From assembly GCA_009694045.1 (NCBI GenBank), contig SHVY01000001.1, positions 62,001-126,000 of the forward strand: DNA of 64,000 nucleotides. Reading direction: 5' to 3'. The stretch is from Alphaproteobacteria bacterium (lineage in GTDB: Bacteria; Pseudomonadota; Alphaproteobacteria; SP197). How positions within the stretch are numbered: the stretch's first letter is position 1; each line of letters begins with the position of its first letter. The position numbers were made by a program, and so were the translations under genes. This document shows, piece by piece, positions 1 through 64,000 of this stretch. A model generated the notes under the pieces. It saw only the letters and a list, made by a program, of their open reading frames with translations. It did no database searches and had not been told where the DNA came from.

Positions 1-1
1 G

Positions 2-220
2 CATCCCGCGCTCGACTGCACCGACGAGCAGTGGGTCGACTACGCGGTCCTGGAGAACAACACGGCGGGCGTGGTGCGCGAGTGGTGGTACCACGTGCCG
101 ACCGCGTACTGGATCATCGCCGAGCGCAACACCGTGACCGACGAGATCATCCGCACCTATCCGGCCCGCGAGCTGTTCAAGGACCGGGTCGAGTTTCCGG
201 CACCGGCGGTCAAGCCATGA
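2..220 (+). CDS. soxD: Sarcosine oxidase delta subunit, C-terminal part (partial at window edge)
   Basis: The gene enters from the left edge in frame 2 and ends at TGA 218-220. The visible 72 residues contain the SoxD-type stretch NNTAGVVREWWYH followed by a Trp/Arg-rich segment and a typical short tail (EFPAPAVKP). In the family, SoxD is a small zinc-containing subunit of heterotetrameric sarcosine oxidase (SoxBDAG), which oxidatively demethylates sarcosine to glycine and passes the C1 unit to tetrahydrofolate. The stop overlaps the soxA start (ATGA), as expected for translational coupling. SoxB would lie off the window. The paralogous N-methylglutamate dehydrogenase complex (MgdABCD) has the same architecture, so the substrate is not settled by this fragment. 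Confidence 0.85.
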   Translation, partial: HPALDCTDEQWVDYAVLENNTAGVVREWWYHVPTAYWIIAERNTVTDEIIRTYPARELFKDRVEFPAPAVKP

Positions 221-3129
221 TGGCGAGCCGCCTGCCGGCCCCGGCCGGCGTCCTCATCGACCGGTCGAAGCCGATCACGTTCAATTTCTGTGGCCAGGAC
301 TACACCGGGTTCCAGGGCGACACGATCGCCAGCGCGCTCGCCGCCAACGGTGTCGGCATGCTGTCGCGCTCGTTCAAGTACCACCGGCCCCGGGGTCTCA
401 TGACCGCCGCCGGCCAGGACGCCAACACCCTGGTGCAGATCGGCGACGAGCCCAATGTCCTCGCCGACCTGCGGGCGATCGAGGCGGGCCTGGCGATCAC
501 CGCCCAGAACGTGTTCGGCAGTTTGGCGAACGACTACGCCAACGTGCTCGACGGGCTCGGGCGGTTCCTGCCGGTCGGGTTCTACTACAAGACGTTTTTC
601 CGCCCGAAGGGTGCATGGCGGTATTGGGAGAAGCTGATCCGGGCCCTCGCCGGCCTCGGCAAGGTCGACGTGGGCGCCCACCACGGCTACTACGACAAGC
701 AGTACCTGTTCTGCGACGTGGCGGTGGTCGGCGGCGGTGCGGCCGGCTTGGCCGCGGCGCAGGCCGCGGCCGCGGCCGGCGCGGACGTGATCCTGATCGA
801 GGAGAACGTGCGGCTCGGCGGTGCGCTCAACTACGCCCGCTTCGACGTGGAGGGCCGCCGTGGCCGCGGTTTGCGCGCCGACCTGGTGCCGCGCATCGAG
901 GCCGACCAGAACATTCGGGTGCTGACCGGCGCCTTCGCCAATGGCTGGTTCGCCGACCATTGGATTCCGGTCATCCAGGGCAACCGCATGTACAAGCTGC
1001 GGGCCGGCGCGGTCGTCATCGCCAGCGGCAGCTACGAGCAGCCGCTGGTGTTTCGCAACAACGACCTGCCCGGGGTGATGTTCAGCTCGGCGGCGCAACG
1101 GCTGATCAAGCTGTACGGCGTGAAGCCGGGCACCCGCGCCGTCGTGGCGACCGCCAACGCCGACGGCTATGGCGCGGCACTGGACCTGTTGGACGCCGGG
1201 GTCGACGTGGCCTGCATCGCCGATCTCAGGCCCCAGCGCGGCGACGGCCCGCTGGCCGATGCGGTCAGGGATCGGGGCGTCCCGATCGTGCAGGGCGCCA
1301 CGGTCAGCGAGGCGATCCCACAGAAGGGCAACCTCGGCATCGAGGCGGCACGGGTCGCGAAAATCACCGGCCAGGGAACCACGGCGGACGTAGATGACCG
1401 CTTCGGCTGCGATCTGATCGTGACCGCCGTCGGATACAACCCGACCGCGAACCTGATCCATCACGCGGGCGGCACGTTCGTCTACAACGACGACACCGCC
1501 ATGTTCGAACTCACCGCGCTGCCGCAGGGCATGCAGGCCGCGGGCTCGGTGAACGGGTCGTTCGACATCGACGCGGTGATCGAGGACGGGGGCAAGGGCG
1601 GCTGGTCGGCGGCCAGGAACGCCGGATGCAAGGTCGGACCGATGCCAACGGTGCGCAACGATCGCGGCGCCTTCGGCGTCAACCATCCCTGGCCGATCTT
1701 CCCGCACCCGAAGGGTCGCGACTTCATCGACTTCGACGAGGACCTGCAGGTCCATGACATCCTCGACGCGATCGCCGAGGGCTACGACGACGTCGAGCTG
1801 ATGAAGCGGTTCTCGACCTGTGGCATGGGCCCGAGCCAGGGGCGGCATTCCTCGCTCAACTCGGTGCGGCTCACGGCCCGGGCGACGGGGCGGTCGGTGA
1901 CCGATACGGGCACCACCACGTCGCGCCCGCCCTATGCCGCGGAGACCTTCGGCGTGCTGGCCGGGCGCAGCTTCGAGCCCGAGCGGAAGACCGCCATGCA
2001 CCACCGGCACCTGGAGTTGGGCGCCCGGATGATGCCGGCGGGCCAGTGGTGGCGCCCGGAGTACTACGGCCCGCCCGAACGGCGGAGCCTGAGCATCCGC
2101 GAGGAGGCGGCGGTGGTGCGCGAGGCGGTCGGCATCATCGACGTCTCGACCCTGGGCGGTCTCGAGGTCTGTGGCCCCGACGCGGCCGAGTTCCTCAACC
2201 GCGTCTATACCTTCGCCTACGCCAAGCAGCCGGTGGGCCGGGCCCGCTACCTGCTGATGACCGACCAGCACGGCGTCATCATCGACGATGGCGTCGCCTG
2301 CCGCCTTCACGACCACCACTTCTACGTGACGGCCACCACCTCGGGCGTGGGCGGCGTGTACCAGCACATGCTGTTCTGGAACGCCCAGTGGCGATTGCAG
2401 GTGAACATCACCAACGCGACCGCGTCCTGGTGCGGGGTGAACTTGGCTGGGCCGAAGGCGCGCGATGTCCTGGCTGCGGTCTGCACGGACGTGGACCTGT
2501 CGTCCGCGGCGTTCCCCTACATGGCGGTGCGCGAGGGCACCATCGCCGGCGTCCCCGCCCGCATCATCCGCATCGGCTTCGTGGGCGAGCTCGGCTACGA
2601 GATCCACGCGCCGGCGAGCCAGGGCGAGGCCCTGTGGGATGCGCTGATGGTGGCCGGCGAACCCCACGGCATTCGCCCCTTCGGCATCGAGGCGCAACGT
2701 CTTCTTCGACTCGAGAAGGGTCATATCATCATCGGCCAGGACACCGACGGTCTGACCAACGCGATCGAGGCCGAGATGGCCTGGGCGATCAGCCGCAACA
2801 AGCCGTACTTCGTCGGCAAGCGGGCGCTGGCGATCCAGGAGAAGAACGGCATCAAGCGGAAGCTCGTGGGCTTCACCCTCGGGAACCCGGCCGATCCGGC
2901 GCCGAAGGAATCGCACCTGGTGATCCGCGACGGCGAGATCACCGGCCGTACCACCTCGGTCAACTACTCCTACGCGCTCGGCCGGACGATCGGGCTCGCC
3001 TACGTCGCCACCGACCAGGCCGAGCCGGGCACCGCCTTCCAGATCCGCATCGAGAAGGGCCGCATGATCGACGCCGTCGTCACCAAACCGCCGTTCTACG
3101 ACCCCGACGGCCGCCGGCAGGAGTTGTAA
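217..3129 (+). CDS. soxA: Sarcosine oxidase alpha subunit-like (SoxA / MgdC type)
   Basis: Codes for 970 residues, the normal size for SoxA. I chose ATG 217 because it overlaps the soxD stop and begins MMASRLPAPAG; the open frame upstream of it is not SoxA-like. Domains: an N-terminal 2Fe-2S-ferredoxin-like fold (about residues 10-110, with GMLSRSFKYHRPRG), a FAD/NAD(P)-binding domain with the dinucleotide motif AVVGGGAAG at about 169-177, and a C-terminal GcvT/aminomethyltransferase-like folate domain from about residue 590. Cytosolic. In the family the complex oxidises sarcosine (or N-methylglutamate in the Mgd branch) and makes methylene-THF. It lies between soxD and soxG in one transcription unit. 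The family assignment is firm; the exact substrate is inferred. Confidence 0.93.
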   Translation: MMASRLPAPAGVLIDRSKPITFNFCGQDYTGFQGDTIASALAANGVGMLSRSFKYHRPRGLMTAAGQDANTLVQIGDEPNVLADLRAIEAGLAITAQNVFGSLANDYANVLDGLGRFLPVGFYYKTFFRPKGAWRYWEKLIRALAGLGKVDVGAHHGYYDKQYLFCDVAVVGGGAAGLAAAQAAAAAGADVILIEENVRLGGALNYARFDVEGRRGRGLRADLVPRIEADQNIRVLTGAFANGWFADHWIPVIQGNRMYKLRAGAVVIASGSYEQPLVFRNNDLPGVMFSSAAQRLIKLYGVKPGTRAVVATANADGYGAALDLLDAGVDVACIADLRPQRGDGPLADAVRDRGVPIVQGATVSEAIPQKGNLGIEAARVAKITGQGTTADVDDRFGCDLIVTAVGYNPTANLIHHAGGTFVYNDDTAMFELTALPQGMQAAGSVNGSFDIDAVIEDGGKGGWSAARNAGCKVGPMPTVRNDRGAFGVNHPWPIFPHPKGRDFIDFDEDLQVHDILDAIAEGYDDVELMKRFSTCGMGPSQGRHSSLNSVRLTARATGRSVTDTGTTTSRPPYAAETFGVLAGRSFEPERKTAMHHRHLELGARMMPAGQWWRPEYYGPPERRSLSIREEAAVVREAVGIIDVSTLGGLEVCGPDAAEFLNRVYTFAYAKQPVGRARYLLMTDQHGVIIDDGVACRLHDHHFYVTATTSGVGGVYQHMLFWNAQWRLQVNITNATASWCGVNLAGPKARDVLAAVCTDVDLSSAAFPYMAVREGTIAGVPARIIRIGFVGELGYEIHAPASQGEALWDALMVAGEPHGIRPFGIEAQRLLRLEKGHIIIGQDTDGLTNAIEAEMAWAISRNKPYFVGKRALAIQEKNGIKRKLVGFTLGNPADPAPKESHLVIRDGEITGRTTSVNYSYALGRTIGLAYVATDQAEPGTAFQIRIEKGRMIDAVVTKPPFYDPDGRRQEL

Positions 3130-3133
3130 GGCC

Positions 3134-3850
3134 ATGGCCGTGCAACCCGCGACGCTCAACCGCCGCAGCTTCGTCTACCGCGAGCTTGCCGCCCTCGGCG
3201 CGACGTTCCGCGAGGTGAACGGCTGTGCCGTCGCGGCGACGCTCGCGGCGGGCCGCGCCGCCGAGATCGCGGCGGCCCGCGACTTGGGGCTCGCCGACCT
3301 CTCGGGCCTCCGGCGCGGCGGCTACAAGGGTTGGACCGCCCTCGACTGGCTGCGCGGCCAGGGGGTCGCCATCGGCGAGAACAACATGACCCTCAAGCAG
3401 GGGGACGGCAGCCGGGTCGCGCGCCTGGCGGACAGCGAGGCGATGATCCTCGGCGATCTCGCGGGCGGCTCGGCGCTGCTCGATCGGGTGGAGGCCGGCT
3501 GGTCGATCACCGGGGCGCTCGGCGCCTATCCGGTGCCGCGACCCGAGACGAACTTCTGGTTCGCCATCGCCGGGCGGCACAGCGACACGATGCTCGCCAA
3601 GATCTGCGGGGTCGATCTGCGCCCCCACCGGTTTCCCGACGGCGCCGTCGCCCAGACCTCGGTCGCGCGGATGAGCGCGATCATCATCCGCCACGATCTG
3701 GGCGCGACGCTCGGCTACGACATGATCGCGGATTCGGCGGCCGCGAGCTACATGTGGACCTCGCTGCAGGACGCCATGGACGAGTTCGGCGGCCGGCCGG
3801 TCGGCCTCGACGCGATCGTCGCCCTGGCGGCGGAGACCGGTCCGGCGTGA
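3134..3850 (+). CDS. soxG: Sarcosine oxidase gamma subunit
   Basis: Codes for 238 residues, starting at ATG 3134, four bases after the soxA stop. The C-terminal half has the SoxG signature with SYMWTSLQDAMDEFGG and a GRPVGLDA segment, and the centre carries a GcvT-like fold with GVDLRPHRFPDGAVAQT. The family role is the small structural subunit that completes the soxBDAG heterotetramer with the folate-binding alpha subunit. The stop overlaps the GTG start of the following XRE-cupin regulator (GTGA), so the regulator appears to belong to the same operon. Confidence 0.88.
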   Translation: MAVQPATLNRRSFVYRELAALGATFREVNGCAVAATLAAGRAAEIAAARDLGLADLSGLRRGGYKGWTALDWLRGQGVAIGENNMTLKQGDGSRVARLADSEAMILGDLAGGSALLDRVEAGWSITGALGAYPVPRPETNFWFAIAGRHSDTMLAKICGVDLRPHRFPDGAVAQTSVARMSAIIIRHDLGATLGYDMIADSAAASYMWTSLQDAMDEFGGRPVGLDAIVALAAETGPA

Positions 3851-4479
3851 CGGCCGGCCGGCGCGAGCCCGCGTTTCAGGATCCGCACCGGGTCGGCGCG
3901 CAAGGTCATACGCTCGAGGCGGCCATTGGCAGCCAGGTACGGGCCCTGCGCCAGAAACTCGACATGACGGTGGCCGAGCTCGCAGCCCTCGCCGGGCTCT
4001 CGTCGGGCATGCTGTCGAAGATCGAGAACGGGCTCACCTCGCCCTCGCTCGCCACGCTGAAGGGGCTGGCGAAGGCGTTGAACGTCCCCTTCACCGCCCT
4101 CTTCCATCGCTTCGAGGAGCAGCATTCGGCGACCTTCGTCCGCGCCGGCCAGGGCCTCAACATCGAACGTCGCGGCACTCGCAGCGGCCACCAGTACCAG
4201 TTGCTGGGCCATTCGATCGGGAAGGACATCGCCGTCGAGCCCTACCTGATCACGCTCACCCACGAATCCGACGTCTTCCCGGTGTTCCAGCACGAGGGCC
4301 AGGAGTTCCTGTTCATCCTCGAAGGCAAGATGGACTACCGCCACGGCGGCGACGCCTACACCATGGAGCCGGGCGATTCGCTGTTCTTCGACTCCGATGT
4401 GCCGCATGGCCCCGAAGTCCTGCACAAGCTGCCGATCCGCTTCCTCTCCGTCATCTGCTACCCGCGCACAGGGAGATAG
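3847..4479 (+). CDS. XRE-family transcriptional regulator with C-terminal cupin domain
   Basis: Codes for 210 residues from GTG 3847, which overlaps the soxG stop; upstream in-frame sequence is only the shadow of soxG. An HTH_3/XRE domain spans about residues 25-80 (RALRQKLDMTVAELAALAGL, then SSGMLSKIENGLTSPSLATL). A cupin_2 domain spans about 120-205, with HEGQEFLFILEGKMDYR and the small-molecule pocket pattern GDSLFFDSDVPHG. Regulators of this PuuR-like layout usually sense the substrate of their own operon with the cupin. Its place at the end of the sox operon suggests control of methylated-amine genes; this is inference from context. Confidence 0.85.
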   Translation: MTAGRREPAFQDPHRVGAQGHTLEAAIGSQVRALRQKLDMTVAELAALAGLSSGMLSKIENGLTSPSLATLKGLAKALNVPFTALFHRFEEQHSATFVRAGQGLNIERRGTRSGHQYQLLGHSIGKDIAVEPYLITLTHESDVFPVFQHEGQEFLFILEGKMDYRHGGDAYTMEPGDSLFFDSDVPHGPEVLHKLPIRFLSVICYPRTGR

Positions 4480-4482
4480 GCC

Positions 4483-4832
4483 GTGGACCTCTATCACGTC
4501 TGGTTCGACGCCAAGGAGGGGGTGAGCGACACCGAGCTTAGCGACGCCATGGGCCGTTACTTCGCGCACCTGAAGGATCAAGGCCGCCTCGCCGTATGGG
4601 CATCACCCGGCGCAAGCTCGGCCTCGGTCCCCCGACCCTGCCCGAATGGCACGTGATGCTCGAGTTCGAGGGTCTGGCCCAGCTCGACCTCGCCTTCGGC
4701 GAGGTCGCGGGCCGGGCCGATCCGGTGGAAAGCCTGCACCACGCGGTGAACTCCCGCGTCCGCAACGTCTCTTTCGCCCTCTACCGCGACTTTCCCGACT
4801 CCGTGTGCGTACGCGGGCAGGAAAAGTTCTAG
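4483..4832 (+). pseudogene. DUF6614 family protein, broken by a one-base frameshift
   Basis: Reading from GTG 4483 gives VDLYHVWFDAKEGVSD and continues to about RLAVW, then runs out of frame to a stop. The homologous reading resumes one base away from 4602 with ITRRKLGLGPPTLPEWH and ends at 4832 after NVSFALYRDFPDS. Joined, the two halves make a protein of about 116 residues matching the DUF6614 pattern (LYHVW..., TRRKLGLGP, ALYRDFPD). One base is missing around 4599-4602, within TATGGGCATCAC, where a codon for Arg is expected between Trp and Ile. The function of the family is unknown. This is either a recent pseudogene or a sequence error. It follows the regulator by three bases, so it was probably the last gene of the sox operon. 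Confidence 0.75.
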
Positions 4833-5006
4833 GTCAGCGCCCGGCGCGCGACTCCTGTCGCCTGTATCCTGGCCATTCACCGAAGGCGCGCGCCGCCTCC
4901 CCCTGCCCAGCGCCCTGGAGGCGCCGCTGGTTCCCCATCCTTCTGGATTCCCGTCCACCCGTGGCCTAAAAGGGCGCGGGGATATGCCCGCAGCGGGGAG
5001 GGGAAC

Positions 5007-6326
5007 ATGGCGGTCGATCTGGCGAAGGTGGCCAAGCAGAAGAACCTCAAGTACTTCCTGATCACCTACGTCGATCTGTTCGGGGTCGTGCGGGCGAAGC
5101 TGGTGCCGGCGCGGGCCATCGGCCAGATGATGCGGGATGGCGCCGGGTTCGCCGGGTTCTCCACCTACCTCGACATGACTCCGGCGGATTCCGACATGTT
5201 CGCCATGCCGGACCCGGCGAGCCTGACGGTCCTGCCGTGGAACCGGGAGGTGGGCTGGCTGGCCGGTGACCTGACGATGAGCGGGAAGCCGGTCGATCAG
5301 TGCCCGCGCCTGATCCTGAAGCGCGAGGTCGAAAAGGCCGCCAAGGCCGGCTATCGGATGAAGACCGGGGTCGAGTGCGAGTACTTCCTGATTTCCGCGG
5401 ACGGCATGGCGGTCGCCGATCCGGCCGACAGGCAGGCGAAACCCTGCTACGACCAGCAGGCCCTGATGCGCCGCTACGCGGTCATCACCGAGATCTGCGA
5501 CGCCATGATCGAGCTCGGCTGGAACCCCTACCAAAACGACCATGAGGACGGGAACGGCCAGTTCGAGATGAACTGGGACTACGACGACGCCCTGGTCACC
5601 GCCGACCGCCACGTGTTCTTCAAGTTCATGGTCAAGTCGATCGCCGAGAAGCACGGCCTGCGCGCGACCTTCATGCCGAAGCCGTTCCGCAACCTGACCG
5701 GCAACGGCTGCCATGCCCACGTTTCGGTGTGGGATCGCGCCGGCACCCGGAACCTGTTCGCCGACGGGAAGGACGAGATGGGCCTGTCGCCGCTGGCGTA
5801 CAGCTTCCTTGGCGGCATCCTGCACAATGCCGAGGCGCTGTGCTCGTTCTTCAACCCGACCGTCAACAGCTACAAGCGGATCAATGCGCCGGTCACGGCT
5901 TCGGGCGCGACCTGGGCGCCGAACACGGTGTCCTTCGGCGGCAACAACCGCACCCACATGATTCGCATCCCCGACAAGGGGCGGATCGAACTGCGGCTGA
6001 TGGATGGCGCCGTGAATCCCTACCTCCTGCAGGCGGCCGTCCTTGCCGCGGGGGTTGACGGCATCCGGAACAAGCGCGATCCCGGCCGGCGCCACGACAT
6101 CAACATGTACGAGCACCGGCGCGAATCCGAGCTGAAGCGGCTGAAGGTGCGCCGATTGCCGCTCAATCTCCTGGACGCGCTGCGCTTCACCGACAAGAGC
6201 CGGGTCCTGCGCGAGGCCTTCGGCGATGCGATCATCGACAGCTACCTCAAGCTCAAGGCCCGGGATTGGAACGACTACTGCGGTCATCTGACCCAGTGGG
6301 AGCGGGACGCGACCCTGGACTGCTAG
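5007..6326 (+). CDS. gmaS: GlnT-type glutamine synthetase family ligase, candidate gamma-glutamylmethylamide synthetase
   Basis: Codes for 439 residues from ATG 5007 with a strong ribosome site (GGGGAGGGGAAC). Glutamine-synthetase core motifs are present: CHAHVSVW, the NRTHMIRIP stretch, and the C-terminal GRIELRLMDGAVNPYL. The length and the N-terminal pattern YFLITYVDLFGVVRAKLVPA fit the GlnT/GmaS branch of type III-like GS. GmaS makes gamma-glutamylmethylamide from glutamate, methylamine and ATP, the first step of the N-methylglutamate pathway; GlnT makes glutamine. Closeness to a sarcosine-oxidase/MgdABCD-like operon favours the methylamine role, but no N-methylglutamate synthase (mgsABC) is visible. 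The gene symbol is therefore provisional. The kinase gene follows by 16 bases. Confidence 0.72.
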   Translation: MAVDLAKVAKQKNLKYFLITYVDLFGVVRAKLVPARAIGQMMRDGAGFAGFSTYLDMTPADSDMFAMPDPASLTVLPWNREVGWLAGDLTMSGKPVDQCPRLILKREVEKAAKAGYRMKTGVECEYFLISADGMAVADPADRQAKPCYDQQALMRRYAVITEICDAMIELGWNPYQNDHEDGNGQFEMNWDYDDALVTADRHVFFKFMVKSIAEKHGLRATFMPKPFRNLTGNGCHAHVSVWDRAGTRNLFADGKDEMGLSPLAYSFLGGILHNAEALCSFFNPTVNSYKRINAPVTASGATWAPNTVSFGGNNRTHMIRIPDKGRIELRLMDGAVNPYLLQAAVLAAGVDGIRNKRDPGRRHDINMYEHRRESELKRLKVRRLPLNLLDALRFTDKSRVLREAFGDAIIDSYLKLKARDWNDYCGHLTQWERDATLDC

Positions 6327-6342
6327 CGCTTTTGGGGCCGGC

Positions 6343-7260
6343 ATGATCGTCGTCTTCGGCTCCCTGAACATGGACCTGATCGTCGCTGTGCCCGCGCTGC
6401 CGCGGGCCGGCCAGACCGTGCTGGCGCCGACCTACCGCACCGCGGCCGGCGGCAAGGGTGCCAATCAGGCGGTCGCGGCGGCCCGGGCCGGAGCCCAGGT
6501 GAGGATGGCCGGGCGCATCGGTCGGGACGCCTATGGCGATGCGTTGCTGGAATGCCTTGCCGCCGATGGCGTCGATGCCACCGCGGTCAAGGAGTGCGAT
6601 CAGCCGACGGGCCTCGCGCTGATCGCGGTGGACGGCGCCGGCGAGAACCAGATCGTCGTCGCCAGCGGCGCGAACCTGGCGGCCGGCGCGGCCCAGGTGC
6701 CCGACGCCTGGCTGGGTCCGGAAACCATCCTCGTCCTGCAACTCGAGGTGCCCTACGCCGAGAACTGGGACCTGGCCCGCCGGGCACGCCGGGCCGGCGC
6801 CCGTGTCGTTCTCAACGCGGCCCCGGCTGGCCCGGTGCCGATCGACGTCTTCGACGTGCTGATCGTCAACCAGATCGAGGCCATTCAGGTCGCGCGCCAC
6901 GCGGGCCTAGACGATCGGCGCGCGCCGGCCGCCGCGCGTTCGCTTTCGCACATGTCGGGCAAGACCGTCGTCGTCACGATCGGCGCCAAGGGTGCGATCG
7001 CCTGCGCGCCCGACGGATCTTGGTCGATTGGTGTCCTGCCGATCACGCCCGTGGACACCACCGGCGCCGGAGACGCCTTCGTTGGTGCCTTCGCGGCGGC
7101 CCTCGACGCGGGTGGAGACCTCGGCAGTGCGCTGCGACGGGGGTCGGTGGCGGGCGGCCTTGCCTGCCTGACTCCGGGTGCGCAACCCAGCTTGCCGACG
7201 GCGGCGGCGATCGCCGCACGCTTGGGCGAGCTTCCCGCCGCTTGCCGACGGCGTCGCTAG
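6343..7260 (+). CDS. rbsK: Ribokinase-family (PfkB) carbohydrate kinase
   Basis: Codes for 305 residues, the usual ribokinase length, from ATG 6343. PfkB signatures are clear: the N-terminal GSLNMDLIVAVPALPRAGQT, the first signature GGKGANQAVAAARAGA, and the C-terminal anion-hole/catalytic motif DTTGAGDAFVGAFAAALDAG with the catalytic Asp. In the family it phosphorylates ribose or a related sugar or nucleoside with ATP in the cytosol. It follows the GS-like gene at 16 bases and is probably co-transcribed, although a sugar kinase has no obvious role in amine degradation. The last few bases overlap the 3' end of the convergent ArsR gene. Confidence 0.8.
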   Translation: MIVVFGSLNMDLIVAVPALPRAGQTVLAPTYRTAAGGKGANQAVAAARAGAQVRMAGRIGRDAYGDALLECLAADGVDATAVKECDQPTGLALIAVDGAGENQIVVASGANLAAGAAQVPDAWLGPETILVLQLEVPYAENWDLARRARRAGARVVLNAAPAGPVPIDVFDVLIVNQIEAIQVARHAGLDDRRAPAAARSLSHMSGKTVVVTIGAKGAIACAPDGSWSIGVLPITPVDTTGAGDAFVGAFAAALDAGGDLGSALRRGSVAGGLACLTPGAQPSLPTAAAIAARLGELPAACRRRR

Positions 7261-7643
7261 CCGTCCTGCGCTTTGACCGGGACCGCCGGATCCGCGACCG
7301 CCGGCTCGGGCTTCTTCACGGGCGCGTCGATGCGCTTGGGTTCGGGCTCCTTGGGTGCCGGCGGCTGGCGCAGGTTGGTGTCGAGATACGCGATCAAGGC
7401 ATCGATCACCGCGCCGTTCGAGGCGTAGGCGATGGATCGTCCCTTCCGCCGCGAGGTGATCAGGCCGGCATGGGTCAATCGCCCAAGGTGGAACGACAGG
7501 GTCGGCGGGGCGATCTTGAGCTGACGCGACAGAGCGGTTGGCGTCATCCCGCCAATCCCGGCACGCACCAGCAAGCGGAAGAGATCCAGCCGCGTCTCCT
7601 GCGCCAGCGCGTCGAGAGCCTCCATGACCCGCGCCTTTTCCAT
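7257..7643 (-). CDS. ArsR-family winged-helix transcriptional repressor
   Basis: Codes for 128 residues from ATG 7643 (MEKARVMEALDALAQETRL); an upstream in-frame TTG at 7652 is less likely. The ArsR/SmtB fold occupies about residues 5-85, with recognition-helix region LSRQLKIAPPTLSFHLGRL and the wing GLITSRRKGRSIAYAS. No cysteine metal site is visible, so it is probably not a metal sensor. The C-terminal 40 residues are Pro/Lys-rich (PPAPKEPEPKRIDAP) and look disordered. The gene is convergent with the kinase and divergent from the broken exported-protein gene. A TTGA-N11-TCAA inverted repeat lies just upstream and could be its operator. Confidence 0.8.
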   Translation of the reverse strand: MEKARVMEALDALAQETRLDLFRLLVRAGIGGMTPTALSRQLKIAPPTLSFHLGRLTHAGLITSRRKGRSIAYASNGAVIDALIAYLDTNLRQPPAPKEPEPKRIDAPVKKPEPAVADPAVPVKAQDG

Positions 7644-7660
7644 GGCGCGCAATTTCTAGA

Positions 7661-7679
7661 TTGATGGAAGTATTGTCAA
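7661..7679 (-). promoter_or_regulatory. Putative operator/-35 region of the ArsR gene
   Basis: On the minus strand this reads TTGACAATACTTCCATCAA. It contains an inverted repeat TTGA-N11-TCAA, and its first six bases are a consensus -35 (TTGACA). A weak -10 (TAGAAA) follows at about 15 bases, ahead of the ATG at 7643. Overlap of an inverted repeat with the -35 would allow autorepression. The site is short and the assignment is tentative. Confidence 0.35.
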
Positions 7680-7908
7680 GGCATCGCGGGGCGATTCGCG
7701 CGACCCCGGCTCAAAGAGTTCGCCGGAAGGCCGCGGATCATACTGTCGGTAAAATTGACATTCGACCCCGCCGTCACAGCCCAGCACACGGATTAATGCC
7801 GTGATTTTCCATACGTTTCATAGAACAAAGCGAGATCCAGGACAGGCGTTGCCCGCGGCCGGCGCAATCCTCTCGGATCGGCTAGCCTCGGGCTGGTATG
7901 ATGGCGGC

Positions 7909-8696
7909 ATGGTCGCGTCTTCGCCGATGCTCGTCCGGCTCCTGTCGCTCTGCTTCATCTCGCCGGCCGACCGGGCCGACGCCCAGACCCGCGTCTATGC
8001 GGTGTGGTGGTCGCCACTGCTCAACATCTCCAGCCTGAATTCCCTGGAGAACGAACTGAGCAAGCCTTTCGCGGAGACGGTGACGCTCAGCAAGGACGAT
8101 CGGGCAGCGGTGGCTGACTGCCTTGACCTCACCCGGCGGGTCGACAGGGCTATCGGCCGGTCAACCCGGCGGATGTCGAGCCGTTCAGCACCCTCACCAG
8201 TCATTGCTACGCCCTCGCCGCGCTCAAGGAAGCGAAGCCAGCCTGAACCAACTATCTGCGGGACTTCACCATGACATCCGGGGCCATGGACAGGCTGCCC
8301 GCCATGGTCGGCGTCGAGTGGTGCTTCAGTCAGCTCGGCCGGGTGCTCGCGGCCAACCGCGATGGCCTGACCTGGAGTCAGTTCGCCGAGGCCGGCACGG
8401 ACTGGACCCAACCCAGCGAATACCGTGTGGTCGCCGCCGATCCTTCCAGCATCGTCGTCGAGCGCATCGTCCTGCCCTATGGCAGCGACGTGCCCCACGA
8501 ACGCCGCGTCAGCATCTTCGGGCGGGGCGATTTCAACGGCGACGAGGTGGACGATGTGTTGCTGCGGACCGACTGGCGCGATGGTGGCGAGGTGGGATCG
8601 GCCCTGTACGTCGTCAGTCAACTGGATGAGGAGACCCCCTTGCGGGTCGTTGCCACCTGGGGGCCGCAACCCAATCGGCTTTCCGGGTGCGAGTGA
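7909..8696 (+). pseudogene. Exported protein of unknown function, disrupted by a frameshift and a nonsense codon
   Basis: From ATG 7909 the reading begins MVASSPMLVRLLSLCF, a signal-peptide-like start with ADAQ before TRVYAVWWSPLLN. It continues in frame to about residue 78 (CLDLTRRVD). Around 8141-8150 the frame changes by one base; the continuation reads QGYRPVNPADVEPFSTLTSH, then KEAKPA, a TGA at 8244-8246, then TNYLRDFTMTSGAMDR on to the stop at 8696. The TGA would be CGA (Arg) in an intact gene. The last part has an FG-GAP/EF-hand-like stretch (GRGDFNGDEVDDVLLRTDW). Frameshift plus stop argues for a pseudogene rather than a single sequencing slip. No family is recognised. Confidence 0.6.
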
Positions 8697-8712
8697 GGGT
8701 TAAAGAATTGGT

Positions 8713-8740
8713 TTGCATGGGTATCGACCTGGGTTAGCAT
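8713..8740 (+). promoter_or_regulatory. Possible sigma70-type promoter of the DUF6134 gene
   Basis: TTGCAT at 8713-8718 and TAGCAT at 8735-8740 are separated by 16 bases, about 90 bases before the TTG start at 8829. Match to consensus is moderate and there is no independent support. Confidence 0.3.
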
Positions 8741-8828
8741 CGCCGGGCGCGAGGGAAGCCCCTCACCAGGGTCATGGAACGCCGGTCTACGGTGTCTCGA
8801 GGGGTCAAGATCAGCTAGGGGAGAGGGC

Positions 8829-9605
8829 TTGGTCGTTCGGAACCAGGAGCTTTTGACCACCCGACGTGCGGCTCTGATCGGCGGGGTCGTGTCGATCGGC
8901 GTCTTCGGTATGCCGAGGACGCGATCCGCGCAAGCCGGATTGCCGACGTCCGCGGCCTTCTCGATCATCCGCGACGGCAACCGCATCGGCAGCGGCAGCG
9001 TCACCTTCGAACACCTGGGCGTCGACCTGAAAGTGCGCATGAGCATGGACGCGAAGGTCGAATTCGGCTTTATCGAGTTGTTCCGCTACCGCCATGAGGC
9101 CGAGGAGACGTGGCGCGAAGGTCGCCTGATCGGGGTCGAAGCCTACACCGACGATAATGGCGAAGAGCGTTGGGTCACCGGGCGGGCCAAGGGTGACGTC
9201 CTCCAGATCGAGGGCCCGAAGGGTCGGATCGAAGCGCCAGGGACCATCTTGCCCAACAGCTATTGGCACCCCGACACCGTGCTTCAAAGTCAACTGCTCG
9301 ATGTGAGCAAGGGTCGGTTGCGGTCGATCACGGTCGCGCGGCTCGAGCTGGAATCCCTCCTTGTCGGCGGATATTCCATCGCGGCGACGCGCTACGAGAT
9401 CAGCGGCGATTTGAAGGTCAGGCTTTGGTACGACGCCGAAGGCGCGTGGCTCAGGTCCACCCTGCACAAGAAGGGGAGCGACATCGATATCGTGCTCGAC
9501 GCGCCGCCCGCGCTTGCGGCCGCCGAGCTGGCGCCGGCTCTTGCGGGGCGGATGGCCACGAAGGCTCAGACTCGCGTGGTGGCCGCGGCGAGCGAGAGTA
9601 ACTAG
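8829..9605 (+). CDS. DUF6134 family exported protein
   Basis: Codes for 258 residues. The best start is TTG 8829, because AGGGGAGAGG lies just upstream and no ATG occurs until residue 28. The N-terminus has a twin-arginine-like signal (TTRRAALIGGVVSIGVFG, then a cleavage region near RSAQA), suggesting Tat export. The mature part has the DUF6134 pattern: FSIIRDGNRIGSGSVTFEH, FRYRHEAEETWREGRL, and a later SYWHPDTVLQSQLLD. The family is common in Rhodospirillales and has no known function; the fold is predicted beta-rich. It stands alone, with a pseudogene upstream and a convergent membrane-protein gene downstream. Confidence 0.72.
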   Translation: MVVRNQELLTTRRAALIGGVVSIGVFGMPRTRSAQAGLPTSAAFSIIRDGNRIGSGSVTFEHLGVDLKVRMSMDAKVEFGFIELFRYRHEAEETWREGRLIGVEAYTDDNGEERWVTGRAKGDVLQIEGPKGRIEAPGTILPNSYWHPDTVLQSQLLDVSKGRLRSITVARLELESLLVGGYSIAATRYEISGDLKVRLWYDAEGAWLRSTLHKKGSDIDIVLDAPPALAAAELAPALAGRMATKAQTRVVAAASESN

Positions 9606-9625
9606 CAACGTCGAGGGTTACGGCC

Positions 9626-10522
9626 TCAGGCGGGCTTGACCGGAACGCGCCCCGAAAGTTCGTCGATCTTCTGTTTCGCCTCCGTGGCATCGAGGCCGTA
9701 GAGCTTGCGGGCAAGGGTCATGGCCGCGATTTGCTCGCCCCGCTCCACGTGTTCCGTGAGTTGCGCCTCGTGTTCCGGGCCAAGCCCCCGACTCGGCCGG
9801 CCGATCTCGGATTCGATCGCTGGTGCGACCCGATAGGAAGCGCCCAGGCGCTCCAGCGCGACCTTGAGTTTGGGCATCGTCCGGCTGCTGGTTCCCCGCC
9901 ACTCGATCTGCACGATGTCCGTCTCGACGACCCGCACCGGGGCGTGGCCGAAGCGGCTTCGCCCGGATCGCCGGCCGGGAACCCATCGGTTGCGCTCGGC
10001 CTCCAGCATCGCGCGCAAGGGACCCAGGTCGACGCCGGCGAGGTTGATCTCCAGCAGGTTGCGCACGATCTGTTCGGTCTCGCTCGCGGCTTCCGCGGTT
10101 CGCCATCTCCGGGCCCGGTGCGAGCGGACCCAGGTGACGGCACCCTTGGGAATGAGCGCCACACAGGCATTCTCGGCCGGCAACCGATGGTTCAGGAACG
10201 AACGGACCTTGACGTAGATGCCTTCGGGCGCCGTGCGCAGGAGCCAGTTGCTAGGCAGGCGGGTCGCCCGGTAGGTGGCATGAAAGACCCGGCCGATCAG
10301 CAGCACGCAGCCGCCGGATAGCCAAGTGACGGCGGTGAAGGCCCAGACACCTTCCAGGCCTGCCGCGACGCCCGCGCCAACCAGCCCGACGCCAACGGAA
10401 TACGTGCCCAAGGTGACGATCGCGCGCCCCAGGCCGGGTTCCCGGGCGACCAGGCCGCTCGCTCGCCTCGGCACCTCGGATTCGGGTATCAGCCGCAGAA
10501 TATCGCGCAAAGGGTCCTCCAA
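9626..10522 (-). CDS. Membrane protein of unknown function with C-terminal L7/L12-like helix motif
   Basis: Codes for 298 residues from TTG 10522, chosen because GACGAGG sits 6-7 bases upstream (minus strand) and the reading further upstream is low-complexity. Two adjacent hydrophobic segments occupy about residues 35-78 (TLGTYSVGVGLVGAGVAAGL and AFTAVTWLSGGCVLLIG). A soluble part follows, with PSNWLLRTAPEGIYVKVRSF. The final 30 residues (MTLARKLYGLDATEAKQKID) resemble the ribosomal protein L7/L12 C-terminal helix-turn pattern. No enzyme motif is visible. Probably an inner-membrane protein with a cytosolic tail. It is convergent with the DUF6134 gene. Confidence 0.6.
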   Translation of the reverse strand: MEDPLRDILRLIPESEVPRRASGLVAREPGLGRAIVTLGTYSVGVGLVGAGVAAGLEGVWAFTAVTWLSGGCVLLIGRVFHATYRATRLPSNWLLRTAPEGIYVKVRSFLNHRLPAENACVALIPKGAVTWVRSHRARRWRTAEAASETEQIVRNLLEINLAGVDLGPLRAMLEAERNRWVPGRRSGRSRFGHAPVRVVETDIVQIEWRGTSSRTMPKLKVALERLGASYRVAPAIESEIGRPSRGLGPEHEAQLTEHVERGEQIAAMTLARKLYGLDATEAKQKIDELSGRVPVKPA

Positions 10523-10544
10523 GGGAGACCTCGTCGCCGCAATC

Positions 10545-11311
10545 TTAACCGGCGGGCCCTTTTCGAGTGGTTGACGCGGGTGGAATTGGATCGCCCGAGG
10601 GCAGAATGAGCATCTCGGCGATCGTGACCTCGGGCGGCTGGTCGAGGGCGAACAGGATGGCGCGGGCGATGTCGGCGGGCGCCAGGGCACCCTTCCCGGC
10701 GTCGTAGAACGCATCCGCCCTGGCCCCGTCGCCGCGCCAGCGGGCCGCGGCGAAGCCGGTCCGAACCAGTCCGGGGGCGATTTCGGTGACCCTTATGCCC
10801 GGCCGACGAAGTCCTTGCGCAGGGATTCGCTGAACCCACGCACGGCGAACTTGCTGGCGGCGTACAGGCTGCCGCCCGCGTAACCGGCGGAACCGACAAC
10901 CGAGCCGATGTTGACGACGTGTCCACGGCCGCGCGCCACCATGCCCGGAAGGATGGCGTGGCAGACGCGCACCATCCCCTGGACATTGGTATCGAGGATG
11001 GCGAGCCATTCGTCGAGCTTGCCCTCGTCGAACCGCGTGCGGCCGCCGACGTCGTGCCCGGCGTTGTTGATCAGCACGTCGATCGCGCGCAGGGCGGCCG
11101 GGAGGCGGTCGACGAGACCGGCGACCGACGCCCCATCGCGAACGTCGAGGCTCAAGGGATGGCAGGCTTTGCCCAGGCGTTCGCTCAGTTCCTCGAGGCG
11201 ATCGCGCCTCCGGGCGGTGGCGATCGTGCGAAACCCGGCGGCGACCAGGGCCTCGACGGTCGCGAGACCGATGCCGCCGGACGCGCCGGTGACGAGCGCG
11301 ATCCCCCTCAT
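10545..11311 (-). pseudogene. YdfG-like short-chain dehydrogenase, broken by a one-base frameshift
   Basis: From ATG 11311 the reading gives a classical SDR: VTGASGGIGLATVEAL (cofactor motif), LINNAGHDVG, LYAASKFAVRGFSESLRKD (YxxxK). It stops prematurely after DFVGRA. Shifting by one base around 10797-10802 restores IRVTEIAPGLVRTGFAAARW and runs through the substrate-domain C-terminus to 10545. The joined product of about 255 residues matches the YdfG type (NADP-dependent 3-hydroxy acid/serine dehydrogenase), including the expected motif order. A missing G in CGGGCATAAGG explains the break. The start overlaps the stop of the enolase-superfamily gene (ATGA), so it was the last gene of a three-gene operon. 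Real pseudogene or sequence error. Confidence 0.75.
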
Positions 11312-12411
11312 CCGATTTCCAGGACCGGCTCGCCCAGCACGTCCAGGCGCGGGGCGATCCCGAGACCCGGACCCGAAGGTGCCGCGAACCGGCCTTCGTG
11401 CCGCCGCGGTGCTCCGTCGGCCGTGTCCGGCGTGACGTAGCTGTTGAAGTCCGTGGCGGCGATCAGGACGTGGGGCGGCGTCGAATGGGCCAAGTGCGCG
11501 ATGGCCGCGGTGCCGATGTCCCCGCCCCAGGTATCCTCGACGATCATCGGCACGTTCATCGCGGCGCACAGGTTGCGGATCTGCACGGCCTTGGTCAGGC
11601 CACCAACCTTGCTGATCTTCAGGTTGATCGCATCCATGGCCCGATCGGCCAGACCGCGCACCACCATGCCGATACCATCGATCACTTCGTCCAGAAGCAT
11701 CGGCAGGCTGGTGTGGGCCCGCACCGCAAGGCACTCCTCGTAGGTGGGGCAGGGCTGCTCGATGAACAGGTTGAGGCCGGCAACGCCGTCACAGACACGC
11801 AAGGCCTCCCGGGTTTGCCAGCCGGTGTTGGCGTCGGCCGACAGGATCTCGTCGGGCCGCAGCTCGGCCACGACCGCGCGGATGCGGGCGATGTCGGCGT
11901 CGGCATCGCCGCCGACCTTGAGCTGGAAACGGCGGTAACCTTCGGCCCGGTAACGCCGAACGCTCGCCGCCATCGCCTCGGGTGCGTCCTGGCTGATCGC
12001 CCGATAGAGGGCGGCGGTCGGGCCGAAGCGTCCCCCCAGCAGGGTGACGAGAGGCAGACCGGCGACCTTGCCGAGGATGTCCCAACACGCCACGTCGATC
12101 CCCGATTTGACGTACGGATGCCCGAGCAGCGCCCGATCCATCGCCAGGTTGAGTTCGAGCAGCCGGGTCGGGTCGGCGCCAATCAAGGCCGGCCCGATTT
12201 CCCGCATGCCGGCACGCACGCCCTCGGCATAGGCCGGCAGGTAGGCGGGCCCGAGGGGGCAGACTTCGCCCCATCCGGTGACGCCTGCGTCCGTGTCGAC
12301 CCGCACGACCGTCGAATCGAACGCTTCGACCGACTTACCCTTCGCCCACTTGTAGCTGCCTTCCTTGACCTTCAGCTCGACCCGATAGGCGAGGATCCGG
12401 GCGATGCGCAT
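11308..12411 (-). CDS. Mandelate racemase/muconate lactonizing enzyme family, cis-3-hydroxyproline dehydratase-like
   Basis: Codes for 367 residues from ATG 12411 ([13 protein letters not shown]); a GTG at 12426 is an alternative. Enolase-superfamily features are complete: [14 protein letters not shown] with Lys165, metal ligands near Asp193 (SADANTGW), Glu218 (FIEQP) and Asp241/Glu242 (LLDEVIDG), and the second base Lys265/Lys268 (NLKISKVGG). The N-terminal cap has [18 protein letters not shown] and [14 protein letters not shown], which I recognise from cis-L-3-hydroxyproline dehydratase and 4-hydroxyproline betaine epimerase relatives. The family reaction is proton abstraction alpha to a carboxylate. 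The flanking SDRs would suit oxidation of a hydroxy-acid or sugar-acid substrate. The substrate is not provable here. Confidence 0.75.
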
Positions 12412-12436
12412 GCCAATCTCCGTCACGGCCGGTGGG

Positions 12437-13204
12437 TCATAGCGCGACCACCATGCCGCCGTCGACGGTCAGACAATGGCCGGTCACGAACGAGGCGGCG
12501 TCGGATGCAAGGAAGACCACGGGGCCGATGATTTCGCTCGGCTCGGCCCAGCGGCCCAAGGGCGTGCGCGCACAGATCTGGGCGTTGAAATCCGCCCGCG
12601 CGCGCAGCGGTGCGTTGAGCTCGGTCGCGAAGTAGCCGGGCGCCACCGCGTTGCAGGTGATCCCGTGCGGCGCCAGCTCGACGGCGAGCGCCCGGGTGAG
12701 AGCCGTGAGCCCGCCCTTGGCCGCGGTGTAGGCTGGGGTGGTGGGCCGGGCGATGTTCGCCCCGACGATCGAGGCGATGTTGATGATCCGCCCCCAGCGG
12801 TTGGCGATCATCGGCCCCGAGGCTGCTTGCGCGAGCCGGAAGGGCGCCGTGAGGTCCACGTCCAGCACCCGTCGCCAATCGGCCTCGGGAAACTCGAGGA
12901 GCGGCGCCCGATGGCTGATGCCGGCATTGTTCACCAGGACATCGAGCCGCCCCCGCTCGGCGACGATCCGCTCGATCGCGGCCTTGCCTTCCGCCGCGTC
13001 GGTCACGTCGAACGATGCACCCGAAGCGGTGCACCCCCAACCCGCGAGCTCCTTGACCCGGGCCGCGACCCGATCGGCGCCGGTCCCGTTGATCACCACA
13101 TGCGCTCCGGCGCGGGCCAAACCCTCCGCCATCGCCCACCCGAGCCCGCGCGTCGACCCCGTGACCAGCGCCACGCGGCCGGCGAGCGAAAACAATCCCT
13201 CCAT
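12437..13204 (-). CDS. Short-chain dehydrogenase/reductase (classical SDR)
   Basis: Codes for 255 residues from ATG 13204. Motifs: cofactor loop [24 protein letters not shown] ([16 protein letters not shown]), catalytic Ser in [10 protein letters not shown], and YTAAKGG for the Tyr/Lys pair. The C-terminus [20 protein letters not shown] followed by VDGG is standard. The pattern is closest to gluconate 5-dehydrogenase and 2-deoxy-D-gluconate dehydrogenase-like SDRs, which act on sugar acids in the cytosol. It is the first gene of the minus-strand set with the enolase-superfamily gene and the YdfG-like gene, which fits a small sugar-acid or hydroxy-acid catabolic operon. Specificity is inferred. 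Confidence 0.82.
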
Positions 13205-13265
13205 TCCCGCACCCTCTCTCGCCGCGACCCTACCACATGGCCGTCGGCGTCGCGCTCAATCGGGA

Positions 13266-13295
13266 TTGACAATCTAATTGTCAATTCCATATAAG
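13266..13295 (+). promoter_or_regulatory. Promoter with a perfect inverted repeat over the -35
   Basis: TTGACAATCTAATTGTCAA at 13266-13284 is a perfect inverted repeat (TTGACAA-N5-TTGTCAA). Its first half is a consensus -35 (TTGACA); TATAAG at 13290-13295 is a good -10 with 18-base spacing. It precedes the Spy/CpxP-like gene (ATG 13329) and lies in the intergenic region divergent from the SDR operon. A repressor bound to the palindrome would block the -35. Confidence 0.55.
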
Positions 13296-13328
13296 CAACG
13301 TTGTTGTCATCTTTCGAGGAGTCACACG

Positions 13329-13784
13329 ATGATCAGGCGCAACGTTCTGATCGGTTCGGTGGCGGCGATCGTGGCCGCGGTCGGACTGACGACCGCCTAT
13401 GCCGATTTCGGCGGCAGCCGGCACGGCTGGGGCGGGCACGGACTGCACGCACGGCTGTGCGGCCCCGACCGCGAGGCGAAGCTGGAAGCCGCCATCACCT
13501 ACGTCCGCTACACCCTGGACATCCGGGCCGAGCAGGAGGCCCCCTGGGTCGCCTTGGTCGGGGCGGTGCGCGACGCCACGGGCAAAGTCGACGCCGTCTG
13601 CGCCGAGACCGAGGGCGCGTCGGTCCAGGGTCTGGACGCTCGGCTCGACCGGACCGAGGCCATGCTGGTCACGGGTCTCGCCGTGCTGCGCGACCTGCGC
13701 CCGGCACTGGACGCGTTCTACGCGGTGCTGGATGATGGCCAGCGCCAGCAGTTTGATGCGCTGGCCGAACATCGTCGGGGCTAG
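13329..13784 (+). CDS. Periplasmic LTXXQ/Spy-like protein
   Basis: Codes for 151 residues from ATG 13329, preceded by GAGGAG. It has a clear Sec signal (NVLIGSVAAIVAAVGLTTAYA, cleavage about residue 24), then a short Gly/His segment (GGSRHGWGGHG) and an all-helical domain with EAAITYVRYTLDIRAEQEAP and ALDAFYAVLDDGQRQQFDAL. The second resembles the LTxxQ repeat of the Spy/CpxP family, which are periplasmic chaperones or envelope-stress factors, often with a His-rich metal-responsive part. The TAG stop is supplied in part by the palindromic element that begins at 13782. Confidence 0.6.
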   Translation: MIRRNVLIGSVAAIVAAVGLTTAYADFGGSRHGWGGHGLHARLCGPDREAKLEAAITYVRYTLDIRAEQEAPWVALVGAVRDATGKVDAVCAETEGASVQGLDARLDRTEAMLVTGLAVLRDLRPALDAFYAVLDDGQRQQFDALAEHRRG

Positions 13785-13855
13785 TGTCCCGATTCCGGAA
13801 TTCGCCCGACCTCGCGGCAACCCTCGGAGCGAATACCAGAATCGAAGGGACACTA
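13782..13855. repeat. Palindromic element A with TA flanks; left end supplies the upstream stop codon
   Basis: A core of 70 bases begins GTGTCCCGATTC and ends GAATCGAAGGGACAC, with TA on both sides and CTAG at both outer edges. The upstream gene's TAG stop consists of the flanking TA plus the first G of the element. This looks like a non-coding miniature element of the type that duplicates TA (IS630/Tc1-like behaviour); no transposase is present. Confidence 0.65.
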
Positions 13856-13872
13856 GAGAATTGTTGATTCTC

Positions 13873-13946
13873 GTGTCGTTTCTGGTTTCGAAGTTCGCAT
13901 CCGAGGGTTGCCACGTGTTGGGGCGAACTTCGAAACCACGACACTA
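13873..13946. repeat. Palindromic element B, same family
   Basis: The left arm is GTGTCGTTTCTGGTTTCGAA continuing GTTCGC. The right arm is GCGAACTTCGAAACCACGAC followed by AC and TA-G. The arms are near-perfect complements. The arm sequence GGTTTCGAAGTTCG recurs in the elements at 32784 and 34159. Confidence 0.65.
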
Positions 13947-14007
13947 GTACCGACTTTCGCGAGTTCCGGAGTCGCCGACGGCGACTCCGGAGCCGCGAAA
14001 TCGGTAC
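13947..14007. repeat. Palindromic element C, abutting element B
   Basis: The left arm GTACCGACTTTCGCG and the right arm CGCGAAATCGGTAC enclose an internal palindrome TCCGGAGTCGCC / GGCGACTCCGGA. The left TA-G is shared with element B (CACTAGTACC), so the two are directly adjacent. Only the terminal G and TA flank link it to elements A and B. Confidence 0.55.
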
Positions 14008-14021
14008 CAAATCATGGTCTT

Positions 14022-14077
14022 GTACCCGATCACGGGCTTCGCGCCCGAAGGCCGCGAAACTCCGAGATCGGGTACTA
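14022..14077. repeat. Palindromic element D, fourth in the array
   Basis: The left arm GTACCCGATC and the right arm GATCGGGTAC, followed by TA-G, enclose an inner GGGCTTCGCGCCCGAAGG stem. It ends 11 bases before the GTG start of the next gene, so it may also affect the leader of that transcript. Confidence 0.55.
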
Positions 14078-14088
14078 GGGGGGGCAAG

Positions 14089-14547
14089 GTGGCCGACCAT
14101 CCGGACGTCGTCGTCAAGCCGCCGCTCCTGGTCCTGGGCGCCCTCGCGGCCGCCTTTGTCGTCGATGCCTTATGGCCGGCCGCCGTCCTTCCCCGTGCCG
14201 TGCAGGTGCCGATCGGCATCGCGCTGTTCGTCGCCGGCGGTTGCTTGGCCGGGTGGGCGATGCACACCTTCCGCCGGGCGGGGACCAACATCCCCACCTG
14301 GCGGCCCACCCTGGCCATCGCGACGACCGGGCCGTATCGGTTCACCCGCAATCCGATTTACATCGCGATGTGCGTGGCGTTCCTGGGCATCGCGATCCTG
14401 GGCGACAGCCTGTGGGCCGTGGCGGCCGTGGTTCCCGTGGCGCTGGTGCTGCATTTCGGCGTCGTCCGGCGCGAGGAGACGTACCTGGAGGGCAAGTTTG
14501 GCGAGGACTATCGCCGTTACCGGGCCGCCACGCGCCGCTGGGTTTGA
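14089..14547 (+). CDS. Isoprenylcysteine carboxyl methyltransferase (ICMT/PEMT)-family membrane protein
   Basis: Codes for 152 residues from GTG 14089 (GGGGGGCAAG just upstream); the open frame further upstream lies inside palindromic element D. Four hydrophobic segments are visible (PPLLVLGALAAAFVVDALW, VQVPIGIALFVAGGCLAGW, AMCVAFLGIAILGDSLW, VAAVVPVALVLHFGVV). The family signature is GPYRFTRNPIYIAM, with the C-terminal EETYLEGKFGEDYRRYRAAT. These are SAM-dependent methyltransferases or close relatives in the inner membrane; bacterial substrates are mostly unknown. A MarR-type regulator starts two bases after the stop and is probably co-transcribed. Confidence 0.8.
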   Translation: MADHPDVVVKPPLLVLGALAAAFVVDALWPAAVLPRAVQVPIGIALFVAGGCLAGWAMHTFRRAGTNIPTWRPTLAIATTGPYRFTRNPIYIAMCVAFLGIAILGDSLWAVAAVVPVALVLHFGVVRREETYLEGKFGEDYRRYRAATRRWV

Positions 14548-14549
14548 CC

Positions 14550-15014
14550 GTGACGAAGCCCGCGAACGCCTCGGGCGACGCGGTCTACGACCTGCTGGTC
14601 GCGACGCCACGCGTATTCTTCAAGCTGCGCGCGCTCGGCATGCGCATGGGTGCGGTCAGCCGCTGGGGCGGCGGAACCTGGGGGCTGCTCCGTTCCCTGC
14701 ACCATGACGGTCCGATGACGGTGCCGCAGCTCGCCCGGCAGCGCCCCGTCGCGCGCCAGCGCATCCAGAAGCTCACCGACGAGCTGGCCGTCGCGGGTCT
14801 GGTCCGTTTCACCGACAATCCGGCGCATCGGCGCTCGAAGCTCGTCCGGCTCACCGCCAAGGGCGAGGCGACCTTTCGCGAGATCGACCTGGGCATACAG
14901 GCCCAGGCGGCGGAACTCGCACGGCACTTCAGCGCCGACGAGATCGCGACGACGAATCTCGTGCTGCGACGGCTCGCTGACGCGCTCGACGATGCCTTGG
15001 CCGAACCCCAGTGA
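14550..15014 (+). CDS. MarR-family transcriptional regulator
   Basis: Codes for 154 residues from GTG 14550; a TTG at 14544 overlapping the previous stop is an alternative. The winged-helix core is visible at about residues 45-115: WGLLRSLHHDGPMTVPQLAR, QRIQKLTDELAVAGLVRF, then the wing FTDNPAHRRSKLVRLTAKGE. N- and C-terminal helices that would form the dimer interface flank it. It probably regulates itself and the adjacent ICMT-like gene; the ligand is unknown. Confidence 0.82.
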   Translation: MTKPANASGDAVYDLLVATPRVFFKLRALGMRMGAVSRWGGGTWGLLRSLHHDGPMTVPQLARQRPVARQRIQKLTDELAVAGLVRFTDNPAHRRSKLVRLTAKGEATFREIDLGIQAQAAELARHFSADEIATTNLVLRRLADALDDALAEPQ

Positions 15015-15015
15015 T

Positions 15016-15312
15016 CTAATCTGGAGCCGCGCCCTCGACGATGATCACGTCGGCGCGCGAGGCTCGGTGCCGCAGGGGCAGGATCGCCTGATACTCGGGC
15101 GAGCGGTACCAGGTGTGGGCCGCCGTCACGGACGGGAACTCGATGACCACCACCCGCTGCCGCGCGGCGGCGCCTTCCATCACCTCCAACGCACCGCCGC
15201 GCACCAGGAAACGGCCGCCGTGGCGGGCGATGGTCGCCGGCACGTCGCGGCGGTAGAGGGCATAGGTCTCGGGGTTGTCGACGTCGACGGTGGCGATGAC
15301 GTAGCCGGGCAT
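15016..15312 (-). CDS. DUF1330 family protein
   Basis: Codes for 98 residues from ATG 15312 with GGGGAG upstream (minus strand). The DUF1330 pattern is complete: MPGYVIATVDVDNPETYALY, GGRFLVRGGALEVMEG, VVVIEFPSVTAAHTWYRSPE, and the end of the ferredoxin-like fold RHRASRADVIIVEG. The family consists of small dimeric alpha/beta-barrel proteins of unknown function. It is convergent with the MarR gene and divergent from the epimerase. Confidence 0.85.
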   Translation of the reverse strand: MPGYVIATVDVDNPETYALYRRDVPATIARHGGRFLVRGGALEVMEGAAARQRVVVIEFPSVTAAHTWYRSPEYQAILPLRHRASRADVIIVEGAAPD

Positions 15313-15392
15313 GGCATCTCCCCTCGGCGGCACACTAGCGGACCACCCGCGGACTCTCTTATATGGGCGGCGGGACGCGAGGGGGAGAGGTC

Positions 15393-16274
15393 ATGGCGAA
15401 ACGGCGCGTGGTTCTGACCGGCGCGGCGGGCTACATCTCGGGCCAGCTTCTGCCCGAATTCCGGCGTCGCTACGAGCTGACTCTGCTCGACGTCGCGAAG
15501 GCAAATCTCGCCGACGTGATCGAGGTCGATCTCACCGATCCCAACCTCGAGGCCTATCGCCGGCACTTCAAGGGCGCCGATGCCATCGTCCACAACGCCT
15601 ATACCTGGGACCCCAGGCGTAGCGGTCAGCACGAGTATCAATGGCTGCCGCCCGAGCAGGACCCCAGCCCCTATCCGGCCAGCATGGATGGCTACATCGA
15701 CGAGCGCACCAACCTGGACATGGTCTACCGGGTCCTGCGCCTGGCGGTCGAGGAATCGATTCCCCGGGTGGTGATTGCCAGCTCGAACCACGCCGCCGAC
15801 TGGTACGAAGGCAAGCTGCACAACGGTCTGCTGCAGTCGATCGGCCCCGAGATGCTCCCGTTGTCCGACAACTTCTATGGCTGGGCGAAGCAGGCCTACG
15901 AGCACCTGGGGTTCGTCTTCGCTTGCGGCCGCTTCGGCCGCGTGGTCGAGACGGTCTTCCTGCGCATCGGTGCGCCCCGGCCGATCTCGGGACCACGCGT
16001 GGCGGGCGATCTGATCGGCTACCGTCGTGACCTGGGTGCCTACATCAGCCCCCGGGATCTCACCCAGCTCTACCTCAAGTCCGTCGAGACGGCCGACATT
16101 TGCGGCACCGTCGGCGTCCCCTGCCAGATCTTCTACGGCCGATCGAACAACACCCGGGCGTTCTGGAGCATCGCCAATGCCCGTGAGGTGATCGGCTATG
16201 CGCCCGAGGACGACTCCGAGGTCCTCTTCGCCGCCGACATTCGCCGGCTGTTGATCGCGCCGGCCGAGCGATGA
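15393..16274 (+). CDS. NAD-dependent epimerase/dehydratase (extended SDR)
   Basis: Codes for 293 residues from ATG 15393 with GGGGGAGAGG upstream. Extended-SDR features: VVLTGAAGYISGQLLPEF (a TGAxGxxx cofactor motif), DVIEVDLTDPN, ADAIVHNAYTWDP, VVIASSNHAADWY (Ser), and FYGWAKQAYEHL (YxxxK). The C-terminal substrate domain includes CQIFYGRSNNTRAFWSIANA. This resembles uronate dehydrogenase and UDP-sugar epimerase relatives, but the substrate is open. Its stop overlaps the ATG of the dimethylformamidase-like gene (ATGA), so the two are translationally coupled and probably act in one pathway. Confidence 0.78.
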   Translation: MAKRRVVLTGAAGYISGQLLPEFRRRYELTLLDVAKANLADVIEVDLTDPNLEAYRRHFKGADAIVHNAYTWDPRRSGQHEYQWLPPEQDPSPYPASMDGYIDERTNLDMVYRVLRLAVEESIPRVVIASSNHAADWYEGKLHNGLLQSIGPEMLPLSDNFYGWAKQAYEHLGFVFACGRFGRVVETVFLRIGAPRPISGPRVAGDLIGYRRDLGAYISPRDLTQLYLKSVETADICGTVGVPCQIFYGRSNNTRAFWSIANAREVIGYAPEDDSEVLFAADIRRLLIAPAER

Positions 16275-18580
16275 CGCGCGGTCACCGGCTGCTGGGGTAC
16301 GGCGACGAGATCAGCGTCACCCCGCGCGCCACCCTTCGGTTCATGGTGAGCGCCGAGGGTCTGGAGCGCTATCGGGCCGACATCGTCCGCTTGCGCTGCG
16401 CCGACGACAGTCCCGGCGGCCCCGGATTCAGCGAAATCGTCGTGCCATCGGCGGCGAACGGCGACTACCGGGCCCGGTTCCAGCCCATTCTGGCCGGATC
16501 CTACGCCATCGTGCCGGAGAACCAGCGGTTGCTCAGGCTCTCAAGCCTGACCGCGCAGGCGTTCATCTGGGCGACCACGCCGCGCCTGGGCCCCCAGGCG
16601 ATTCTCGGTACGTGGTCCCAGGGAATGGGTAGCGGCTTCGCCCTGGTCATCGAGGGCGACGGGTGTCTGGGGCTTCGGCTCGCCGGGCGCGGCGGCGATT
16701 TCGTCAGCGTCACGACCGGGGTGCCGGTTCCCGCGCGCACCTGGCTGTTCGTGGCCGCGACCTTCGACGCCGGGACAGGCCAGACCGTGCTGTATCAGGA
16801 GCCGGTGGACCCCGGCCTCACGCCGCACCGCCCCACCCGGGTCGCGGCACGGGTCGAGGGTGCGCGGGCCGACAGCGGCGGCCGGTTGCTGGTGGCGGCC
16901 TGGACCGAGAGCCAGCGGGCGAACCGACCCACGGCCGGCGGCTTCTTTAACGGCCGCATCGAGGCACCACGCCTCGCCGATCGGGCGCTCGACCCGTCCC
17001 AGATCCAGGTCCTCAAGCAGCCGATCCCACCGATCGGCCTCGGCGAGGCCCTGATCGGGTGTTGGGACTTCGCCCGCGACATCCCCGCGACGCGAATCGT
17101 CGATGTCGGTCCCAACAAGTTCCATGGTCAGACCGTCAACCTGCCGACCCGGGCCGTGCGCGGGCACCGCTGGACCGGTGCCGAGATGAACTGGCGCTAC
17201 GCGCCCGAGCAGTACGCGGCGATCCACTTCCACGACGACGATCTCTACGACTGCGGCTGGGAGACGGACTTCGAGCTCACCATTCCGGGCGACTGGCCGA
17301 GCGGCTGCTACGCCGCGCGGCTGCGGGCCGACGGGGACGAGGAATACATACCGTTCTTCGTGCGGCCGGAGACCGGGCGGCCGACGGCCGACGCGGTCTA
17401 TATCGCCAGCACCGCGACCTACCAAGCCTACGCCAATGGTTTGAAGGCGGCCTACGACCAGGCGTCCGAATCGGTGGCTGGCCAGTTCGCGAAACTGAGT
17501 TCCGAGGATGTGTTTCTTTCGCACCACCCGGAATTCGGGGGCTCGACCTACGACACCCACCGGGATGGAACGGGTATTTGCCACGCCTCGCGCCTGCGGC
17601 CGATGCTCGACGTCCGCCCGCGCTCCCACCTGTGGACCTACGACGCCGACAGCCTGATCGTCGATTGGCTCGCCGCCAAGGCGATTCCCTGCGACGTCAT
17701 CACCGACGAGGACCTGGATGCGGAGGGGGCCGGTCTTCTCAAGCCCTATCGGGTGGTGTTGACCGGACGGCAGCCGGAATACGTGTCAACTCGCATGTGG
17801 GACGGGCTCGCCGGGTACCTGAAGGGCGGGGGTCGGCTGATGTATCTGGGTGGCAACGGGTTCTACTGGCGAATTGCCTTCCATCCTCAGCTCAAGGGCG
17901 TGCTGGAAGTGCGCCGGGCCGAGGGCGGCACGCGCGCCTGGAGCACGGCGCCAGGGGAGGCCTACCATTCGTTCACCGGCGAGCACGGGGGCCTATGGCG
18001 CCGCCAGGGCCGCCCGCCGAATCTGCTGACCGGCGTGGGCTTCACCGGGCAGGGATTCGACACGGGCACCCACTATCGGCGTACGGCGGCGGCGGCCGAT
18101 CCACGCGCGGCGTTCATCTTCGATGGCGTCGATGGCGACGTCATCGGCGACCACGGGGCCTTCGGCGGCGCCGCTGGGATCGAGGTCGATCGGTTCGACC
18201 GCGGCCTCGGCTCGCCGCCCCACGCTCTGGTCGTGGCCCGGTCCGAGAACCACAGCGCGCACTGGCAGCGGGTGATCGAGGAGTTCCTCGCCATGCATCC
18301 CATGGTCACCGGGCAGACCAACGCGCTGCTGCGCGCGGACATGACGTTTTTCGAGACGCCGGCCGGCGGCGCGGTGTTCTCCGTTGGCTCCATCGCCTGG
18401 GGCGGGTCCCTTGCCACCGACGGCTACGCCAACGACGTGTCCCGGATCACGGAGAACGTGCTGCGCCGGTTCCTCGAATCCCAGTCCTTTCCGATGCCGC
18501 CCCTGCCGGACGATGCGCCCGGCGATCCGGATGTCGCCGGGACCGAAGGCGTCGTCGAGGGGTTCAATCGGCCGGCCTGA
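16271..18580 (+). CDS. N,N-dimethylformamidase large (beta) subunit-like hydrolase
   Basis: Codes for 769 residues, close to the size of the DmfA2 subunit of N,N-dimethylformamidase. The N-terminal third looks like a LamG/concanavalin-type beta domain (ALVIEGDGCLGLRLAGRGGD, FVAATFDAGTGQTVLYQ). The C-terminal part has the characteristic DMFase region: AVYIASTATYQAYANG, DGTGICHASRLRPMLDVRPR, LMYLGGNGFYWRIAF, and EAYHSFTGEHGGLWRRQGRP. Known DMFases hydrolyse DMF to dimethylamine and formate with a mononuclear iron. No small alpha subunit (about 130 residues) is visible next to it. Members of this family without the small subunit exist, and their substrates are unknown. Coupling to an epimerase argues for a different amide substrate. 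Confidence 0.75.
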   Translation: MTRGHRLLGYGDEISVTPRATLRFMVSAEGLERYRADIVRLRCADDSPGGPGFSEIVVPSAANGDYRARFQPILAGSYAIVPENQRLLRLSSLTAQAFIWATTPRLGPQAILGTWSQGMGSGFALVIEGDGCLGLRLAGRGGDFVSVTTGVPVPARTWLFVAATFDAGTGQTVLYQEPVDPGLTPHRPTRVAARVEGARADSGGRLLVAAWTESQRANRPTAGGFFNGRIEAPRLADRALDPSQIQVLKQPIPPIGLGEALIGCWDFARDIPATRIVDVGPNKFHGQTVNLPTRAVRGHRWTGAEMNWRYAPEQYAAIHFHDDDLYDCGWETDFELTIPGDWPSGCYAARLRADGDEEYIPFFVRPETGRPTADAVYIASTATYQAYANGLKAAYDQASESVAGQFAKLSSEDVFLSHHPEFGGSTYDTHRDGTGICHASRLRPMLDVRPRSHLWTYDADSLIVDWLAAKAIPCDVITDEDLDAEGAGLLKPYRVVLTGRQPEYVSTRMWDGLAGYLKGGGRLMYLGGNGFYWRIAFHPQLKGVLEVRRAEGGTRAWSTAPGEAYHSFTGEHGGLWRRQGRPPNLLTGVGFTGQGFDTGTHYRRTAAAADPRAAFIFDGVDGDVIGDHGAFGGAAGIEVDRFDRGLGSPPHALVVARSENHSAHWQRVIEEFLAMHPMVTGQTNALLRADMTFFETPAGGAVFSVGSIAWGGSLATDGYANDVSRITENVLRRFLESQSFPMPPLPDDAPGDPDVAGTEGVVEGFNRPA

Positions 18581-18590
18581 CGGCGGCGCC

Positions 18591-19325
18591 TTAGGGAAAG
18601 TCGCAGCGCTCGGCGGTGACGCTGACAAATCCAGGGGATCCGGGCAAGGCCGCGAACCGATATTCGCTCGCACCGTCCACCAGGGCATGATGCAGAGGCA
18701 AGGGGCCGCTGACCCGCGTCTCCGCCCCGGACAAGGTCGTGAACAGCAGCGTCACGGGAAGTCCCGGATCGAACTGTGCCAGAGGGTTGCCGAAGGAATC
18801 GGCCGCCGATTCCCCGACTCCGGTGACCGTGATCGCGCCACCCCCGAACCCCACCGACGTGCCAGCGCTGGTCCCGATCGCCGTTTGAATGATGAATCGC
18901 TTGGTCTGGGGCGCGTCGTCGCAGGATTTCTCCTGCGAGACGTGCTGCAGGACGAAGCCCAGCCTCTCGGGGTCGACCCCATCCGCCAGCCGCGCCGCCA
19001 GCCGTGCCGCGAGATCCTTGATGGGCCCCTTGGGCACATCGCGTTCATACCGACCCTCGGACGCCTCAAGCGCGCTCTCGGCCGAGCCGAGTCGCGCCGC
19101 CATGGCGTCCCGCTCCTCCTGCAGCGCGTCGATCCTGGCCTGCAACTCGGCGACGCTGTTGTCCAAACGGTCAACATCCCGCCAGGCGATGCCGTGGCCG
19201 GCATCGTAGGCATAGAGGCCGATCGCAATCGCCCCGACGAGCAAGAGTAGCAGCCGAGCGCTGGTACCCCATACCCGACGGCGGCGACGGCCGCGATCGC
19301 GATCTCCGAACCGAGTCAGAACCAT
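18591..19325 (-). CDS. Single-pass membrane protein with coiled coil, unknown function
   Basis: Codes for 244 residues from ATG 19325, with GGAGG six bases upstream (minus strand). After a basic N-terminus (RDRGRRRRRVW) comes one transmembrane segment (LLLLLVGAIAIGLYAYDAG), then a coiled coil at about 55-95 (NSVAELQARIDALQEERDAM). A C-terminal domain follows with two cysteines (EKSCDDAPQTK and ERCDFP), which could form a disulfide in the periplasm. It is convergent with the dimethylformamidase-like gene. No family is recognised. Confidence 0.6.
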   Translation of the reverse strand: MVLTRFGDRDRGRRRRRVWGTSARLLLLLVGAIAIGLYAYDAGHGIAWRDVDRLDNSVAELQARIDALQEERDAMAARLGSAESALEASEGRYERDVPKGPIKDLAARLAARLADGVDPERLGFVLQHVSQEKSCDDAPQTKRFIIQTAIGTSAGTSVGFGGGAITVTGVGESAADSFGNPLAQFDPGLPVTLLFTTLSGAETRVSGPLPLHHALVDGASEYRFAALPGSPGFVSVTAERCDFP

Positions 19326-19451
19326 TCCACGACCTCCGGCGCGCGCGCCCACGGTAGATGGAGAATCGCCCGCAGGCAAACCGTTAGGTTCCGCGACCTT
19401 TACGCGGCCGGGGCGCGGCTGCTATCCAGGGCCGGACCGGGGAGGATCGCG

Positions 19452-20219
19452 ATGGCGCGGGGACACGAAATCAGGCAGCGGCTGGCCGACGGGCACAACC
19501 TGCTGGCCAGTTGGCTGACGTTGTGCAGCAACATCGCCGCCGAGATCATGGCGCTCGCCGGCTTCGACATCCTGATCATCGACCAAGAGCACGGCCCGGG
19601 CGATCCGCACAACGCGATCGGACTGATGCAGGCGACGCGCGCCGGTGACGCGCCCTGCATCATGCGGTTGGCCAGCCACGACCCGAACCTGATCAAGCGC
19701 TCGCTCGACATCGGCGTGGATGGCCTGATGCTGCCGATGGTCGAGACGGCGGACCAGGCCAAGGCCATCGTCGCCGCCTGTCGCCTGCCGCCGGCGGGGT
19801 TTCGCGGCATCGCCCCGGGCAGCGTGCGGGCCGCCCGCTATGGGCTCGATCGCGCCGCCTTCATCGCCGATGGCGGTCGCGACGTCTATGTGATCTGCCA
19901 GGTCGAAACCCGGGCGACCTTGGACCGGATTCCGGCGATCGCCGCGGTCGAGGGAGTCGATATGCTGTTCATTGGCCGCAACGACCTGGCGTCCAGCATC
20001 GGCAAGGCGGGCGATCTCAACCATCCCGATGCCCGCGCCCAGCAGGCCGACGCGGAAGCCCAGATCAAGGCGACGAACCGGCTGCTCGGCGGCATCGTCG
20101 CCCCCGGATTGGACGCCAAGACCCTGTTCGCGAGCGGCCATCGCCTGGTGATCAGTGGGAGCGACCACACGTTCCTGCGCGATGCGGCGATCGCGACCGT
20201 GAAGGGTGCCAAGGCCTGA
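19452..20219 (+). CDS. HpcH/HpaI-family aldolase
   Basis: Codes for 255 residues from ATG 19452 (GGGGAGGATCGCG upstream). The class II metal-dependent aldolase pattern is clear: ILIIDQEHGPGDPHNA, the Arg/metal region GLMLPMVETADQAKA, GFRGIAPGSVRAARYG, VICQVETRATLDRI, and VDMLFIGRNDLASSIG. In the family it cleaves 4-hydroxy-2-oxo acids (for example 2,4-dihydroxyheptenedioate) to pyruvate or oxaloacetate plus an aldehyde. It is followed directly by the hopanoid locus with no obvious functional link. Confidence 0.85.
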   Translation: MARGHEIRQRLADGHNLLASWLTLCSNIAAEIMALAGFDILIIDQEHGPGDPHNAIGLMQATRAGDAPCIMRLASHDPNLIKRSLDIGVDGLMLPMVETADQAKAIVAACRLPPAGFRGIAPGSVRAARYGLDRAAFIADGGRDVYVICQVETRATLDRIPAIAAVEGVDMLFIGRNDLASSIGKAGDLNHPDARAQQADAEAQIKATNRLLGGIVAPGLDAKTLFASGHRLVISGSDHTFLRDAAIATVKGAKA

Positions 20220-20239
20220 CCATCGCCTTCGTCATCGCC

Positions 20240-21358
20240 GTGGCGGGTGCCGCCGCCTGGATCTATCTCCTGGCATTCCACGGCGCGTTTTGGCGGGAGA
20301 GGCCGACACCCCCGCGGGCCGAGGGTGGCGCGCTGCCCGGCGTCGTCGCCGTGGTTCCGGCCCGCGACGAGGCCGATGTCGTCGGCACCGCCGTCGCGTC
20401 GCTGCTGGGCCAGACCTACGCCGGGCCGTTCCATGTGGTGCTCGTCGACGACCATTCGAGCGATGGCACCGCCGCGGCGGCCGCGGCCGGCGCCCCGGCC
20501 GCTCGGCTCACGATCCTGGCGGCGCCCCCGCTCCAGCCCGGTTGGACCGGCAAGCTGTGGGCCGTGGCCCAGGGGCTCGAGGAAGCCCGCCGTCAGGCTC
20601 CGGATGCGACCTATGTTCTGCTGACCGATGCCGACATCGAGCATGATCCGGACAATCTGGCGGAGCTCGTCGCCCGGGCCGAACAGGGCCGGCTCGACCT
20701 CGTGTCCCTCATGGTGCGCCTGCCCTGCCGGACCTGGGTCGAACGCCTGCTGGTTCCGGCCTATCTGTTCTTCTTCCAGATGCTTTATCCGTTCGCTTGG
20801 GTGCGGGACGTGACGCGGTCGACCGCCGCCGCCGCCGGCGGCTGCATGCTGGTGCGCCGGGCCGCGCTCGATCGCATGGGCGGCCTCGCGACGATCCGCG
20901 CTCAGGTGATCGACGATTGCGCGCTGGCCCGCGCCGTCAAGCCCGGCGGCGGCGGGATATGGCTCGGACTGGCGGATCGGACCCGCAGCCTGCGGGGTTA
21001 TCCCCGGCCTGGCGACATGTGGCGGCTGATTGCCCGCAGCGCGTACAGTCAGCTTCGCTTGTCTCCCTGGCTGCTGGCGGTCACGGTCGCCGGGATGGGC
21101 CTCGTGTACCTTGCACCACCTCTCCTGGCCGCCACCGGTGGCGGACTCCTGTCGGCCATCGGGGTTGGAACTTGGCTCGCCATGACGATCGTCTATGTCC
21201 CCACCCTGCGCCATTGTCGCTGTTCGCCCTTCCTCGCGCCGCTGCTTCCCGCCGTCGCGCTCTTCTATTTTCTGGCGACTCTCGATTCCGCGCGCCGGCA
21301 CTGGACCGGTCGCGGCGGCGCCTGGAAGGGGCGCACCCAAGCAGTCCGGTGTCCTTGA
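20240..21358 (+). CDS. hpnB: Hopanoid-associated glycosyltransferase HpnB
   Basis: Codes for 372 residues from GTG 20240. A CTG at 20216 would add a fuller first transmembrane helix, so the start is uncertain. GT-A fold motifs: VVAVVPARDEADVVGTAVAS, VLVDDHSSDGT (DxD-like), YVLLTDADIEHDPDNL, the acceptor region AAAAGGCMLVRRAALDRMGG with VIDDC (ED/DD base region), and a C-terminal membrane part with SPWLLAVTVAGMGLVYL. This matches HpnB of hopanoid loci, a family-2 glycosyltransferase at the inner membrane whose precise product is not established. Its stop overlaps the start of hpnD (TTGA). Confidence 0.82.
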   Translation: MAGAAAWIYLLAFHGAFWRERPTPPRAEGGALPGVVAVVPARDEADVVGTAVASLLGQTYAGPFHVVLVDDHSSDGTAAAAAAGAPAARLTILAAPPLQPGWTGKLWAVAQGLEEARRQAPDATYVLLTDADIEHDPDNLAELVARAEQGRLDLVSLMVRLPCRTWVERLLVPAYLFFFQMLYPFAWVRDVTRSTAAAAGGCMLVRRAALDRMGGLATIRAQVIDDCALARAVKPGGGGIWLGLADRTRSLRGYPRPGDMWRLIARSAYSQLRLSPWLLAVTVAGMGLVYLAPPLLAATGGGLLSAIGVGTWLAMTIVYVPTLRHCRCSPFLAPLLPAVALFYFLATLDSARRHWTGRGGAWKGRTQAVRCP

Positions 21359-22209
21359 CTGCGAACCCGCATCCCAGCATCGCCGATCGGGTCCGGCGGT
21401 CCGGCAGCTCGTTCTACGGCGCCATGCGCCTGCTGCCGCGCGAGCGGCGCCAGGCGATGTTCGCCATCTACGCCTTCTGCCGCGAGGTGGACGACATCGC
21501 CGACGGCACGTTGCCGGCGGTTCAGAAGCGCGCGCAACTCGGAGCGTGGCGCGACGAGATAGCGGCGATCTTCTCCGGCGATCGCTCCTCGAGCGGGCCG
21601 CGCCACGTGATCGCTCGATCCCTCGTCGGCCCGGTGGGGGCGTACGGCCTCCGGCGCGAGGACTTCCTGGCCGTGATCGACGGGGTGGCCATGGATGCGG
21701 ACGACCTGATGCGGGCCCCGTCGGCGGCCGATCTCGATCTCTATGCCGATCGGGTGGCCGGGGCGGTCGGGCGCCTGTCGGTCCGGGTCTTCGGCTGTTC
21801 CACCGCCCACGCCGACCAGGGCGCGGCCGCCCTTGGCCGCGCCCTGCAGTTCACCAACATCCTGCGTGACCTGGCGGAGGACGCGGAGCGCGGTCGGCTC
21901 TATCTGCCGCGCGAACTCCTGCTGCGCCACGGAATCGCGAATCACGATCCCGCCGCCGTCCTCGTTCACCCGAATTTTCCCGATGCCTGCGCCGAATTCG
22001 CCCGTTCGGCCCGGCAAGCCTTCGCCGACGCGCGGGCGGCCATGGCTCGATGCCCGCGGCGCCCAATGCGGCCCGCGGCGCTCATGGCCGCAGTCTACGG
22101 CACGCTCCTCGATCGCCTGGAAGCGGCCGGGTGGCGCCCGGCTGGCCCCCGCGTCCGGATTCCCATGCCCGTCAAGCTGTGGCTGGTACTGCGCTGGGGA
22201 CTGTTCTAG
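21355..22209 (+). CDS. hpnD: Presqualene diphosphate synthase HpnD
   Basis: Codes for 284 residues from TTG 21355 overlapping the hpnB stop; GTG 21349 is a close alternative. Head-to-head prenyltransferase motifs: SGSSFYGAMRLLPRERRQAM, the first Asp-rich motif CREVDDIADG, RLSVRVFG, and the second motif FTNILRDLAEDAERGRLYLP. HpnD couples two farnesyl diphosphates to presqualene diphosphate; HpnC and HpnE then give squalene. Neither hpnC nor hpnE is present in this window, so they should lie elsewhere or the route differs. The gene sits between hpnB and the squalene-hopene cyclase. Confidence 0.85.
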   Translation: MTANPHPSIADRVRRSGSSFYGAMRLLPRERRQAMFAIYAFCREVDDIADGTLPAVQKRAQLGAWRDEIAAIFSGDRSSSGPRHVIARSLVGPVGAYGLRREDFLAVIDGVAMDADDLMRAPSAADLDLYADRVAGAVGRLSVRVFGCSTAHADQGAAALGRALQFTNILRDLAEDAERGRLYLPRELLLRHGIANHDPAAVLVHPNFPDACAEFARSARQAFADARAAMARCPRRPMRPAALMAAVYGTLLDRLEAAGWRPAGPRVRIPMPVKLWLVLRWGLF

Positions 22210-22293
22210 GTTTCCCTTGAGCGGGCACGCGGATTGTCTCATCCTGAGTCGACGGCGCACTGGCAACGTGAAGATTGGTTAGTTTCCAAGAAC

Positions 22294-24246
22294 ATGGGCG
22301 GTCACGATCGGGATGTTCGCGCCCTCAGGCGCGATCGGGAAACGCGCTCGATGGCGCAGGTATCGTGCTTGGCGCGCGCGGCCGAAGGCTTGCTCGCCCA
22401 CCAGCGCGAGGATGGTCATTGGGCGTTCGAGCTCGAGGCGGATGCCACCATCCCGGCCGAATACGTGCTTCTGCGGCACTTCCTCGGCGAGAGAGACCCG
22501 GCCCTGGAGGCGCGGATCGCCGCCTACCTCAGGCGGACCCAAACCGACCATGGCTGCTGGCCCCTGTTCCATGGCGGCGCCCTCAATGTCAGTTGCAGCG
22601 TCAAGGCGTACTTCGCCCTCCGGTTGGTCGGGGATCCTCTCGATGCCCCGCACATGGTGCGGGCACGCAATGCGATCCTGGCTTGCGGCGGCGCCGCCAA
22701 GGCCAACGTCTTCACCCGCATCCAGCTTGCGCTTTACGGCGAGGTGCCATGGCGTGCCGTGCCGGCGATGCCGGTGGAAATCATGCTGCTGCCGCGCTGG
22801 TTCCCGTTCCATATCGACCAGATCTCCTATTGGTCGCGCACGGTCATGGTACCGCTTCTGGTGCTCATGGCCCTGCGGCCGCGGGCGCGCAATCCGCGCG
22901 GGATCACGATCGCCGAGCTGTTCGTGCGACCACCGTCCCTCGAGCAGCGCTGGGGGCCTGACCGCGAGCGATCCTGGATCGCCAGCCTGTTCAAGTTCGC
23001 CGATCGCATGCTGCACGCGGCGCCCTATTGGCCGCGTCATTCCCGGGTCAAGGCGATCGATGCCGCCGTCGGTTTCGTTCGGGAACGGCTGAACGGCGAC
23101 GACGGCCTCGGCGCGATCTATCCCGCCATGGCGAACACGGTGATGATGTTCGACAGCCTCGGCGACCGCATTCCCGAGGCCGAACGCGAGGTCGCGCGCG
23201 CCGCCATCGATCGTCTCCTGGTGGTGGGCGATCACGAGGCCTACTGCCAGCCATGCCTGTCACCGGTGTGGGACACGGCCCTGGCCGCTCTCGCCTTGCT
23301 CGAGACCGGCGATCACGACGACGCGGTCCGGCGCGGGCTCGATTGGTTGGTCGAACGCCAGGTTCTCGACGTGCGGGGCGATTGGGCCGTGCGCCGGCCG
23401 GACGTTCGGCCGGGCGGCTGGCCGTTCCAGTACGCCAATGCCCACTACCCGGATCTGGACGACACCGCGGTCGTGGTGATGGCGCTGGATCGGGCCGATC
23501 GAAATAGGTACCGCGAGGCCATCGACCGGGGCGTCGAGTGGGTCGTGGGCATGCAGAGCCGGAACGGGGGCTGGGGCGCGTTCGACGCCGACAACACCGC
23601 CCTGCATCTCAATCACATTCCCTTTTCGGACCACGGGGCCCTGCTCGATCCCCCGACGTCCGACGTGACCGCCCGCTGCGTCAGCATGCTCATGCAGGTC
23701 GGGTTCGATCGCAACCATCCGGTGGTCGCGCACGGCCTTGAGTTCCTGAGACGCGAGCAGGAGCCGGACGGGGCTTGGTTCGGGCGCTGGGGCACGAACT
23801 ACATCTACGGTACCTGGTCGGCCCTCTGCGCGCTCAACGCCGCCGGCATCTCCCATGACGCGCCCGAAGTCCTGAAGGCGGTTGCCTGGTTGCTGGCGCA
23901 CCAGCGCGCCGATGGCGGCTGGGGCGAGGATGGGCGTTCCTACGAGCAGGACACCCCGCGTGGCACGGCGCGCGAAAGCACGCCGTCGCAGACCGCCTGG
24001 GCCCTGCTCGGCCTGATGGCGGCGGGCGTGACCGCGCACTCCGCGGTCGAACGTGGCGTTCGGTATCTGGAGGTGACGCAGACGTCCGACGGGACCTGGG
24101 ACGAGCCGCAGTACACCGCCGTCGGCTTTCCCCGGGTGTTCTACCTGCGCTACCACGGCTACCGCAGCCACTTCCCGTTGTGGGCGCTCGCACGCCACCG
24201 CGACCTCAGGGCGAGCAACAGCGGCCGCGTCGCCTTCGGCATGTGA
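22294..24246 (+). CDS. shc: Squalene-hopene cyclase
   Basis: Codes for 650 residues from ATG 22294; an upstream in-frame TTG at 22234 is possible but has no family similarity. Hallmarks: the N-terminal QREDGHWAFELEADATIPAE, several QW repeats (for example QSRNGGWGAFDADN, HQRADGGWGEDGRSYEQDT, TQTSDGTWDEPQYTAVGFP), and the catalytic acid motif DLDD at residues 387-390 (YPDLDDTAVVV). The enzyme cyclises squalene to hopene at the inner membrane in one step. Its stop overlaps the hpnG start (GTGA). The gene is the core of the hopanoid pathway here. Confidence 0.95.
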   Translation: MGGHDRDVRALRRDRETRSMAQVSCLARAAEGLLAHQREDGHWAFELEADATIPAEYVLLRHFLGERDPALEARIAAYLRRTQTDHGCWPLFHGGALNVSCSVKAYFALRLVGDPLDAPHMVRARNAILACGGAAKANVFTRIQLALYGEVPWRAVPAMPVEIMLLPRWFPFHIDQISYWSRTVMVPLLVLMALRPRARNPRGITIAELFVRPPSLEQRWGPDRERSWIASLFKFADRMLHAAPYWPRHSRVKAIDAAVGFVRERLNGDDGLGAIYPAMANTVMMFDSLGDRIPEAEREVARAAIDRLLVVGDHEAYCQPCLSPVWDTALAALALLETGDHDDAVRRGLDWLVERQVLDVRGDWAVRRPDVRPGGWPFQYANAHYPDLDDTAVVVMALDRADRNRYREAIDRGVEWVVGMQSRNGGWGAFDADNTALHLNHIPFSDHGALLDPPTSDVTARCVSMLMQVGFDRNHPVVAHGLEFLRREQEPDGAWFGRWGTNYIYGTWSALCALNAAGISHDAPEVLKAVAWLLAHQRADGGWGEDGRSYEQDTPRGTARESTPSQTAWALLGLMAAGVTAHSAVERGVRYLEVTQTSDGTWDEPQYTAVGFPRVFYLRYHGYRSHFPLWALARHRDLRASNSGRVAFGM

Positions 24247-24902
24247 CGTCCATCGCCCTGGTCTGTGGCCTGGAAGCCGAGGCAAGGATCGCCCGGCGTC
24301 ACGGATTGGCGGTTGCTTGTTCCGGGTCCGACGCCGGCCGTGCCGATGCGCTGGCCCGGCGCTGGTTGGCGGAGGGTTTCGGCGCGCTGGTGAGCTTCGG
24401 CGTCGCCGGCGGCCTCGATCCGGCTCTCGTCGCCGGCGACGTGATCGCCGCCGCCGAGATCATCGACGGCGGCGATCGCTGGGTCGGATCCGTCGCCTGG
24501 CGCGACCGGCTGGCCGCACGTCTGCCCGGGGCCCGCCTCGGCATGATCGTCGCCCCGCGCGCCGTGGTCGCCGACCGGGCGGCCAAGCGGGAGCTGCATC
24601 GGTCGACGGGCGCGATGGCCGTCGATTTGGAAAGCGGGGCCGTCGCCCGGGCCGCGGCGGCGGCGGGTGTGCCCTTTGTCGCGGTGCGGGCCGTGGCCGA
24701 CGACGCCCGCCGAACCCTTCTGCCCCACGCCGCGACCCTGATCGACGCGCGCGGGCGCGTTGCCTGGACGCGCGTCGCGGTCAATCTTGCGCGGCGGCCG
24801 GGCCTGGTCGTGTCGTTGATCGGCTTGGCCCTGGACACCCGCCGCGCCCTGGCGGCCCTTGACGCCGCCGCGGCGGCGCTGGCGATCGAGCCTCCGCCCT
24901 AA
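24243..24902 (+). CDS. hpnG: Hopanoid-associated nucleosidase/phosphorylase HpnG
   Basis: Codes for 219 residues from GTG 24243, overlapping the cyclase stop. It has an MTA/SAH-nucleosidase-like (PNP/UDP) fold: ALVCGLEAEARIARRHGL, ALVSFGVAGGLDPALVAGDV, MAVDLESGAVARAAAAAGV and PFVAVRAVADDA. HpnG removes adenine from adenosylhopane to give ribosylhopane, acting after HpnH. The 3' end overlaps the convergent hpnH stop by four bases, so the two genes that act successively on the side chain are arranged tail to tail. Confidence 0.85.
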   Translation: MTSIALVCGLEAEARIARRHGLAVACSGSDAGRADALARRWLAEGFGALVSFGVAGGLDPALVAGDVIAAAEIIDGGDRWVGSVAWRDRLAARLPGARLGMIVAPRAVVADRAAKRELHRSTGAMAVDLESGAVARAAAAAGVPFVAVRAVADDARRTLLPHAATLIDARGRVAWTRVAVNLARRPGLVVSLIGLALDTRRALAALDAAAAALAIEPPP

Positions 24903-26044
24903 TCCCCGGCGGTGGCGCGGGGCTCGCCCAGGCCTCCGTTGCCGATCCGGGTCAGCGACTCCTCGACGTGGCGGGAAAACACGAACTGGGCGGGGCGCTG
25001 CGCCTCGAGCGGGATCTCGGCCGCCATGGCCCCCGTGGTCCGTGGACCACGCAGGGCGGCGATGGCCGCCTTCCAGGGCCGCCGCACCGAATCGGCGACG
25101 GCGGTGGCCTCGTACCCGCTATGGACCATGCAGTCGGCGCATTTCTCGTAGTTGCCCGTGCCGTAACGGTCCCAGTCGGTGTCGTCCATCAGTTCCCGGT
25201 AGGTCTTGGCGTAGCCCTCGCCGAGCAGGTAGCACGGCCGCTGCCAGCCGAACACGTTGCGAGTCGGGTTGCCCCAGGGCGTGCAGTGATAGGACTGGTT
25301 CCCGGCGAGAAAATCGAGGAACAGGGGGGATTGGCTGAACTGCCAGCCGCGCCCGCGCCCCTTGGCGAACAGGTCGCGGAACAACTGCTTCGTGCGTTTG
25401 CGGTTCAGGAAATGCGCCTGGTCGGGCGCCCGCTCGTAGGCGTATCCCGGCGACACGGTGATGCCGTCCAACCCCATGGCCATCACGGTGTCGAAGAAGC
25501 CCGCGAACCGGTCGGGATTGGCGCCCCCGAACAGGGTGCAGTTGATGTTGACGCGAAAGCCCTTGGCCTTGGCGGCCAGGATCGCCGCCACGGCCCGGTC
25601 GTAGGTGCCGGCCTGGCAGACCGATTTGTCATGGTCGCCGCGATCGCCGTCCAGATGGATCGACCAGGTGAAGTAGGGATCGGGCCGGAAGCGATCCAAC
25701 TTCTTCTCCAGCAACAGCGCGTTGGTACACAGGTACACGTAGCGCCGCTGGGCGATGAGGCCCGCCACGATCGCCTCGATCTCGCGATGCAGCAGCGGTT
25801 CCCCGCCGGCGATCGAGACGACCGGCGCGCCGCACTCCGCGGCAGCGCCCAGGCACTCATCGACGCCGAGGCGCTGGTTCAGGATCGCGTCCGGATAGTC
25901 GATCTTGCCGCAGCCGGCGCAGGCGAGGTTGCAGCGGAACAGGGGCTCCAGCATCAGGACCAGCGGATACCGTTTGTGTCCCGCCAGATGCTGGCGCAAC
26001 ACGTACAGTCCTACCCGGGCCTGTTGGTGCAAGGGGATTCCCAT
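24899..26044 (-). CDS. hpnH: Radical SAM adenosyl-hopene transferase HpnH
   Basis: Codes for 381 residues from ATG 26044, the standard HpnH length. The radical-SAM cluster motif is CNLACAGC (Cys38, Cys42, Cys45), with GGEP downstream (VSIAGGEPLLHREIE). A SPASM-like C-terminal part has CYLLGEGYAKTYRELMDDTD and EKCADCMVHSGYEATAV. HpnH joins the 5'-deoxyadenosyl radical to hopene to give adenosylhopane, the first step of side-chain extension. It is divergent from hpnM with about 70 bases between the starts. Confidence 0.93.
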   Translation of the reverse strand: MGIPLHQQARVGLYVLRQHLAGHKRYPLVLMLEPLFRCNLACAGCGKIDYPDAILNQRLGVDECLGAAAECGAPVVSIAGGEPLLHREIEAIVAGLIAQRRYVYLCTNALLLEKKLDRFRPDPYFTWSIHLDGDRGDHDKSVCQAGTYDRAVAAILAAKAKGFRVNINCTLFGGANPDRFAGFFDTVMAMGLDGITVSPGYAYERAPDQAHFLNRKRTKQLFRDLFAKGRGRGWQFSQSPLFLDFLAGNQSYHCTPWGNPTRNVFGWQRPCYLLGEGYAKTYRELMDDTDWDRYGTGNYEKCADCMVHSGYEATAVADSVRRPWKAAIAALRGPRTTGAMAAEIPLEAQRPAQFVFSRHVEESLTRIGNGGLGEPRATAGD

Positions 26045-26117
26045 GCTTATCCTCGCGTTTTCGACGCCCTGTGTTACCGTCCGCCGCCACATTCCGCAAT
26101 GGACTTCGGGGACGAGG

Positions 26118-26735
26118 ATGATCGCCGGATCGGCCGTGAAGAGTCTGGGATTGCCGGCCCTGCTGCTGGCCCTGATTTCGTGGACGGCGCCGGCTCGGGC
26201 CGAGGACATGGCGCCGGAAGCGGTCGTCGGCGAACTCTACCAGACCCTGCTCGCGGTAATGCGGGAGGGGAAGGATTTCGCCGGCCGGGCGGAGACCCTC
26301 GAGCCGGTTCTCGATCGCGTCTACAACTTCCCGCTCATGACCCGTCTGGCGGTGGGCAAGGCATGGTCGGGCGCCGGCGACCAGACGAAGGACCGGGTGA
26401 CCGGCGCCTTCCGACGGCTCTCGATCGCGACCTACGCCAACCAGTTCACGTCCTTCGACGGCGAGGAATTCGCGGTCCTGGGGTCGCGCTCGACCGATTC
26501 CGGCGACGTGGTCGTGGCGACCCACATCGCTCCGGCGGGCGGCGAGGCGGTCATCATCGACTACCTCATACGGCGCGGCGAGGACGGTTGGCGGATCGCC
26601 GATGTCTATCTCACCGGCACCATCAGCGAGCTCGCGACGAAGCGTTCCGAGTTTGCCGGCATCATCAAGAGCGGCGGCCTCGAAGGCCTGATCACCGCCC
26701 TCGAGGTCAAGGCCGACGCCCTGGCTGCGTTCTGA
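26118..26735 (+). CDS. hpnM: MlaC/Ttg2-family protein HpnM
   Basis: Codes for 205 residues from ATG 26118, giving a clean Sec signal (SLGLPALLLALISWTAPARA, cleavage before ED). The mature part follows the MlaC/Ttg2D pattern: VGELYQTLLAVMREGKDFAG, DRVYNFPLMTRLAVGKAW, SIATYANQFTSFDGEEF, and DVYLTGTISELATKRSEFA. HpnM proteins are periplasmic lipid carriers or transporter auxiliaries linked to hopanoids. It is convergent with hpnN with no spacer (stop at 26735, hpnN ends at 26736). Confidence 0.85.
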   Translation: MIAGSAVKSLGLPALLLALISWTAPARAEDMAPEAVVGELYQTLLAVMREGKDFAGRAETLEPVLDRVYNFPLMTRLAVGKAWSGAGDQTKDRVTGAFRRLSIATYANQFTSFDGEEFAVLGSRSTDSGDVVVATHIAPAGGEAVIIDYLIRRGEDGWRIADVYLTGTISELATKRSEFAGIIKSGGLEGLITALEVKADALAAF

Positions 26736-29285
26736 TCACCGACGCACGACGGCGAGCAGGGCCGGCAGGCCGATCAGGTTGCAGACCAGCAAGGCGCCGA
26801 TCGCCAGCAGGAGCATCGCTCCCATGTCGGCGGTGCCGGGGTGGCCAGACAGCGCAAGGGAGCCGAAGGCGGATGCGGTGGTGGCCGCGCTGTACAGCAC
26901 GGCGCGCGCCGTTCCGGTCTGCAGGACTCCCTCGGCGCCGGCGCGCCAGCCGATCACCAGGTAGGTCGGGAACGACACCCCGATGCCCAGAAGCAGGGGC
27001 AGGCCGATGATGTTGGTGAAATTGATCGGCAGGCCGAGGATCACGCTGCCGCCCATGGTCAACAGCCCGGCGAGAAGCAGGGGGGCGAGGATCAGGGTCA
27101 CGTCCAGCGCCCGCCGCAGGGCCAACCCGAGCAGGACGACGATGGCCGCCAAAGCCGCGAGGGAGGCGGTCAGGAAGGCATCGACCACGACGGCGCCGGA
27201 ATCGACGATCGAGGCGGCCATGCCCGTGGCATCCGGGGCGATGCCGCGGACCGAGGCCACGAAGGCGGCGATGGCGGTGTTGTCCAGGTCGCGGCCCTCG
27301 GGGTAGATCGCGACCCGCACGCGGCCATCCGCCGCGCGCCAGTCGGCGGCTAAATCCGCCGGCAAGGTCTCGGCGGTGACCGGCCCGACCGTCAGCAGCG
27401 CGCGGAGGTCGGCCAGCACGGTCGCGAGATCGCCGATCACCGCGGCCTGAATCGCCGGCATCAGGCTCGGGCCTCTGTCCGCGGCCGCATCCAGGGCGTT
27501 GGCGAGGCGACGGGCCTCGGCGCCGGCTCCGGGCAGGGACAGGAGCTGTTCCGCCACCCGCGTCATGGCGGCGATCACCGCGTCCGGATCCGGCGGCTCG
27601 GCGACGGCCGGCGGCGACAGGGTCGGCCCCAGGATGATCGCGGCGTCGGCCAGCGGCGCCAGCTTGGCGTCTTGGTCCGGCGGGACGAAATCAGCCAGGG
27701 TCTGGGTTCGGGCGACCCCCGCGAGCGCTCGGGCTCGGGCCGCGAGATCGGCTGCCGCCGTGGCGTTCGCCACCAGTACGTTCAAGGCGTACGGCGATGC
27801 GAGCGGGTCGACCAGGAGATCCTGGAGTGTCGCCACCGACTGGGCGTCGGGGTCCTTGAGGTGCAGCGGATTCATGTCGAACCGCAGCGCCGTGAGGGCC
27901 ACGAGCGAGCCGAGAGCGAGGGCGGCGAACGTCGCGAGGACCAGCCGGCTGTGCACGGCGAGGGCGGAATCGAGCGCCGCCAGGGACCGCCCCACCGGCC
28001 GCGATGCCCGGACCTGGGGTCGGAGCAGGGCGATCAGCGCCGGCAGGAGGGTCAGGTTGAGGACGAGGGCGATCGCCATGCCGACCCCGGAGATCAGTCC
28101 CAGCTCCGCCACCCCGTCGAATCGGGTCGGCAGGAAGGCGAGGAACCCGGCGGCGATCGCCAACCCCGCCAGAATCATGGCGCCGCCGATGCCCTGTCCC
28201 ACCCGCGCGAGGGCCTCGATCGGGTCGCCCGCGCCGCGCCGATCGCCCCGGTAGCGCGTGCAGAATTGGATGCCGAAGTCGACCGCGATGCCCACGAACA
28301 TGATGCCGAAGGCCACGGAAATGAGATTGAGGGTGCCGACCGCGAGAGCGGCGAACCCGGTGGTGGCGATCAAGCCCGCGACCATGGTGGCGAGGATGGC
28401 ACCGATCAGCCGTGCCTCGCGCAGGGCAACGACGAGCAACAGGGTCACCAGGGCGAAGGACAGGCCGAGGCCCCATTCCGCGCCCCGGGCGACGGACGCG
28501 AGTTCCTCGTCGTCCAGCGCCACGCCGCCGGTCAGCCGCACGCTGACGTCAAGGTCCGCCGCCGCCGCCCGCAGGGCCGCGGACGCGCGCCCGCCCGGGG
28601 CGAGCGATCCGGCGTCCAGGACCGGCTGCACCAGGATCAGCCGCCGCGACCCGCGCGGATCGGCGGGCGCATCGCCGAAGGTCCTGGCCCAGGCGATCGG
28701 CTCGGGCCGCCCCGACAGCACGGATTCGATCGCCGCCGCCACGGGCGCGAACCGCTCGACCAGAATGGTGGCGTCGGTCTCGCCCCGCTGGGCCGCGTCG
28801 AGCGCCAGCCCCAGCACGTCCAGCAATCCCCGCAGCGATGGGTCCGCCGCCAGGGTGCCCAGCATCGGCTGCGCCGCGATGATCCGATCGGCCAGGTCGA
28901 ACACCTGGTCGGGGGGCAGGAACAAGACGCCGTACTGCCGGAAATAGGGGTGGGAATCGGGCCGCGACACCCGCCGAAACAGATCGTCCCGGCCTTCCAG
29001 GCGTTGCGCCAATGCCGCCGCCGCCTGGTCCGCCGCGGCCGGCGTCGCCGCGTCGATCACCACGACCAGAAGGTCGTCGAACTGCGGGAAGGCGCGGTCG
29101 AAGTCGACTTCACGTTGGCGAAACGGAACCGCCGTGCTGATCATCTCCTCGGTCGATGTGTCGATCCCCAGCCGCGTGGCGACGATCGCGGCGGAACCGA
29201 GAGTCAGCAGGGCCGCGAGTGCGAGCACGGGCCAGGGCCTGCGGGCGCAGATCGCCACCAGCCGGCCCGTGAGCGTGCCGAGCAC
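26736..29285 (-). CDS. hpnN: RND-family hopanoid transporter HpnN
   Basis: Codes for 849 residues from GTG 29285. The MMPL/RND layout is evident: TM1 (PVLALAALLTLGSAAIVATR), a periplasmic domain, TM bundle 2-6 (FALVTLLLVVALREARLIG, FGIMFVGIAVDFGIQF), TM7 (LVLATFAALALGSLVAL), a second periplasmic domain, then TM8-12 (FLTASLAALAAIVVLLGLAL, LGIGVSFPTYLVIGW). In Rhodopseudomonas and Burkholderia HpnN shuttles hopanoids from the inner to the outer membrane. It lies between two MlaC-family genes, hpnM and the one transcribed just upstream of it. Confidence 0.88.
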   Translation of the reverse strand: MLGTLTGRLVAICARRPWPVLALAALLTLGSAAIVATRLGIDTSTEEMISTAVPFRQREVDFDRAFPQFDDLLVVVIDAATPAAADQAAAALAQRLEGRDDLFRRVSRPDSHPYFRQYGVLFLPPDQVFDLADRIIAAQPMLGTLAADPSLRGLLDVLGLALDAAQRGETDATILVERFAPVAAAIESVLSGRPEPIAWARTFGDAPADPRGSRRLILVQPVLDAGSLAPGGRASAALRAAAADLDVSVRLTGGVALDDEELASVARGAEWGLGLSFALVTLLLVVALREARLIGAILATMVAGLIATTGFAALAVGTLNLISVAFGIMFVGIAVDFGIQFCTRYRGDRRGAGDPIEALARVGQGIGGAMILAGLAIAAGFLAFLPTRFDGVAELGLISGVGMAIALVLNLTLLPALIALLRPQVRASRPVGRSLAALDSALAVHSRLVLATFAALALGSLVALTALRFDMNPLHLKDPDAQSVATLQDLLVDPLASPYALNVLVANATAAADLAARARALAGVARTQTLADFVPPDQDAKLAPLADAAIILGPTLSPPAVAEPPDPDAVIAAMTRVAEQLLSLPGAGAEARRLANALDAAADRGPSLMPAIQAAVIGDLATVLADLRALLTVGPVTAETLPADLAADWRAADGRVRVAIYPEGRDLDNTAIAAFVASVRGIAPDATGMAASIVDSGAVVVDAFLTASLAALAAIVVLLGLALRRALDVTLILAPLLLAGLLTMGGSVILGLPINFTNIIGLPLLLGIGVSFPTYLVIGWRAGAEGVLQTGTARAVLYSAATTASAFGSLALSGHPGTADMGAMLLLAIGALLVCNLIGLPALLAVVRR

Positions 29286-29292
29286 GATCGGA

Positions 29293-29892
29293 TCAGGGCG
29301 CGGGAAGGGCCGGCGGATCGGCCACCAGACGCCGCAGGGCGAGGTTCAATCCGGCCAGCCCGCCGCCGTTCTCCGCCGCCATGGTCGCCGCGGCCGTGCG
29401 CAGCAGCACACGGGCGCTGAGGCCGGCGAAGACGATGTCCTCGACGCGAAAGCCATCGCCGTCGGGACGCACGTGCCAATCGATCGCCAGGGGCTGGTAG
29501 CCGGGCCGCGACGCCTCGCTGGCGACGATCTCGACGCCATCGGCGCCGGGGCGTAAATCGGTGACCGCGAAGCGGATCACCCGATAGATGTCGGGGTCCC
29601 TGGCCATGGCGTTCGCGAGAATTCCGGTCAGGAGGTCGATGAACTCGTCCTGTTCCGTCGGGGACCCGGCCTCCCACACTGGACCGGCGGTCGATCCCGC
29701 CAGGGCCTCGAGATCCAGCGCCGACGCCAGGAGCCGCAGGGCCGCGTCGCGTCGGGCCGTGTCGTCGCTGGTGGCGAGCGTCGCGATCGCCTGATCCGAA
29801 ATCGCCGCGACGAAGGCCCGCGAATCCGCGCGCAGGGGCGAAACCGCGACCGCCAGGACCAGGAGCGACCAGCCGACAAGGCGCAACAGCAT
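29293..29892 (-). CDS. Second MlaC/Ttg2D-like periplasmic protein
   Basis: Codes for 199 residues from ATG 29892 with GGGAG upstream (minus strand). It has a Sec signal (RLVGWSLLVLAVAVSPLRA) and an MlaC-like body: FVAAISDQAIATLATSDDTA, RLLASALDLEALAGSTAG, EFIDLLTGILANAMARDPD, and a beta part with IDWHVRPDGDGFRVEDIVF. It is transcribed directly into hpnN (seven bases between stop and start), so it is likely the dedicated periplasmic partner. Having this gene as well as hpnM around one HpnN is notable. Lower sequence similarity to MlaC than hpnM makes the family call less certain. Confidence 0.7.
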   Translation of the reverse strand: MLLRLVGWSLLVLAVAVSPLRADSRAFVAAISDQAIATLATSDDTARRDAALRLLASALDLEALAGSTAGPVWEAGSPTEQDEFIDLLTGILANAMARDPDIYRVIRFAVTDLRPGADGVEIVASEASRPGYQPLAIDWHVRPDGDGFRVEDIVFAGLSARVLLRTAAATMAAENGGGLAGLNLALRRLVADPPALPAP

Positions 29893-29978
29893 TACGACTC
29901 CCAGGGAGACAAACCCGATCCTATGTGACGACTGGTTGTGCCGTGTCAACGCGCGCGGCGCCGGGATCGCGGCCAAGG

Positions 29979-30416
29979 TTAGTCTCGGTCGACCGCGCGC
30001 AGGCGTCGCGCATCCCGGTGCGCCCTGACGCCGGCGATGACTTTGTCGGCGAGCGCCTTGGGAAGGTGGCCGTAAGCGATGCCGCCCTCCTGCTCCTTCG
30101 GATCGACAACCCGCAAGTCCGGCCCTGGCCAGGTGAACACGTTGACCTCGTGCGTGACGATCCACGAGTGGCGGTCATCCAGGCCCAGGCGCCGCGCCAC
30201 CCTCACCGGGATTTCCAGGGCGCCGATCTCTGGCCGAGGTTGCGCGTGGGTGATGGGCGCGACGACCACGATGGTCCGATCGCCATCCTTCTTGACGGTC
30301 AGAACCACCGCGCAGGGTCGGTCCTTGATGCCTTCCTCCCGGCCTAGGAGAGCTTCGTTACGCCACAGATAGGCGTAGCGGATGACGAGTCCGGGTTCCG
30401 GCGTTGGCAGCGCCAC
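29979..30416 (-). CDS. PemK-like growth inhibitor (toxin of a type II toxin-antitoxin pair)
   Basis: Codes for 145 residues from GTG 30416, immediately after the antitoxin TAG. The beta-barrel pattern of PemK-type/MazF-like proteins is visible: PGLVIRYAYLWRNEALLGRE, KDRPCAVVLTVKKDGDRTIV, VVAPITHAQPRPEIGALEIP, and VTHEVNVFTWPGPDLRVVD. The length is typical of the alphaproteobacterial PemK-like family. The expected role is sequence-specific mRNA cleavage held in check by the Phd-like partner. The gene order (antitoxin first, no spacer) is standard. Confidence 0.75.
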   Translation of the reverse strand: MALPTPEPGLVIRYAYLWRNEALLGREEGIKDRPCAVVLTVKKDGDRTIVVVAPITHAQPRPEIGALEIPVRVARRLGLDDRHSWIVTHEVNVFTWPGPDLRVVDPKEQEGGIAYGHLPKALADKVIAGVRAHRDARRLRAVDRD

Positions 30417-30677
30417 CTACGGCTCGATCTCGCGATCGAACCGTGCGGTCCAGTCAGGAGCCGCCGCCGTATCAAGCGCCTGCGCCAGATCGTCGGGGAG
30501 CTCCCAGGCGTAATAGGCTCGGCGCGTGTCGAGTTCCTTCAGGCGCTTGAACTCGTCCGCCGAGATCAGAACTAGGCTTTCGCGGCCATGGTTGGTTATG
30601 GCGACCGGTTCGCGCTGTGCTAGCTCGCGAAAGCGGCCGAATTGCTTCTGAAATTCGGCGGACGTGACGGTGACCAT
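30417..30677 (-). CDS. Phd/YefM-family antitoxin
   Basis: Codes for 86 residues from ATG 30677; the longer reading lies in AT-rich promoter DNA. The N-terminal Phd fold that binds DNA is clear (VTVTSAEFQKQFGRFRELAQ, EPVAITNHGRESLVLISADE). The C-terminal part (YYAWELPDDLAQAL, ending FDREIEP) is acidic and would wrap the toxin. Transcribed first in the pair; it probably represses its own strong promoter at 30705-30733. Confidence 0.82.
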   Translation of the reverse strand: MVTVTSAEFQKQFGRFRELAQREPVAITNHGRESLVLISADEFKRLKELDTRRAYYAWELPDDLAQALDTAAAPDWTARFDREIEP

Positions 30678-30704
30678 GGTGACTGCCCTTGAGCCAATAT
30701 AGGA

Positions 30705-30733
30705 ATTATAGCCGATACACAAATTTTCCACAA
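30705..30733 (-). promoter_or_regulatory. Strong sigma70-type promoter of the toxin-antitoxin pair
   Basis: On the minus strand, TTGTGG (30733-30728) is followed after exactly 17 bases by a perfect TATAAT (30710-30705), about 28 bases before the antitoxin ATG. The surrounding 100 bases are much more AT-rich than the rest of the window. Short repeats of TATAG/CTATA around the -10 could be the antitoxin operator. Confidence 0.6.
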
Positions 30734-30775
30734 TTGCCGTATTTTAAGCGAAATATTTTCGTATGGCTGATCCAC

Positions 30776-32761
30776 CTATATGCCTAGCCCCAACCTCCGG
30801 CCGTCGAGGATTGCGGCGGCGGCGTGTCGGGGGCTGAGGCCATCGCCGATCACGTGCATTTCCAGGCCGGAGCCGGCCAGCGCGAGGGCGAGTTCGGTGG
30901 TGGCGACGTTGGTGGTGGCGAGCACCAGGCCGTCGAAGGGCAGGCGCCGCTCGGACCCGTCCATCAGGTCGCGGATGGTCGCCCCGTCGCCGTGCCATTC
31001 CACCACGGCGGACTCGACGATGAAGGTGGCCCCGGCCTTGCGCAGGCGTTCGCGCACGGGCAGGTCGGCGGCGGTCCGCGTCATCTCCCGCCCGACGTAG
31101 GGGTCGGGCGTGACGATGGTGACCCGGTGGCCCCGCTCGGCCAGGTGCCAGGCGGTGCCGACGCCCTTCCAGTTGCCGCCGTCGTCGAGCACCAAGACGT
31201 TGGGCCCCAGCCGCGCGGCCTTGCCCATTACATCCTCGGCCGACCAGACGTTCGGTCCTTCCACCCCAGGCATCCGGTCGCGGGTCGGCAGGCCGCGCTG
31301 ATATCCCGCCCCGGAAGGCAGGGAGCCGGCGGCCAGCACCACCACGTCGGCGCCGCTGGCCCGCACCGCTTCGGCATCGAGATAGCGGTTGCGCAGGATC
31401 TGGACCTGGAGCTGCTCCAGTTGCCGCTCGTACCACGCGAGGAGATCGAGGATCTGGGCGCGCCTGGGCTGCTGCCCGGCGAGGCGAAACTGACCGCCCA
31501 GCCGATCGGCGGCCTCGACTAGGGTCACCCGGTGGCCGCGTTCGGCGGCCACCCGCGCCGTCTCCAGGCCGGCCGGGCCGCCGCCCACCACCAGGACGTG
31601 GCGCGGCGCCGCGGCCCGGGTGAACCGGTCGCCGCCCCATTCGAACTCGCGCCCCGCCGACGGGTTCACCAGGCAGGAGATGTGATAGTCCCGCGACCGC
31701 CGGCCCCAGCACATCTGGTTGCACGACAGGCAGGGCCGGACATCCGCCGCCCGGCCGTCCCGCGCCTTGTTGGCCATATGCGGGTCGGCGATCTGGCCGC
31801 GCACGATCGAAACCATATCGGCCTGGCCCGCGCCGATCACCGCGTCGGCATTCTCCGGCGTGCGGATGTGGCTTTCCGCCTGGACCTTGGCGTGACGGAC
31901 GACCGCCTTGATCGCCTCGGCGAACGGGGGTCCGAGTTTGTCCTCGTACACCACGGTCGGCATGATCCGGGTGAAGTCGTAGTAGCTGCCGGTGCCGACC
32001 GTGATGTAGTCCACCAGGCCCCGGGCGTCGAGGTACGCCGCCACCTCCTGCTGGTCCGCGAGGCTGAGGAAGTCGGGCCGGGTCGGATCGACCGAGAGAC
32101 ACAGCCCGACGATGAAATCCTCGCCCACGGTCTTGCGAATGCCGGCGAGGACCGCCGTCGGGAAACGCATGCGATTCTCGAACCCACCGCCCCATTGGTC
32201 GTCGCGGCGGTTGGTGTGGGCCGACCAGAACTGCTCCAGCAGGGCGCCATAGCCGCCCATCAGCTCCGAGCCGTCGAAGCCCGCCTCCTTGTCCCGCCGG
32301 GCGGCCTGGGCGAAACAGCCGATCAGAATCTCGATCTCGGCCGCGGTCATGGCGTGGCTGCCGTCCGAATCGTGCATCGACGGCAGGCCGGAGGGCGACC
32401 AGTTGGCGTCAAGGGCGTTGTCCCAATCGCCATGGGCGCCGAGGTGGTACATCTGGTGGATCATCACCGTTTCGTTGGCATGGCAGGCGTCGGTGATGCG
32501 GCGGAACCCGGGAATCACCGCGTCGTCCTCGGCCAGGAAGTTCCCGCGCGTGAGCCTGGTCGCCTTGTGCACCGGCGACGGCTCGACCACAATCATCGCC
32601 GCCCCGCCGATCGATCGCTCCAGGTAGTAGCCGAGGTGGCGGTCCTGGGGCAGGCCCTCGACGCTCATATTGGCGGTGTGGGCCCCGAAGTTGAGCCGGT
32701 TCTTCAGCGTCATGTGGCGAAGCCGCAGCGGCTGGAACAGGTGCTTGAAGGTCGTGGTCAT
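30776..32761 (-). CDS. Old Yellow Enzyme-type NADH:flavin oxidoreductase with Fe-S cluster and FAD domain
   Basis: Codes for 661 residues from ATG 32761. An FMN TIM barrel occupies about 1-340 (LRLRHMTLKNRLNFGAH, DGSELMGGYGALLEQFWSAH, TNRRDDQWGGGFENRMRFP). The 4Fe-4S cysteines follow (CLSCNQMC, then a fourth Cys in HISCLVNP). FAD/NAD domains come next, with VLVVGGGPAGLETARVAAER and LVEAADRLGGQFRLAG. The layout is that of 2,4-dienoyl-CoA reductase, trimethylamine/dimethylamine dehydrogenase and N-methylproline demethylase relatives. With methylated-amine genes elsewhere in the window a demethylase role is attractive but unproven. It stands alone on the minus strand. Confidence 0.82.
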   Translation of the reverse strand: MTTTFKHLFQPLRLRHMTLKNRLNFGAHTANMSVEGLPQDRHLGYYLERSIGGAAMIVVEPSPVHKATRLTRGNFLAEDDAVIPGFRRITDACHANETVMIHQMYHLGAHGDWDNALDANWSPSGLPSMHDSDGSHAMTAAEIEILIGCFAQAARRDKEAGFDGSELMGGYGALLEQFWSAHTNRRDDQWGGGFENRMRFPTAVLAGIRKTVGEDFIVGLCLSVDPTRPDFLSLADQQEVAAYLDARGLVDYITVGTGSYYDFTRIMPTVVYEDKLGPPFAEAIKAVVRHAKVQAESHIRTPENADAVIGAGQADMVSIVRGQIADPHMANKARDGRAADVRPCLSCNQMCWGRRSRDYHISCLVNPSAGREFEWGGDRFTRAAAPRHVLVVGGGPAGLETARVAAERGHRVTLVEAADRLGGQFRLAGQQPRRAQILDLLAWYERQLEQLQVQILRNRYLDAEAVRASGADVVVLAAGSLPSGAGYQRGLPTRDRMPGVEGPNVWSAEDVMGKAARLGPNVLVLDDGGNWKGVGTAWHLAERGHRVTIVTPDPYVGREMTRTAADLPVRERLRKAGATFIVESAVVEWHGDGATIRDLMDGSERRLPFDGLVLATTNVATTELALALAGSGLEMHVIGDGLSPRHAAAAILDGRRLGLGI

Positions 32762-32783
32762 GGTGGCGGCCCCCCTGGCTCTC

Positions 32784-32805
32784 GTGTCGTGGTTTCGAAG
32801 TTCGC
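32784..32805. repeat. Half of a type-B palindromic element
   Basis: GTGTCGTGGTTTCGAAGTTC plus GC is the same arm as the element-B right end (complement) at 13922-13944. No matching second arm with a TA flank is evident downstream, so the copy looks truncated or diverged. It lies just upstream of the OYE-type gene start on the opposite strand. Confidence 0.5.
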
Positions 32806-32915
32806 AATCCGTCGCAGCAGCCCTCGAGAGCGATCTTCGCGCGCCGGCTGCCGCAAGGCAATCATGGCCAAGGATTGGTTCCGGCGAGCGTCCCTGCTAG
32901 GTTGGCGGTCGCCCC

Positions 32916-33257
32916 ATGACTTGTCTTCGCCTCGCTCCCGCCCTAGCCCTGCTCGCGTCTTCGGCCGCGTTGGCCGACGTCACGACGCCCCTGGAGCGCG
33001 CGATGTACGACTACGGCGTGGTGGAGTACTGTGGCCTCGCCGACCAGTCGGTTTGGGATGGCTACCGGCGCGAGGCCCTCGCGATCATCGCGTCCGAGCG
33101 CATGGGCCAGGAGCAGGTCAAGCGATCGAGCTTCAACGCGGCCCTGGCGGTTGACCTGGAGGCGGGCGATCGCGGCCTGGGCGGCTACCGCATCTGGTGT
33201 CGCAACGAAGGCGTTACCGCCGCCACCCGCTTTCGCGCTCGCGTGGTCGAGCCCTAG
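32916..33257 (+). CDS. Small exported protein, unknown function
   Basis: Codes for 113 residues from ATG 32916. It has a Sec signal (CLRLAPALALLASSAALA, cleavage before DVTT) and a compact mature domain with two cysteines (VVEYCGLADQSVWDGYRREA and GYRIWCRNEG) that could form a disulfide. No catalytic motif is recognised. Codon use is like its neighbours. The TAG stop is formed by a TA plus the first G of the composite palindromic element that follows. Confidence 0.6.
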   Translation: MTCLRLAPALALLASSAALADVTTPLERAMYDYGVVEYCGLADQSVWDGYRREALAIIASERMGQEQVKRSSFNAALAVDLEAGDRGLGGYRIWCRNEGVTAATRFRARVVEP

Positions 33258-33374
33258 TGGTTCGCCCCAAACGCTTGATTCCCGATCCTTGTGTTTGGGG
33301 CGGACCACAGGATGAGAGTCCCACTGGGGATTCGGCCCGACGGATTGGGATCGATCCGTCGGAATCGAACCACT
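33255..33374. repeat. Composite palindromic element, two stems, outer ends GTGGTTCG/CGAACCAC
   Basis: After TA at 33255-33256, stem 1 pairs GTGGTTCGCCCCAAA with TTTGGGGCGGACCAC (33257-33308). A GATGAG-containing linker follows, then stem 2 pairs CCGACGGAT with ATCCGTCGG (33331-33374). The outer ends GTGGTTCG and CGAACCAC are themselves inverted. The right flank is TC, not TA. A copy with the same two-stem plan lies at 62894. The upstream gene's TAG is made by the flanking TA and the first G. Confidence 0.65.
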
Positions 33375-33408
33375 CGATTCAACTCTAGACATCAGGCATC
33401 AGGCATCG

Positions 33409-34161
33409 ATGGTTTCGCTGATCGACGTCCTGCACGCTCGCGCGGGCCTGGTTTGCGCGGTGGGGGCGGGCGGCAAGAAATCGACCCTCGTCCGGCTGGC
33501 GCGGGCCCATTCCGGCCGTGTGCTGTTCACGTCCACGACCATGATCGGCCCGCTGCGCGACGATGTCCCCGGAGCGCGGGTGGTCGCCACCGAAGATGCC
33601 GTGCGCGATCGCGTGGCGGAGGCCGCGCGCGGCCATCGGTTGATCGCGGCGATCGGCCCGCACGTCAAGGCGGGGCGACACGCTGGCTTCGCCGAGGCGA
33701 CCATCGAATCCCTGCGGGCCGCCGCCAGGGCCGATCTTACCCTGGTGAAGGCGGACGGCGCCCGCATGCGTCTCATCAAGGCGCCGGGCGACGCCGAGCC
33801 GGTGCTGCCGCGCACCATGACGACCCTGATCCCCGTGGTCTCGGCGGCGGTGATCGGCGAGCCTCTGACCGATCGCATCGCCCATCGCATTGAACGCCTG
33901 ACGGCCGTGACCGGCGCCCAGATGGGCGACATCCTCACCCCCGAAAACCTTGGCCGGCTGCTGGCGCACCCGGAGGGCTCCCTGAAGGGTTGCGCCGATG
34001 CGGTCGTCGTTCCAGTCATCAACATGGTCGACGATCCGTCTCGCGTCGCGGCGGCTCGCGCGGCGGCGATGATCGCGCTGCGGTTGACCAATCGCTTCGA
34101 CACGGTCGTGCTGGCCAGCATGGTGGCCGAGGACCCGATCGTCGCGCTGGTGCGCCGCTAG
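33409..34161 (+). CDS. yqeC: YqeC-type selenium cofactor/molybdenum hydroxylase accessory protein
   Basis: Codes for 250 residues from ATG 33409. The N-terminal P-loop-like motif CAVGAGGKKSTLVRLARAH and the conserved KADGARMRLIKAPGDAEPVL stretch are typical of YqeC, a protein linked to maturation of selenium-dependent molybdenum hydroxylases. The centre contains VTGAQMGDILTPENLGRLLA and HPEGSLKGC, and the end PVINMVDDP, as in the family. No selenium or Mo-hydroxylase gene is adjacent, so the partner is unknown. Its TAG stop is formed by palindromic element E. Confidence 0.75.
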   Translation: MVSLIDVLHARAGLVCAVGAGGKKSTLVRLARAHSGRVLFTSTTMIGPLRDDVPGARVVATEDAVRDRVAEAARGHRLIAAIGPHVKAGRHAGFAEATIESLRAAARADLTLVKADGARMRLIKAPGDAEPVLPRTMTTLIPVVSAAVIGEPLTDRIAHRIERLTAVTGAQMGDILTPENLGRLLAHPEGSLKGCADAVVVPVINMVDDPSRVAAARAAAMIALRLTNRFDTVVLASMVAEDPIVALVRR

Positions 34162-34232
34162 TGCCCCATCGATTCTGAAATTCGTTCCGATGGTTGCCGC
34201 GAGGTCGGACGAACTTCGAAACCACCGCACTA
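34159..34232. repeat. Palindromic element E between convergent genes; supplies both stop codons
   Basis: A core of 70 bases from G34161 to C34230 is flanked by TA on both sides. Left end GTGCCCCATCGATTCTGAAA; right arm GACGAACTTCGAAACCACCG then CAC. TAG at 34159-34161 ends yqeC on the plus strand. The complementary TAG (34232-34230 on the minus strand) ends the EamA permease. So one insertion serves as stop codon donor for both convergent genes. Confidence 0.7.
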
Positions 34233-35123
34233 ACTCCGGCGGGCTTGCACCCGCGTGCGGTGCCAGGCATAGAGGCCGCTGGCGACGATGACCCCGGCGC
34301 CGACGAAGGTCCAGCGGTCGGGAAAGTCGCCGAAGACGGCGTAGCCGAGCGCCACCATGCAGGGGATTTGCACGTAGGCGTAGGGCTGCAGCACCGAGGC
34401 GGGCGCGCACGTCAGCGCCTGGATGATGCACAGGTGCGCGCCGGTTCCGAGGATGCCCACCACCCCCATCAGCAGCCAGCCCTCCAGGGTCGGGTCCACC
34501 CAGATGAAGGGAACGACGGCGCTTAGCACCAGGGCGCCCACGGTGCCCGAATAGAACAGGGTCGTCGCCGCGCTGTCGGACGTGGACAGGATCCGCGTGG
34601 CGATCTGGTAGCTGGCGTAGAGCGTCGCGGCGCCAAGCGGCAGGATCACCGCCCAATGCATGACGCCGCTTCCCGGCCGGGCGACGATCAGGACGCCCAC
34701 GAACCCGGCGACGATCGCCGACCAGCGTCGGACGCCCACGTTCTCGTGGAGAATCAAGGCGGACAGCATGGTGACCAGCAGCGGTGCCGTGGAACCGATG
34801 GCGTTGGCTTCGGCCAACGGCAGGAAGCTGTAGGCCGTCAGCGCGCACAGGGTCGAACCCACCAGGAACGCCGAGCGAAAGACCTGCAGACCCGGCCGGC
34901 GCGTGCGGACAAGGATGAGGAACCCGCCGCGCAAGGCGGGGGCCAGGGCGAAGAACAGGAACAGGGAATAACGCGCCCAGACGATCTGGAGCACCGGCAG
35001 AGACTGGCTGAGATACTTCGCGGTCGCGTCCATCAGCGAGAACAGGACGACCGTCGCGATCATCAGAAGGATGCCCCGGCCCACGTCCTGGCGCGGGCCG
35101 GGGCTGGGCGTCGGTGTGCTCAA
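34230..35123 (-). CDS. EamA/DMT-family transporter
   Basis: Codes for 297 residues from TTG 35123, which overlaps the amidase stop (TTGA). Ten hydrophobic segments in two EamA repeats are visible, including MIATVVLFSLMDATAKYLS, AFLVGSTLCALTAYSFLPLA, AEANAIGSTAPLLVTMLSAL, SAIVAGFVGVLIVARPGSG, and in the second repeat GVVGILGTGAHLCIIQA and PYAYVQIPCMVALGYAVFGD. Family members export metabolites or amino acids across the inner membrane. Translational coupling with the amidase suggests it moves the amidase substrate or product. Confidence 0.82.
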   Translation of the reverse strand: MSTPTPSPGPRQDVGRGILLMIATVVLFSLMDATAKYLSQSLPVLQIVWARYSLFLFFALAPALRGGFLILVRTRRPGLQVFRSAFLVGSTLCALTAYSFLPLAEANAIGSTAPLLVTMLSALILHENVGVRRWSAIVAGFVGVLIVARPGSGVMHWAVILPLGAATLYASYQIATRILSTSDSAATTLFYSGTVGALVLSAVVPFIWVDPTLEGWLLMGVVGILGTGAHLCIIQALTCAPASVLQPYAYVQIPCMVALGYAVFGDFPDRWTFVGAGVIVASGLYAWHRTRVQARRS

Positions 35124-36553
35124 CCGAAGATCGGCGGGTGGCGGTCGAACCAGGGTCGCGCGGTCTCGATCTGGCTCGCGAGGCGGATGAGCGTCGCTTC
35201 GTCGCCGAAACGACCGGTGAACTGGACCCCAATTGGCAGTCCGGCCCTTGACCAGAAGAGAGGAAGTTGCATGGCCGGCTGTCCGGAGACGTTGGCGAGT
35301 GGCGTGAACGGCAGGCGCGCGAACAAGTCGTCGTAGTAGCGGCGGGCATCGCCCTTGGTCATGTCCACGGTTCCGAGCGGAAAGGGCGGTTCGGACAGCG
35401 TGGGCGAGAGCAGGGCATCGAAGCGCTCCATCAAACGGCCAAGCCGCCGCCCGGTCGCGTGGATCACCTGGATGGACTGGGCGTACTCCACGGTGGTCGA
35501 GCGCGATCCCATCTCCGCCCAATCGCGGGTCACCGGCTCCACGTCGTCATCGCGCAGGGCGCGCTTCAACACCCCGAGCCTGAGTTCGATGGTGTTGCGC
35601 GCCGCGGCGCCGAAGATGATCCACAACGCCTTGAGCAATGCCTCGACATCCACCTCGATGTTGGCCGGCTCGACGTGGTGCCCGAGGGAGGCGCACAGGT
35701 GTCCGGCGTCCTCGGCCGCGGCGACGCAATCGGCGTGCAGCGGCGTGCCGCCCGGCGCCGCCGTGACCAGTCCGATGCGGAGTTTCCCCACGGGCGCGCC
35801 GACCTCGGCGCTGAAGGGTCGAACGGGAGGCGGGGCCGCATAGGGGTCGCCCACGGCCGGCCCGTGGGTCAGGTCGAGGAGCACGGCCGTGTCCCGGACA
35901 CTGCGGCTGACGCAGTGGCCCACCGCCAGGCCGCCGAGGCCCTCGGCCACGTCGGGTCCCATCGGGTTGCGCATGCGCGTCGGCTTCAATCCGACCAGGC
36001 CGCAATTGGCCGCGGGGACGCGGATCGAGCCCCCGCCGTCGGTGGCGTGGGCCAGGGGCAACATGCCGGCGGCGACCGCGGCGGCCGCGCCGCCACTCGA
36101 CCCTCCGGCGCTGCGCGCGGGGTCCCATGGGTTGCGGGTCGGGCCGTGCGCCAGCGGCTCGGTCGACATGTTCAACCCGAATTCCGGCGTGTTGGTCTTG
36201 CCGAGGATGACCAGCCCCGCGGCACGGTAGCGCTCGACCAGGGTGCTGTCGTGGTCGGGCACGAAATCCGCGAACAGACGGCTGCCATTGCGGCAGGGCT
36301 GGCCCGCGTACAACAGGTTCAGATCCTTGAGCGCGTACGGAACCCCGGAGAGCGGTCCGTCCGGCAGGCCTCTGGCGATGGCGGCCCGCGCTTCCCCGTC
36401 CATCCGATGGATGATGGCGTTGAGCGTCGGGTTGTGCCGTTCGATACAGGCGAGGGCCGCGTCCAGGACTTCGCTGGCCGAGATCTGCTTGCGACGTATC
36501 AATTGGGCGAGCCCTACGCCGTCATGGTGCACGTACTCGCGAAACCCGGACAT
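35120..36553 (-). CDS. Amidase-signature family hydrolase
   Basis: Codes for 477 residues from ATG 36553. The Ser-Ser-Lys machinery is complete: Lys76 in PYALKDLNLL, the cis-Ser at about 152 in SAGGSSGGAAAAVAAG, and the nucleophile Ser176 in ATDGGGSIRVPAANCGLVGL. The pattern HGPTRNPWDPARSAGG and the C-terminal PLFWSRAGLPIGVQFTGRFG place it with 6-aminohexanoate-cyclic-dimer-hydrolase-like amidases. Cytosolic. It probably releases ammonia or an amine from an amide; the specificity is unknown. It is coupled to the EamA permease and divergent from the truncated tadG copy. Confidence 0.87.
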   Translation of the reverse strand: MSGFREYVHHDGVGLAQLIRRKQISASEVLDAALACIERHNPTLNAIIHRMDGEARAAIARGLPDGPLSGVPYALKDLNLLYAGQPCRNGSRLFADFVPDHDSTLVERYRAAGLVILGKTNTPEFGLNMSTEPLAHGPTRNPWDPARSAGGSSGGAAAAVAAGMLPLAHATDGGGSIRVPAANCGLVGLKPTRMRNPMGPDVAEGLGGLAVGHCVSRSVRDTAVLLDLTHGPAVGDPYAAPPPVRPFSAEVGAPVGKLRIGLVTAAPGGTPLHADCVAAAEDAGHLCASLGHHVEPANIEVDVEALLKALWIIFGAAARNTIELRLGVLKRALRDDDVEPVTRDWAEMGSRSTTVEYAQSIQVIHATGRRLGRLMERFDALLSPTLSEPPFPLGTVDMTKGDARRYYDDLFARLPFTPLANVSGQPAMQLPLFWSRAGLPIGVQFTGRFGDEATLIRLASQIETARPWFDRHPPIFG

Positions 36554-36689
36554 CCGATTCCCCCGTGTCGAACCGGCCGATCTGGCCCTATCGCGATGGC
36601 CTTAGCAATGGCAAGGTCGTCTTGGTCGGGGTTCCTGCCGGTCCGTGGCACGCTCCTTGCGTTAAGCCTAATCGACGGAACGGCCCGTC

Positions 36690-37554
36690 TCCCGCGCACG
36701 CGTTCATCGAGATCATGTTCGCGGGCGAAGACCAAAGCGACACCTTGAAGATCGGCGTCGTCCTGTTCGCCGGCACCGTCAACATCGGGACCGGCATGGC
36801 AAGCGACGTCAAGGACAACCCCGGCGCGCCGAATCGCTTCGCTGGAACCACGTGGCGCGGCTGCGTCGAGGCGAGACCGCATCCCTATGACATCGAGGAT
36901 TCCTACGTCGCCAACACGTCCCCGGGCGGGCAGTGGCGGGCGTACTCCTGGCACGCCCATGTGATCCAGAACAACTGGCCGGCGATCACGGCGACGCGGG
37001 GGCCGAACAAGCAATGCCACGTCGAGTCGGTCCTGCCCCTGAGCGATCAGAAATCCAGTGTGGATGGGATCATCGACGCGCTGACGACGGATGGCCAGAC
37101 GAACATCGCGGCCGGCGCGTACTGGGGCTGGGCCGTCCTGTCGCCGCAGGAGCCGTTCACCGACGGCTCCGAGTACGGGGACGACGAAACCGACAAGATC
37201 ATGATCATCATGACCGACGGCGAGAATTTCGTCAGCACCGCCACCGGGTCATACTCGGCGTTCGGAACGATCGCCGAAGCCAACGCGGCCCTCGGTTGTC
37301 CGACGAATTTATCCGCGTGCAAGCTCGCCGAACTCAACCAACGAACCGCGGAGGTCTGCGAGGCCATCAAGGACGAAGAGATCACGGTTTACACGATCGG
37401 GTTCGACATCGACGATGCCAGCCCCGTGCTCGACCTGCTCGAGGACTGCGCGACGGACCAGAACAAGTTCTTCGTGTCGCCGACCAACGCCGATCTCGAG
37501 GCCACGTTCGCCACGATCGGCAACGAGTTGATGAACCTGCGGATCGGCCACTAA
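36690..37554 (+). pseudogene. 5'-truncated duplicate of tadG (von Willebrand A-type pilus protein)
   Basis: From about 36690 the reading AHAFIEIMFAGEDQSDTLKI matches residues after about 175 of the intact TadG-like protein at 38967-40343 (SHDFIDILFGEEEVNEQLKI). It stays co-linear to the end (ATFATIGNELMNLRIGH versus AAFQAIATELSNLRIGQ). Long stretches such as VKDNPGAPNRF and NNWPAITAT are identical. The membrane anchor and first MIDAS motif (LDVTGSMAG in the intact copy) are missing. The frame is open from GTG 36565, but the first 40 residues are unrelated and sit in the amidase/tad spacer. It is best read as a truncated duplicate; expression as a soluble fragment cannot be excluded. Confidence 0.75.
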
Positions 37555-37739
37555 GGCACTCTGGTCGGGTTCAGTATTGGGATGACGATTGTGCGAGCGA
37601 TCACTGCGCCATGGCGCCAGTCGTGCGATGATTTTCGCTAAGGACCCAGTTGGGCGTCGCACGCGATCCGTCTGACGCAATTGGGCTATGACCCCAACAA
37701 AATAGCCATTATCATCGATTGTGTTACAGTAGATATGAC

Positions 37740-38303
37740 ATGAGACCTTGGATTCGAGCGGCACTTTCGTTGAGTAGGGAATGCCGGGGCGTCACCGCGA
37801 TGGAGTTCGCGCTGATCGCACCTACCTTCATTGTCCTCATGTTCGGGATCGTCGAATCGTCGATCATGTATTACATCGCCACGACCATGGAGGGCGAGGT
37901 CCAGGTCGCGGCGCGCCAAATCCGAACGGGGTCCGTTCAGGGCGCAGCGGATCCTCTGCTGGCCTTTCAGGAACTACTGTGCGCCAACCTCGCCGGGTTC
38001 ATGGATTGCGACAGCGCTGCCGTAGCGGGTCAGGTAGGTGTCATCGGTATGGTGATCGATGTTCGCACCTTCCCCGATTTTGGCAGCCTGGATCGCCCAC
38101 CCTTGATCGACGACGACGGCAATCCGCAGAACGAAAATTTCGATCCGGGCGGCGCCGGGGACGTCATCCTCGTTCGGATCGCCTACCGCTACACGATCGT
38201 GACCCCGTTCCTCGGCAACCTGTTCAACGGCGGCGGTAACGGCTTTGTCGATCTGTATGCCGCGTCGGCGTTCCAGAACGAACCCTACGACGGGCCACTC
38301 TAA
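37740..38303 (+). CDS. tadE: TadE-like pilus assembly pseudopilin
   Basis: Codes for 187 residues from ATG 37740. The TadE hallmark is a short basic leader followed by a hydrophobic helix beginning with Glu at +5: CRGVTAMEFALIAPTFIVLM. Pseudopilins of this class are processed by the TadV prepilin peptidase and sit in the inner membrane. The C-terminal domain is acidic (LIDDDGNPQNENFDPGGAGD). It is followed by a second TadE/TadF-type gene after two bases and then tadG. Confidence 0.82.
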   Translation: MRPWIRAALSLSRECRGVTAMEFALIAPTFIVLMFGIVESSIMYYIATTMEGEVQVAARQIRTGSVQGAADPLLAFQELLCANLAGFMDCDSAAVAGQVGVIGMVIDVRTFPDFGSLDRPPLIDDDGNPQNENFDPGGAGDVILVRIAYRYTIVTPFLGNLFNGGGNGFVDLYAASAFQNEPYDGPL

Positions 38304-38305
38304 TC

Positions 38306-38836
38306 ATGAAAAATCGCGGAATCCTGGCTTGGATCGCGGATAGGCGCGGAGTCGCCGCCTCCGAGTTCGCCTTACTCCTGCCCGTCATGGTGCTGTTCCT
38401 GTTCGGCACGGTCGAAGTGGGCAATGCCATCCTCATCCAACGCAAAGTGACCGCCGCAGTGCAGACGGCCGCTGACCTTACGGCCCAGGCGACGGCGGTC
38501 GACGATACCGACATCGCCAATTTGTTCGAAGCCATGAACGCGGTCATCGAGCCCTATCCCGAGGGTGACGCCGCCTACATCATCGAAAGCGTCATCGACG
38601 ACGGTGGCGGCAACGAGGTTATCGATTGGGTCGATGCCCAGGGCGGCGGCGGCGGAGCTCCGGGCGACGCGGTCGATCTGCCCACCGGTCTTCTGCTCGC
38701 CGGCGGCAGTGTCATCGTCGCCCAGGTCACCTACAACTACACCCCGGTTTTCGGCGATCTGGTCACGGGCGCGTTCGCGATCTCGGACATCGCCTATTTG
38801 CGGCCTCGGCGCACGGCGCAGATCGTGCGGCAATAG
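38306..38836 (+). CDS. Second TadE/TadF-like pseudopilin
   Basis: Codes for 176 residues from ATG 38306, two bases after the tadE stop. Leader and helix: RRGVAASEFALLLPVMVLFL, with the conserved Glu after the small-residue cleavage site. The remainder is a beta-rich extracytoplasmic domain with a Gly-rich loop (DAQGGGGGAPGD). It is likely the TadF partner of the first protein. Both would be processed by TadV and act as minor components of the Flp pilus machine. Confidence 0.78.
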   Translation: MKNRGILAWIADRRGVAASEFALLLPVMVLFLFGTVEVGNAILIQRKVTAAVQTAADLTAQATAVDDTDIANLFEAMNAVIEPYPEGDAAYIIESVIDDGGGNEVIDWVDAQGGGGGAPGDAVDLPTGLLLAGGSVIVAQVTYNYTPVFGDLVTGAFAISDIAYLRPRRTAQIVRQ

Positions 38837-38966
38837 ATCTCGCCAGAGACGTGCGCGGGTCGGCTTCAAGGGGAACGTTGATTGGGCAGCTTCGGCGGGT
38901 CGATCGCCGCGCCATGAGTTGGCCCAGGCCAGCGACGCCATTGTCGCGGGCGGAAAGGAGTCGGAC

Positions 38967-40343
38967 ATGACGTCCACGTTGCACAATGCCTCGCCTCGCC
39001 ATCACCCTATCCTGGGCGAGGCGCGGGCCCTCTTCACCAGCAGGGTGGGGGTCACGGCGCTGATCTTCGCCATCAGCCTGTTGCCCTTCGCCTTGGCGAC
39101 TGGTGCGGCCATCGACATCGGGCGGGCCTATGTCGTGCGATCGCGCCTGGCCTACGCGCTGGATGCCGCGGGTCTTGCCGTGGGATCGGCTCCGACGAGC
39201 GACCCCGCGGCGTTGCAGATCATCCTCGAGGACTTCTTCGCGGCCAACTACCCGGAAGAGCGGCTGGGAGTCGCCGCCAGTCCGATCATGACGTTCGTCG
39301 GCAACGAGATCCATTTGAGCGCCACGGCCAATTTGCCGACGACACTCATGAACGTCATCGGCATTCACGATCTTTCGATCGCGACGACCGCGGTCATCAT
39401 CAAGGAAACGAAGGGCCTCGAGGTGGCGATGGTGCTCGACGTGACCGGGTCGATGGCCGGGGCCAAGATCGCGGCCCTGAAGACCGCATCGCATGATTTC
39501 ATCGACATCCTGTTCGGCGAGGAGGAGGTGAACGAACAACTGAAGATCGGCATCGTGCCCTTCGCGAACGCGGTCAATATCGGCACCGACAAGGCCAGCG
39601 TCGTCAAAGATAACCCGGGTGCGCCCAATCGCTTCGGCACGACGTCATGGGCGGGATGCGTCGAAGAGCGGTCATATCCGCACGACGTCACCGATACCTA
39701 CGTTGCCGGCACGGGCGTGAACGGGAAATGGCGGGCCTATGCCTGGCCACCGCATTCGACCCAGAACAACTGGCCCGCCATCACCGCGACCAAGGGGCCG
39801 AACAAGGATTGCCAGGCGACGGCCGTACTGCCGTTGACCAGCACGAGAGCCACCCTCGACGCCTTGATCAACAGCCTCGTCGCCAAGGGCAACACCAACG
39901 TTCCGGTCGGCACCGTTTGGGGCTGGCGGGTGCTTTCGCCGACCGAGCCGTTCACCCAGGGCACGTCCTACGGCGACGAGGAGTTCAACAAGGCCATGGT
40001 CATCATGACCGACGGCGAGAACAACATCAGCACGACGACGGGAACCTACTCGGCGTACGGAACCGTAAGTCAGGCAACCACGAAGCTCGGATGCAGCAGC
40101 GTAACCTGCAAGGAGGCCAAGATGGACGATCGCTTCCTCGAGCTCTGCGCCAAGATCAAGGCCCTGGATGTCATCATCTTCACCATCGGCTTCGACTTGC
40201 CCGACGGCAGCAACGCACTCGATCTCCTCGAGACGTGCGCGACCGATGCCTCGAAGTTCTACAACTCGCCCAGCCCCGCCGATCTGCAGGCTGCGTTCCA
40301 GGCGATCGCCACCGAACTCAGCAACTTGCGAATCGGGCAATAG
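38967..40343 (+). CDS. tadG: TadG-like protein with von Willebrand factor A domain
   Basis: Codes for 458 residues from ATG 38967 with AAAGGAG upstream. An N-terminal membrane segment of the TadG type (VTALIFAISLLPFALATGAA, then IDIGRAYVVRSRLAYALDAA) is followed by a vWA domain from about residue 152. This has the MIDAS motif LDVTGSMAGAKIAAL and the later MVIMTDGENN and IIFTIGFDLPDGSNALDLL. A Cys pair region (GCSSVTCKEAK) is inserted in the domain. The protein is thought to anchor in the inner membrane and display the vWA domain outside the cytosol. It ends the tadE-tadE-tadG unit. Confidence 0.85.
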   Translation: MTSTLHNASPRHHPILGEARALFTSRVGVTALIFAISLLPFALATGAAIDIGRAYVVRSRLAYALDAAGLAVGSAPTSDPAALQIILEDFFAANYPEERLGVAASPIMTFVGNEIHLSATANLPTTLMNVIGIHDLSIATTAVIIKETKGLEVAMVLDVTGSMAGAKIAALKTASHDFIDILFGEEEVNEQLKIGIVPFANAVNIGTDKASVVKDNPGAPNRFGTTSWAGCVEERSYPHDVTDTYVAGTGVNGKWRAYAWPPHSTQNNWPAITATKGPNKDCQATAVLPLTSTRATLDALINSLVAKGNTNVPVGTVWGWRVLSPTEPFTQGTSYGDEEFNKAMVIMTDGENNISTTTGTYSAYGTVSQATTKLGCSSVTCKEAKMDDRFLELCAKIKALDVIIFTIGFDLPDGSNALDLLETCATDASKFYNSPSPADLQAAFQAIATELSNLRIGQ

Positions 40344-40373
40344 GAAAGCGGAGCCCGGAACCTCGGCAGCCCG

Positions 40374-41222
40374 CTAAAGGTCGGTCACGGCGAGCCGCGG
40401 CGCCTCGCGCAGGACCTGATCGGCGTTGAGGTTCGCCTGGGGGTAGTTCACGACCTCGACTCGAACCTCGGGCCTGAACTCCACGTCGTCGACGATGATC
40501 GTGGTGTGGCGGATGTCCCGCATCAGCTTTTCGGCGACGGTGCGGCAGCGGTCCCAGAAGGTGTTCTGCAGCATCATGCACAGGCTGCCGTCGTCGATCC
40601 GGGCCACTAGATCGCTGTCGCGCACCCCGGTATGGAGAATCCGGGAGACCTCGACCATCAGCCGTTCGGCGGGGCCGTAACCGTGACCCTCGAACGTCGC
40701 GCGATAGTTGGCGAGGTGGAAGAACATCAAGGTGCCGCTCGTTTCGGTTCGGCGGTTCTCGGCCATGACCACGCGGAAGAACTGACGGAAGCTCTCGAGG
40801 TTGACGAGCCCGGTCGATTCGTCCGCCCCGGCGCCTTCGCGCAAGGAGTCTTCGAGGTTGAGGAGTCGTTTGCAGTTCTTCAGACGCAGCCGCAACTCGA
40901 CCGGGCTGAAAGGCTTCACCAGGTAGTCGTCGGCGCCCGCCTCCAGGGCCTGCACCGTGGCATCGCGATCCGCCGCATCGACATAGAAGATGACGTAGGT
41001 GTAGCGGCGCCGCTTGAGATTCCGGATGTGGCGGCACAGCTCGCCGCCCGACATGCCCGGCAGCTTCCAATCCATGATGACCAGACGGAACGGCTCGCGG
41101 TCGACCAGGCGCTTCGCGGCGATGCCCGACGACACGACCGTCGCCTTGTGGCCCCAGGTCTCCAGCTTGGTCCGCGTCAGGCGGGCGAACATGTCGTTGT
41201 CGTCGACGACCAGGATACGCAT
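40374..41222 (-). CDS. Response regulator with degenerate GGDEF-like output domain
   Basis: Codes for 282 residues from ATG 41222. The receiver domain is intact: acidic pair in ILVVDDNDMFARL, phospho-acceptor Asp51 (LVIMDWKLPGMSGG), and Lys103 (DDYLVKPFSPVELR). The C-terminal part follows the GGDEF fold order (DESTGLVNLESFRQFFRVVM, GTLMFFHLANYRATFEGHGY, GPAERLMVEVSRIL), but the active site is VARIDDGSLCMML instead of a GGDEF sequence. Diguanylate cyclase activity is therefore unlikely; it may bind a partner or nucleotide. Lying inside the tad locus, it may control pilus function. No histidine kinase is adjacent. Confidence 0.8.
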   Translation of the reverse strand: MRILVVDDNDMFARLTRTKLETWGHKATVVSSGIAAKRLVDREPFRLVIMDWKLPGMSGGELCRHIRNLKRRRYTYVIFYVDAADRDATVQALEAGADDYLVKPFSPVELRLRLKNCKRLLNLEDSLREGAGADESTGLVNLESFRQFFRVVMAENRRTETSGTLMFFHLANYRATFEGHGYGPAERLMVEVSRILHTGVRDSDLVARIDDGSLCMMLQNTFWDRCRTVAEKLMRDIRHTTIIVDDVEFRPEVRVEVVNYPQANLNADQVLREAPRLAVTDL

Positions 41223-41273
41223 GGTCCTTACCGACTCCTTCCGTGCCCAGCTCGAACGGCTAGAGCAGCGAGG

Positions 41274-41822
41274 TCACTCTTCCGCCGTCGCCGTCGGCTG
41301 CAGGAGCTGTCCGCTACTTGCCTCGCCACCGAGACTGGCCGTGGCCTCGGCGACGCCCCCGGCGTCGCTCGCCGCCCCGCTGGATGCCAGCCCCAGGTTC
41401 TTCGCCGCCTTGATCACGTCCTCGCCCGGGGTGCGCGTCTGGGCGCAGCGCGGATCGCAGGCGAACGTGAATTCCCCGACGTTGCGATCCAGGGTGACCG
41501 TGCGATCGTTGGATGGGGTGACGATGACCGGCGCCGTGTAGATGGTCTCGCCGTCCTTGTCCATGATGGTCAGGCTGGTCTCGCCCGGGCGGATGCCGAA
41601 CACGAAGACCAGGGTCGGCGATTCCACCGAGACGTCGGCGATATTGGGGTTGCCGATGATGACGATCCCCGCGTCCTTCTTGAGCCGAACCACCGTGGAC
41701 GAGTCGAGCTGCACCCGCAAGGCATCGGCCGCCGTGGCCGCCGTGACCCAGGCGAATGCCAGCACCATCATCGCGCCCGCGGCAATCCACCGTGCTCCGA
41801 ACCGCTTGTCACCGTGCCGCAT
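41274..41822 (-). CDS. Pilus assembly protein, CpaC/RcpA N-terminal-like domain only
   Basis: Codes for 182 residues from ATG 41822. A Sec signal (WIAAGAMMVLAFAWVTAATA) is followed by a domain matching the secretin-associated pilus N-terminal fold: LDSSTVVRLKKDAGIVIIGN, PNIADVSVESPTLVFVFG, RPGETSLTIMDKDGETIY. The same fold opens the CpaC secretin at 48706-50115 (SRIIRLPVDVRDVLITNPLV). Here it is stand-alone, with a Cys pair (CDPRCAQ) and a low-complexity Ala/Gly tail. Probably a periplasmic accessory of the Tad secretin. The response regulator follows about 50 bases downstream. Confidence 0.75.
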   Translation of the reverse strand: MRHGDKRFGARWIAAGAMMVLAFAWVTAATAADALRVQLDSSTVVRLKKDAGIVIIGNPNIADVSVESPTLVFVFGIRPGETSLTIMDKDGETIYTAPVIVTPSNDRTVTLDRNVGEFTFACDPRCAQTRTPGEDVIKAAKNLGLASSGAASDAGGVAEATASLGGEASSGQLLQPTATAEE

Positions 41823-42082
41823 GATCCACCCTCCGCCCGCATATCCGTTCCATGGAGCCGTCGATGCCCGACCGGATCATGACGATCGACCTTTATACAC
41901 TTCGTTAACCGCGTTGATCGCCGCGATCATAGGCGACGCACGAAATTCAATGAATACATCTAATTACATCCCGTTCTTCGTGCAAAGTGAATATTCGGTC
42001 GTTGCCGTGGCGAGGCCACGCACGCCGTTCCGGGCGCGCTATAGTGCGACAACGGTGCGCGGACAGAGTGGGGCGGCAGGGA

Positions 42083-43375
42083 TTGGGAGTTCGAACCACA
42101 GGTATCATCGTGGGCCTCGCGGCGGTTGGGCTTGCCCTGGCCGGGTGCGACACGACGTCCATGCCGGGCGAGGACGAGTCGCCATCGGCGTTGTCGACCG
42201 ACGAGGCCATTGGCGGCGCCTTGCGGGCTGCCGCCGTGGCGTCGCAAGACGCGCAGAACTATGCCGGCGCGGTGTCGTATTACAACTCCCTGTACCAGCG
42301 GAATCCCGAGGATATGGGTGCCGCCCTGGGACTCGCGCGCAACCTGCGATTCCTCGGGGACGTCACCCAGGCCTCGCGGCTGCTCGAGGAGGTGCTCAAG
42401 CGGCACCCGGACGATCCGGCCCTGACCGCCGAGTATGGCAAGGTCCTGCTCGCCAGGGGTCAGCCGCGCGAGGCCATCCCCGTGCTTGAGCGCGCCGCCG
42501 AGTTGGCCCCCGACGACTGGCAGGTGTATTCGGCCTTGGGAATCACCTTTGACCTGATCGACGACAGCGCCCGCGCCGAAGATGCGTATGAACAGGCCCT
42601 GTCAATCCGGCCGGACAGCGCCAGCATCCTCAACAATCTGGCTCTCAGCCGCGCCATGGCGGGGGACGTGGAAGCAGGCATCAACCTGCTGCGCCGGGCC
42701 AATCAGCAGACCGGTTCGAACGCCCAGGTGCGGCAGAATCTGGCTCTCCTCCTCGCCGTGAAGGGCAATCTGGTGGAGGCGGAGCGTCTGGTTCGGGCCG
42801 ATCTGCCGAAGGAGATGGCCGACGTGAACATGGCTATCCTGGAGCGGATCGCGGCGAAGGGCGAGGCCACCACCGCCGCCGATCTGGCTAAACTCACCAT
42901 GGTGCAGAGCGTGCCGGAGCCGGAACCGGTGGCCGTCGAAGCGGTGGCGGCCGCCGAACCCGAGGCCGACCCGGCCGTCGCTTCGTCAACCGAGGTTGTG
43001 GACGGTTCGGCCGAATCCGAGGCCGATCTGGCGGCCGCGGCATCGGCCGCCGCCGACGATGCCTTCGCGGCACTCCTTCCGGACTCAAGCGGATCGGCGG
43101 ACGCGTCCGGTCCCGATGTCTTTCGCGTGCAGCTCGCGTCCTTTACCGCGCGGGCCGAAGCCGAGGAATGGCGGCAGTCGCTCGCCCGCAAGCACCCGGA
43201 TCTGCTCGACGGCAAGACCCTGGAGGTCCGTGAGGTCCAGCTCGAATCGGGCGGGACGGTGTGGCGGCTCTATGCCGGGCCCTTCGCCGAGCAGGGCTTT
43301 GCGGCGGAGCTCTGCGATGCTCTCACGGCTCGCTCGACGCCTTGTCTCGTCACGGTCGGGAGTGCCGCCGAGTAG
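42083..43375 (+). CDS. tadD: TadD-like TPR lipoprotein with C-terminal SPOR domain
   Basis: Codes for 430 residues. I chose TTG 42083 because GGCAGG precedes it and it gives a perfect lipoprotein signal (GIIVGLAAVGLALAGC, Cys22); upstream readings lack any signal. TPR repeats fill about 55-270 (AVSYYNSLYQRNPEDMGAAL, AIPVLERAAELAPDDWQVYS, AEDAYEQALSIRPDSASILN). An Ala/Glu-rich linker is followed by a SPOR domain at about 355-428 (VFRVQLASFTARAEAEEWRQ, GGTVWRLYAGPFAEQG). TadD is an outer-membrane-associated pilotin-like factor of Tad pili; the SPOR addition suggests septal peptidoglycan targeting. It is convergent with tadC. Confidence 0.82.
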   Translation: MGVRTTGIIVGLAAVGLALAGCDTTSMPGEDESPSALSTDEAIGGALRAAAVASQDAQNYAGAVSYYNSLYQRNPEDMGAALGLARNLRFLGDVTQASRLLEEVLKRHPDDPALTAEYGKVLLARGQPREAIPVLERAAELAPDDWQVYSALGITFDLIDDSARAEDAYEQALSIRPDSASILNNLALSRAMAGDVEAGINLLRRANQQTGSNAQVRQNLALLLAVKGNLVEAERLVRADLPKEMADVNMAILERIAAKGEATTAADLAKLTMVQSVPEPEPVAVEAVAAAEPEADPAVASSTEVVDGSAESEADLAAAASAAADDAFAALLPDSSGSADASGPDVFRVQLASFTARAEAEEWRQSLARKHPDLLDGKTLEVREVQLESGGTVWRLYAGPFAEQGFAAELCDALTARSTPCLVTVGSAAE

Positions 43376-43383
43376 GAAGGCGT

Positions 43384-44334
43384 TTATTGAAAGGTGTTAG
43401 CGACCTGGATCGCGGCGGGACCCACCAGAACCAGGAACAGCACCGGCAGGAAGAACAGGATCATCGGCACCGTGAGAGCCGCGGGCAGGCCGCCGGCCTT
43501 CTTCTCGGCCCGGGACATACGCGCTTCGCGATTCTCCTTCGATAGCACGCGCAACGCGACCCCCAACGGCGTGCCGTACTTCTCCGACTGAATCAGCGAC
43601 GTGACGAGAGCCTTGATCGACTCCTGGCCGGTGCGGAACGAGAAGTTCTCCAGCGCCTGACGGCGATCGCCCAGGAACGCCAGCTCCGCCGTGGTCAGGC
43701 CGAACTCCTCGGCCAGGATCGGCGAACTCTCGGCGATCTCCTCGGTCACCCGCGAGAAAGCGCCTTCCATCGACAGGCCCGCCTCGACGCAAATGGTGAT
43801 CAAATCGAGCGAATCCGGGAAGCCCTTCAGCAATTCGGATTGCCGCTTCTTGACCGTGTTCGTCAGCAGGATGCCCGGTATCAGATAGCCGACGAAGGCC
43901 GCGCCGCCGCACATCAGCAGCTTGAGGGCCACGGGGGAATCTAGATTGGCGGACCCGAACGTGACCACTGCGGCGATCGCACCGAACAGCAACGGCAGAG
44001 CGACGCGCAGGAAGACGAACGTGTAGGCCGGACGGCGGCCGCGCCACCCGGCCTGGCTCAGGCGATTGCGCAGGTTGGGCGCATCCACGGCCTTCTGCAG
44101 GTTCAGACGATCGACCACCAGCTTCATATAGTTGTGGCGCGGTTCCTGCCGCCTGGGGCCCTTGCGTTCCGTCAGTTTGGCACGCTGCTGGGCTTGCAGC
44201 TCCTCGCGCCGCTTGGCCACCGCCTTCAGCCGGGACGAGAACGTGTCGCGCGGCACCAACGGCAGCCCGATCGCGACGATCGACAGAAACGCGCCGGCGA
44301 ACGAGAGGAACAGGATGATTTGTTCGAGATCCAT
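43384..44334 (-). CDS. tadC: Tad pilus inner-membrane platform protein TadC
   Basis: Codes for 316 residues from ATG 44334, two bases after the tadB stop. The GspF/T2SSF domain is clear: KGFPDSLDLITICVEAGLSM, EGAFSRVTEEIAESSPILAE, and ALVTSLIQSEKYGTPLGVAL with RVLSKENREARMSRAEKKAG. Membrane segments sit at both ends (IILFLSFAGAFLSIVAIGLP; LTVPMILFFLPVLFLVLVGP). With TadB it forms the platform on which the TadA ATPase works. Convergent with tadD, with eight bases between the stops. Confidence 0.92.
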   Translation of the reverse strand: MDLEQIILFLSFAGAFLSIVAIGLPLVPRDTFSSRLKAVAKRREELQAQQRAKLTERKGPRRQEPRHNYMKLVVDRLNLQKAVDAPNLRNRLSQAGWRGRRPAYTFVFLRVALPLLFGAIAAVVTFGSANLDSPVALKLLMCGGAAFVGYLIPGILLTNTVKKRQSELLKGFPDSLDLITICVEAGLSMEGAFSRVTEEIAESSPILAEEFGLTTAELAFLGDRRQALENFSFRTGQESIKALVTSLIQSEKYGTPLGVALRVLSKENREARMSRAEKKAGGLPAALTVPMILFFLPVLFLVLVGPAAIQVANTFQ

Positions 44335-44336
44335 GG

Positions 44337-45341
44337 CTAGTACTCGAAAGCGATCATGTGATTCATGATGAACACCCCCAGCAGCATGCTGCTGATGCCG
44401 CCGCCGATCAGGAAGTGGCCCGTCCGATCCTCGAACAGCAGGCCGATGTAGTCGGGGCTCACCAGGGCGAGGATCGCGGTCATGCAGAAGGGCAGGGAGC
44501 CGATGATCATCGCCGTCATCCTGGCTTCCGCCGTCATGGCCTGGATCTTGTCGGACATGCGCTTGCGGTCGCGCAGCACGCCCGACAGGTTGCCAAGCGT
44601 TTCGGCTAGGTTGCCGCCGGTCTGTTGCTGAATCGCCAGCACGACCGCGAAGAACTTGAGTTCGACGGTCGGTATGCGTTCCAGGGACCGCTGCAGGGTC
44701 TCGTTCATGGTCAGGCCCACCTTGATGCCCTCGACCACCTGCCGAAACTCGAGGCACACCGGTTCCGGACTTTCCCGGGCGATGATGTTGAGGCACTCGT
44801 TGACCGGTAGACCCGATTGGATGCCGCGCACGATCACATCCACCGCGTCCGCGAAGTGGTGGGTGAATTTGTTGCGCCGCCGCTTGCCGAGCTTCTTGAC
44901 GAACATCCGCGGCAGGCCGAGGAAGCCGACGAAGAACACCGTAATCGCGCCGAGCGGCGGTAATTCGAAGTACAGGTAGATCGCGGCGCAGACGATCCCG
45001 ACGCCGGCGCTGATCAGGAAGAAGTTGCGCGTCGTGGACCGCAGGCCCGCCTGCTGCAGATCACCCCGTAAGGTGGATCCCCGCTTGCTGCGCTTGCGCT
45101 GATCCTCCATCTCCTTCAGGCGTTGCTGTACCGCCCGGCGGCGGCTGGCGGTAGCACCCGCCTTGTCGTCCTTGTCGGCCCGCCCGCCGGCGCCGGCGAT
45201 GGCCGCGACCCTTCGGCGATAGCGGCTCTGGCCCGTGGCCCGCACCAGCACGAAGGCGAGCACCCCGAACACGGCCAGCATGACCGTGCACACCAGGGCG
45301 ATGACGACGAGCAGATTGGCGTCGATGCCGCCGCTATTCAC
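44337..45341 (-). CDS. tadB: Tad pilus inner-membrane platform protein TadB
   Basis: Codes for 334 residues from GTG 45341, which overlaps the end of the TadA ATPase gene by eight bases. An N-terminal TM (LLVVIALVCTVMLAVFGVLA) and a basic linker are followed by the GspF domain: HHFADAVDVIVRGIQSGLPV, CLEFRQVVEGIKVGLTMNET, AVVLAIQQQTGGNLAETLGN, LSGVLRDRKRMSDKIQAMTA. C-terminal TMs are MIIGSLPFCMTAILALVSPD and LLGVFIMNHMIAFEY. The longer reading upstream of 45341 is a shadow of tadA. Confidence 0.92.
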   Translation of the reverse strand: MNSGGIDANLLVVIALVCTVMLAVFGVLAFVLVRATGQSRYRRRVAAIAGAGGRADKDDKAGATASRRRAVQQRLKEMEDQRKRSKRGSTLRGDLQQAGLRSTTRNFFLISAGVGIVCAAIYLYFELPPLGAITVFFVGFLGLPRMFVKKLGKRRRNKFTHHFADAVDVIVRGIQSGLPVNECLNIIARESPEPVCLEFRQVVEGIKVGLTMNETLQRSLERIPTVELKFFAVVLAIQQQTGGNLAETLGNLSGVLRDRKRMSDKIQAMTAEARMTAMIIGSLPFCMTAILALVSPDYIGLLFEDRTGHFLIGGGISSMLLGVFIMNHMIAFEY

Positions 45342-46758
45342 TGGCGAGCTCCAGGGCTTCCGCGAGCTCGCGCTCCCGGCCGTAGTACTTGATGCGGTCC
45401 CAAAACGCGGGCCTGAGCCCGGTCCAGCGATGGCGCCCGCGGATCTTGCCGGTGGTGTCCTCGCCGTCGAACTCGAAGACGAAGATGTCCTGCAGGGTGA
45501 CCACATCGCCCTCCATGCCGAGAACTTCGGTGACATGCGTGACCTTGCGCGATCCGTCGCGCAGGCGGCTCGCCTGGATGATGACGTTGACCGCCCCGGC
45601 GATCTGCTCGCGGACCGCCTTCTGCGGCAGGCTGTAGCCGCCCATGGCGATCATGCTCTCGATGCGGGTGATCGCCTCGCGCGGATTGTTCGCGTGGATC
45701 GTCCCCATGGATCCGTCGTGGCCGGTGTTCATGGCTTGCAGCAGATCGAAAGCCTCGCGACCGCGCACCTCGCCGACGATGATCCGCTCCGGGCGCATGC
45801 GCAGGCAGTTCCTAATCAGGTCGGTCATGGTGACTTCGCCCACGCCTTCTAGGTTCGGCGGGCGGGTTTCCAAGCGCACCACGTGCGGCTGTTGCAACTG
45901 CAGCTCCGCCGCGTCCTCGCAGGTGATGATGCGCTCGCCCGCGTCGATGTATCGGGTCAGGCAGTTCAACAGGGTGGTCTTGCCCGACCCGGTACCGCCC
46001 GACACCAGCACGTTGATGCGGCAGCCGCCGATCAGCTGAACCACTTTGGCGCAGGCCGGGCTGATCGAGCCGTAGCCCACCAGCTTGTCCAGGGTCAGCC
46101 TTTCCCGCTTGAATTTGCGGATGGTCAGCGCCGCGCCGTCGATGGAAAGCGGCGGCGCGATGACGTTGACGCGGCTGCCGTCCAGCAGGCGCGCGTCGCA
46201 GATCGGACTCGATTCATCCACCCGCCGTCCGACCGCGCTGACGATGCGTTGGCAGATGTTCATCAACTGCGCGGCGTCGCGGAACCTGATGTCGGTCAGT
46301 TGAATCTTGCCGGCGGTCTCGATGTAGATCTTCGTCGGGCCGTTCACCATGATGTCGGAGATGTCGTCGCGGGCGAGCAGCGGCTCCAGCGGCCCCAAAC
46401 CCAGGATGTCGTTGCGGATGTCGGAGACGAGCTTCTGCTGCTCGACGGCGCTCAGCACGATGCTCTTCATGCTGACGATTTCGCCGATGATGTCGCCGAT
46501 CTCCTCGCGGACCGAGGACGACGGCATCTTGGTCAACTCGGTCAGGTCGACCGACTCGATGAGGGCGTTGAAGATCTGCACCTTGATGGCGGCGAAGCGG
46601 CGCTCGTCTTCCTCACTCAAGCGCTTCTGCTCGGCCTTCGGCGCGGGCGGCGGCGGGGCCGCCTCGGCCACGGGCGCCGCGGGCGCGGACTCAGGCCGGG
46701 CCTGAGGCGCTTCCGCCGTACCGTCCCGCCGTGGGGGACCCGAACGCTTACCGAACAT
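45334..46758 (-). CDS. tadA: Tad secretion ATPase TadA/CpaF
   Basis: Codes for 474 residues from ATG 46758, immediately after the TadZ gene. A Pro/Ala-rich N-terminus precedes the CpaF domain: [36 protein letters not shown], Walker [10 protein letters not shown] (254-262), Walker B region [20 protein letters not shown] and the His-box [13 protein letters not shown]. It is the hexameric ATPase that powers Flp pilus assembly through TadBC. It partly overlaps tadB. Confidence 0.95.
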
Positions 46759-46760
46759 CC

Positions 46761-47969
46761 TTAGCTCGTCTTGAGTTTCAGGAACCCGGACAGGGTCAAC
46801 TTGGACTTCTTCTTCGCGGCGGTCTTCGTCGTCCCCGCGCCGCGTCCGCTCAGGGTTGCCGCGAATTCCCGCAGGCCTTCGACCAGCTTATGCTTCGCGT
46901 TGACCTCGCCGACCATCTGCCCATTGTTTGCCGCGGTGCCAAACAGGATAGCATCATGGGCGATGACTAGCGAGGGCTTGCCGCCGATCGCGTTCTGGAA
47001 CTCCTTGACCGGGACTTCGGTGCGCTTGAAGGCCCCGACGTGGTTCAGCACCACCTTCACGGGGGAATCGGCGCCGCGCCGGCGATTCAGGATCTCGACC
47101 ATGCTCTTGGTATCCCGCAGGCAGGCGAGATCGAGGGTCGCGCACACCACCGCTTCGTCGGCCTCGACCATGACTTCCTGGGTCCAGGGCTGCCAGATGT
47201 GCGGTACGTCCAGCACGACGAAAGGAGCCTGGCGCCGGATGAATTGCAGGAGCTGATCAAGGGCTTCGATGTCGATCGTGGCGTCCACGTCGAGCGACGC
47301 CGGTGCCGCCAGCACGCCCAGGTAATCGTCGTACTTCGCGAGGAATCGTTCGAACAATTGCTCGTCCAGCCGGCCGGGGTCTGCCAACGCCTGCTGGACG
47401 TTCCGCTGCGGCTGCAGGTTGAAAGCCAAGGCGGCGGTGCCGAAGGCGATGTCCAGGTCCGCGAGGATCACGTCCTCTTGGTAGATCTGGTCCAGGAACC
47501 ATGCCGTGTTGTGCGCCAGCGTGCTGCTCCCGGCGCCGCCATGGATGGAGATGAAGGCGGCCACGCGTCCGGTCTTCGGATTCTCCGGATCCTCGAACAC
47601 CCCGGTCACGGCCTCCAGCACCTGCTGGCCGCTGATCGGCGACAGCAGGTAGTCGCTGACGCCACGGGCCATCAGGGCGCGATAGGTCACGATGTCGTTT
47701 TCGGCCCCGATCACGACGACCTGGGTGCCGGCATCGCAGACGTTGGCAAGCTGATCCAGGCCCGCGAACAGATCGTTCCCCCGCTCGCTAACCTCCACCA
47801 TGATGAGCTGCGGCGTGGGGTTTTCGGTGTGGAAGGTGATCGCCGTCGGCAGACCGCCGTCGATCACCTTCACGTTTGACTTCGCCAGACGACGATCCGC
47901 GATCGCCTCCTGAAAGGCGGCACGGGTCGACTCCTGCGACGGAAACGCGTTGATGGAGACTCTGAAAAT
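46761..47969 (-). CDS. cpaE: TadZ/CpaE pilus-localisation ATPase, probable ATT start
   Basis: The conserved reading extends upstream of the first GTG (47873) through SINAFPSQESTRAAFQEAIA and DRRLAKSNVKVIDGGLP, a segment conserved in CpaE. An in-frame TGA 12 bases upstream of the ATT at 47969 closes the frame, and no ATG, GTG or TTG occurs between them. AAGGAG sits seven bases upstream of the ATT, so ATT is the best start, giving 402 residues. Domains: an atypical receiver-like N-terminus (QLIMVEVSERGNDLFAGLDQ, GVSDYLLSPISGQQVLEAV) and a MinD/ParA-like ATPase with deviant Walker A ISIHGGAGSSTLAHNTAWFL and VILADLDIAFGTAALAF. TadZ places the pilus machine at the pole. Confidence 0.85.
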   Translation of the reverse strand: MFRVSINAFPSQESTRAAFQEAIADRRLAKSNVKVIDGGLPTAITFHTENPTPQLIMVEVSERGNDLFAGLDQLANVCDAGTQVVVIGAENDIVTYRALMARGVSDYLLSPISGQQVLEAVTGVFEDPENPKTGRVAAFISIHGGAGSSTLAHNTAWFLDQIYQEDVILADLDIAFGTAALAFNLQPQRNVQQALADPGRLDEQLFERFLAKYDDYLGVLAAPASLDVDATIDIEALDQLLQFIRRQAPFVVLDVPHIWQPWTQEVMVEADEAVVCATLDLACLRDTKSMVEILNRRRGADSPVKVVLNHVGAFKRTEVPVKEFQNAIGGKPSLVIAHDAILFGTAANNGQMVGEVNAKHKLVEGLREFAATLSGRGAGTTKTAAKKKSKLTLSGFLKLKTS

Positions 47970-48007
47970 GGCCGTTCTCCTTCACCCGATCGCGCTACAC
48001 CACGCGA

Positions 48008-48700
48008 CTACTGCGATACTTGCGACGCCTCCGCCTTCAGGCCAGGCGTCTCTTCCGAGATATAGATGTCGCCCGTGCGGAACAGCTGGATCGCGTCGTT
48101 GCTTCGATTGGTGTCCTGCACGCCGCCTTCGGCGACCGGCCCCATCAGATCGGCGGGATTCGCCACCATCATCCCCAGATTCCGCTGGGTTGCGCAACCG
48201 AAGTTGACGTGCGGCGAGTTGCCTGGGTTGTAGCTCGGTTCCACCCACCACTGCCCGCAGTCCGGCAGCTCGACGTAGACCCGCTCGAAGCTCACGTTGA
48301 CCGCCCCGAAGGCGTCGGCGACCTCCTGCACGACGACCTCGCTCTTGGCGAGACCCCGGGCGCGGGAATACTGGGCCACGGCGTCGGCCAGGCGATCGCC
48401 ACCCATGCCATGGCTGGGCGGCGTGATCACCACCAGGGGACCGTTCCCGTTCACGGCGAAGTCGTCAACCAGCCGGTTGAGCCGCAGGGCCTCGGCCGGC
48501 AACAGGCGGCCCTTGCCGTCGCCGGTGACGTCGAGCGCGATCACCAGGCTCTTGACCTGAAGGGCATGAACCTGGTCCGGTTCGGTGATTTGGGGAATCT
48601 TCTGGTAGGGCGCGCCGCCGCCGCAAGCCGCCGCGAAGGACGCGAACAACAGCGTGGCGAGAAGCTGCGGCGTTTTCGTCGTTGGCCGTGTCGTCGGCAT
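48008..48700 (-). CDS. cpaD: CpaD pilus biogenesis lipoprotein
   Basis: Codes for 230 residues from ATG 48700 with GGAG nine bases upstream; a GTG at 48709 overlapping the secretin stop is possible. A lipoprotein-type signal ends in LLFASFAAACGGG. The CpaD family core is visible: VYVELPDCGQWWVEPSYNPG, then NSPHVNFGCATQRNLGMMVA and NPADLMGPVAEGG, the family hallmark. It is an outer-membrane-associated factor that helps the CpaC secretin assemble. It lies between cpaC and cpaE, as in Caulobacter. Confidence 0.88.
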   Translation of the reverse strand: MPTTRPTTKTPQLLATLLFASFAAACGGGAPYQKIPQITEPDQVHALQVKSLVIALDVTGDGKGRLLPAEALRLNRLVDDFAVNGNGPLVVITPPSHGMGGDRLADAVAQYSRARGLAKSEVVVQEVADAFGAVNVSFERVYVELPDCGQWWVEPSYNPGNSPHVNFGCATQRNLGMMVANPADLMGPVAEGGVQDTNRSNDAIQLFRTGDIYISEETPGLKAEASQVSQ

Positions 48701-48705
48701 GGAGG

Positions 48706-50115
48706 TCACTCCAGGATGAAACCGATGGGGCCGTTCAGGCTGGTTTCCTGCTCCGCGGTCGATTCGTTCGGAGCATAGACACCGTGCACGCGGCCAAGGA
48801 AGTAGAGATCGACGTCGCTCGCCGGGGCGAAGCCGTCGGTGGGCAGGGTCAAGGCGTTCTCGGCGACGGCGCGCACGAGGTACGGGGTGACCGTGATCAC
48901 CAGCTCCGTCTCATCCCGCCGGAAGTTGACGCTGCGGAACAGCGTGCCCAGGATCGGCACGTCCTTCAGGCCCGGAAAACCGTCGACCGTGTTGCGGATG
49001 TCGTTCTGCAGCAGCCCGGCGATGACCAGGCTGCCGCCGCTCGGCAGGTTGACCGTCGTCGACGCTCGCCGCACGCTGAGAGCCGGGATGACGATGTCCG
49101 CGAGGGTGATCGCGCCTTCGGTCGACAGCTCGCTCACCTCCGTCGACACCTGGAGACTGATCTTGTCCGAGGCGAGAACGATCGGGGTGAAGTTCAGCGC
49201 GATGCCGAACTCCTTGAATTCGATGGTCACCGCATCGTTGGTCTGGGCGACCGGGACCGGGAACTCGCCGCCCACCAGGATCTTGGCCAATTCGCCCGAG
49301 ATCGCGGTCACGCTAGGCTCGGCCAGGGTCTTGACGAGGCCGCTGCGCTCGAGGTTGTCGAACACGGCCTTCAACTGATTGAACACCGCGTCGCCGCCCG
49401 GGAAGAAGCTGATGCCGGTATCGCGGACCACGGCGTCCAGGCTGTCGGGCGAATCCTGGTTGAAGGTGAAGTTGAAGTTGCCGGGGCGAATGTCGGCCGT
49501 TAGGTCGAAACCGAACTGCTTCAGCGCCTGGCGATTCACCTCGGCGACCTTGACCTTCAGCATCACCTGGCTCTTCGACCGAATCGACAGGAGGTTGACG
49601 ACGCCCTCGTCGTTGGTCACGAACCGCCGGGCCACCAACCGCGCGTTCTCGGCGACTTCCTCCGAGCTCACCACGCCGGTCAGGATCACGTTCTGATTGG
49701 CCGACGTGACACGGATCTCCTCGCTGGGGATCAGGGTCGCCAGCGTCCGTTCCAGGACCGACAGATCCATCTCCACGCGCAGGTCGATGTTGGCGATCTC
49801 CTCGCCGCTGTCGTTCAGGAACAGGACGTTGGTGTCGCCCACCGTCTGGCCCAGCACATAGGCGATGCGCGGGGTCTTCATGACGATGTCGGCGACCAGG
49901 GGATTGGTGATCAGGACGTCACGCACATCGACCGGCAGGCGAATGATCCGCGACTTGCTGAGGCCGAGCGCCGCATTCGCCCTGACACCCACATCGCGGA
50001 TCAGAATCGGCTCGGAGGACGGCTCCTCCAGCGTCTCCGCCCCAGCGCTTCCGCCGAGCGCCAGCGTCAGAACCGCGACCGCTGCCAGCAGCCAACGTCT
50101 TGTCATGCCGCGCAT
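48706..50115 (-). CDS. cpaC: CpaC/RcpA outer-membrane secretin
   Basis: Codes for 469 residues from ATG 50115 (ATG 50106 is also possible), preceded by a G-run. A Sec signal (WLLAAVAVLTLALGGSAGA) is followed by the pilus N-terminal domain (SKSRIIRLPVDVRDVLITNP), a BON-like/secretin N region (VILTGVVSSEEVAENARLVA), and the secretin core: KTLAEPSVTAISGELAKILV, GGEFPVPVAQTNDAVTIEFK, FPGLKDVPILGTLFRSVNFR and DETELVITVTPYLV. It forms the outer-membrane channel for the Flp pilus. Eight bases separate it from cpaB upstream. Confidence 0.93.
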   Translation of the reverse strand: MRGMTRRWLLAAVAVLTLALGGSAGAETLEEPSSEPILIRDVGVRANAALGLSKSRIIRLPVDVRDVLITNPLVADIVMKTPRIAYVLGQTVGDTNVLFLNDSGEEIANIDLRVEMDLSVLERTLATLIPSEEIRVTSANQNVILTGVVSSEEVAENARLVARRFVTNDEGVVNLLSIRSKSQVMLKVKVAEVNRQALKQFGFDLTADIRPGNFNFTFNQDSPDSLDAVVRDTGISFFPGGDAVFNQLKAVFDNLERSGLVKTLAEPSVTAISGELAKILVGGEFPVPVAQTNDAVTIEFKEFGIALNFTPIVLASDKISLQVSTEVSELSTEGAITLADIVIPALSVRRASTTVNLPSGGSLVIAGLLQNDIRNTVDGFPGLKDVPILGTLFRSVNFRRDETELVITVTPYLVRAVAENALTLPTDGFAPASDVDLYFLGRVHGVYAPNESTAEQETSLNGPIGFILE

Positions 50116-50122
50116 CCCCCCG

Positions 50123-51766
50123 TCACTCCGCGAACTCGTAGGTCGTCGCACCGCCCGCCCAGTAGACCTTGACCGTGGTGCTGGCCCCCGTCGCCAGCGG
50201 CCCCGCGGACGACTGCGACGCGGTCGGTGAAGCCGGCGCGAGTGTTGGCGCGGGAATCGGCGCCAGCTGCGACGACGTGGTCGCTTGGGGTGTGTCGTCC
50301 TCGCCTTCCTCGGCGCCTTGAATGGTCGGTGGCTGCGGCACGGTCAGGCCCCAGACATACGCCGTCGCCGCCTGGCTCACCTCGAAGTCGCTGGTAAACG
50401 GGGTGGTGCCTAAACGATCGCCCGGCGTCGAGCCGCGAAGGGCCAGCGTCAAGCCGCCCATGGATTGGGCCGTCGCCAGGATCTCCGCTTGTTTCAGGCT
50501 GACCTCGACGGTCGCGGTTTCGCCGAGCTTCCATCCCCCGGATTCACGGTCGAAGGCACGGTCGATGGCGATCAACCGGACGTTTTGCAGGACGGTCTCG
50601 CTGAACCGCCGTTCCGAGAGCAGCGATTTCGCGCCCTGGTCCTGGAACTTGGTGGTCAAGATCACGTCCACGAAATCGCCGGCCGAGATGCGGCCCGAAA
50701 CGATACTCTGTTGGCTGATCAGGATGCTGTAGCCGCGCATCCCGGGCGTCAGCGAGTTGTACAGGAAGTCGTCCTCGTCCGGGAAGATCAGGTGCTCCGG
50801 CAACAGGACGTCGCCCGACTTGACGGCGGTCATGACGTAGGCGCCGCGCAGATGCTGGATGTCCACCGCGCCTTCGATGTAGAAACCGGCGTGCAGCTCG
50901 CGGGCCGGGAACGTCCGCCAGTCGAGATCGCTTCCCTTCAACAGGGTTCCCTGCGCCAGATCGCGGGCCGCGACCAGGACGCGGTTGGTCGTCTGCACCT
51001 TGCGCCCCAGGTACCGGCTGACGTTGAAATCGGCCTGGAACGGTCCCAAGGGCTCTTCCACGGCCTTGGTCAAGCTGCGCAGGGAGATGGTGATCTTGCC
51101 CATCTCGGCGGCGAGCGACACGGTCTCCGCCTGGGACGCGGTTACCTCGAGGGTGACCGTTTCGGCCTTCTTCGCGGTCTCGTCGACGTCGTTGATGGTC
51201 TGATCGACCGCCAGAACCCGGATATCCTCGAGAATCGTCTGGGCGACGTTCCGCTCGATCGAACTTTCCGCCTGTGGGTCGAATTCGGTAAGACGCTGGG
51301 TCAGGATCACGTCGATCCGATCGCCCGGAAGGATGAAACCGGAGGCACCGGACACGTCGTTCACGCTCACGCTCACCGCGCGCATGCCCGGCGACAGGGC
51401 TCCGGCCAAGAACCCGGCTTCGGTGCGCTTGAATACCTTGGTGGCGGTCACCGGCTCGCCCACGGCGATTCCGCGCCGTACGGCGGACCCGGGGAAATCG
51501 CCGAAATCGCCGCCTTCGCCCGACTGGACCACGTACTCCGGGTTCATGCCGTCGGGCGGCCAGGCGCGCCATTCCAGATCCTCGGCCTTGACGATGGTGC
51601 CGGCGGGCATGTCTTGGAGGGCGACAAGAATCCGGGTCTCGCTGACCGGCATCTGGGCGACCACCTGATCGTCGGTGCTCGACTGGATCAGCTGCCGCAC
51701 GAGATAGACGGTCAGGCCCGATATGGCGAGCGCGACGACGATCAGGACGATGATGATCGGACGCAT
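50123..51766 (-). CDS. cpaB: CpaB/RcpC with two tandem SAF-type modules (double-length)
   Basis: Codes for 547 residues from ATG 51766 (GAGGGA upstream), nearly twice the usual CpaB size (about 260-340). After one N-terminal TM (RPIIIVLIVVALAISGLTVY) the protein contains two copies of the SAF/RcpC module. Copy 1 (about 44-236) has RILVALQDMPAGTIVKAEDL, LSPGMRAVSVSVNDVSGASG and ILPGDRIDVILTQRL. Copy 2 (about 261-447) has NRVLVAARDLAQGTLLKGSD, LTPGMRGYSILISQQSIVSG and ISAGDFVDVILTTKF. A Pro/Ala/Thr-rich tail follows. CpaB is thought to work in the periplasm with the secretin; the duplication is in a single uninterrupted frame. Confidence 0.9.
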   Translation of the reverse strand: MRPIIIVLIVVALAISGLTVYLVRQLIQSSTDDQVVAQMPVSETRILVALQDMPAGTIVKAEDLEWRAWPPDGMNPEYVVQSGEGGDFGDFPGSAVRRGIAVGEPVTATKVFKRTEAGFLAGALSPGMRAVSVSVNDVSGASGFILPGDRIDVILTQRLTEFDPQAESSIERNVAQTILEDIRVLAVDQTINDVDETAKKAETVTLEVTASQAETVSLAAEMGKITISLRSLTKAVEEPLGPFQADFNVSRYLGRKVQTTNRVLVAARDLAQGTLLKGSDLDWRTFPARELHAGFYIEGAVDIQHLRGAYVMTAVKSGDVLLPEHLIFPDEDDFLYNSLTPGMRGYSILISQQSIVSGRISAGDFVDVILTTKFQDQGAKSLLSERRFSETVLQNVRLIAIDRAFDRESGGWKLGETATVEVSLKQAEILATAQSMGGLTLALRGSTPGDRLGTTPFTSDFEVSQAATAYVWGLTVPQPPTIQGAEEGEDDTPQATTSSQLAPIPAPTLAPASPTASQSSAGPLATGASTTVKVYWAGGATTYEFAE

Positions 51767-51813
51767 GTTGATTCCCTCGCCGAAGAGGCCCACCAGTATG
51801 TTAAGAACGGTCC

Positions 51814-51829
51814 TTAACTATCCGTTAAC
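51814..51829. promoter_or_regulatory. CtrA-type binding box upstream of the cpa operon
   Basis: TTAACTATCCGTTAAC fits the full CtrA consensus TTAA-N7-TTAAC exactly. Further half-sites lie close by (TTAA at 51801, CTTAATCATTAAC near 51851-51863, GTTAACC near 51893-51899). The region is 149 bases long between the cpaB start and the tadV stop, and is AT-richer than its surroundings. CtrA controls pilus genes in Caulobacter; control here is inferred. Confidence 0.6.
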
Positions 51830-51915
51830 TCAGGAGACTTCCGGACCAAACTTAATCATTAACCACGGCGAGCCATTTGGCAAGTGTAGAGCGTTAACCA
51901 GCCATGTCCCACACC

Positions 51916-52413
51916 CTACCCGATCAGGGGTGCGACCAGGGACAGGCGCGGAAAAACCGCTAACCCGCCCAACGCGATCGCCGCGCCATAGGGAACGTGC
52001 GCCTGGCGCAACGACCCTTCGGCGCGCCCGCGTCGAGCGAGCCGCACGACCAGCATGACGAGGGCCACCAGCCCGCCGGCGATCGCGGTGGCCAGGACGA
52101 AGGCCGGCATCTGCGGGAAGCCCGTCCACACGGCGCAGGCGGTCAACAGCTTCACGTCGCCGCCGCCCATGAAGTTGCGCACGAACAGGACGAAGCCGAT
52201 CACCAGCATGAACAGGCCGGCCAGCCCATGGTAGGCCATGGTCTCCAGCGGCATCCCCTCGGCCAGGGCGGCCAGCGGGAACACCGCGAGCAGGAGGATC
52301 GAGACCGTGTTGGGGATGATGTACCGCACCAAGTCGCTGGCCGCGGCCGCCATGAGGGCGGCGGGAACGACCAGCAACAAGGACCACAGAATCGCTTCGG
52401 ACAGGCTTGGCAT
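51916..52413 (-). CDS. cpaA: TadV/CpaA prepilin peptidase
   Basis: Codes for 165 residues from ATG 52413 with GAGGAG upstream. The type IV prepilin peptidase (A24) fold is clear, with the two catalytic aspartates in AASDLVRYIIPN and FMGGGDVKLL, and six or so hydrophobic helices (ILWSLLLVVPAALMAAAASD, GLAGLFMLVIGFVLFVRNF, AFVLATAIAGGLVALVMLVV). It processes Flp and TadE-type prepilins at the inner membrane. It opens the cpa set, although CtrA-type boxes separate it from cpaB. No Flp pilin gene accompanies it. Confidence 0.9.
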   Translation of the reverse strand: MPSLSEAILWSLLLVVPAALMAAAASDLVRYIIPNTVSILLLAVFPLAALAEGMPLETMAYHGLAGLFMLVIGFVLFVRNFMGGGDVKLLTACAVWTGFPQMPAFVLATAIAGGLVALVMLVVRLARRGRAEGSLRQAHVPYGAAIALGGLAVFPRLSLVAPLIG

Positions 52414-52535
52414 CGGCGGGCTCCTCACATGCTTCGGCGATCCTCGCCGCCGCGGGCCGTAGGAGCAAGTCTTCGCGCCATAGGCACGAGCCGGATGCTT
52501 GCCCTATAACGGGGGCGGGACGAGGGGGACATCGG

Positions 52536-53966
52536 ATGACGTTCGACGTGACCGCGCGCCAAGACATCACGTTGGACGCCTACCACCGTGTTGCATGGCG
52601 CCGCGAGCCGGTGCGGATCGCCGCGCCCGCCCTGGCTCGGATCGCCGCGTGTCGGACGAGTTTTCTGGCCCTGCTCGACCATGATCCGGACGTCACGATC
52701 TACGGCGTGACGACTGGCTACGGCCAAAACGCCCGCACCAAGCTGAAGCCGGACGAACGCCGCGCCCATGCCCTGCGCCCGCCCTTCGCCGCCGCCGCGT
52801 CGTTCGGCGAGGCGGTGCCGGAACGGGTCGCGCGCGGCATCGTGCTGGCCCGACTGGCGAACTTCGTCGGCGGCCACGCGGCCGTGACGCCGCGCCTGGC
52901 CCAGGCCGTGGCGGCCATGCTCGATGGCCCGCCCCTGCCCCTGGTGCCGTGGCCCGGGCAAGGCGGCGCGGGGGAGATTCTATCACTGTCTCACCTCTTT
53001 AGCGACCTGGCGACGACCTTCGAACCGGGCGAGAAGGAGGTGCTCTCGCTGATCAACGGCTCGCCGAGCTCGGCCGCCCTGGTGGCCGACGCGGCGCTCG
53101 CCGCCCGCCGCCGCATCGCCATCGCGCTGCCGGTGTTCGCCCTCGCCGTCGAGGCGATTCGGGCTCCCCTCGAACACTACGCCGCCGATCTGGACGACTT
53201 GTGGGGCGACGTCCACGAGGCCGAGGCCCTGCGCGGACTCCGCCGGCTGCTGGCGGGCGCCAGCCGGGACCGGCGGCCGTATCAGGCGCCGGTCAGCTAT
53301 CGCATTCTCCCCCGGGTTCTTGGGCAGGCGTACCGTGCCGTTGCCCGCGCCGAGGAAGCGGCCAGGATCAGTCTCGCCTCGGTCAGCGATAACCCGGTCT
53401 ATCTGCCGCCCGATCCCGACCACCGCTTCGGGCGGGTCTATTCCACGGGCGGCTACCACAACAGCATGGCGACCCCGGCGCTCGACGATCTGGCGGCCGT
53501 CTGGGCCGACCTTTGCCTGCTGGCCGACCGCCAGTTGACGAAGCTGCTGGACGGCCGCTATTCGCTGCTGCCGGACCAACTGGTCGGCGCCGGAAGCGAG
53601 GCCTACATCGGCTGCCTGGCGATGGCGACGGTGGGCTACACCGAACAGGCGAGGGCCGCCGCCAGCCGAACCCTGCTGCCGGGCAGCGAAAGCGGCGGGT
53701 TCGGACAGAACGACGTGGCGCCCCTGACCTTCCTCGCCTGGTCCAAGGAGCGCGAAGCGGGCTGGTGCATCGAAGCGGCGCTCGCCAACCTTGCCGTGGT
53801 CGCGTCGCAGGCGCTGTTCGTCACCCAGCGCGTGGCGCCAGCCAACCTGGCGGAATTTCTCGACGACGTGCGAAAGATCGTGCCGCCGCTCACCCGCGCC
53901 GTGCGACCGGGGCTCGAGGTCGCACCGCTGGCGGACCACTTCCGGCGGCGGGTTTTCGAAGGATAG
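52536..53966 (+). CDS. Aromatic amino acid lyase (HAL/PAL) family protein lacking the MIO triad
   Basis: Codes for 476 residues from ATG 52536. The HAL/PAL fold is evident: VTIYGVTTGYGQNARTKLKP (catalytic Tyr56 loop), SLINGSPSSAALVADAALAA, QAPVSYRILPRVLGQAYRAV, ASVSDNPVYLPPD, and a late SGGFGQNDVAPLTFLAW. At the position of the Ala-Ser-Gly triad that forms the MIO cofactor (GASGDLAPLSH in the family) this protein has GGAGEILSLSH, so the triad is Gly144-Ala145-Gly146 and the Ser is absent. Without that Ser, MIO formation as known is impossible. It may be inactive, use another mechanism, or have another role. It is followed four bases later by a Cupin_3 gene. Confidence 0.82.
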   Translation: MTFDVTARQDITLDAYHRVAWRREPVRIAAPALARIAACRTSFLALLDHDPDVTIYGVTTGYGQNARTKLKPDERRAHALRPPFAAAASFGEAVPERVARGIVLARLANFVGGHAAVTPRLAQAVAAMLDGPPLPLVPWPGQGGAGEILSLSHLFSDLATTFEPGEKEVLSLINGSPSSAALVADAALAARRRIAIALPVFALAVEAIRAPLEHYAADLDDLWGDVHEAEALRGLRRLLAGASRDRRPYQAPVSYRILPRVLGQAYRAVARAEEAARISLASVSDNPVYLPPDPDHRFGRVYSTGGYHNSMATPALDDLAAVWADLCLLADRQLTKLLDGRYSLLPDQLVGAGSEAYIGCLAMATVGYTEQARAAASRTLLPGSESGGFGQNDVAPLTFLAWSKEREAGWCIEAALANLAVVASQALFVTQRVAPANLAEFLDDVRKIVPPLTRAVRPGLEVAPLADHFRRRVFEG

Positions 53967-53970
53967 GACC

Positions 53971-54345
53971 GTGGATGTCATCGACATGATTCGCCGCATC
54001 GCCGGCCCGGCCGCCGATGAACCGATTCTCGAGAGCTGGGGACCGCCCAGCCACATCATCGCCGGCCGCCCCATGGTCTCCGGCGCCAACGTCCTGGCCA
54101 GCTACAACGGGGCATTCAGCGTCGGGGTCTGGCAGTGCACACCGGGAAAGTGGCGGGTGACCTACGCCCAGGACGAACTCAGCGTCATGCTCGCGGGCCG
54201 GCTGCTGATCACCGACCCGGATGGCAAGTCACGCCGCTTCGGCGCCGGCGACTCCTTCGCGGTTCCGGCCGGATTCCGCGGCACCTGGGAGGTCATGGAG
54301 ACGGTCCGCCGCATCTTCGCCGTGCATCAGTCCCGCGCCGCCTGA
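53971..54345 (+). CDS. Cupin_3 (DUF861) family protein
   Basis: Codes for 124 residues from GTG 53971, four bases after the lyase-like gene. The double-stranded beta-helix is compact: VGVWQCTPGKWRVTYAQDEL, SVMLAGRLLITDPDGKSRRF, GAGDSFAVPAGFRGTWEVME. This is the Cupin_3 arrangement also seen in (S)-ureidoglycine aminohydrolase. The usual first metal-binding His pair is absent, as is common in this subfamily. Tight pairing with the MIO-less lyase suggests a joint function, unknown at present. Confidence 0.78.
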   Translation: MDVIDMIRRIAGPAADEPILESWGPPSHIIAGRPMVSGANVLASYNGAFSVGVWQCTPGKWRVTYAQDELSVMLAGRLLITDPDGKSRRFGAGDSFAVPAGFRGTWEVMETVRRIFAVHQSRAA

Positions 54346-54348
54346 CGC

Positions 54349-57300
54349 CTACTCCGCCGCCGGCCGCCGCGCCAATCGTCGCAGCGTCCGGTCGATCCAG
54401 CGCCGCGTCAGCTTCTCCTGCACCGAGTTCTGGCGCAGCCGCGCGGCCAGGCCGTCGAAGTCCACCCGGTCCAGGGGTTGGTCCTGGTTGAAGCAGGAGA
54501 ACACCGGGGGCAACCGTTCGCCGGTCACGGGATCGCGGTGCGGCTGCAGGCACTGGGCGCAGATCTCCTTCATCATGCACTGCATCGGCGAGTTGATGCT
54601 GCCGATCGCGTGGCGGCAGCGCGCGAGGTGACCCTTGAGGACCCCGCGCCGGGCGGCCGCGACGGCCGCCATCATCCGGTCCGAGCCGATGGCGATCAGC
54701 CGATCGGCGGCGGCGAGCGGGATCGGCGTCTCGCCCAGGCCACCCTCGGCGTAGGCCCGCATCGCCGCCACCAAATTGCCGACGATGGCCTTGTCCTGGG
54801 GGCGGTTGGGCCGGAAGCCGGGGGCCTCGTCGCAGGCCCAGACGATCGCATCGGCCGCGGCCTCGATCTCGGCCACCTTGTAGCGGTCGATCGCCCGCTT
54901 GTAGCCGGCGAAGTACAGCACCGTCCCGCCCATCTCCCGCACCCGCTGGCCGATCGCGAACAGCACCGCGTTGCCGAGTCCGCCGCCGACCAGCACCACC
55001 GTCTCGCCGGCCAAGATCTCGGTGGCCGTGCCGGTGGGTCCCATGACGATCACCGGTTCGCCCGGCTCCAGCACGCTGCACAGGTCGGACGACCCGCCCA
55101 TCTCGAGGACGATCAGGCCGAGAAGATCGCCGTCCACCCACGCGCCGGTCATGGCCAGGCCTTCCATGGCCAGGGTGGTCCCGTCCGCGCGCAGGGCGCG
55201 TGCCTCGTAGTTCTGCAGGCGGAAGAACTGGCCGGGCTTGAAGGCGCGGGCGGCGAACGGGGCGTGGACGACCACCTCGACGATGGTCGGGGTCAAACGG
55301 TTGACGGCGTGGACCCTGGCGCGCAGGCCGTCGTTCAATCGGCCGATGAAGGGGTCGTTGCCCACGCCGCTCGCGGGCGCTCGTCCCGCCAGGCGGCGCG
55401 AGATCAGGGCGCCCACCTGCTTGCCGCTGGCCATGGCCTTGACCACGTTGCCGGCGTAGGACGGATGCACGTCGCCGAGGAAACTCACCGCCCGACCGTC
55501 CGCCCGGACGTGGGCGAAGGCCCGGACCGTCGACGGCTTGGTCGATTTCTCCGGGGTCCCGTCCACCGCCCGAAGGTAGAGGCCGTCGGTGGCGAAGCGG
55601 TCCGCGTCCTCGCGGGCGATGACGGTGTTGGGCTGGGTGCCCGCGGCCACCAGGATGGAACGGGCGGGCAGGGTCACCCGATCCGCGCCGCACGCGAAGG
55701 TGATGGCGGCGGCGTGGCCGTGCTCGTCCACGGCGACCTCGACCGGGGCGAGACCGGGCGCGAAGCGGATGCCTTCCTCCAGGGCCTTGGCGACCTCCTC
55801 GTGATTCAGGCGGTAGCTCGGCGCGTCCTGCATCCGGCGACGGTAGGCCAGGGTCACGCCACCCCAGGAATCGAGCAGCGCCTTGATCCGCCGCGGCTCA
55901 CCCTTGACGGCGCGCAGCGCCCGGGCGTGGGCGAGGAACTCGTCCGCGATGGACTGTTCCTCGGCGTCGAAGTCCGCGGGCGCGCGGCCCTCGGCCGCCA
56001 GGGTCTCGAAGCGGGCCAGGAATTTTTCGACCTGAACGGGGTAGTAGGCCAGGGCCTCGGTCGCGGTGTCGACCGCCGTCAGGCCGCCGCCGACCACCAC
56101 CACCGGCAGGCGGATCTGCAGGTTGGCGACGGAATCGCGCTTGGCCGCGCCGGTGAGTTGCAGCGCCATGAGGAAGTCGGACGCCGCCCGCACGCCCCGC
56201 GCGAGGCCACCCGGCAGATCGAGGTAGGTCGGTTTGCCGGCGCCGACCGCCAGCGCCACGTGGTCGAAGCCGAGGTCGAATGCCTGGTCGACGGTCATGT
56301 TGCCGCCCAGCCGCACGCCGCCGAACATCGCGAAGTCGCCGCGGCGCTCCAGCAGCAGGCGGACGATCTTCAGGAAGTTCTTATCCCAACGGACGGTGAT
56401 GCCGTACTCGGCCACGCCGCCGAACCCGGCCATCAGCCGGTCGTCCAGGGGCTCGCGCAAGTCCTCGGCGCGGCGCACCGCCTGGAAGGGCACGCGGGCG
56501 CCGTCTGCCGCCACGCCCGAGAGAGCGGGCGCCAGCGGCTCGATCTTGAGCCCATCGACCGCGACGACCGTGTGCCCGTCGTTCAGCAGCGTGTGCGCCA
56601 GGCTGAAGCCGGCGGGCCCAAGTCCGACCACCAGCACCCGCTGGCCCGACGGCGGCAGCGGCAGGGGCCGCCGCAGGTTCAGCGGATTCCAGCGGGTCAG
56701 CAGCCCGTAGATCTCGAACCCCCAGGGCAGCGCCAGCACGTCCTTGAGCGCCCGGGTCTCGATCTGCGGAATGTCGACCGGTTCCTGCTTCTGGTAGATG
56801 CAGGCCTTCATGCAATCGTTGCAGATGCGGTGTCCCGTCGCCGCCATCAGCGGGTTGTCCACGGCGGCGATCGCCACGGCCCCAAGGGCGAACCCCTGGC
56901 TGGCCAGCAGGTTCATCTCCGAGATCTTCTCCTCGAGCGGACAGCCGGCGAGGGTGATGCCGAGCGCGTTGGCGCGGAACTCCTTGGCCTTGTCCTTGAA
57001 CCCCTTGGCGCAGGAGTCCTTCCCCTGGTTGTGGCAGAAGATGCAGTAGTGCGCCTGATCGAGCGCCGCCGCCGGGCTCATTCCTGCGTCGGTGAGGGCG
57101 AAGCCCTCGCGCCGGCGCAGGCGATCCTCGGGCAGCCGCAGCACCGTCACGCCGTCGATCACGGCCGCTTCGACCGGGACCAGGTGGTCGGGTTCGATCT
57201 TGTGCGGCAGACGGAACAGGAAGCCGCCGGCGAACCTGGCATGGCCCTGTGGCGTCGTTGCCGCCCAGGCGGCGAAGCGCTCGGCCAAGGCAAGGTCCGC

Positions 57301-57774
57301 CACGTGCGTCGGCTCGTCGGCCAGCCAGGCCATGACGGCACGGGCGAAGGACTCCTCGGTGACGGGTTCGCCCAACAAGGCGGCGACCGCGCGCTCGAGC
57401 GCCGGACCGTCGCTCGCCGAGGCACCCGCCCTGCCCTTGACCGCGCGGCGGCGCACGAACAGGCGCTTGCAATCGTACAGCGGTGCTAGCGCATCGGCCC
57501 GCGCGCGCAAATCCGCGACCGCGGCCGTCACGCCGAACAGTTCCCCGACGAAATCCTCGACGTGCGGCGCCAGCGCCAGCAGCAACTCGGATTCCGCCTT
57601 GGCCGCGAGCGACGACGGGTCCGCCCGCCCCCCCAGCAAGCCTCCCAGCAGCTCCGGCGCGGCCGCGCCAAGATGGGCGAGAAAACGCTCGTCGAGTTTT
57701 ACGAGCCCGTCGCGCTCGTACAGATCGACCGGCGTGAAGCCGTGGGCGAGGGCGAGTTCGGCGGGGTGCGGCAT
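54349..57774 (-). CDS. Large FAD/Fe-S oxidoreductase: GltD-like plus ferredoxin-NADP reductase-like fusion
   Basis: Codes for 1141 residues from ATG 57774. An alpha-helical N-terminus (about 1-230) is followed by cysteine sets CIFCHNQGKDSC (Cys244, 247, 255) and CNDCMKACIYQKQEP (Cys318, 321, 325) of the GltD/dihydropyrimidine-dehydrogenase type. Two dinucleotide motifs come next (VLVVGLGPAGFSLAHTLL near 385; LPVVVVGGGLTAVDTATEAL near 585). From about 835 there is a ferredoxin reductase/PyrK-like domain (KPGQFFRLQNYEARAL, VIVMGPTGTATEILAGE, VVLVGGGLGNAVLFAIG) ending in Cys-rich CMMKEICAQCLQPHRD. It should move electrons between NAD(P)H and Fe-S partners. It is downstream of the cys operon on the same strand, so a role as sulfite reductase donor is plausible but unproven. 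Confidence 0.78.
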   Translation of the reverse strand: MPHPAELALAHGFTPVDLYERDGLVKLDERFLAHLGAAAPELLGGLLGGRADPSSLAAKAESELLLALAPHVEDFVGELFGVTAAVADLRARADALAPLYDCKRLFVRRRAVKGRAGASASDGPALERAVAALLGEPVTEESFARAVMAWLADEPTHVADLALAERFAAWAATTPQGHARFAGGFLFRLPHKIEPDHLVPVEAAVIDGVTVLRLPEDRLRRREGFALTDAGMSPAAALDQAHYCIFCHNQGKDSCAKGFKDKAKEFRANALGITLAGCPLEEKISEMNLLASQGFALGAVAIAAVDNPLMAATGHRICNDCMKACIYQKQEPVDIPQIETRALKDVLALPWGFEIYGLLTRWNPLNLRRPLPLPPSGQRVLVVGLGPAGFSLAHTLLNDGHTVVAVDGLKIEPLAPALSGVAADGARVPFQAVRRAEDLREPLDDRLMAGFGGVAEYGITVRWDKNFLKIVRLLLERRGDFAMFGGVRLGGNMTVDQAFDLGFDHVALAVGAGKPTYLDLPGGLARGVRAASDFLMALQLTGAAKRDSVANLQIRLPVVVVGGGLTAVDTATEALAYYPVQVEKFLARFETLAAEGRAPADFDAEEQSIADEFLAHARALRAVKGEPRRIKALLDSWGGVTLAYRRRMQDAPSYRLNHEEVAKALEEGIRFAPGLAPVEVAVDEHGHAAAITFACGADRVTLPARSILVAAGTQPNTVIAREDADRFATDGLYLRAVDGTPEKSTKPSTVRAFAHVRADGRAVSFLGDVHPSYAGNVVKAMASGKQVGALISRRLAGRAPASGVGNDPFIGRLNDGLRARVHAVNRLTPTIVEVVVHAPFAARAFKPGQFFRLQNYEARALRADGTTLAMEGLAMTGAWVDGDLLGLIVLEMGGSSDLCSVLEPGEPVIVMGPTGTATEILAGETVVLVGGGLGNAVLFAIGQRVREMGGTVLYFAGYKRAIDRYKVAEIEAAADAIVWACDEAPGFRPNRPQDKAIVGNLVAAMRAYAEGGLGETPIPLAAADRLIAIGSDRMMAAVAAARRGVLKGHLARCRHAIGSINSPMQCMMKEICAQCLQPHRDPVTGERLPPVFSCFNQDQPLDRVDFDGLAARLRQNSVQEKLTRRWIDRTLRRLARRPAAE

Positions 57775-57802
57775 GGGAGATTGGAACTCTAGGTCGGATG
57801 AT

Positions 57803-57924
57803 CCCCTCTCCCCCGTGTGGGAGAGGGGAGGGCGAGGGGGCTCCGGCGGCGAGGCGTTTTCAGCGGTCCATGCGATGCGCTGCCGCGCTACCCCTCACCC
57901 CGACCCTCTCCCGCCAGGGGAGAG
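57803..57924. repeat. Intergenic inverted repeat of the CCCTCTCCC type
   Basis: CCCCTCTCCC and GGGAGAGGGGAGGGCGAGGG on the left are mirrored by CCCCTCACCCCGACCCTCTC and GGGGAGAG on the right. This is the common proteobacterial intergenic palindrome built from CCCTCACCC/CCCTCTCCC units. It separates the DUF934 gene from the large oxidoreductase and may weaken read-through. Confidence 0.6.
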
Positions 57925-57968
57925 AAGGATTTCACATAGCAAGATGGTCGGATCGCGGCAAGCAGGCT

Positions 57969-58020
57969 AGTGGTTCGATTCCGACGGATCGATCCTGATC
58001 CGTCTGAATCGAACCACTAG
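57969..58020. repeat. Palindromic element F; supplies the stop codon of the DUF934 gene
   Basis: Perfectly flanked by CTAG at both ends: C-TA-G...C-TA-G. The arms GTGGTTCGATTCCGACGGAT and ATCCGTCTGAATCGAACCAC pair along almost their full length. The minus-strand DUF934 gene ends at TAG 58019-58017, again made of the flanking TA plus the element's terminal G. The arm sequence matches stem 2 of the composite element at 33255. Confidence 0.7.
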
Positions 58021-58472
58021 GGTCGGGTCGCGGGTTGGTAAGTGACGGTGATCTCGGTGAAGGCGTTGAGGGCGTCTTCCAGGTTCTTGTCGGCGCGCAC
58101 CTCGAAGGCGTTGAAGCCGCAGCGGGCCATGAACGCGAGCTGGTCGCGCAGCACGTCGCCGACGGCCCGCAACTCGCCCCGGAAGCCGTGCCGTTCGCGC
58201 AACAGCCGGGCGAGGCTAAAGGCCCGGCCGTCGGTGAACTTCGGAAACGCAATGGCGACCAGGGGTAGATCGTTCAAGTCGCCTTCAAGCTGCGCAGGGT
58301 CGTCGGTCGGCTCCAGGCGCACGCCCACCCGTCGCCCCGCGAGCTCGCCCCGGCGCTCGCGCCAGACGGCAAGGGGGACGATCACGTCGCCCGCGTCGGG
58401 AATTGCCTCGGCCGTGCCGTGGCTCCAATCGTCGGCGACGATGGCTCCCCCCTTGATGATCCGGCGGCTCAT
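58017..58472 (-). CDS. DUF934 family protein of the sulfate-assimilation operon
   Basis: Codes for 151 residues from ATG 58472, overlapping the cysI stop (ATGA). The DUF934 pattern is present: GDVIVPLAVWRERRGEL, GVRLEPTDDPAQLEGDLNDL, VAIAFPKFTDGRAFSLARLL and GDVLRDQLAFMARCGFNAFE. The family nearly always sits with cysI and cysH and is presumed to assist sulfite reduction, with no defined biochemistry. The stop codon is built into palindromic element F. Confidence 0.87.
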   Translation of the reverse strand: MSRRIIKGGAIVADDWSHGTAEAIPDAGDVIVPLAVWRERRGELAGRRVGVRLEPTDDPAQLEGDLNDLPLVAIAFPKFTDGRAFSLARLLRERHGFRGELRAVGDVLRDQLAFMARCGFNAFEVRADKNLEDALNAFTEITVTYQPATRP

Positions 58473-60139
58473 GCGGCTTCGGCCTCGCGCGCGCCATAGA
58501 CGGCGGCCTTGAACGGCTCCAGGCCCAGCCGGCGGACGGCGTCGAGGAAGCGTTCGCCCGCGCGCCGCTCCGCCAGGTAGAGCGCGACGATGGTGCGGAT
58601 CGCCTGGACTGTCTCGGCGGCCGGCAGGCTGGGGCCGAGGATGCGTCCCAGGCTCGCGTCCTCGCCGCTCGATCCGCCGAGGGTGAGCTGGAAGAACTCG
58701 CGCCCGTGCTTGTCGACGCCGAGAATGCCGATGTGGCCGGCATGGTGGTGGCCACAGGAATTGATGCAGCCGGAGATGTTCAGCCGCAGGTCGCCGAGGT
58801 CGTGCAGCCGCTCCAGGTCGGCGAAGGACCGCGAGATGTCCTGGGCGATGGGGATCGACCGCGCCGTCGCCAGCGCGCAGTAGTCCATGCCGGGGCAGGC
58901 GATGATGTCGGTGATGGTGCCGACATTCGCCGTGGCGAGGCCATGGCGGCCGAGCACCCGCCACAGGGCGTACAGGTCCTGGGCGCGCACGTCGGCCAGC
59001 ACCAGGTTCTGGGTGTGACTGACGCGAATCTGGCCGAAGCTGAACAGGTCGGCCAGATCGGCCACCTGCTCCATCTGCTCTGCCGTGGCATCGCCGGGTA
59101 CTTCGCCCGGTGCCTTCAGCGAGATGACGACGGCGCGGTAGCCGGGGCGCTTGTGCGGCTCCACGTTGCGCGCGAGCCAGCGGGCGAACGCCGGGTCCGC
59201 GGCGCGCCAGGAAGCGAGGAGGGGAGGGTCGCCGGCCAACGTCTCGTACGGCGGATCGGCGAAGGCCGCCGCCATGCGGGCGATGGCGGCGGCGTCGACG
59301 GCCAGGGGGCGGCGGTCCATCGCCAGCCACTCTTCCTCGACCTCCGCGCGGAACCGTTCGACGCCCAGCGCCGCGACCAGGATCTTGATCCGCGCCTTGT
59401 AGATGTTGTCGCGCCGGCCCCAGCGGTTGTAGATGCGCAAGATCGCCTCGACGTAGGACAGCAGATCGTGCGACTCCAGGAACGGCCGGATGATCGCGCC
59501 GATGTAGGGCGTGCGTCCCATGCCGCCGCCGACCAGCACCTCGAACCCGACCGCGTCGCCATCGCCGCGCACCAGGCGCAGGCCGATGTCGTGCACCCGG
59601 GTGGCGGCCCGGTCGGTCGTGGCACCGGTCACGGCGATCTTGAACTTGCGCGGCAGGTACGAGAATTCCGGATGCAGGGTCGACCACTGGCGCAGGAATT
59701 CGCACCACGGGCGCGGGTCGGCGATCTCGTTGGCCGCGACCCCCGCCAGATGGTCGGTCGTCACGTTGCGGACGCAGTTGCCGCTGGTCTGGATGGCGTG
59801 CATCTCGACCGTGGCGAGATCGGACAGGATGTCCGGCGCGTCGGGCAGCTTGATCCAGTTGAACTGGATGTTCTGCCGGGTGGTGAAGTGGCCGTAGCCC
59901 TTGTCGTAGGTGCGGGCGACGTGGGCGAGGGTGCGAAGCTGCCGCGACGCGAGGATGCCATAGGGGATGGCGACCCGCAGCATGTAGGCGTGGAGCTGGA
60001 GGTAGAGCCCGTTCTGCAGGCGCAGGGGCTTGAACTCGTCCTCGGAGAGTTCGCCCGCCAGGCGCCGGCGAACCTGGTCGCGGAACTGAGCGACGCGCTC
60101 GGCGACGAAGGTCTGGTCGGCCTGGTTGTACGCATACAT
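58469..60139 (-). CDS. cysI: Assimilatory sulfite (or nitrite) reductase hemoprotein
   Basis: Codes for 556 residues from ATG 60139. Two ferredoxin-like half-domains and two 4Fe-4S/siroheme regions are visible: GHFTTRQNIQFNWIKLPD, TSGNCVRNVTTDHLAG, and FKIAVTGATTDRAATRVHDI. The siroheme/4Fe-4S ligand cysteines are CPGMDYC (415, 421) and GCINSC (458, 462). It reduces sulfite to sulfide with six electrons. Context with cysH, DUF2849 and DUF934 makes sulfite the likely substrate. No cysJ flavoprotein is in the operon; the large oxidoreductase downstream is one candidate donor. Confidence 0.92.
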   Translation of the reverse strand: MYAYNQADQTFVAERVAQFRDQVRRRLAGELSEDEFKPLRLQNGLYLQLHAYMLRVAIPYGILASRQLRTLAHVARTYDKGYGHFTTRQNIQFNWIKLPDAPDILSDLATVEMHAIQTSGNCVRNVTTDHLAGVAANEIADPRPWCEFLRQWSTLHPEFSYLPRKFKIAVTGATTDRAATRVHDIGLRLVRGDGDAVGFEVLVGGGMGRTPYIGAIIRPFLESHDLLSYVEAILRIYNRWGRRDNIYKARIKILVAALGVERFRAEVEEEWLAMDRRPLAVDAAAIARMAAAFADPPYETLAGDPPLLASWRAADPAFARWLARNVEPHKRPGYRAVVISLKAPGEVPGDATAEQMEQVADLADLFSFGQIRVSHTQNLVLADVRAQDLYALWRVLGRHGLATANVGTITDIIACPGMDYCALATARSIPIAQDISRSFADLERLHDLGDLRLNISGCINSCGHHHAGHIGILGVDKHGREFFQLTLGGSSGEDASLGRILGPSLPAAETVQAIRTIVALYLAERRAGERFLDAVRRLGLEPFKAAVYGAREAEAA

Positions 60140-60148
60140 GGTCGATCC

Positions 60149-60451
60149 CTATGGCGCTCGGCGGAGCGAATTGCCCGTGGTCGGGCCGGAGGCGCGAACC
60201 CGCTCGCGCACCGAATCGTGGTCCGGCTCGCCCTCGCCGGAAGCAACGGCGATGACGTAGGGCGCCACCACGTTGTTGGCGCGCGCCTCGGCCTCGGCGA
60301 GCGCCAACCAGGCGTCGCGGGTCGCCGGGTCGGCGGTCGTGCTGGCGCGCCGGATATCCCGCTCCCACGACGGCAACGGCTCGGCGCGCAGGTAACGCAC
60401 GCTCCCGTCGCGCAGGTCGTTGGCGGTGACGATGCTGTGCGTGGCGCTCAT
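60149..60451 (-). CDS. DUF2849 family protein
   Basis: Codes for 100 residues from ATG 60451, with three bases between it and the cysH stop. The DUF2849 pattern is clear: HSIVTANDLRDGSVRYL, ATRDAWLALAEAEARANNVV and APYVIAVASGEGEPD. The family is confined mainly to alphaproteobacterial cys clusters between siroheme/CysH and CysI genes and has no assigned function. Confidence 0.87.
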   Translation of the reverse strand: MSATHSIVTANDLRDGSVRYLRAEPLPSWERDIRRASTTADPATRDAWLALAEAEARANNVVAPYVIAVASGEGEPDHDSVRERVRASGPTTGNSLRRAP

Positions 60452-60454
60452 AAT

Positions 60455-61207
60455 CTAGAACAGGGCCGGACGGTGGATGCCGCACTCGGTCTTCTCGCGC
60501 CCCGCCCAGCGGCCGTAACGGACATCGAGGCCCGATGTCGCCGGCTTCGTGCAGGGGGCGCAGCCGATCGAGGCGTAGCCGTCGTGCAGCAATGGATGAT
60601 CGGGCAGGCCGCGCTCGGTGAAGACGGCGTCGATCTGGTCCCGGCTCCAGGTGGCGAGGGGGCTCGCCACCACGTGGTCGCCCACCGCTTCGAGCGTCGC
60701 GACCGCGCCGCGCTCGCCCCCGTGCAGGCGCTTGCGGCCCGACACCCAGGCTTCGAACGGCGCGAGGGCGCGGGTAAGGGGCGCTACCTTGCGCACCGCG
60801 CAGCAGGCGTCGGGATCGCGCCGGTGGAGCAGCCCGTCGGGGTCCGGTTTGCCGAGCTCGCGGGGGTCGGGCCGCACGATGCGAAGGTCGGTGAGCCCCA
60901 ACCGCTCGGCCAGGCGTTCGCGATAGGCGATCGTCTCGCGAAACAGCTTACCGGTGTCGAGGAAGATGACCGGGGTCGTGGGTTCGATCTCGGCGACCAG
61001 GGCGAGGAGTGCCGCCGACTCGGTCCCGAACGACGAGGCCACGGCGATGCGCCCGGGAAACTCGACCGCGATCATCGCCTGCAACAGCTCCGGGCCATCC
61101 ACGCCCTGATAGGAACGGGCGAGGGCCGCGGCCCTAAGCGCCGCCCGCCGCGCCGGGGGGAGCCGGCCGGCGAATGCGAAACCCGGGACGGGGGACGCGC
61201 CGTCCAT
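60455..61207 (-). CDS. cysH: Adenylylsulfate (APS) reductase, CysH family with Fe-S cysteines
   Basis: Codes for 250 residues from ATG 61207, directly after the preceding stop. The PAPS-reductase fold shows the pyrophosphate loop VASSFGTESAALLALVAEI and TPVIFLDTGKLFRETIAYRE. The 4Fe-4S cysteines typical of APS (rather than PAPS) reductases are present: Cys135-Cys136 (DACCAVRK) and Cys216/Cys219 (IGCAPCT). The catalytic Cys242 lies in KTECGIH. It reduces APS to sulfite using thioredoxin. It is the second gene of the riboswitch-preceded operon. Confidence 0.93.
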   Translation of the reverse strand: MDGASPVPGFAFAGRLPPARRAALRAAALARSYQGVDGPELLQAMIAVEFPGRIAVASSFGTESAALLALVAEIEPTTPVIFLDTGKLFRETIAYRERLAERLGLTDLRIVRPDPRELGKPDPDGLLHRRDPDACCAVRKVAPLTRALAPFEAWVSGRKRLHGGERGAVATLEAVGDHVVASPLATWSRDQIDAVFTERGLPDHPLLHDGYASIGCAPCTKPATSGLDVRYGRWAGREKTECGIHRPALF

Positions 61208-61552
61208 CTAGCGGTCCCCGGCCACCGGCAGTCCGGCGTTGTGCACGGCGTCGACGACCACGGGAACCAGCTCGGGATCGACGCCCCGCACCTCGCAGGT
61301 GGCGGGGTCGACCGCCACGAGTCCGGCGAAGGCATGGCGGCTGGCGATGGCGCTGAGCGCGTCCCGCTGCGGCGAGCTCAGGCGCCCCAGCGGCGGGCGC
61401 ACGATGACCGCGAACCGGCCGTCGGCGGCCAGATGCACGGCATCGCCGAAGGCGGGCGACTTGCCGAAGGCGGACGGCGTGGCGAAGGTGCGGAACTGGA
61501 ATGGCTTGAGCGGCGAGCATGGCCGTGACCCCAACAACAGTGACGGGCCCAC
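61208..61552 (-). CDS. Small stand-alone nitrite/sulfite reductase ferredoxin-like half-domain protein
   Basis: Codes for 114 residues from GTG 61552, with GGAG eight bases upstream, both inside a hairpin at the end of riboswitch 2. The C-terminal 80 residues match the ferredoxin-like half-domain of siroheme reductases/CobG: ADGRFAVIVRPPLGRLSSPQ, RDALSAIASRHAFAGLVAVD, and EVRGVDPELVPVVVDAVHNA. No Fe-S or siroheme ligand is present. Its stop abuts the cysH ATG. It may assist sulfite reductase assembly or be a relic of a longer protein. An ATG at 61681, right after aptamer 1, is in frame and would add 43 residues read through aptamer 2; I consider that less likely. Confidence 0.6.
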   Translation of the reverse strand: MGPSLLLGSRPCSPLKPFQFRTFATPSAFGKSPAFGDAVHLAADGRFAVIVRPPLGRLSSPQRDALSAIASRHAFAGLVAVDPATCEVRGVDPELVPVVVDAVHNAGLPVAGDR

Positions 61553-61568
61553 GGAGCTCGCTCCGTGG
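61549..61568 (-). promoter_or_regulatory. Hairpin enclosing the ribosome site and GTG start (riboswitch expression platform)
   Basis: CCACGGAGCGAGCTCCGTGG on the minus strand is a perfect palindrome. The left arm holds the GGAG ribosome site and the right arm holds the GTG start of the half-domain gene. It directly follows GCTAAAGCG of aptamer 2, so folding of the aptamer could decide whether this hairpin hides the start. No T-run follows, so translation control fits better than termination. Confidence 0.55.
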
Positions 61569-61622
61569 CGCTTTAGCGGTTGTGGTCGCGGCCGCAAGCT
61601 GCCCTTCAAATCCCGCGAGTCC
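61563..61622 (-). ncRNA. SAM-II-type riboswitch aptamer, copy 2 (proximal)
   Basis: On the minus strand the order is CTCGCGG - GATTTGAAGGGCAGCTTGCGG - CCGCG - ACCACAACCGCTAAAGCG. P1 pairs CGCGG with CCGCG. The loop starts with GATTTG and the 3' part carries GCTAAA, both core features of SAM-II. It aligns with copy 1 over the stretches CGATTTGA/GGATTTGAA, AGCTTGCGG and CGCTAAAGCG. It differs by lacking the AAATG before the GCTAAA block, so ligand binding is less certain than for copy 1. Confidence 0.65.
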
Positions 61623-61681
61623 GTATGCGGTGGACCAGCCCGTAAAACACAAAATCCGCTGCGGCTAGCCGGGCGGATCAT

Positions 61682-61741
61682 CCCGTCGCTTTAGCCGCAT
61701 TTGTAACGCGCCCGCAAGCTATACATCAAATCGGCGCGGAC
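61682..61741 (-). ncRNA. SAM-II-type riboswitch aptamer, copy 1 (distal)
   Basis: On the minus strand: CCGCGC - CGATTTGATGTATAGCTTG - CGGGCGCG - TTACAAATGCGGCTAAAGCG. P1 pairs CGCGC with GCGCG. The loop GATTT, the spacer with AAATG and the closing GCTAAA follow the SAM-II class, found upstream of methionine/sulfur genes in alphaproteobacteria. It starts within about ten bases of the promoter -10 element, so it lies at the 5' end of the cys transcript. S-adenosylmethionine binding would shut off sulfate reduction when SAM is high. Confidence 0.8.
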
Positions 61742-61744
61742 GAA

Positions 61745-61773
61745 TGTATACGGACATGCGCGGGCACCGTCAA
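61745..61773 (-). promoter_or_regulatory. Sigma70-type promoter of the cys operon
   Basis: On the minus strand TTGACG (61773-61768) is followed after 17 bases by TATACA (61750-61745). Transcription would begin at about 61738-61740, at the first base pairs of aptamer 1. The divergent rlmN gene starts at 61826, leaving about 50 bases between. Confidence 0.65.
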
Positions 61774-61825
61774 GCGATTTCTGTCCGGCTTGGCAGGTCG
61801 GGGGGGAGGGGCGTATATCAGCCCC

Positions 61826-62956
61826 ATGGACGAACGCCGCGATCTGATCGGGCTTTCCCGCGCCGAGCTGGTGGCCGAGATGGCGGCCATGGACGAGCCG
61901 CCGTTCCGCGCCAAGCAGCTATGGCACTGGATCTATCACCGTGGCGCCCGCGACTTCGCGGGAATGACCTCAATCGGCAAGGCGACGCGCACCCGCTTCG
62001 CCGAACGGTTCACGCTCGACCGCCCGGCGATCCGGGTGGAGCAACGCTCGGCCGACGGCACCCGCAAGTGGCTGCTGGCCCTGGCCGACGGCCGCGAGGT
62101 CGAGAGCGTGCACATTCCCGAGGACGATCGCGGCGCGTTGTGCGTGTCGTCCCAGGTCGGTTGCACGCTCACCTGCAAGTTCTGCCACACCGGGACCCAG
62201 ACGCTGGTGCGCAACCTGACCGCCGGCGAGATCGTCGGCCAGGTGCTGATCGCCCGCGATTCCCTCGAGGAATGGCCGGTCCCTAGGGGCGGCCGGCTGC
62301 TTTCGAACATCGTCATGATGGGCATGGGCGAGCCGCTCTACAACTACGAGAACGTGGCAGCGGCGCTCCGCATCGTCATGGACAACGAAGGCATCGCCAT
62401 CTCGCGCCGGCGCATCACCCTGTCGACCGCGGGCGTCGTGCCGATGATCCGCCGGGCGGGGGAGGAGCTCGGTGTCGGACTCGCGGTATCCCTGCATGCG
62501 GTCACCGACGAACTGCGCGACCGCATCGTCCCCCTCAACAAGAAGTACCCGATCGCCGACTTGCTCCAGGCCTGCCGCGACTATCCCGGCTCGTCGAACG
62601 CACGGCGCATCACCTTCGAGTACGTGATGCTGCGGGGCGTCAACGATACGCCCGGGGATGCGAAGGCCCTGGTCAAGCTGATCGCCGGCATCCCGGCGAA
62701 GGTCAACCTGATCCCGTTCAACCCCTGGCCCGGCGCCCCGTTCGAATGCGCGACCGATGCCGCCATCGCCCGCTTCGCCGCGATCGTCAGGGGCGCCGGC
62801 TACGCCTCGCCGGTACGCACGCCCCGGGGCCGCGACATCCTCGCCGCCTGCGGCCAGCTCAAGAGCGCGAGCGAACGGGCGCGCCGCGGCGCCCGTGGTC
62901 CGACCCCGACGCACGAGCCCGCGTCATCATCGGGTTTGGGGCGGACCACGGCATGA
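61826..62956 (+). CDS. rlmN: 23S rRNA/tRNA (adenine-C2) methyltransferase RlmN
   Basis: Codes for 376 residues from ATG 61826 (the GGGGGGAGGGGCG upstream is the ribosome site). Radical-SAM cysteines lie in CTLTCKFC (Cys113, 117, 120); the resolving/methyl-carrying Cys is at about 342 in [12 protein letters not shown]. Family segments: [55 protein letters not shown] and [16 protein letters not shown]. It methylates A2503 of 23S rRNA and A37 of some tRNAs. The last 20 residues or so are encoded by the palindromic element that overlaps the 3' end, so the original C-terminus was probably different. Confidence 0.93.
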
Positions 62957-63011
62957 TGCGTTTGCCGGGAGTTCGGCCCGACGGATCGGGGACGATCCGT
63001 CGCGGTCGAAC
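62894..63011. repeat. Composite palindromic element at the rlmN 3' end
   Basis: Same plan as the element at 33255. Stem 1 pairs CGTGGTCCG with CGGACCACG (62894-62950, inner GGGTTTGGGG present). A linker with GGCATGATG follows, then stem 2 pairs CCGACGGATCG with CGATCCGTCG inside outer ends GTTCGGCC.../...GGTCGAAC (62971-63011). It diverges more at the edges and lacks clear TA flanks. The rlmN frame runs into stem 1 and stops at 62956. Confidence 0.6.
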
Positions 63012-63020
63012 GCCCAGGGC

Positions 63021-63236
63021 GTGAAGGGCTGGCCGCCGCCGCAGCGGATCATGTGCTGGGGCTGCGAGACGGTGGCCGAATACAGCCTCTCCCAGGGGCA
63101 CATCCCGCCGCGCTGGACCATGCTGAAGATCGAAGGCCGCTACCGCCCGTTCTGCGAGTCCTGCCACGCCGCCAAGCGCGCCGAGGGCGGCAACGTGGTG
63201 TATGTTCCCAGGCGCGAGTTCAAGAAGGGACGCTGA
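63021..63236 (+). CDS. Small zinc-ribbon-like protein, unknown function
   Basis: Codes for 71 residues from GTG 63021, or 61 from ATG 63051. Two CxxC pairs, MCWGCETVAEYSLSQG and RPFCESCHAAKRAEGG, are spaced as in a treble-clef or ribbon zinc finger. The C-terminus is basic (VYVPRREFKKGR), which would suit nucleic-acid binding. It ends three bases before the TauD-family gene. No family name is recognised. Confidence 0.55.
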   Translation: MKGWPPPQRIMCWGCETVAEYSLSQGHIPPRWTMLKIEGRYRPFCESCHAAKRAEGGNVVYVPRREFKKGR

Positions 63237-63238
63237 CC

Positions 63239-64000
63239 ATGGCCAAGGCCAACATCGCGGTGAAGCCGCTCACGCCCTCGATCGGGGCGGAGATCGAGGG
63301 GGTCAACCTCGCGCGCCTGGACGATGACGGGTTCGCCACCGTGCATCAGGCGCTGATGGACCACCTGGTCCTGTTCTTCCGCGACCAGGACATCACGGCC
63401 CAGCAGCACCTGGCCTTCGCCCGCCGCTTCGGCGAGGTCGAGCCGCCGCACCCGGTGTTCGACCGGGTGGCGCACGCGCCCGAGGTGACGGTGATCGAGC
63501 AGCACGGGCGAGTGGGCGTCTACAACGACGAATGGCACACCGACGTGACCTTTCGCCGCCGCCCGCCGCTGGCCTCGATCCTCCATTGCCAGGTGGCGCC
63601 CGAGGTCGGCGGCGACACCCTGTGGGCCAGCATGTACGCGGCCTACGAGACCCTCTCGGAACCGATCAAGCGCCTGATCGAGCCGCTGACCGCCGTGCAC
63701 GACATCACCGGCGGGTTCATGGAAACGTGGCTGGATCAACCGGACGGCGGCATCGCGGCGATGCAGAAGGCGCAAGCCGCGAACCCGCCGGTGATCCACC
63801 CGGTGGTCCGCACCCACCCGGTCACCGGCCGGCCGGCGCTGTTCGTCAACCGCTCGTTCACGGTGGCGATCCGCGGGCTGTCCCGGGTCGAGGGCCGCGG
63901 GCTGCTCGACCTCCTGCTCACCCACGCGGAGCAGCCCAGCCACCAGGTGCGGTTCCGCTGGCAGGCGAAAAGCCTCGCCATCTGGGACAACCGGGTGACC
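63239..64000 (+). CDS. TauD/TfdA-family 2-oxoglutarate-dependent dioxygenase (partial at window edge)
   Basis: Starts at ATG 63239 and runs off the right edge after 254 residues; the family is about 280-300. Signatures: IGAEIEGVNLARLDDDGFAT, LVLFFRDQDITAQQHLAFAR, and the iron-binding HxD pair in NDEWHTDVTFRRRPP. HPVVRTHPVTGRPALFVNRS is the 2-oxoglutarate region, and WDNRV precedes the distal His, which is outside the window. These enzymes hydroxylate taurine, sulfonates, sulfate esters or other small acids. Closeness to the cys operon would suit a sulfur-scavenging substrate, but the substrate is not visible. Confidence 0.87.
   Translation, partial: MAKANIAVKPLTPSIGAEIEGVNLARLDDDGFATVHQALMDHLVLFFRDQDITAQQHLAFARRFGEVEPPHPVFDRVAHAPEVTVIEQHGRVGVYNDEWHTDVTFRRRPPLASILHCQVAPEVGGDTLWASMYAAYETLSEPIKRLIEPLTAVHDITGGFMETWLDQPDGGIAAMQKAQAANPPVIHPVVRTHPVTGRPALFVNRSFTVAIRGLSRVEGRGLLDLLLTHAEQPSHQVRFRWQAKSLAIWDNRVT

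Follow-up and report, generated by a model that had tools for sequence, protein, structure and literature searches.

Within the window analysed here, a stretch of 64,000 nucleotides of an alphaproteobacterial contig (SHVY01000001.1), a gene on the forward strand (52536..53966) codes for a protein of 476 residues that has the fold of the MIO-dependent ammonia-lyases and lacks the MIO serine. We read it, with a probability of about 45%, as an MIO-independent C-N lyase, ergothionase-like in its working and placed outside the ergothionase clade, that would act on a substrate of the aromatic betaine type. This is the simplest account of the fold, of the residues that are kept, of the missing electrophile and of the gene neighbours taken together. 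For the window copy the assignment is drawn from its relatives, 128 distinct sequences that fall with it in a single clade (support 100/100).

The window protein matches PF00221 (6.7e-58) in two stretches, and the break between them is the MIO site. There, residues 141-148 read GQGGAGEI (52956..52979, forward strand). Codons 144-147 are GGC GCG GGG GAG, and the corresponding G144, A145, G146 and E147 align with the G, A, G and D of canonical proteins (39/39 rows at each column). As a consequence, a deleted serine (GASGD to GA-GE), together with a change of Asp to Glu147, describes the former MIO loop with fewer changes than a replaced triad does. The first-pass annotation had seen the triad as gone, replaced by Gly-Ala-Gly. 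Its disappearance is borne out, with GA-GE and no serine at the site; replacement is not what the alignment with the 39 canonical rows favours. Whichever description is preferred, deleted or replaced, the MIO serine is missing from this protein. The same annotation had held that the lyase fold was retained, with the tyrosine loop and the SDNP and GQND motifs, and all of these are present.

What the loss leaves behind can be followed in an alignment of the 128 distinct clade sequences with the 39 canonical proteins, where columns were assigned by HAL residue numbering and Tyr53 of HAL is taken by us to be the base. Tyr56 (52701..52703, forward strand), the equivalent of this catalytic tyrosine (Tyr53/Tyr52), is found in 127/128 clade rows and 39/39 canonical rows. 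Asn174 (53055..53057, forward strand), equivalent to HAL Asn195, is kept in 127/128 clade rows, and Gly146, Glu147, Gln250 and Arg256 are kept in all 128, the last two bounding a segment (53283..53303, forward strand) that carries the equivalents of HAL Gln277 and Arg283. By contrast, HAL His83, Tyr280 and Glu414 have no counterpart in the clade: His, Tyr and Glu, respectively, are missing from these columns in all 128 rows. The window protein has Ala86, Val253 and Asn392 there, and Tyr307 in place of Phe329. Across the clade, the Tyr280 column holds Val (124) or Ile (4), the Glu414 column Asn (61), Asp (57), Thr (7) or Ser (3), and the Phe329 column mostly Tyr (112 of 128). Serine stands at position 145 in only 4/128 sequences. 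A single row, a paralogue from a 2.7-Mb alphaproteobacterium (G100; L219:7628-9073, reverse strand), has ASG at the triad (GQDASGET) and might have regained MIO; in 18 further rows an ASG string lies several residues upstream, away from the triad. In the HAL of Geobacillus, the accessible part of the published mutagenesis reports that Y52F, H82L, N194D and E411D are dead, with H82L and E411D inactive on histidine, and that Q274N, R280K and F325Y are weakened (PMC11432326). Judged from the aligned sequences, the clade keeps the residue set predicted to remove a proton and to bind a carboxylate, while MIO and the histidine-specific set are lost. Membership among the MIO-dependent lyases and aminomutases is rejected for the window protein: the fold and the four equivalents Y56, N174, Q250 and R256 are there, and the Ala-Ser-Gly triad and the three further residues are not. 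Ordinary HutH function is likewise rejected on the missing His83 and Glu414 equivalents.

An AlphaFold2 model of the window protein, built with 54 clade sequences, reached a pLDDT of 94.4 and a pTM of 0.93. Its best matches in the PDB are tied between a tyrosine aminomutase (Z 39.0; 2.2 A over 459 residues) and ergothionase (Z 38.9; 2.1 A over 464 residues), followed by the HAL of Pseudomonas putida (Z 37.9), the fumarases being far behind (Z about 13). Foldseek returned chain F of ergothionase (6s7j_F) at a TM score of 0.89; when a 91-residue fragment was compared with the PDB, ergothionase was not among the matches.

Ergothionase, a HAL/PAL-like enzyme without MIO, releases trimethylamine from ergothioneine, as stated in the accessible portion of PMC13405746. 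The expectation of the first-pass annotation that elimination should not work without the serine does not follow in view of this enzyme, whose structure 6s7j has a triad without Ser. In alignment with a homologue that we met in a complete ergothioneine-utilization cluster (L246), the 6s7j site reads SSIGEGDI, one residue short and free of serine. The Treponema denticola enzyme (6s7j/6s7q) thus shares with our clade the HAL fold, the absence of MIO and the shortened site. It differs in that only 18% of residues are identical to the window protein in the structural alignment, in that ergothionase-like proteins sit in another clade (99/92) than that of the window protein (100/100), and in that the Asn174 region of the ergothionase-type L246 protein is unlike that of the clade. 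The L246 protein itself has 6s7j as its best PDB match (9.7e-39), and its cluster holds a thiourocanate hydratase (1038 bits for a cut-off of 930), a thiohydantoin desulfurase (600/440), ErtE (601/520), ErtD (798/600) and a binding protein of the glycine-betaine type (OpuAC). With the MIO-dependent HAL, PAL, TAL and aminomutases (1b8f, 2ohy, 2o6y) the clade has in common the fold, Tyr56, Asn174, Gln250 and Arg256; it differs from them by having no triad serine and no equivalents of His83, Tyr280 and Glu414.

The family is large. In a tree of 51 rows built with the careful search, the clade forms one side of a branch supported at 100/100. Another group lacking ASG, in which GSVGY stands in place of GSVGASGD, is also supported at 100/100, and a third, ASDL, which includes the ergothionase-like L246 protein, at 99/92. 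A quick tree joined the clade with the ASDL group, apart from all others, with an unstarred support of 84; loss of MIO in the clade and in the ergothionases may have been one shared event or several. Five rows of the first tree carried GASGD; where retained afterwards, they went into the counts as MIO rows. The GSVGY proteins, found beside a canonical HutH (L182, L183, L186, L192 and others), are HAL-family members by sequence and lack ASG as the clade does; they differ from it in forming a separate group, in keeping His83 and Glu414, and in being much nearer to HutH. The third group (GSxGxS/A-DL; L020, L021, L023, L233, L239 and L246) has members in the window's own taxonomic family. Elsewhere we observed very divergent HAL-like proteins with starts resembling signal peptides (L221-L223, genome G259), two of which have a GEGDL site resembling that of T. 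denticola ergothionase, and a HAL-like gene with one TAA (L225:8796-10001, reverse strand) beside genes for an MTTB-family methyltransferase and an apparent sarcosine oxidase. Intact GASGD HAL proteins adjoin ErtD/ErtE-like genes in one locus (L247:6827-8440) and desulfurase-like and urocanase genes in another (L215:7089-8699).

The window genome (G000) codes for three PF00221 proteins, and none of the three has ASG at the site, the two others reading GNGSAGEI (contig C12) and GQDSEGEL (contig C1). In searches where genomes were not chosen by motif, any match was seen in 30 of 61 relatives, with close homologues (at least 38% identity) mostly in the same family; matches at 1e-20 or better occurred in 17/385 genomes of the class, and clade members in 5/398 genomes of the phylum, the window genome included, with the next scores dropping from 2e-122 to 2e-40. 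A scan of named genomes gave 159 relatives, of which the best 80 loci, picked by peptide patterns that included the GE site in one of them, were kept. Many belong to Mesorhizobium, others to Rhizobium freirei, Dongia, Inquilinus, Tistlia, Oceanibacterium and Ferruginivarius, and copies are borne on plasmids in Rhizobium tropici CIAT 899 and R. jaguaris. A few relatives come from records labelled Chloroflexota, Mycobacterium or Gammaproteobacteria, where misbinning or misnaming is suspected. Genome G100 has 52 PF00221 stretches, seven urocanases and at least 23 genes of the MIO-less clade, some in runs of five and six (L156, L157, L209, L211-L214, L217-L219). Among the papers that our literature search covered there was none on this clade, and the accessible part of PMC9002059 names no MIO-less homologues. 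We count it as the second large lineage in the HAL superfamily to lack MIO, one that probably works as ergothionase does.

Gene neighbourhoods were compared at 106 distinct loci, after removal of eight duplicates (L057, L110, L113, L125, L126, L131, L159 and L160) from 114. The counts cover a chosen set of query genes and include related species, and hence are not independent events: UbiD was found 12 times, UbiX 7, M20 amidohydrolase 6, ErtD-like hydantoinase 5, aldehyde dehydrogenase 4, urocanase 3 and cupin 2; none of these partners was present at 76/106 loci. The ErtD-like match of L103 and the M20 match of L175 are fragments. All four loci scored against NCBIfam cut-offs have ErtD, ErtE or both above them: ErtD in L097 (776/600) and L102 (690/600), ErtE in L070 (564/520), L097 (561/520) and L176 (575/520). 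UbiD adjoins the clade gene in L037 and L050-L053; the L037 and L097 proteins are 75% identical, which indicates that one type of UbiD recurs in both of these settings. Of the two other copies in the window genome, that on C12 is coupled to UbiD and that on C1 is translationally coupled, through a TGATG overlap, to a SAM methyltransferase (L004). In R. tropici (L175), UbiX and UbiD accompany the M20 remnant. At L164 the clade gene and the end of a urocanate hydratase gene (945/375) overlap. The best model for this hydratase is plain hutU and not the thiourocanate ones, so that the locus may be concerned with histidine or hercynine and not with ergothioneine; the urocanase of L122 is 90% identical to the L164 enzyme. 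In G100, genes for an S-methyl thiourocanate hydratase (891/880) and for an S-methyl thiohydantoin desulfurase-like protein (409, under the cut-off of 450) precede five tandem copies (L156), and six more copies lie at L157. No weight is given to the missing canonical HutH in G000 and G377, because the urocanase genes of these genomes lie near contig ends.

The window copy has more modest company, namely a cupin, a prepilin peptidase and an oxidoreductase, with no Ert, UbiD or urocanase gene as neighbour and no ErtE above cut-off anywhere in the window genome. Its stop codon ends at 53966, and a GTG start four bases later opens the gene of a Cupin_3 protein of 124 residues (53971..54345, forward strand; 3.1e-23) that is likely co-transcribed with it. 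The arrangement noted in the first-pass annotation is thus confirmed, and no copy of the same gene pair with Ala-Ser-Gly retained was seen in the loci examined. The suggestion of a general two-protein system, checked by asking whether the cupin always accompanies the homologues, fails: outside the window the cupin adjoins the gene in one other genome (L039, which shares a contig with the discarded L057), and it is absent from the same-family loci L041-L044 despite the same tad-pilus synteny. An obligate partnership is accordingly ruled out. Also rejected as functional partners were the genes of the tad pilus and of a large oxidoreductase, which lie on the opposite strand and reflect synteny only.

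How could such a protein work? Arg256 would hold the carboxylate of the substrate and Tyr56 would take off the beta proton, after which the amine, already a good leaving group, would depart without covalent activation by MIO. The leaving group would most likely be the trimethylammonium of an aromatic or heteroaromatic betaine, in some paralogues perhaps one of histidine or thiohistidine type; where relatives have urocanase-like, UbiD/UbiX or Ert enzymes, these may take over the resulting acrylate. UbiD enzymes decarboxylate unsaturated acids of this kind. In favour of such a lyase are the retention of Tyr56, Asn174, Gln250 and Arg256 in a clade that has lost the serine, His83, Tyr280 and Glu414, the place of an MIO-less ergothionase as joint best structural match, and the Ert, urocanase-type and UbiD/UbiX neighbours of some relatives. 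Against it stand the many loci without any queried partner, the lack of Ert, UbiD or urocanase neighbours around the window copy, the fit of the L164 urocanase to plain hutU, the ErtD/ErtE-like genes beside an MIO-containing protein (L247), and the separate position of the ergothionase-type clade on the tree. A bolder version, to which we give little chance, has the clade as a large unrecognized family of cofactor-free betaine lyases in which N-methylation of the substrate makes MIO dispensable. The quaternary ammonium would come from a methyltransferase or from the environment, and only the beta proton would be left for the HAL fold to remove. The SAM methyltransferase coupled to the C1 copy may be cited for it, and the abundance and tandem runs of clade genes in G100 are what one would expect if these enzymes had diversified to serve many betaines.

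Other explanations have to be weighed against the betaine lyase. The substrate might carry an amine that is free or bears a single substituent, or else a different leaving group, and be handled by an MIO-free lyase, hydratase or isomerase in which a remodelled pocket (Glu147, Val253, Asn392, Tyr307) replaces MIO; in many relatives UbiD would then receive the unsaturated product. The invariance of Glu147 fits this proposal, as does UbiD, the commonest partner, which need not imply an imidazole compound; at L164, moreover, the clade gene occupies the place of hutH beside hutU in a genome where no other PF00221 protein was found. It is nonetheless on the unlikely side, as the equivalents of two residues whose change inactivates Geobacillus HAL on histidine, His83 and Glu414, are lost (accessible part of PMC11432326), and the second urocanase of G377 is at a contig end, so that the assembly may lack the hutH that goes with it. 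The changes to Glu and Asn in the pocket, with amidohydrolases nearby in some loci, could also point to other chemistry carried out by the HAL fold, such as hydrolysis, ring opening or cyclization. This is decidedly unlikely: the Tyr, Asn, Gln and Arg that are kept belong to an elimination site, and hydrolytic steps have their own enzymes within the clusters.

Chances are slimmer still that the protein is catalytically dead and has a binding or regulatory role, which in the window it would share with its cupin. The missing MIO serine, the loss of three active-site residues of HAL and the closeness of the cupin gene would agree with this role; conservation of four catalytic-site residues in 127-128 of 128 sequences, the rarity of the cupin, and neighbours that are catabolic enzymes and uptake proteins argue against it. 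As for sequencing error or a pseudogene, some relatives are indeed broken (L056 is split into two frames and the G500:C68 copy has one internal TGA), and yet the window frame is open and its site is common to 128 distinct relatives. We therefore discard this explanation, as the first-pass annotation had done for error.

Proteins of the HAL/PAL type routinely receive the name of histidine or aromatic ammonia-lyase, and members of the MIO-less clade, with its reach of 159 relatives in one motif-based scan and many in Mesorhizobium, would be misnamed in this way. If MIO-free elimination of an amine proves true, the principle of ergothionase would extend to a second lineage of the HAL fold. The role of MIO would then become directly testable, with the same fold and the same proton-removing residues at hand with and without the electrophile, and trimethylamine or similar amines in soil, in legume nodules and in the sea would have a new source in this clade.

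Follow-up and report, generated by a model that had tools for sequence, protein, structure and literature searches.

Genomic context of the tandem leader

The window analyzed here is a 64,000-nt stretch of DNA from Alphaproteobacteria bacterium (SP197), corresponding to positions 62,001–126,000 of contig SHVY01000001.1 in assembly GCA_009694045.1. On its minus strand, a leader with two copies of a riboswitch-like motif, copy 1 at 61747–61671 and then copy 2 at 61626–61545, precedes a group of sulfate-to-sulfide genes in the order NIR_SIR_ferr-cysH-DUF2849-cysI-DUF934. The divergent neighbor of the leader is rlmN. The first gene of the operon is a small ORF with a NIR_SIR_ferr half-domain (61208–61534; PF03460, 1.7e-6), followed by cysH for (P)APS reductase (60455–61207; PF01507, 5.6e-34; PRK02090, 3.5e-70), a gene for a DUF2849 protein (60149–60451; PF11011, 9.3e-19), a cysI-like nitrite/sulfite reductase gene (58469–60139; PF01077, 4.1e-69, and PF03460), and a gene for a DUF934 protein (58017–58487; PF06073, 1.3e-40), all on the minus strand. 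The initial annotation had read this as an APS-reductase/sulfite-reductase operon, which the Pfam and NCBIfam matches bear out, except that its first gene is the half-domain ORF and not cysH. The CC and CAPC motifs in the predicted cysH product suggest an APS reductase of the 4Fe-4S type. After the DUF934 gene, a minus-strand ORF of 1,141 aa (54349–57774) resembles FAD/NAD oxidoreductases (PRK06567-like, below cutoff) and possibly encodes the electron donor of CysI.

The start of the half-domain ORF is uncertain. It lacks a good in-frame start: the conserved domain is in a different frame from the ATG at 61520, which has a Shine-Dalgarno-like GGGG before it. In a relative (L053/L004), an ATG that is in frame occupies the corresponding place. 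Either a near-cognate start (TTG at 61537/61534) is used or the sequence contains a small indel.

The two minus-strand segments first pointed out, 61741–61682 and 61622–61563, have the positions and the order of elements that were ascribed to them. Comparison with related genomes, which the initial annotation had proposed, reveals that family members share the two-copy leader, with identities over about 200 nt of 85% in one genome (G003) and 75% to 77% in five others (G013, G015, G012, G001, and G006). Just upstream of copy 1, a promoter-like TTGACG-17-TATACA (61745–61773, minus strand) can be read from the sequence, and we regard it as weak because a consensus promoter scan did not report it. 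Elsewhere in this genome, metY and metZ are each preceded by a single canonical SAM-II copy with a terminator. The tandem is therefore one of three SAM-II leaders that were observed, and it is the one that belongs to sulfate reduction.

Copy 1 is a canonical SAM-II aptamer with a terminator

Copy 1 (61671–61747, minus strand) matches the SAM-II family RF00521 (SAM_alpha) with 36.9 bits against a gathering threshold of 36 (E = 1.1e-4 over the full 64 kb), and it is the sole gathering-level match in the window among all Rfam families, in keeping with the close fit to the SAM-II pattern noted earlier. Both the sequence and the cmscan alignment give the P1 helix (61738–61733/61712–61707) and the GAUUUG (61732–61727), GCUUGC (61719–61714), and GCUAAA (61695–61690) segments, so that the P1 helix and the GAUUUG, CUUGC, GCUAAA core of SAM-II are all present. 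A DNA profile built from 27 copy-2 sequences outside the window's family also recovers copy 1, at 8.8e-6, and finds copy 2 with 66.2 bits (E = 1.2e-19 over the whole window); chance is therefore excluded for both copies.

Between the two copies lies an intrinsic terminator, AUCCGC/GCGGAU followed by UUUUGUGUUUU (61644–61678, minus strand). A strict terminator scan did not call it, and its U-run is interrupted; relatives have a terminator at the same position with longer U-runs. A competing helix is available: the strand UGCGGCUA (61692–61699) within the core of copy 1 is complementary to UAGCCGCA (61660–61667). The leader's MFE fold contains this antiterminator pairing, and among relatives the two strands co-vary (39 loci, −8.94 versus −7.41 ± 0.28 kcal/mol for shuffled partners, with the proviso, which holds for all shuffle tests here, that relatedness among the sequences inflates the difference). 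Simple MFE folds of the leader are no better than shuffles overall (z of 0.26 and −1.08), as expected because of the pseudoknots.

In the absence of SAM, UGCGGCUA would pair with UAGCCGCA and block the terminator, while SAM would hold the core of copy 1 in the pseudoknot, allowing the terminator to form and transcription to stop. Copy 1 is thus very likely a SAM-OFF terminator switch, with a structure read from the sequence and a sign inferred from what is known of SAM-II.

Copy 2 is a SAM-II-like variant with an inserted hairpin

Copy 2 (61545–61626, minus strand) scores only 21.7 bits with RF00521 (match at 61626–61553; E = 0.016 in a 701-base search), below the gathering threshold of 36, and the copies 2 of relatives likewise score 27 to 30 bits. 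Because of this score, we file it as a SAM-II-like variant and not as a member of RF00521, and of the two SAM-II-type aptamers initially proposed, one is canonical and the other belongs to a distinct subtype. A covariance model of the variant, R1, gives 91.4 bits for the window's copy 2, which was among its training sequences, and 31.7 bits for copy 1; the two copies are therefore of different subtypes. Other Rfam families do not account for copy 2: the SAM-II long loop model (RF01726) reaches 14.5 bits against a gathering threshold of 44, the search of the leader yielded nothing for SAM-V even at E values as high as 10, and RcsR1, Bp2_287, and other weak matches on the leader are far under their cutoffs and were taken as chance.

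The P1 of copy 2 has 5 pairs (61617–61613/61591–61587), and the core is formed by GAUUUG (61612–61607), AGCUUGC (61600–61594), and GCUAAA (61577–61572). AUUUG, CUUGC, and GCUAAA are invariant in 45 copy-2 sequences, where the first two are partly fixed by the search pattern, and they are nearly invariant in pattern-free matches too. The nucleotides that form the SAM pocket of SAM-II and SAM-V, mapped from PMC6061858 as the U of AUUU, the UU of CUUGC, and the UAAA of GCUAAA, are all kept. There are two aptamer cores in the leader, and with its pocket unchanged copy 2 quite probably binds SAM, the ligand expected for copy 1. Directly 5′ of P1, a further hairpin, P0 (GGUCC/GGACU, 61618–61636), has a stem of at least 5 pairs in 83% of 119 variant loci versus 31% of shuffles.

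The main departure from SAM-II follows directly after GCUAAAGCG, where a hairpin that we call P3, CCACGGAG-CGAG-CUCCGUGG (61549–61568, minus strand), is inserted. The initial annotation had named an absence of compensatory changes in homologous leaders as grounds for rejecting its reading; such changes occur in every P3 pair, with two-sided changes in 7 of 7 pairs across 97 distinct sequences. Taken together, P1 and P3 are 97.3% paired with a two-sided change in 11 of 12 pairs (0 of 500 shuffles), in an alignment that was fitted to the model structure and for which sliding controls reached only 31% to 47%. A MAFFT alignment of pattern-selected loci points in the same direction.

Copy 2 lacks the contiguous local P2a strand of SAM-II, and only CAGC/GCG is local. 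Instead, the loop GGGC (61604–61601) pairs with GCCC (P5, 61545–61548) past P3, so that the distal pseudoknot strand, which is local in known SAM-II, lies beyond the inserted hairpin. In the pattern-selected loci the loop GGGC is fixed by the search pattern, and this pairing was therefore examined on pattern-free model matches. P5 is more stable with its own than with shuffled partners (−6.4 versus −5.1 ± 0.12 kcal/mol), including where the loop does not end in GGGC (−3.5 versus −1.9 ± 0.28 kcal/mol, 0 of 500), and in these matches changes in the loop are accompanied by corresponding changes in the strand beyond P3, as GAGC/GCUC, GGAGC/GCUCC, CGGAA/UUCCG, GGGA/UUCCC, and AAGGGGC/GUCCCUU.

On this sequence evidence, copy 2 represents a structurally distinct, widespread, and probably undescribed SAM-II-like subtype. 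Five sequences found by R1 (L196, L198, L200, L203, and L208) are intermediate, with a local CCGGC/GCCGG P2a, and may connect canonical SAM-II to the hairpin-inserted subtype.

Probable expression platform of copy 2

A Shine-Dalgarno-like GGGG with the spacer UCACGG (61523–61532, minus strand; start codon uncertain) follows copy 2. The 3′ side of P3 contains an anti-Shine-Dalgarno strand, CCGUG (61550–61554), which is able to pair with CACGG at 61527–61523, adjoining GGGG at 61532–61529. Across 80 loci, the 3′ side of P3 plus its apical loop pairs with the Shine-Dalgarno and spacer region better than shuffled partners do (−8.76 versus −6.92 ± 0.20 kcal/mol), and the helix extends up to 10 pairs in Ferruginivarius (L081), compared with a short one of 5 in the window. 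P1 and P3, the loop pairing past P3, and the anti-Shine-Dalgarno pairing thus each do better than shuffled controls.

With P3 formed, the ribosome site would be open; with P3 opened, its 3′ side would mask the site. The P2a strand GCGCC shares nucleotides with the base of P3, so that SAM binding to copy 2 would most likely favor masking; the site GGGGUCACGG together with the 3′ side of P3 is where such SAM-OFF masking would take place. With a terminator between the copies and an anti-Shine-Dalgarno strand in copy 2, the most likely division is that copy 1 controls transcription and copy 2 translation, the latter probable in its own right. The leader has the terminator-first, ribosome-binding-site-second order of a bi-mechanism tandem riboswitch, as judged from sequence and covariation, and the division into transcriptional and translational control that had been floated for the tandem finds support in these elements.

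The sign of copy 2 is not fixed by folding. Predicted openness of the Shine-Dalgarno is 0.27 for the free leader, 0.25 with P3 shortened, and 0.40 with P3 intact, and the covarying P5 is compatible with P3 as well. We prefer SAM-OFF, and with good confidence, since those targets identified as sulfur-related serve synthesis or uptake.

Distribution and targets of the variant

When 84,980 species genomes were scanned with a copy-2 motif, 84 stretches emerged, nearly all from alphaproteobacteria of the Rhodospirillales/Kiloniellales type, including Nisaea, Hwanghaeella, Ferruginivarius, Thalassobaculum, Dongia, and Ferrovibrio. R1 detected the subtype in 79 of the 385 alphaproteobacterial genomes sampled and in 55 of the 277 genera; canonical or intermediate forms account for a few of the weakest matches. 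Within the order, 15 of 16 genomes have it.

The genes downstream of the variant are almost throughout those of methionine and sulfur metabolism. Among 139 distinct loci, 67 have metY, OsmC-metY, metA, or metN downstream, and 28 have cysG, cysH, cysI, cobA-type, DUF2849, or NIR_SIR_ferr genes, so the position before cysG/cysH/cysI-type genes is not peculiar to the window's genome. The reference set left 44 loci unclassed; inspection of these revealed metF, metX, metQ (NlpA), homocysteine methyltransferases, and sulfate/solute-binding proteins, which adds to a list of neighbors that also holds metNIQ and metE/metH-type genes, and a few genes with no obvious part in sulfur metabolism, among them a hemB-like ORF. 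This ORF, resembling delta-aminolevulinate dehydratase, lies downstream of a lone copy 2 in L013 and L018 and would be an unexpected target unless the conserved element described below or a small gene intervenes. At two other loci (L045 and L056), two separate variant copies about 1.1 to 1.2 kb apart stand before cysH and before cysG in one gene cluster.

The variant occurs alone or behind a canonical SAM-II and terminator. A canonical copy was recognized upstream in 47 of 139 distinct loci, always first and with a terminator region; 47 is a minimum, since copies that have diverged, or that lie in short upstream stretches, escape recognition. An earlier impression that copy 2 is often solitary was partly an artifact of a strict regular expression, as many such loci have a divergent copy 1 and terminator further upstream; true solitary loci remain (e.g., L023, L028, L051, L056, and L081). 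Eight loci (L005, L006, L007, L009, L013, L014, L017, and L018) share a conserved element, CCCGGCAGNGGC...GGCGGCGGAG..GCCCTGNCGGG, about 60 to 200 nt downstream of copy 2 and before the next gene. It has no Rfam match at E ≤ 0.05 and could represent either a small ORF in the leader or an additional RNA element.

A two-stage model and its alternatives

We propose, from the sequence and its covariation, that the tandem is likely a two-stage SAM-responsive leader of the sulfate-assimilation operon, with a transcription stop at copy 1 and translational control at copy 2. Transcripts that pass the terminator would carry the variant aptamer, with P3 inserted in the 3′ strand of its pseudoknot, and when SAM is plentiful the cell would lower sulfate reduction. 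The helices are supported by covariation, SAM binding and the sign of the second stage by inference.

An unlikely alternative is that copy 2 turns translation on with SAM, or senses a different ligand, and gives a band-pass response together with copy 1. The position of the distal pseudoknot strand past P3 would let the bound pseudoknot coexist with P3 and an open site, and the predicted openness is indeed higher with P3 intact; SAM-ON control, however, makes little sense for the uptake and synthesis genes that are its identified sulfur-related targets, and the unchanged pocket nucleotides also speak against this alternative. A related reading, in which copy 2 is an undescribed SAM-II-like subclass with a switching hairpin in the pseudoknot strand and a differing sign or ligand, making the tandem a band-pass detector and not a double brake, strikes us as equally doubtful.

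The core sequence is identical in both copies, as it would be in a pseudo-cooperative doublet of two transcription attenuators whose response is merely steeper, a type that exists for SAM-II according to PMC9481103. We consider this improbable, since neither the window nor the relatives read have a U-run after P3 and an anti-Shine-Dalgarno relation is conserved after copy 2. That copy 2 is the decayed, functionless remnant of a riboswitch, leaving regulation to copy 1, would fit its score below the Rfam cutoff, but the strong conservation across families, the occurrence without copy 1 elsewhere, and the compensatory changes throughout P3 make it very improbable. The chance that copy 2 is a SAM-V member is slight indeed: second position, a translational platform, and a preceding terminator recall SAM-II/SAM-V tandems (PMC9481103), but the Rfam search of the leader, taken to E = 10, had no SAM-V match. 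The two-stage SAM-OFF leader remains our preferred reading.

Relation to known riboswitches and significance

SAM-I (S-box) controls cysH in B. subtilis. This Gram-positive system likewise brings sulfur assimilation under SAM feedback, in a different phylum and with an unrelated RNA fold. A title by Grundy and Henkin cited in PMC2258182 concerns S-box feedback on methionine and cysteine biosynthesis genes.

The definition of SAM-II itself (RF00521; the metA element of Corbino 2005) rests on methionine genes (PMC1273637). A comparative study with Rfam models found SAM_alpha only in Rhizobiales and Rhodobacterales and assigned it a regulon of methionine genes only, metY, hom, metA, metX, metC, and metW (PMC4239095). 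Copy 1 resembles SAM-II in full. Copy 2 shares P1, GAUUUG, CUUGC, GCUAAA, and the pseudoknot logic, but differs in its 5-pair P1, an L3 about 2 nt shorter, P3 placed before the distal pseudoknot strand, its score below the cutoff, and targets that include cysG/cysH/cysI.

Tandems have precedents. In Pelagibacter and marine metagenomes, a terminator-type SAM-II comes first and a translational pseudoknot second (PMC2704228, PMC6061858), as here; in the window, however, the second aptamer is not SAM-V by Rfam, and the Shine-Dalgarno is located outside P2a and has the 3′ side of P3 as its pairing partner. SAM-II doublets have also been reported, with 44 examples, some with a terminator and then a ribosome-binding-site platform (PMC9481103), and they are alike in order and division of labor. 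The initial annotation had taken two SAM-II-like copies before cysH/cysI to be undescribed; given these mixed-platform doublets, the leader is a real SAM riboswitch leader of a known general kind, and the part of the proposal that holds is its apparently new target, sulfate reduction. The text of PMC9481103 gives no target genes or second-copy structure, whereas the window's second copy is a defined subtype. In the partial set of literature searched, we found neither a paper linking SAM-II with siroheme, cysI, or sulfite reductase nor the hairpin-inserted subtype, and the novelty of target and subtype is provisional for that reason.

The subtype, which the Rfam cutoff misses, occurs in about a fifth of the 385 sampled alphaproteobacterial genomes, and it illustrates how a compact pseudoknot aptamer can take in a switching hairpin. 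Through it, SAM feedback would reach sulfate reduction (cysG, cysH, and cysI), methionine transport, and probably sulfate transport. With tandem SAM sensors placed before their sulfate-to-sulfide genes, these bacteria probably throttle the entry of sulfur according to the level of SAM.
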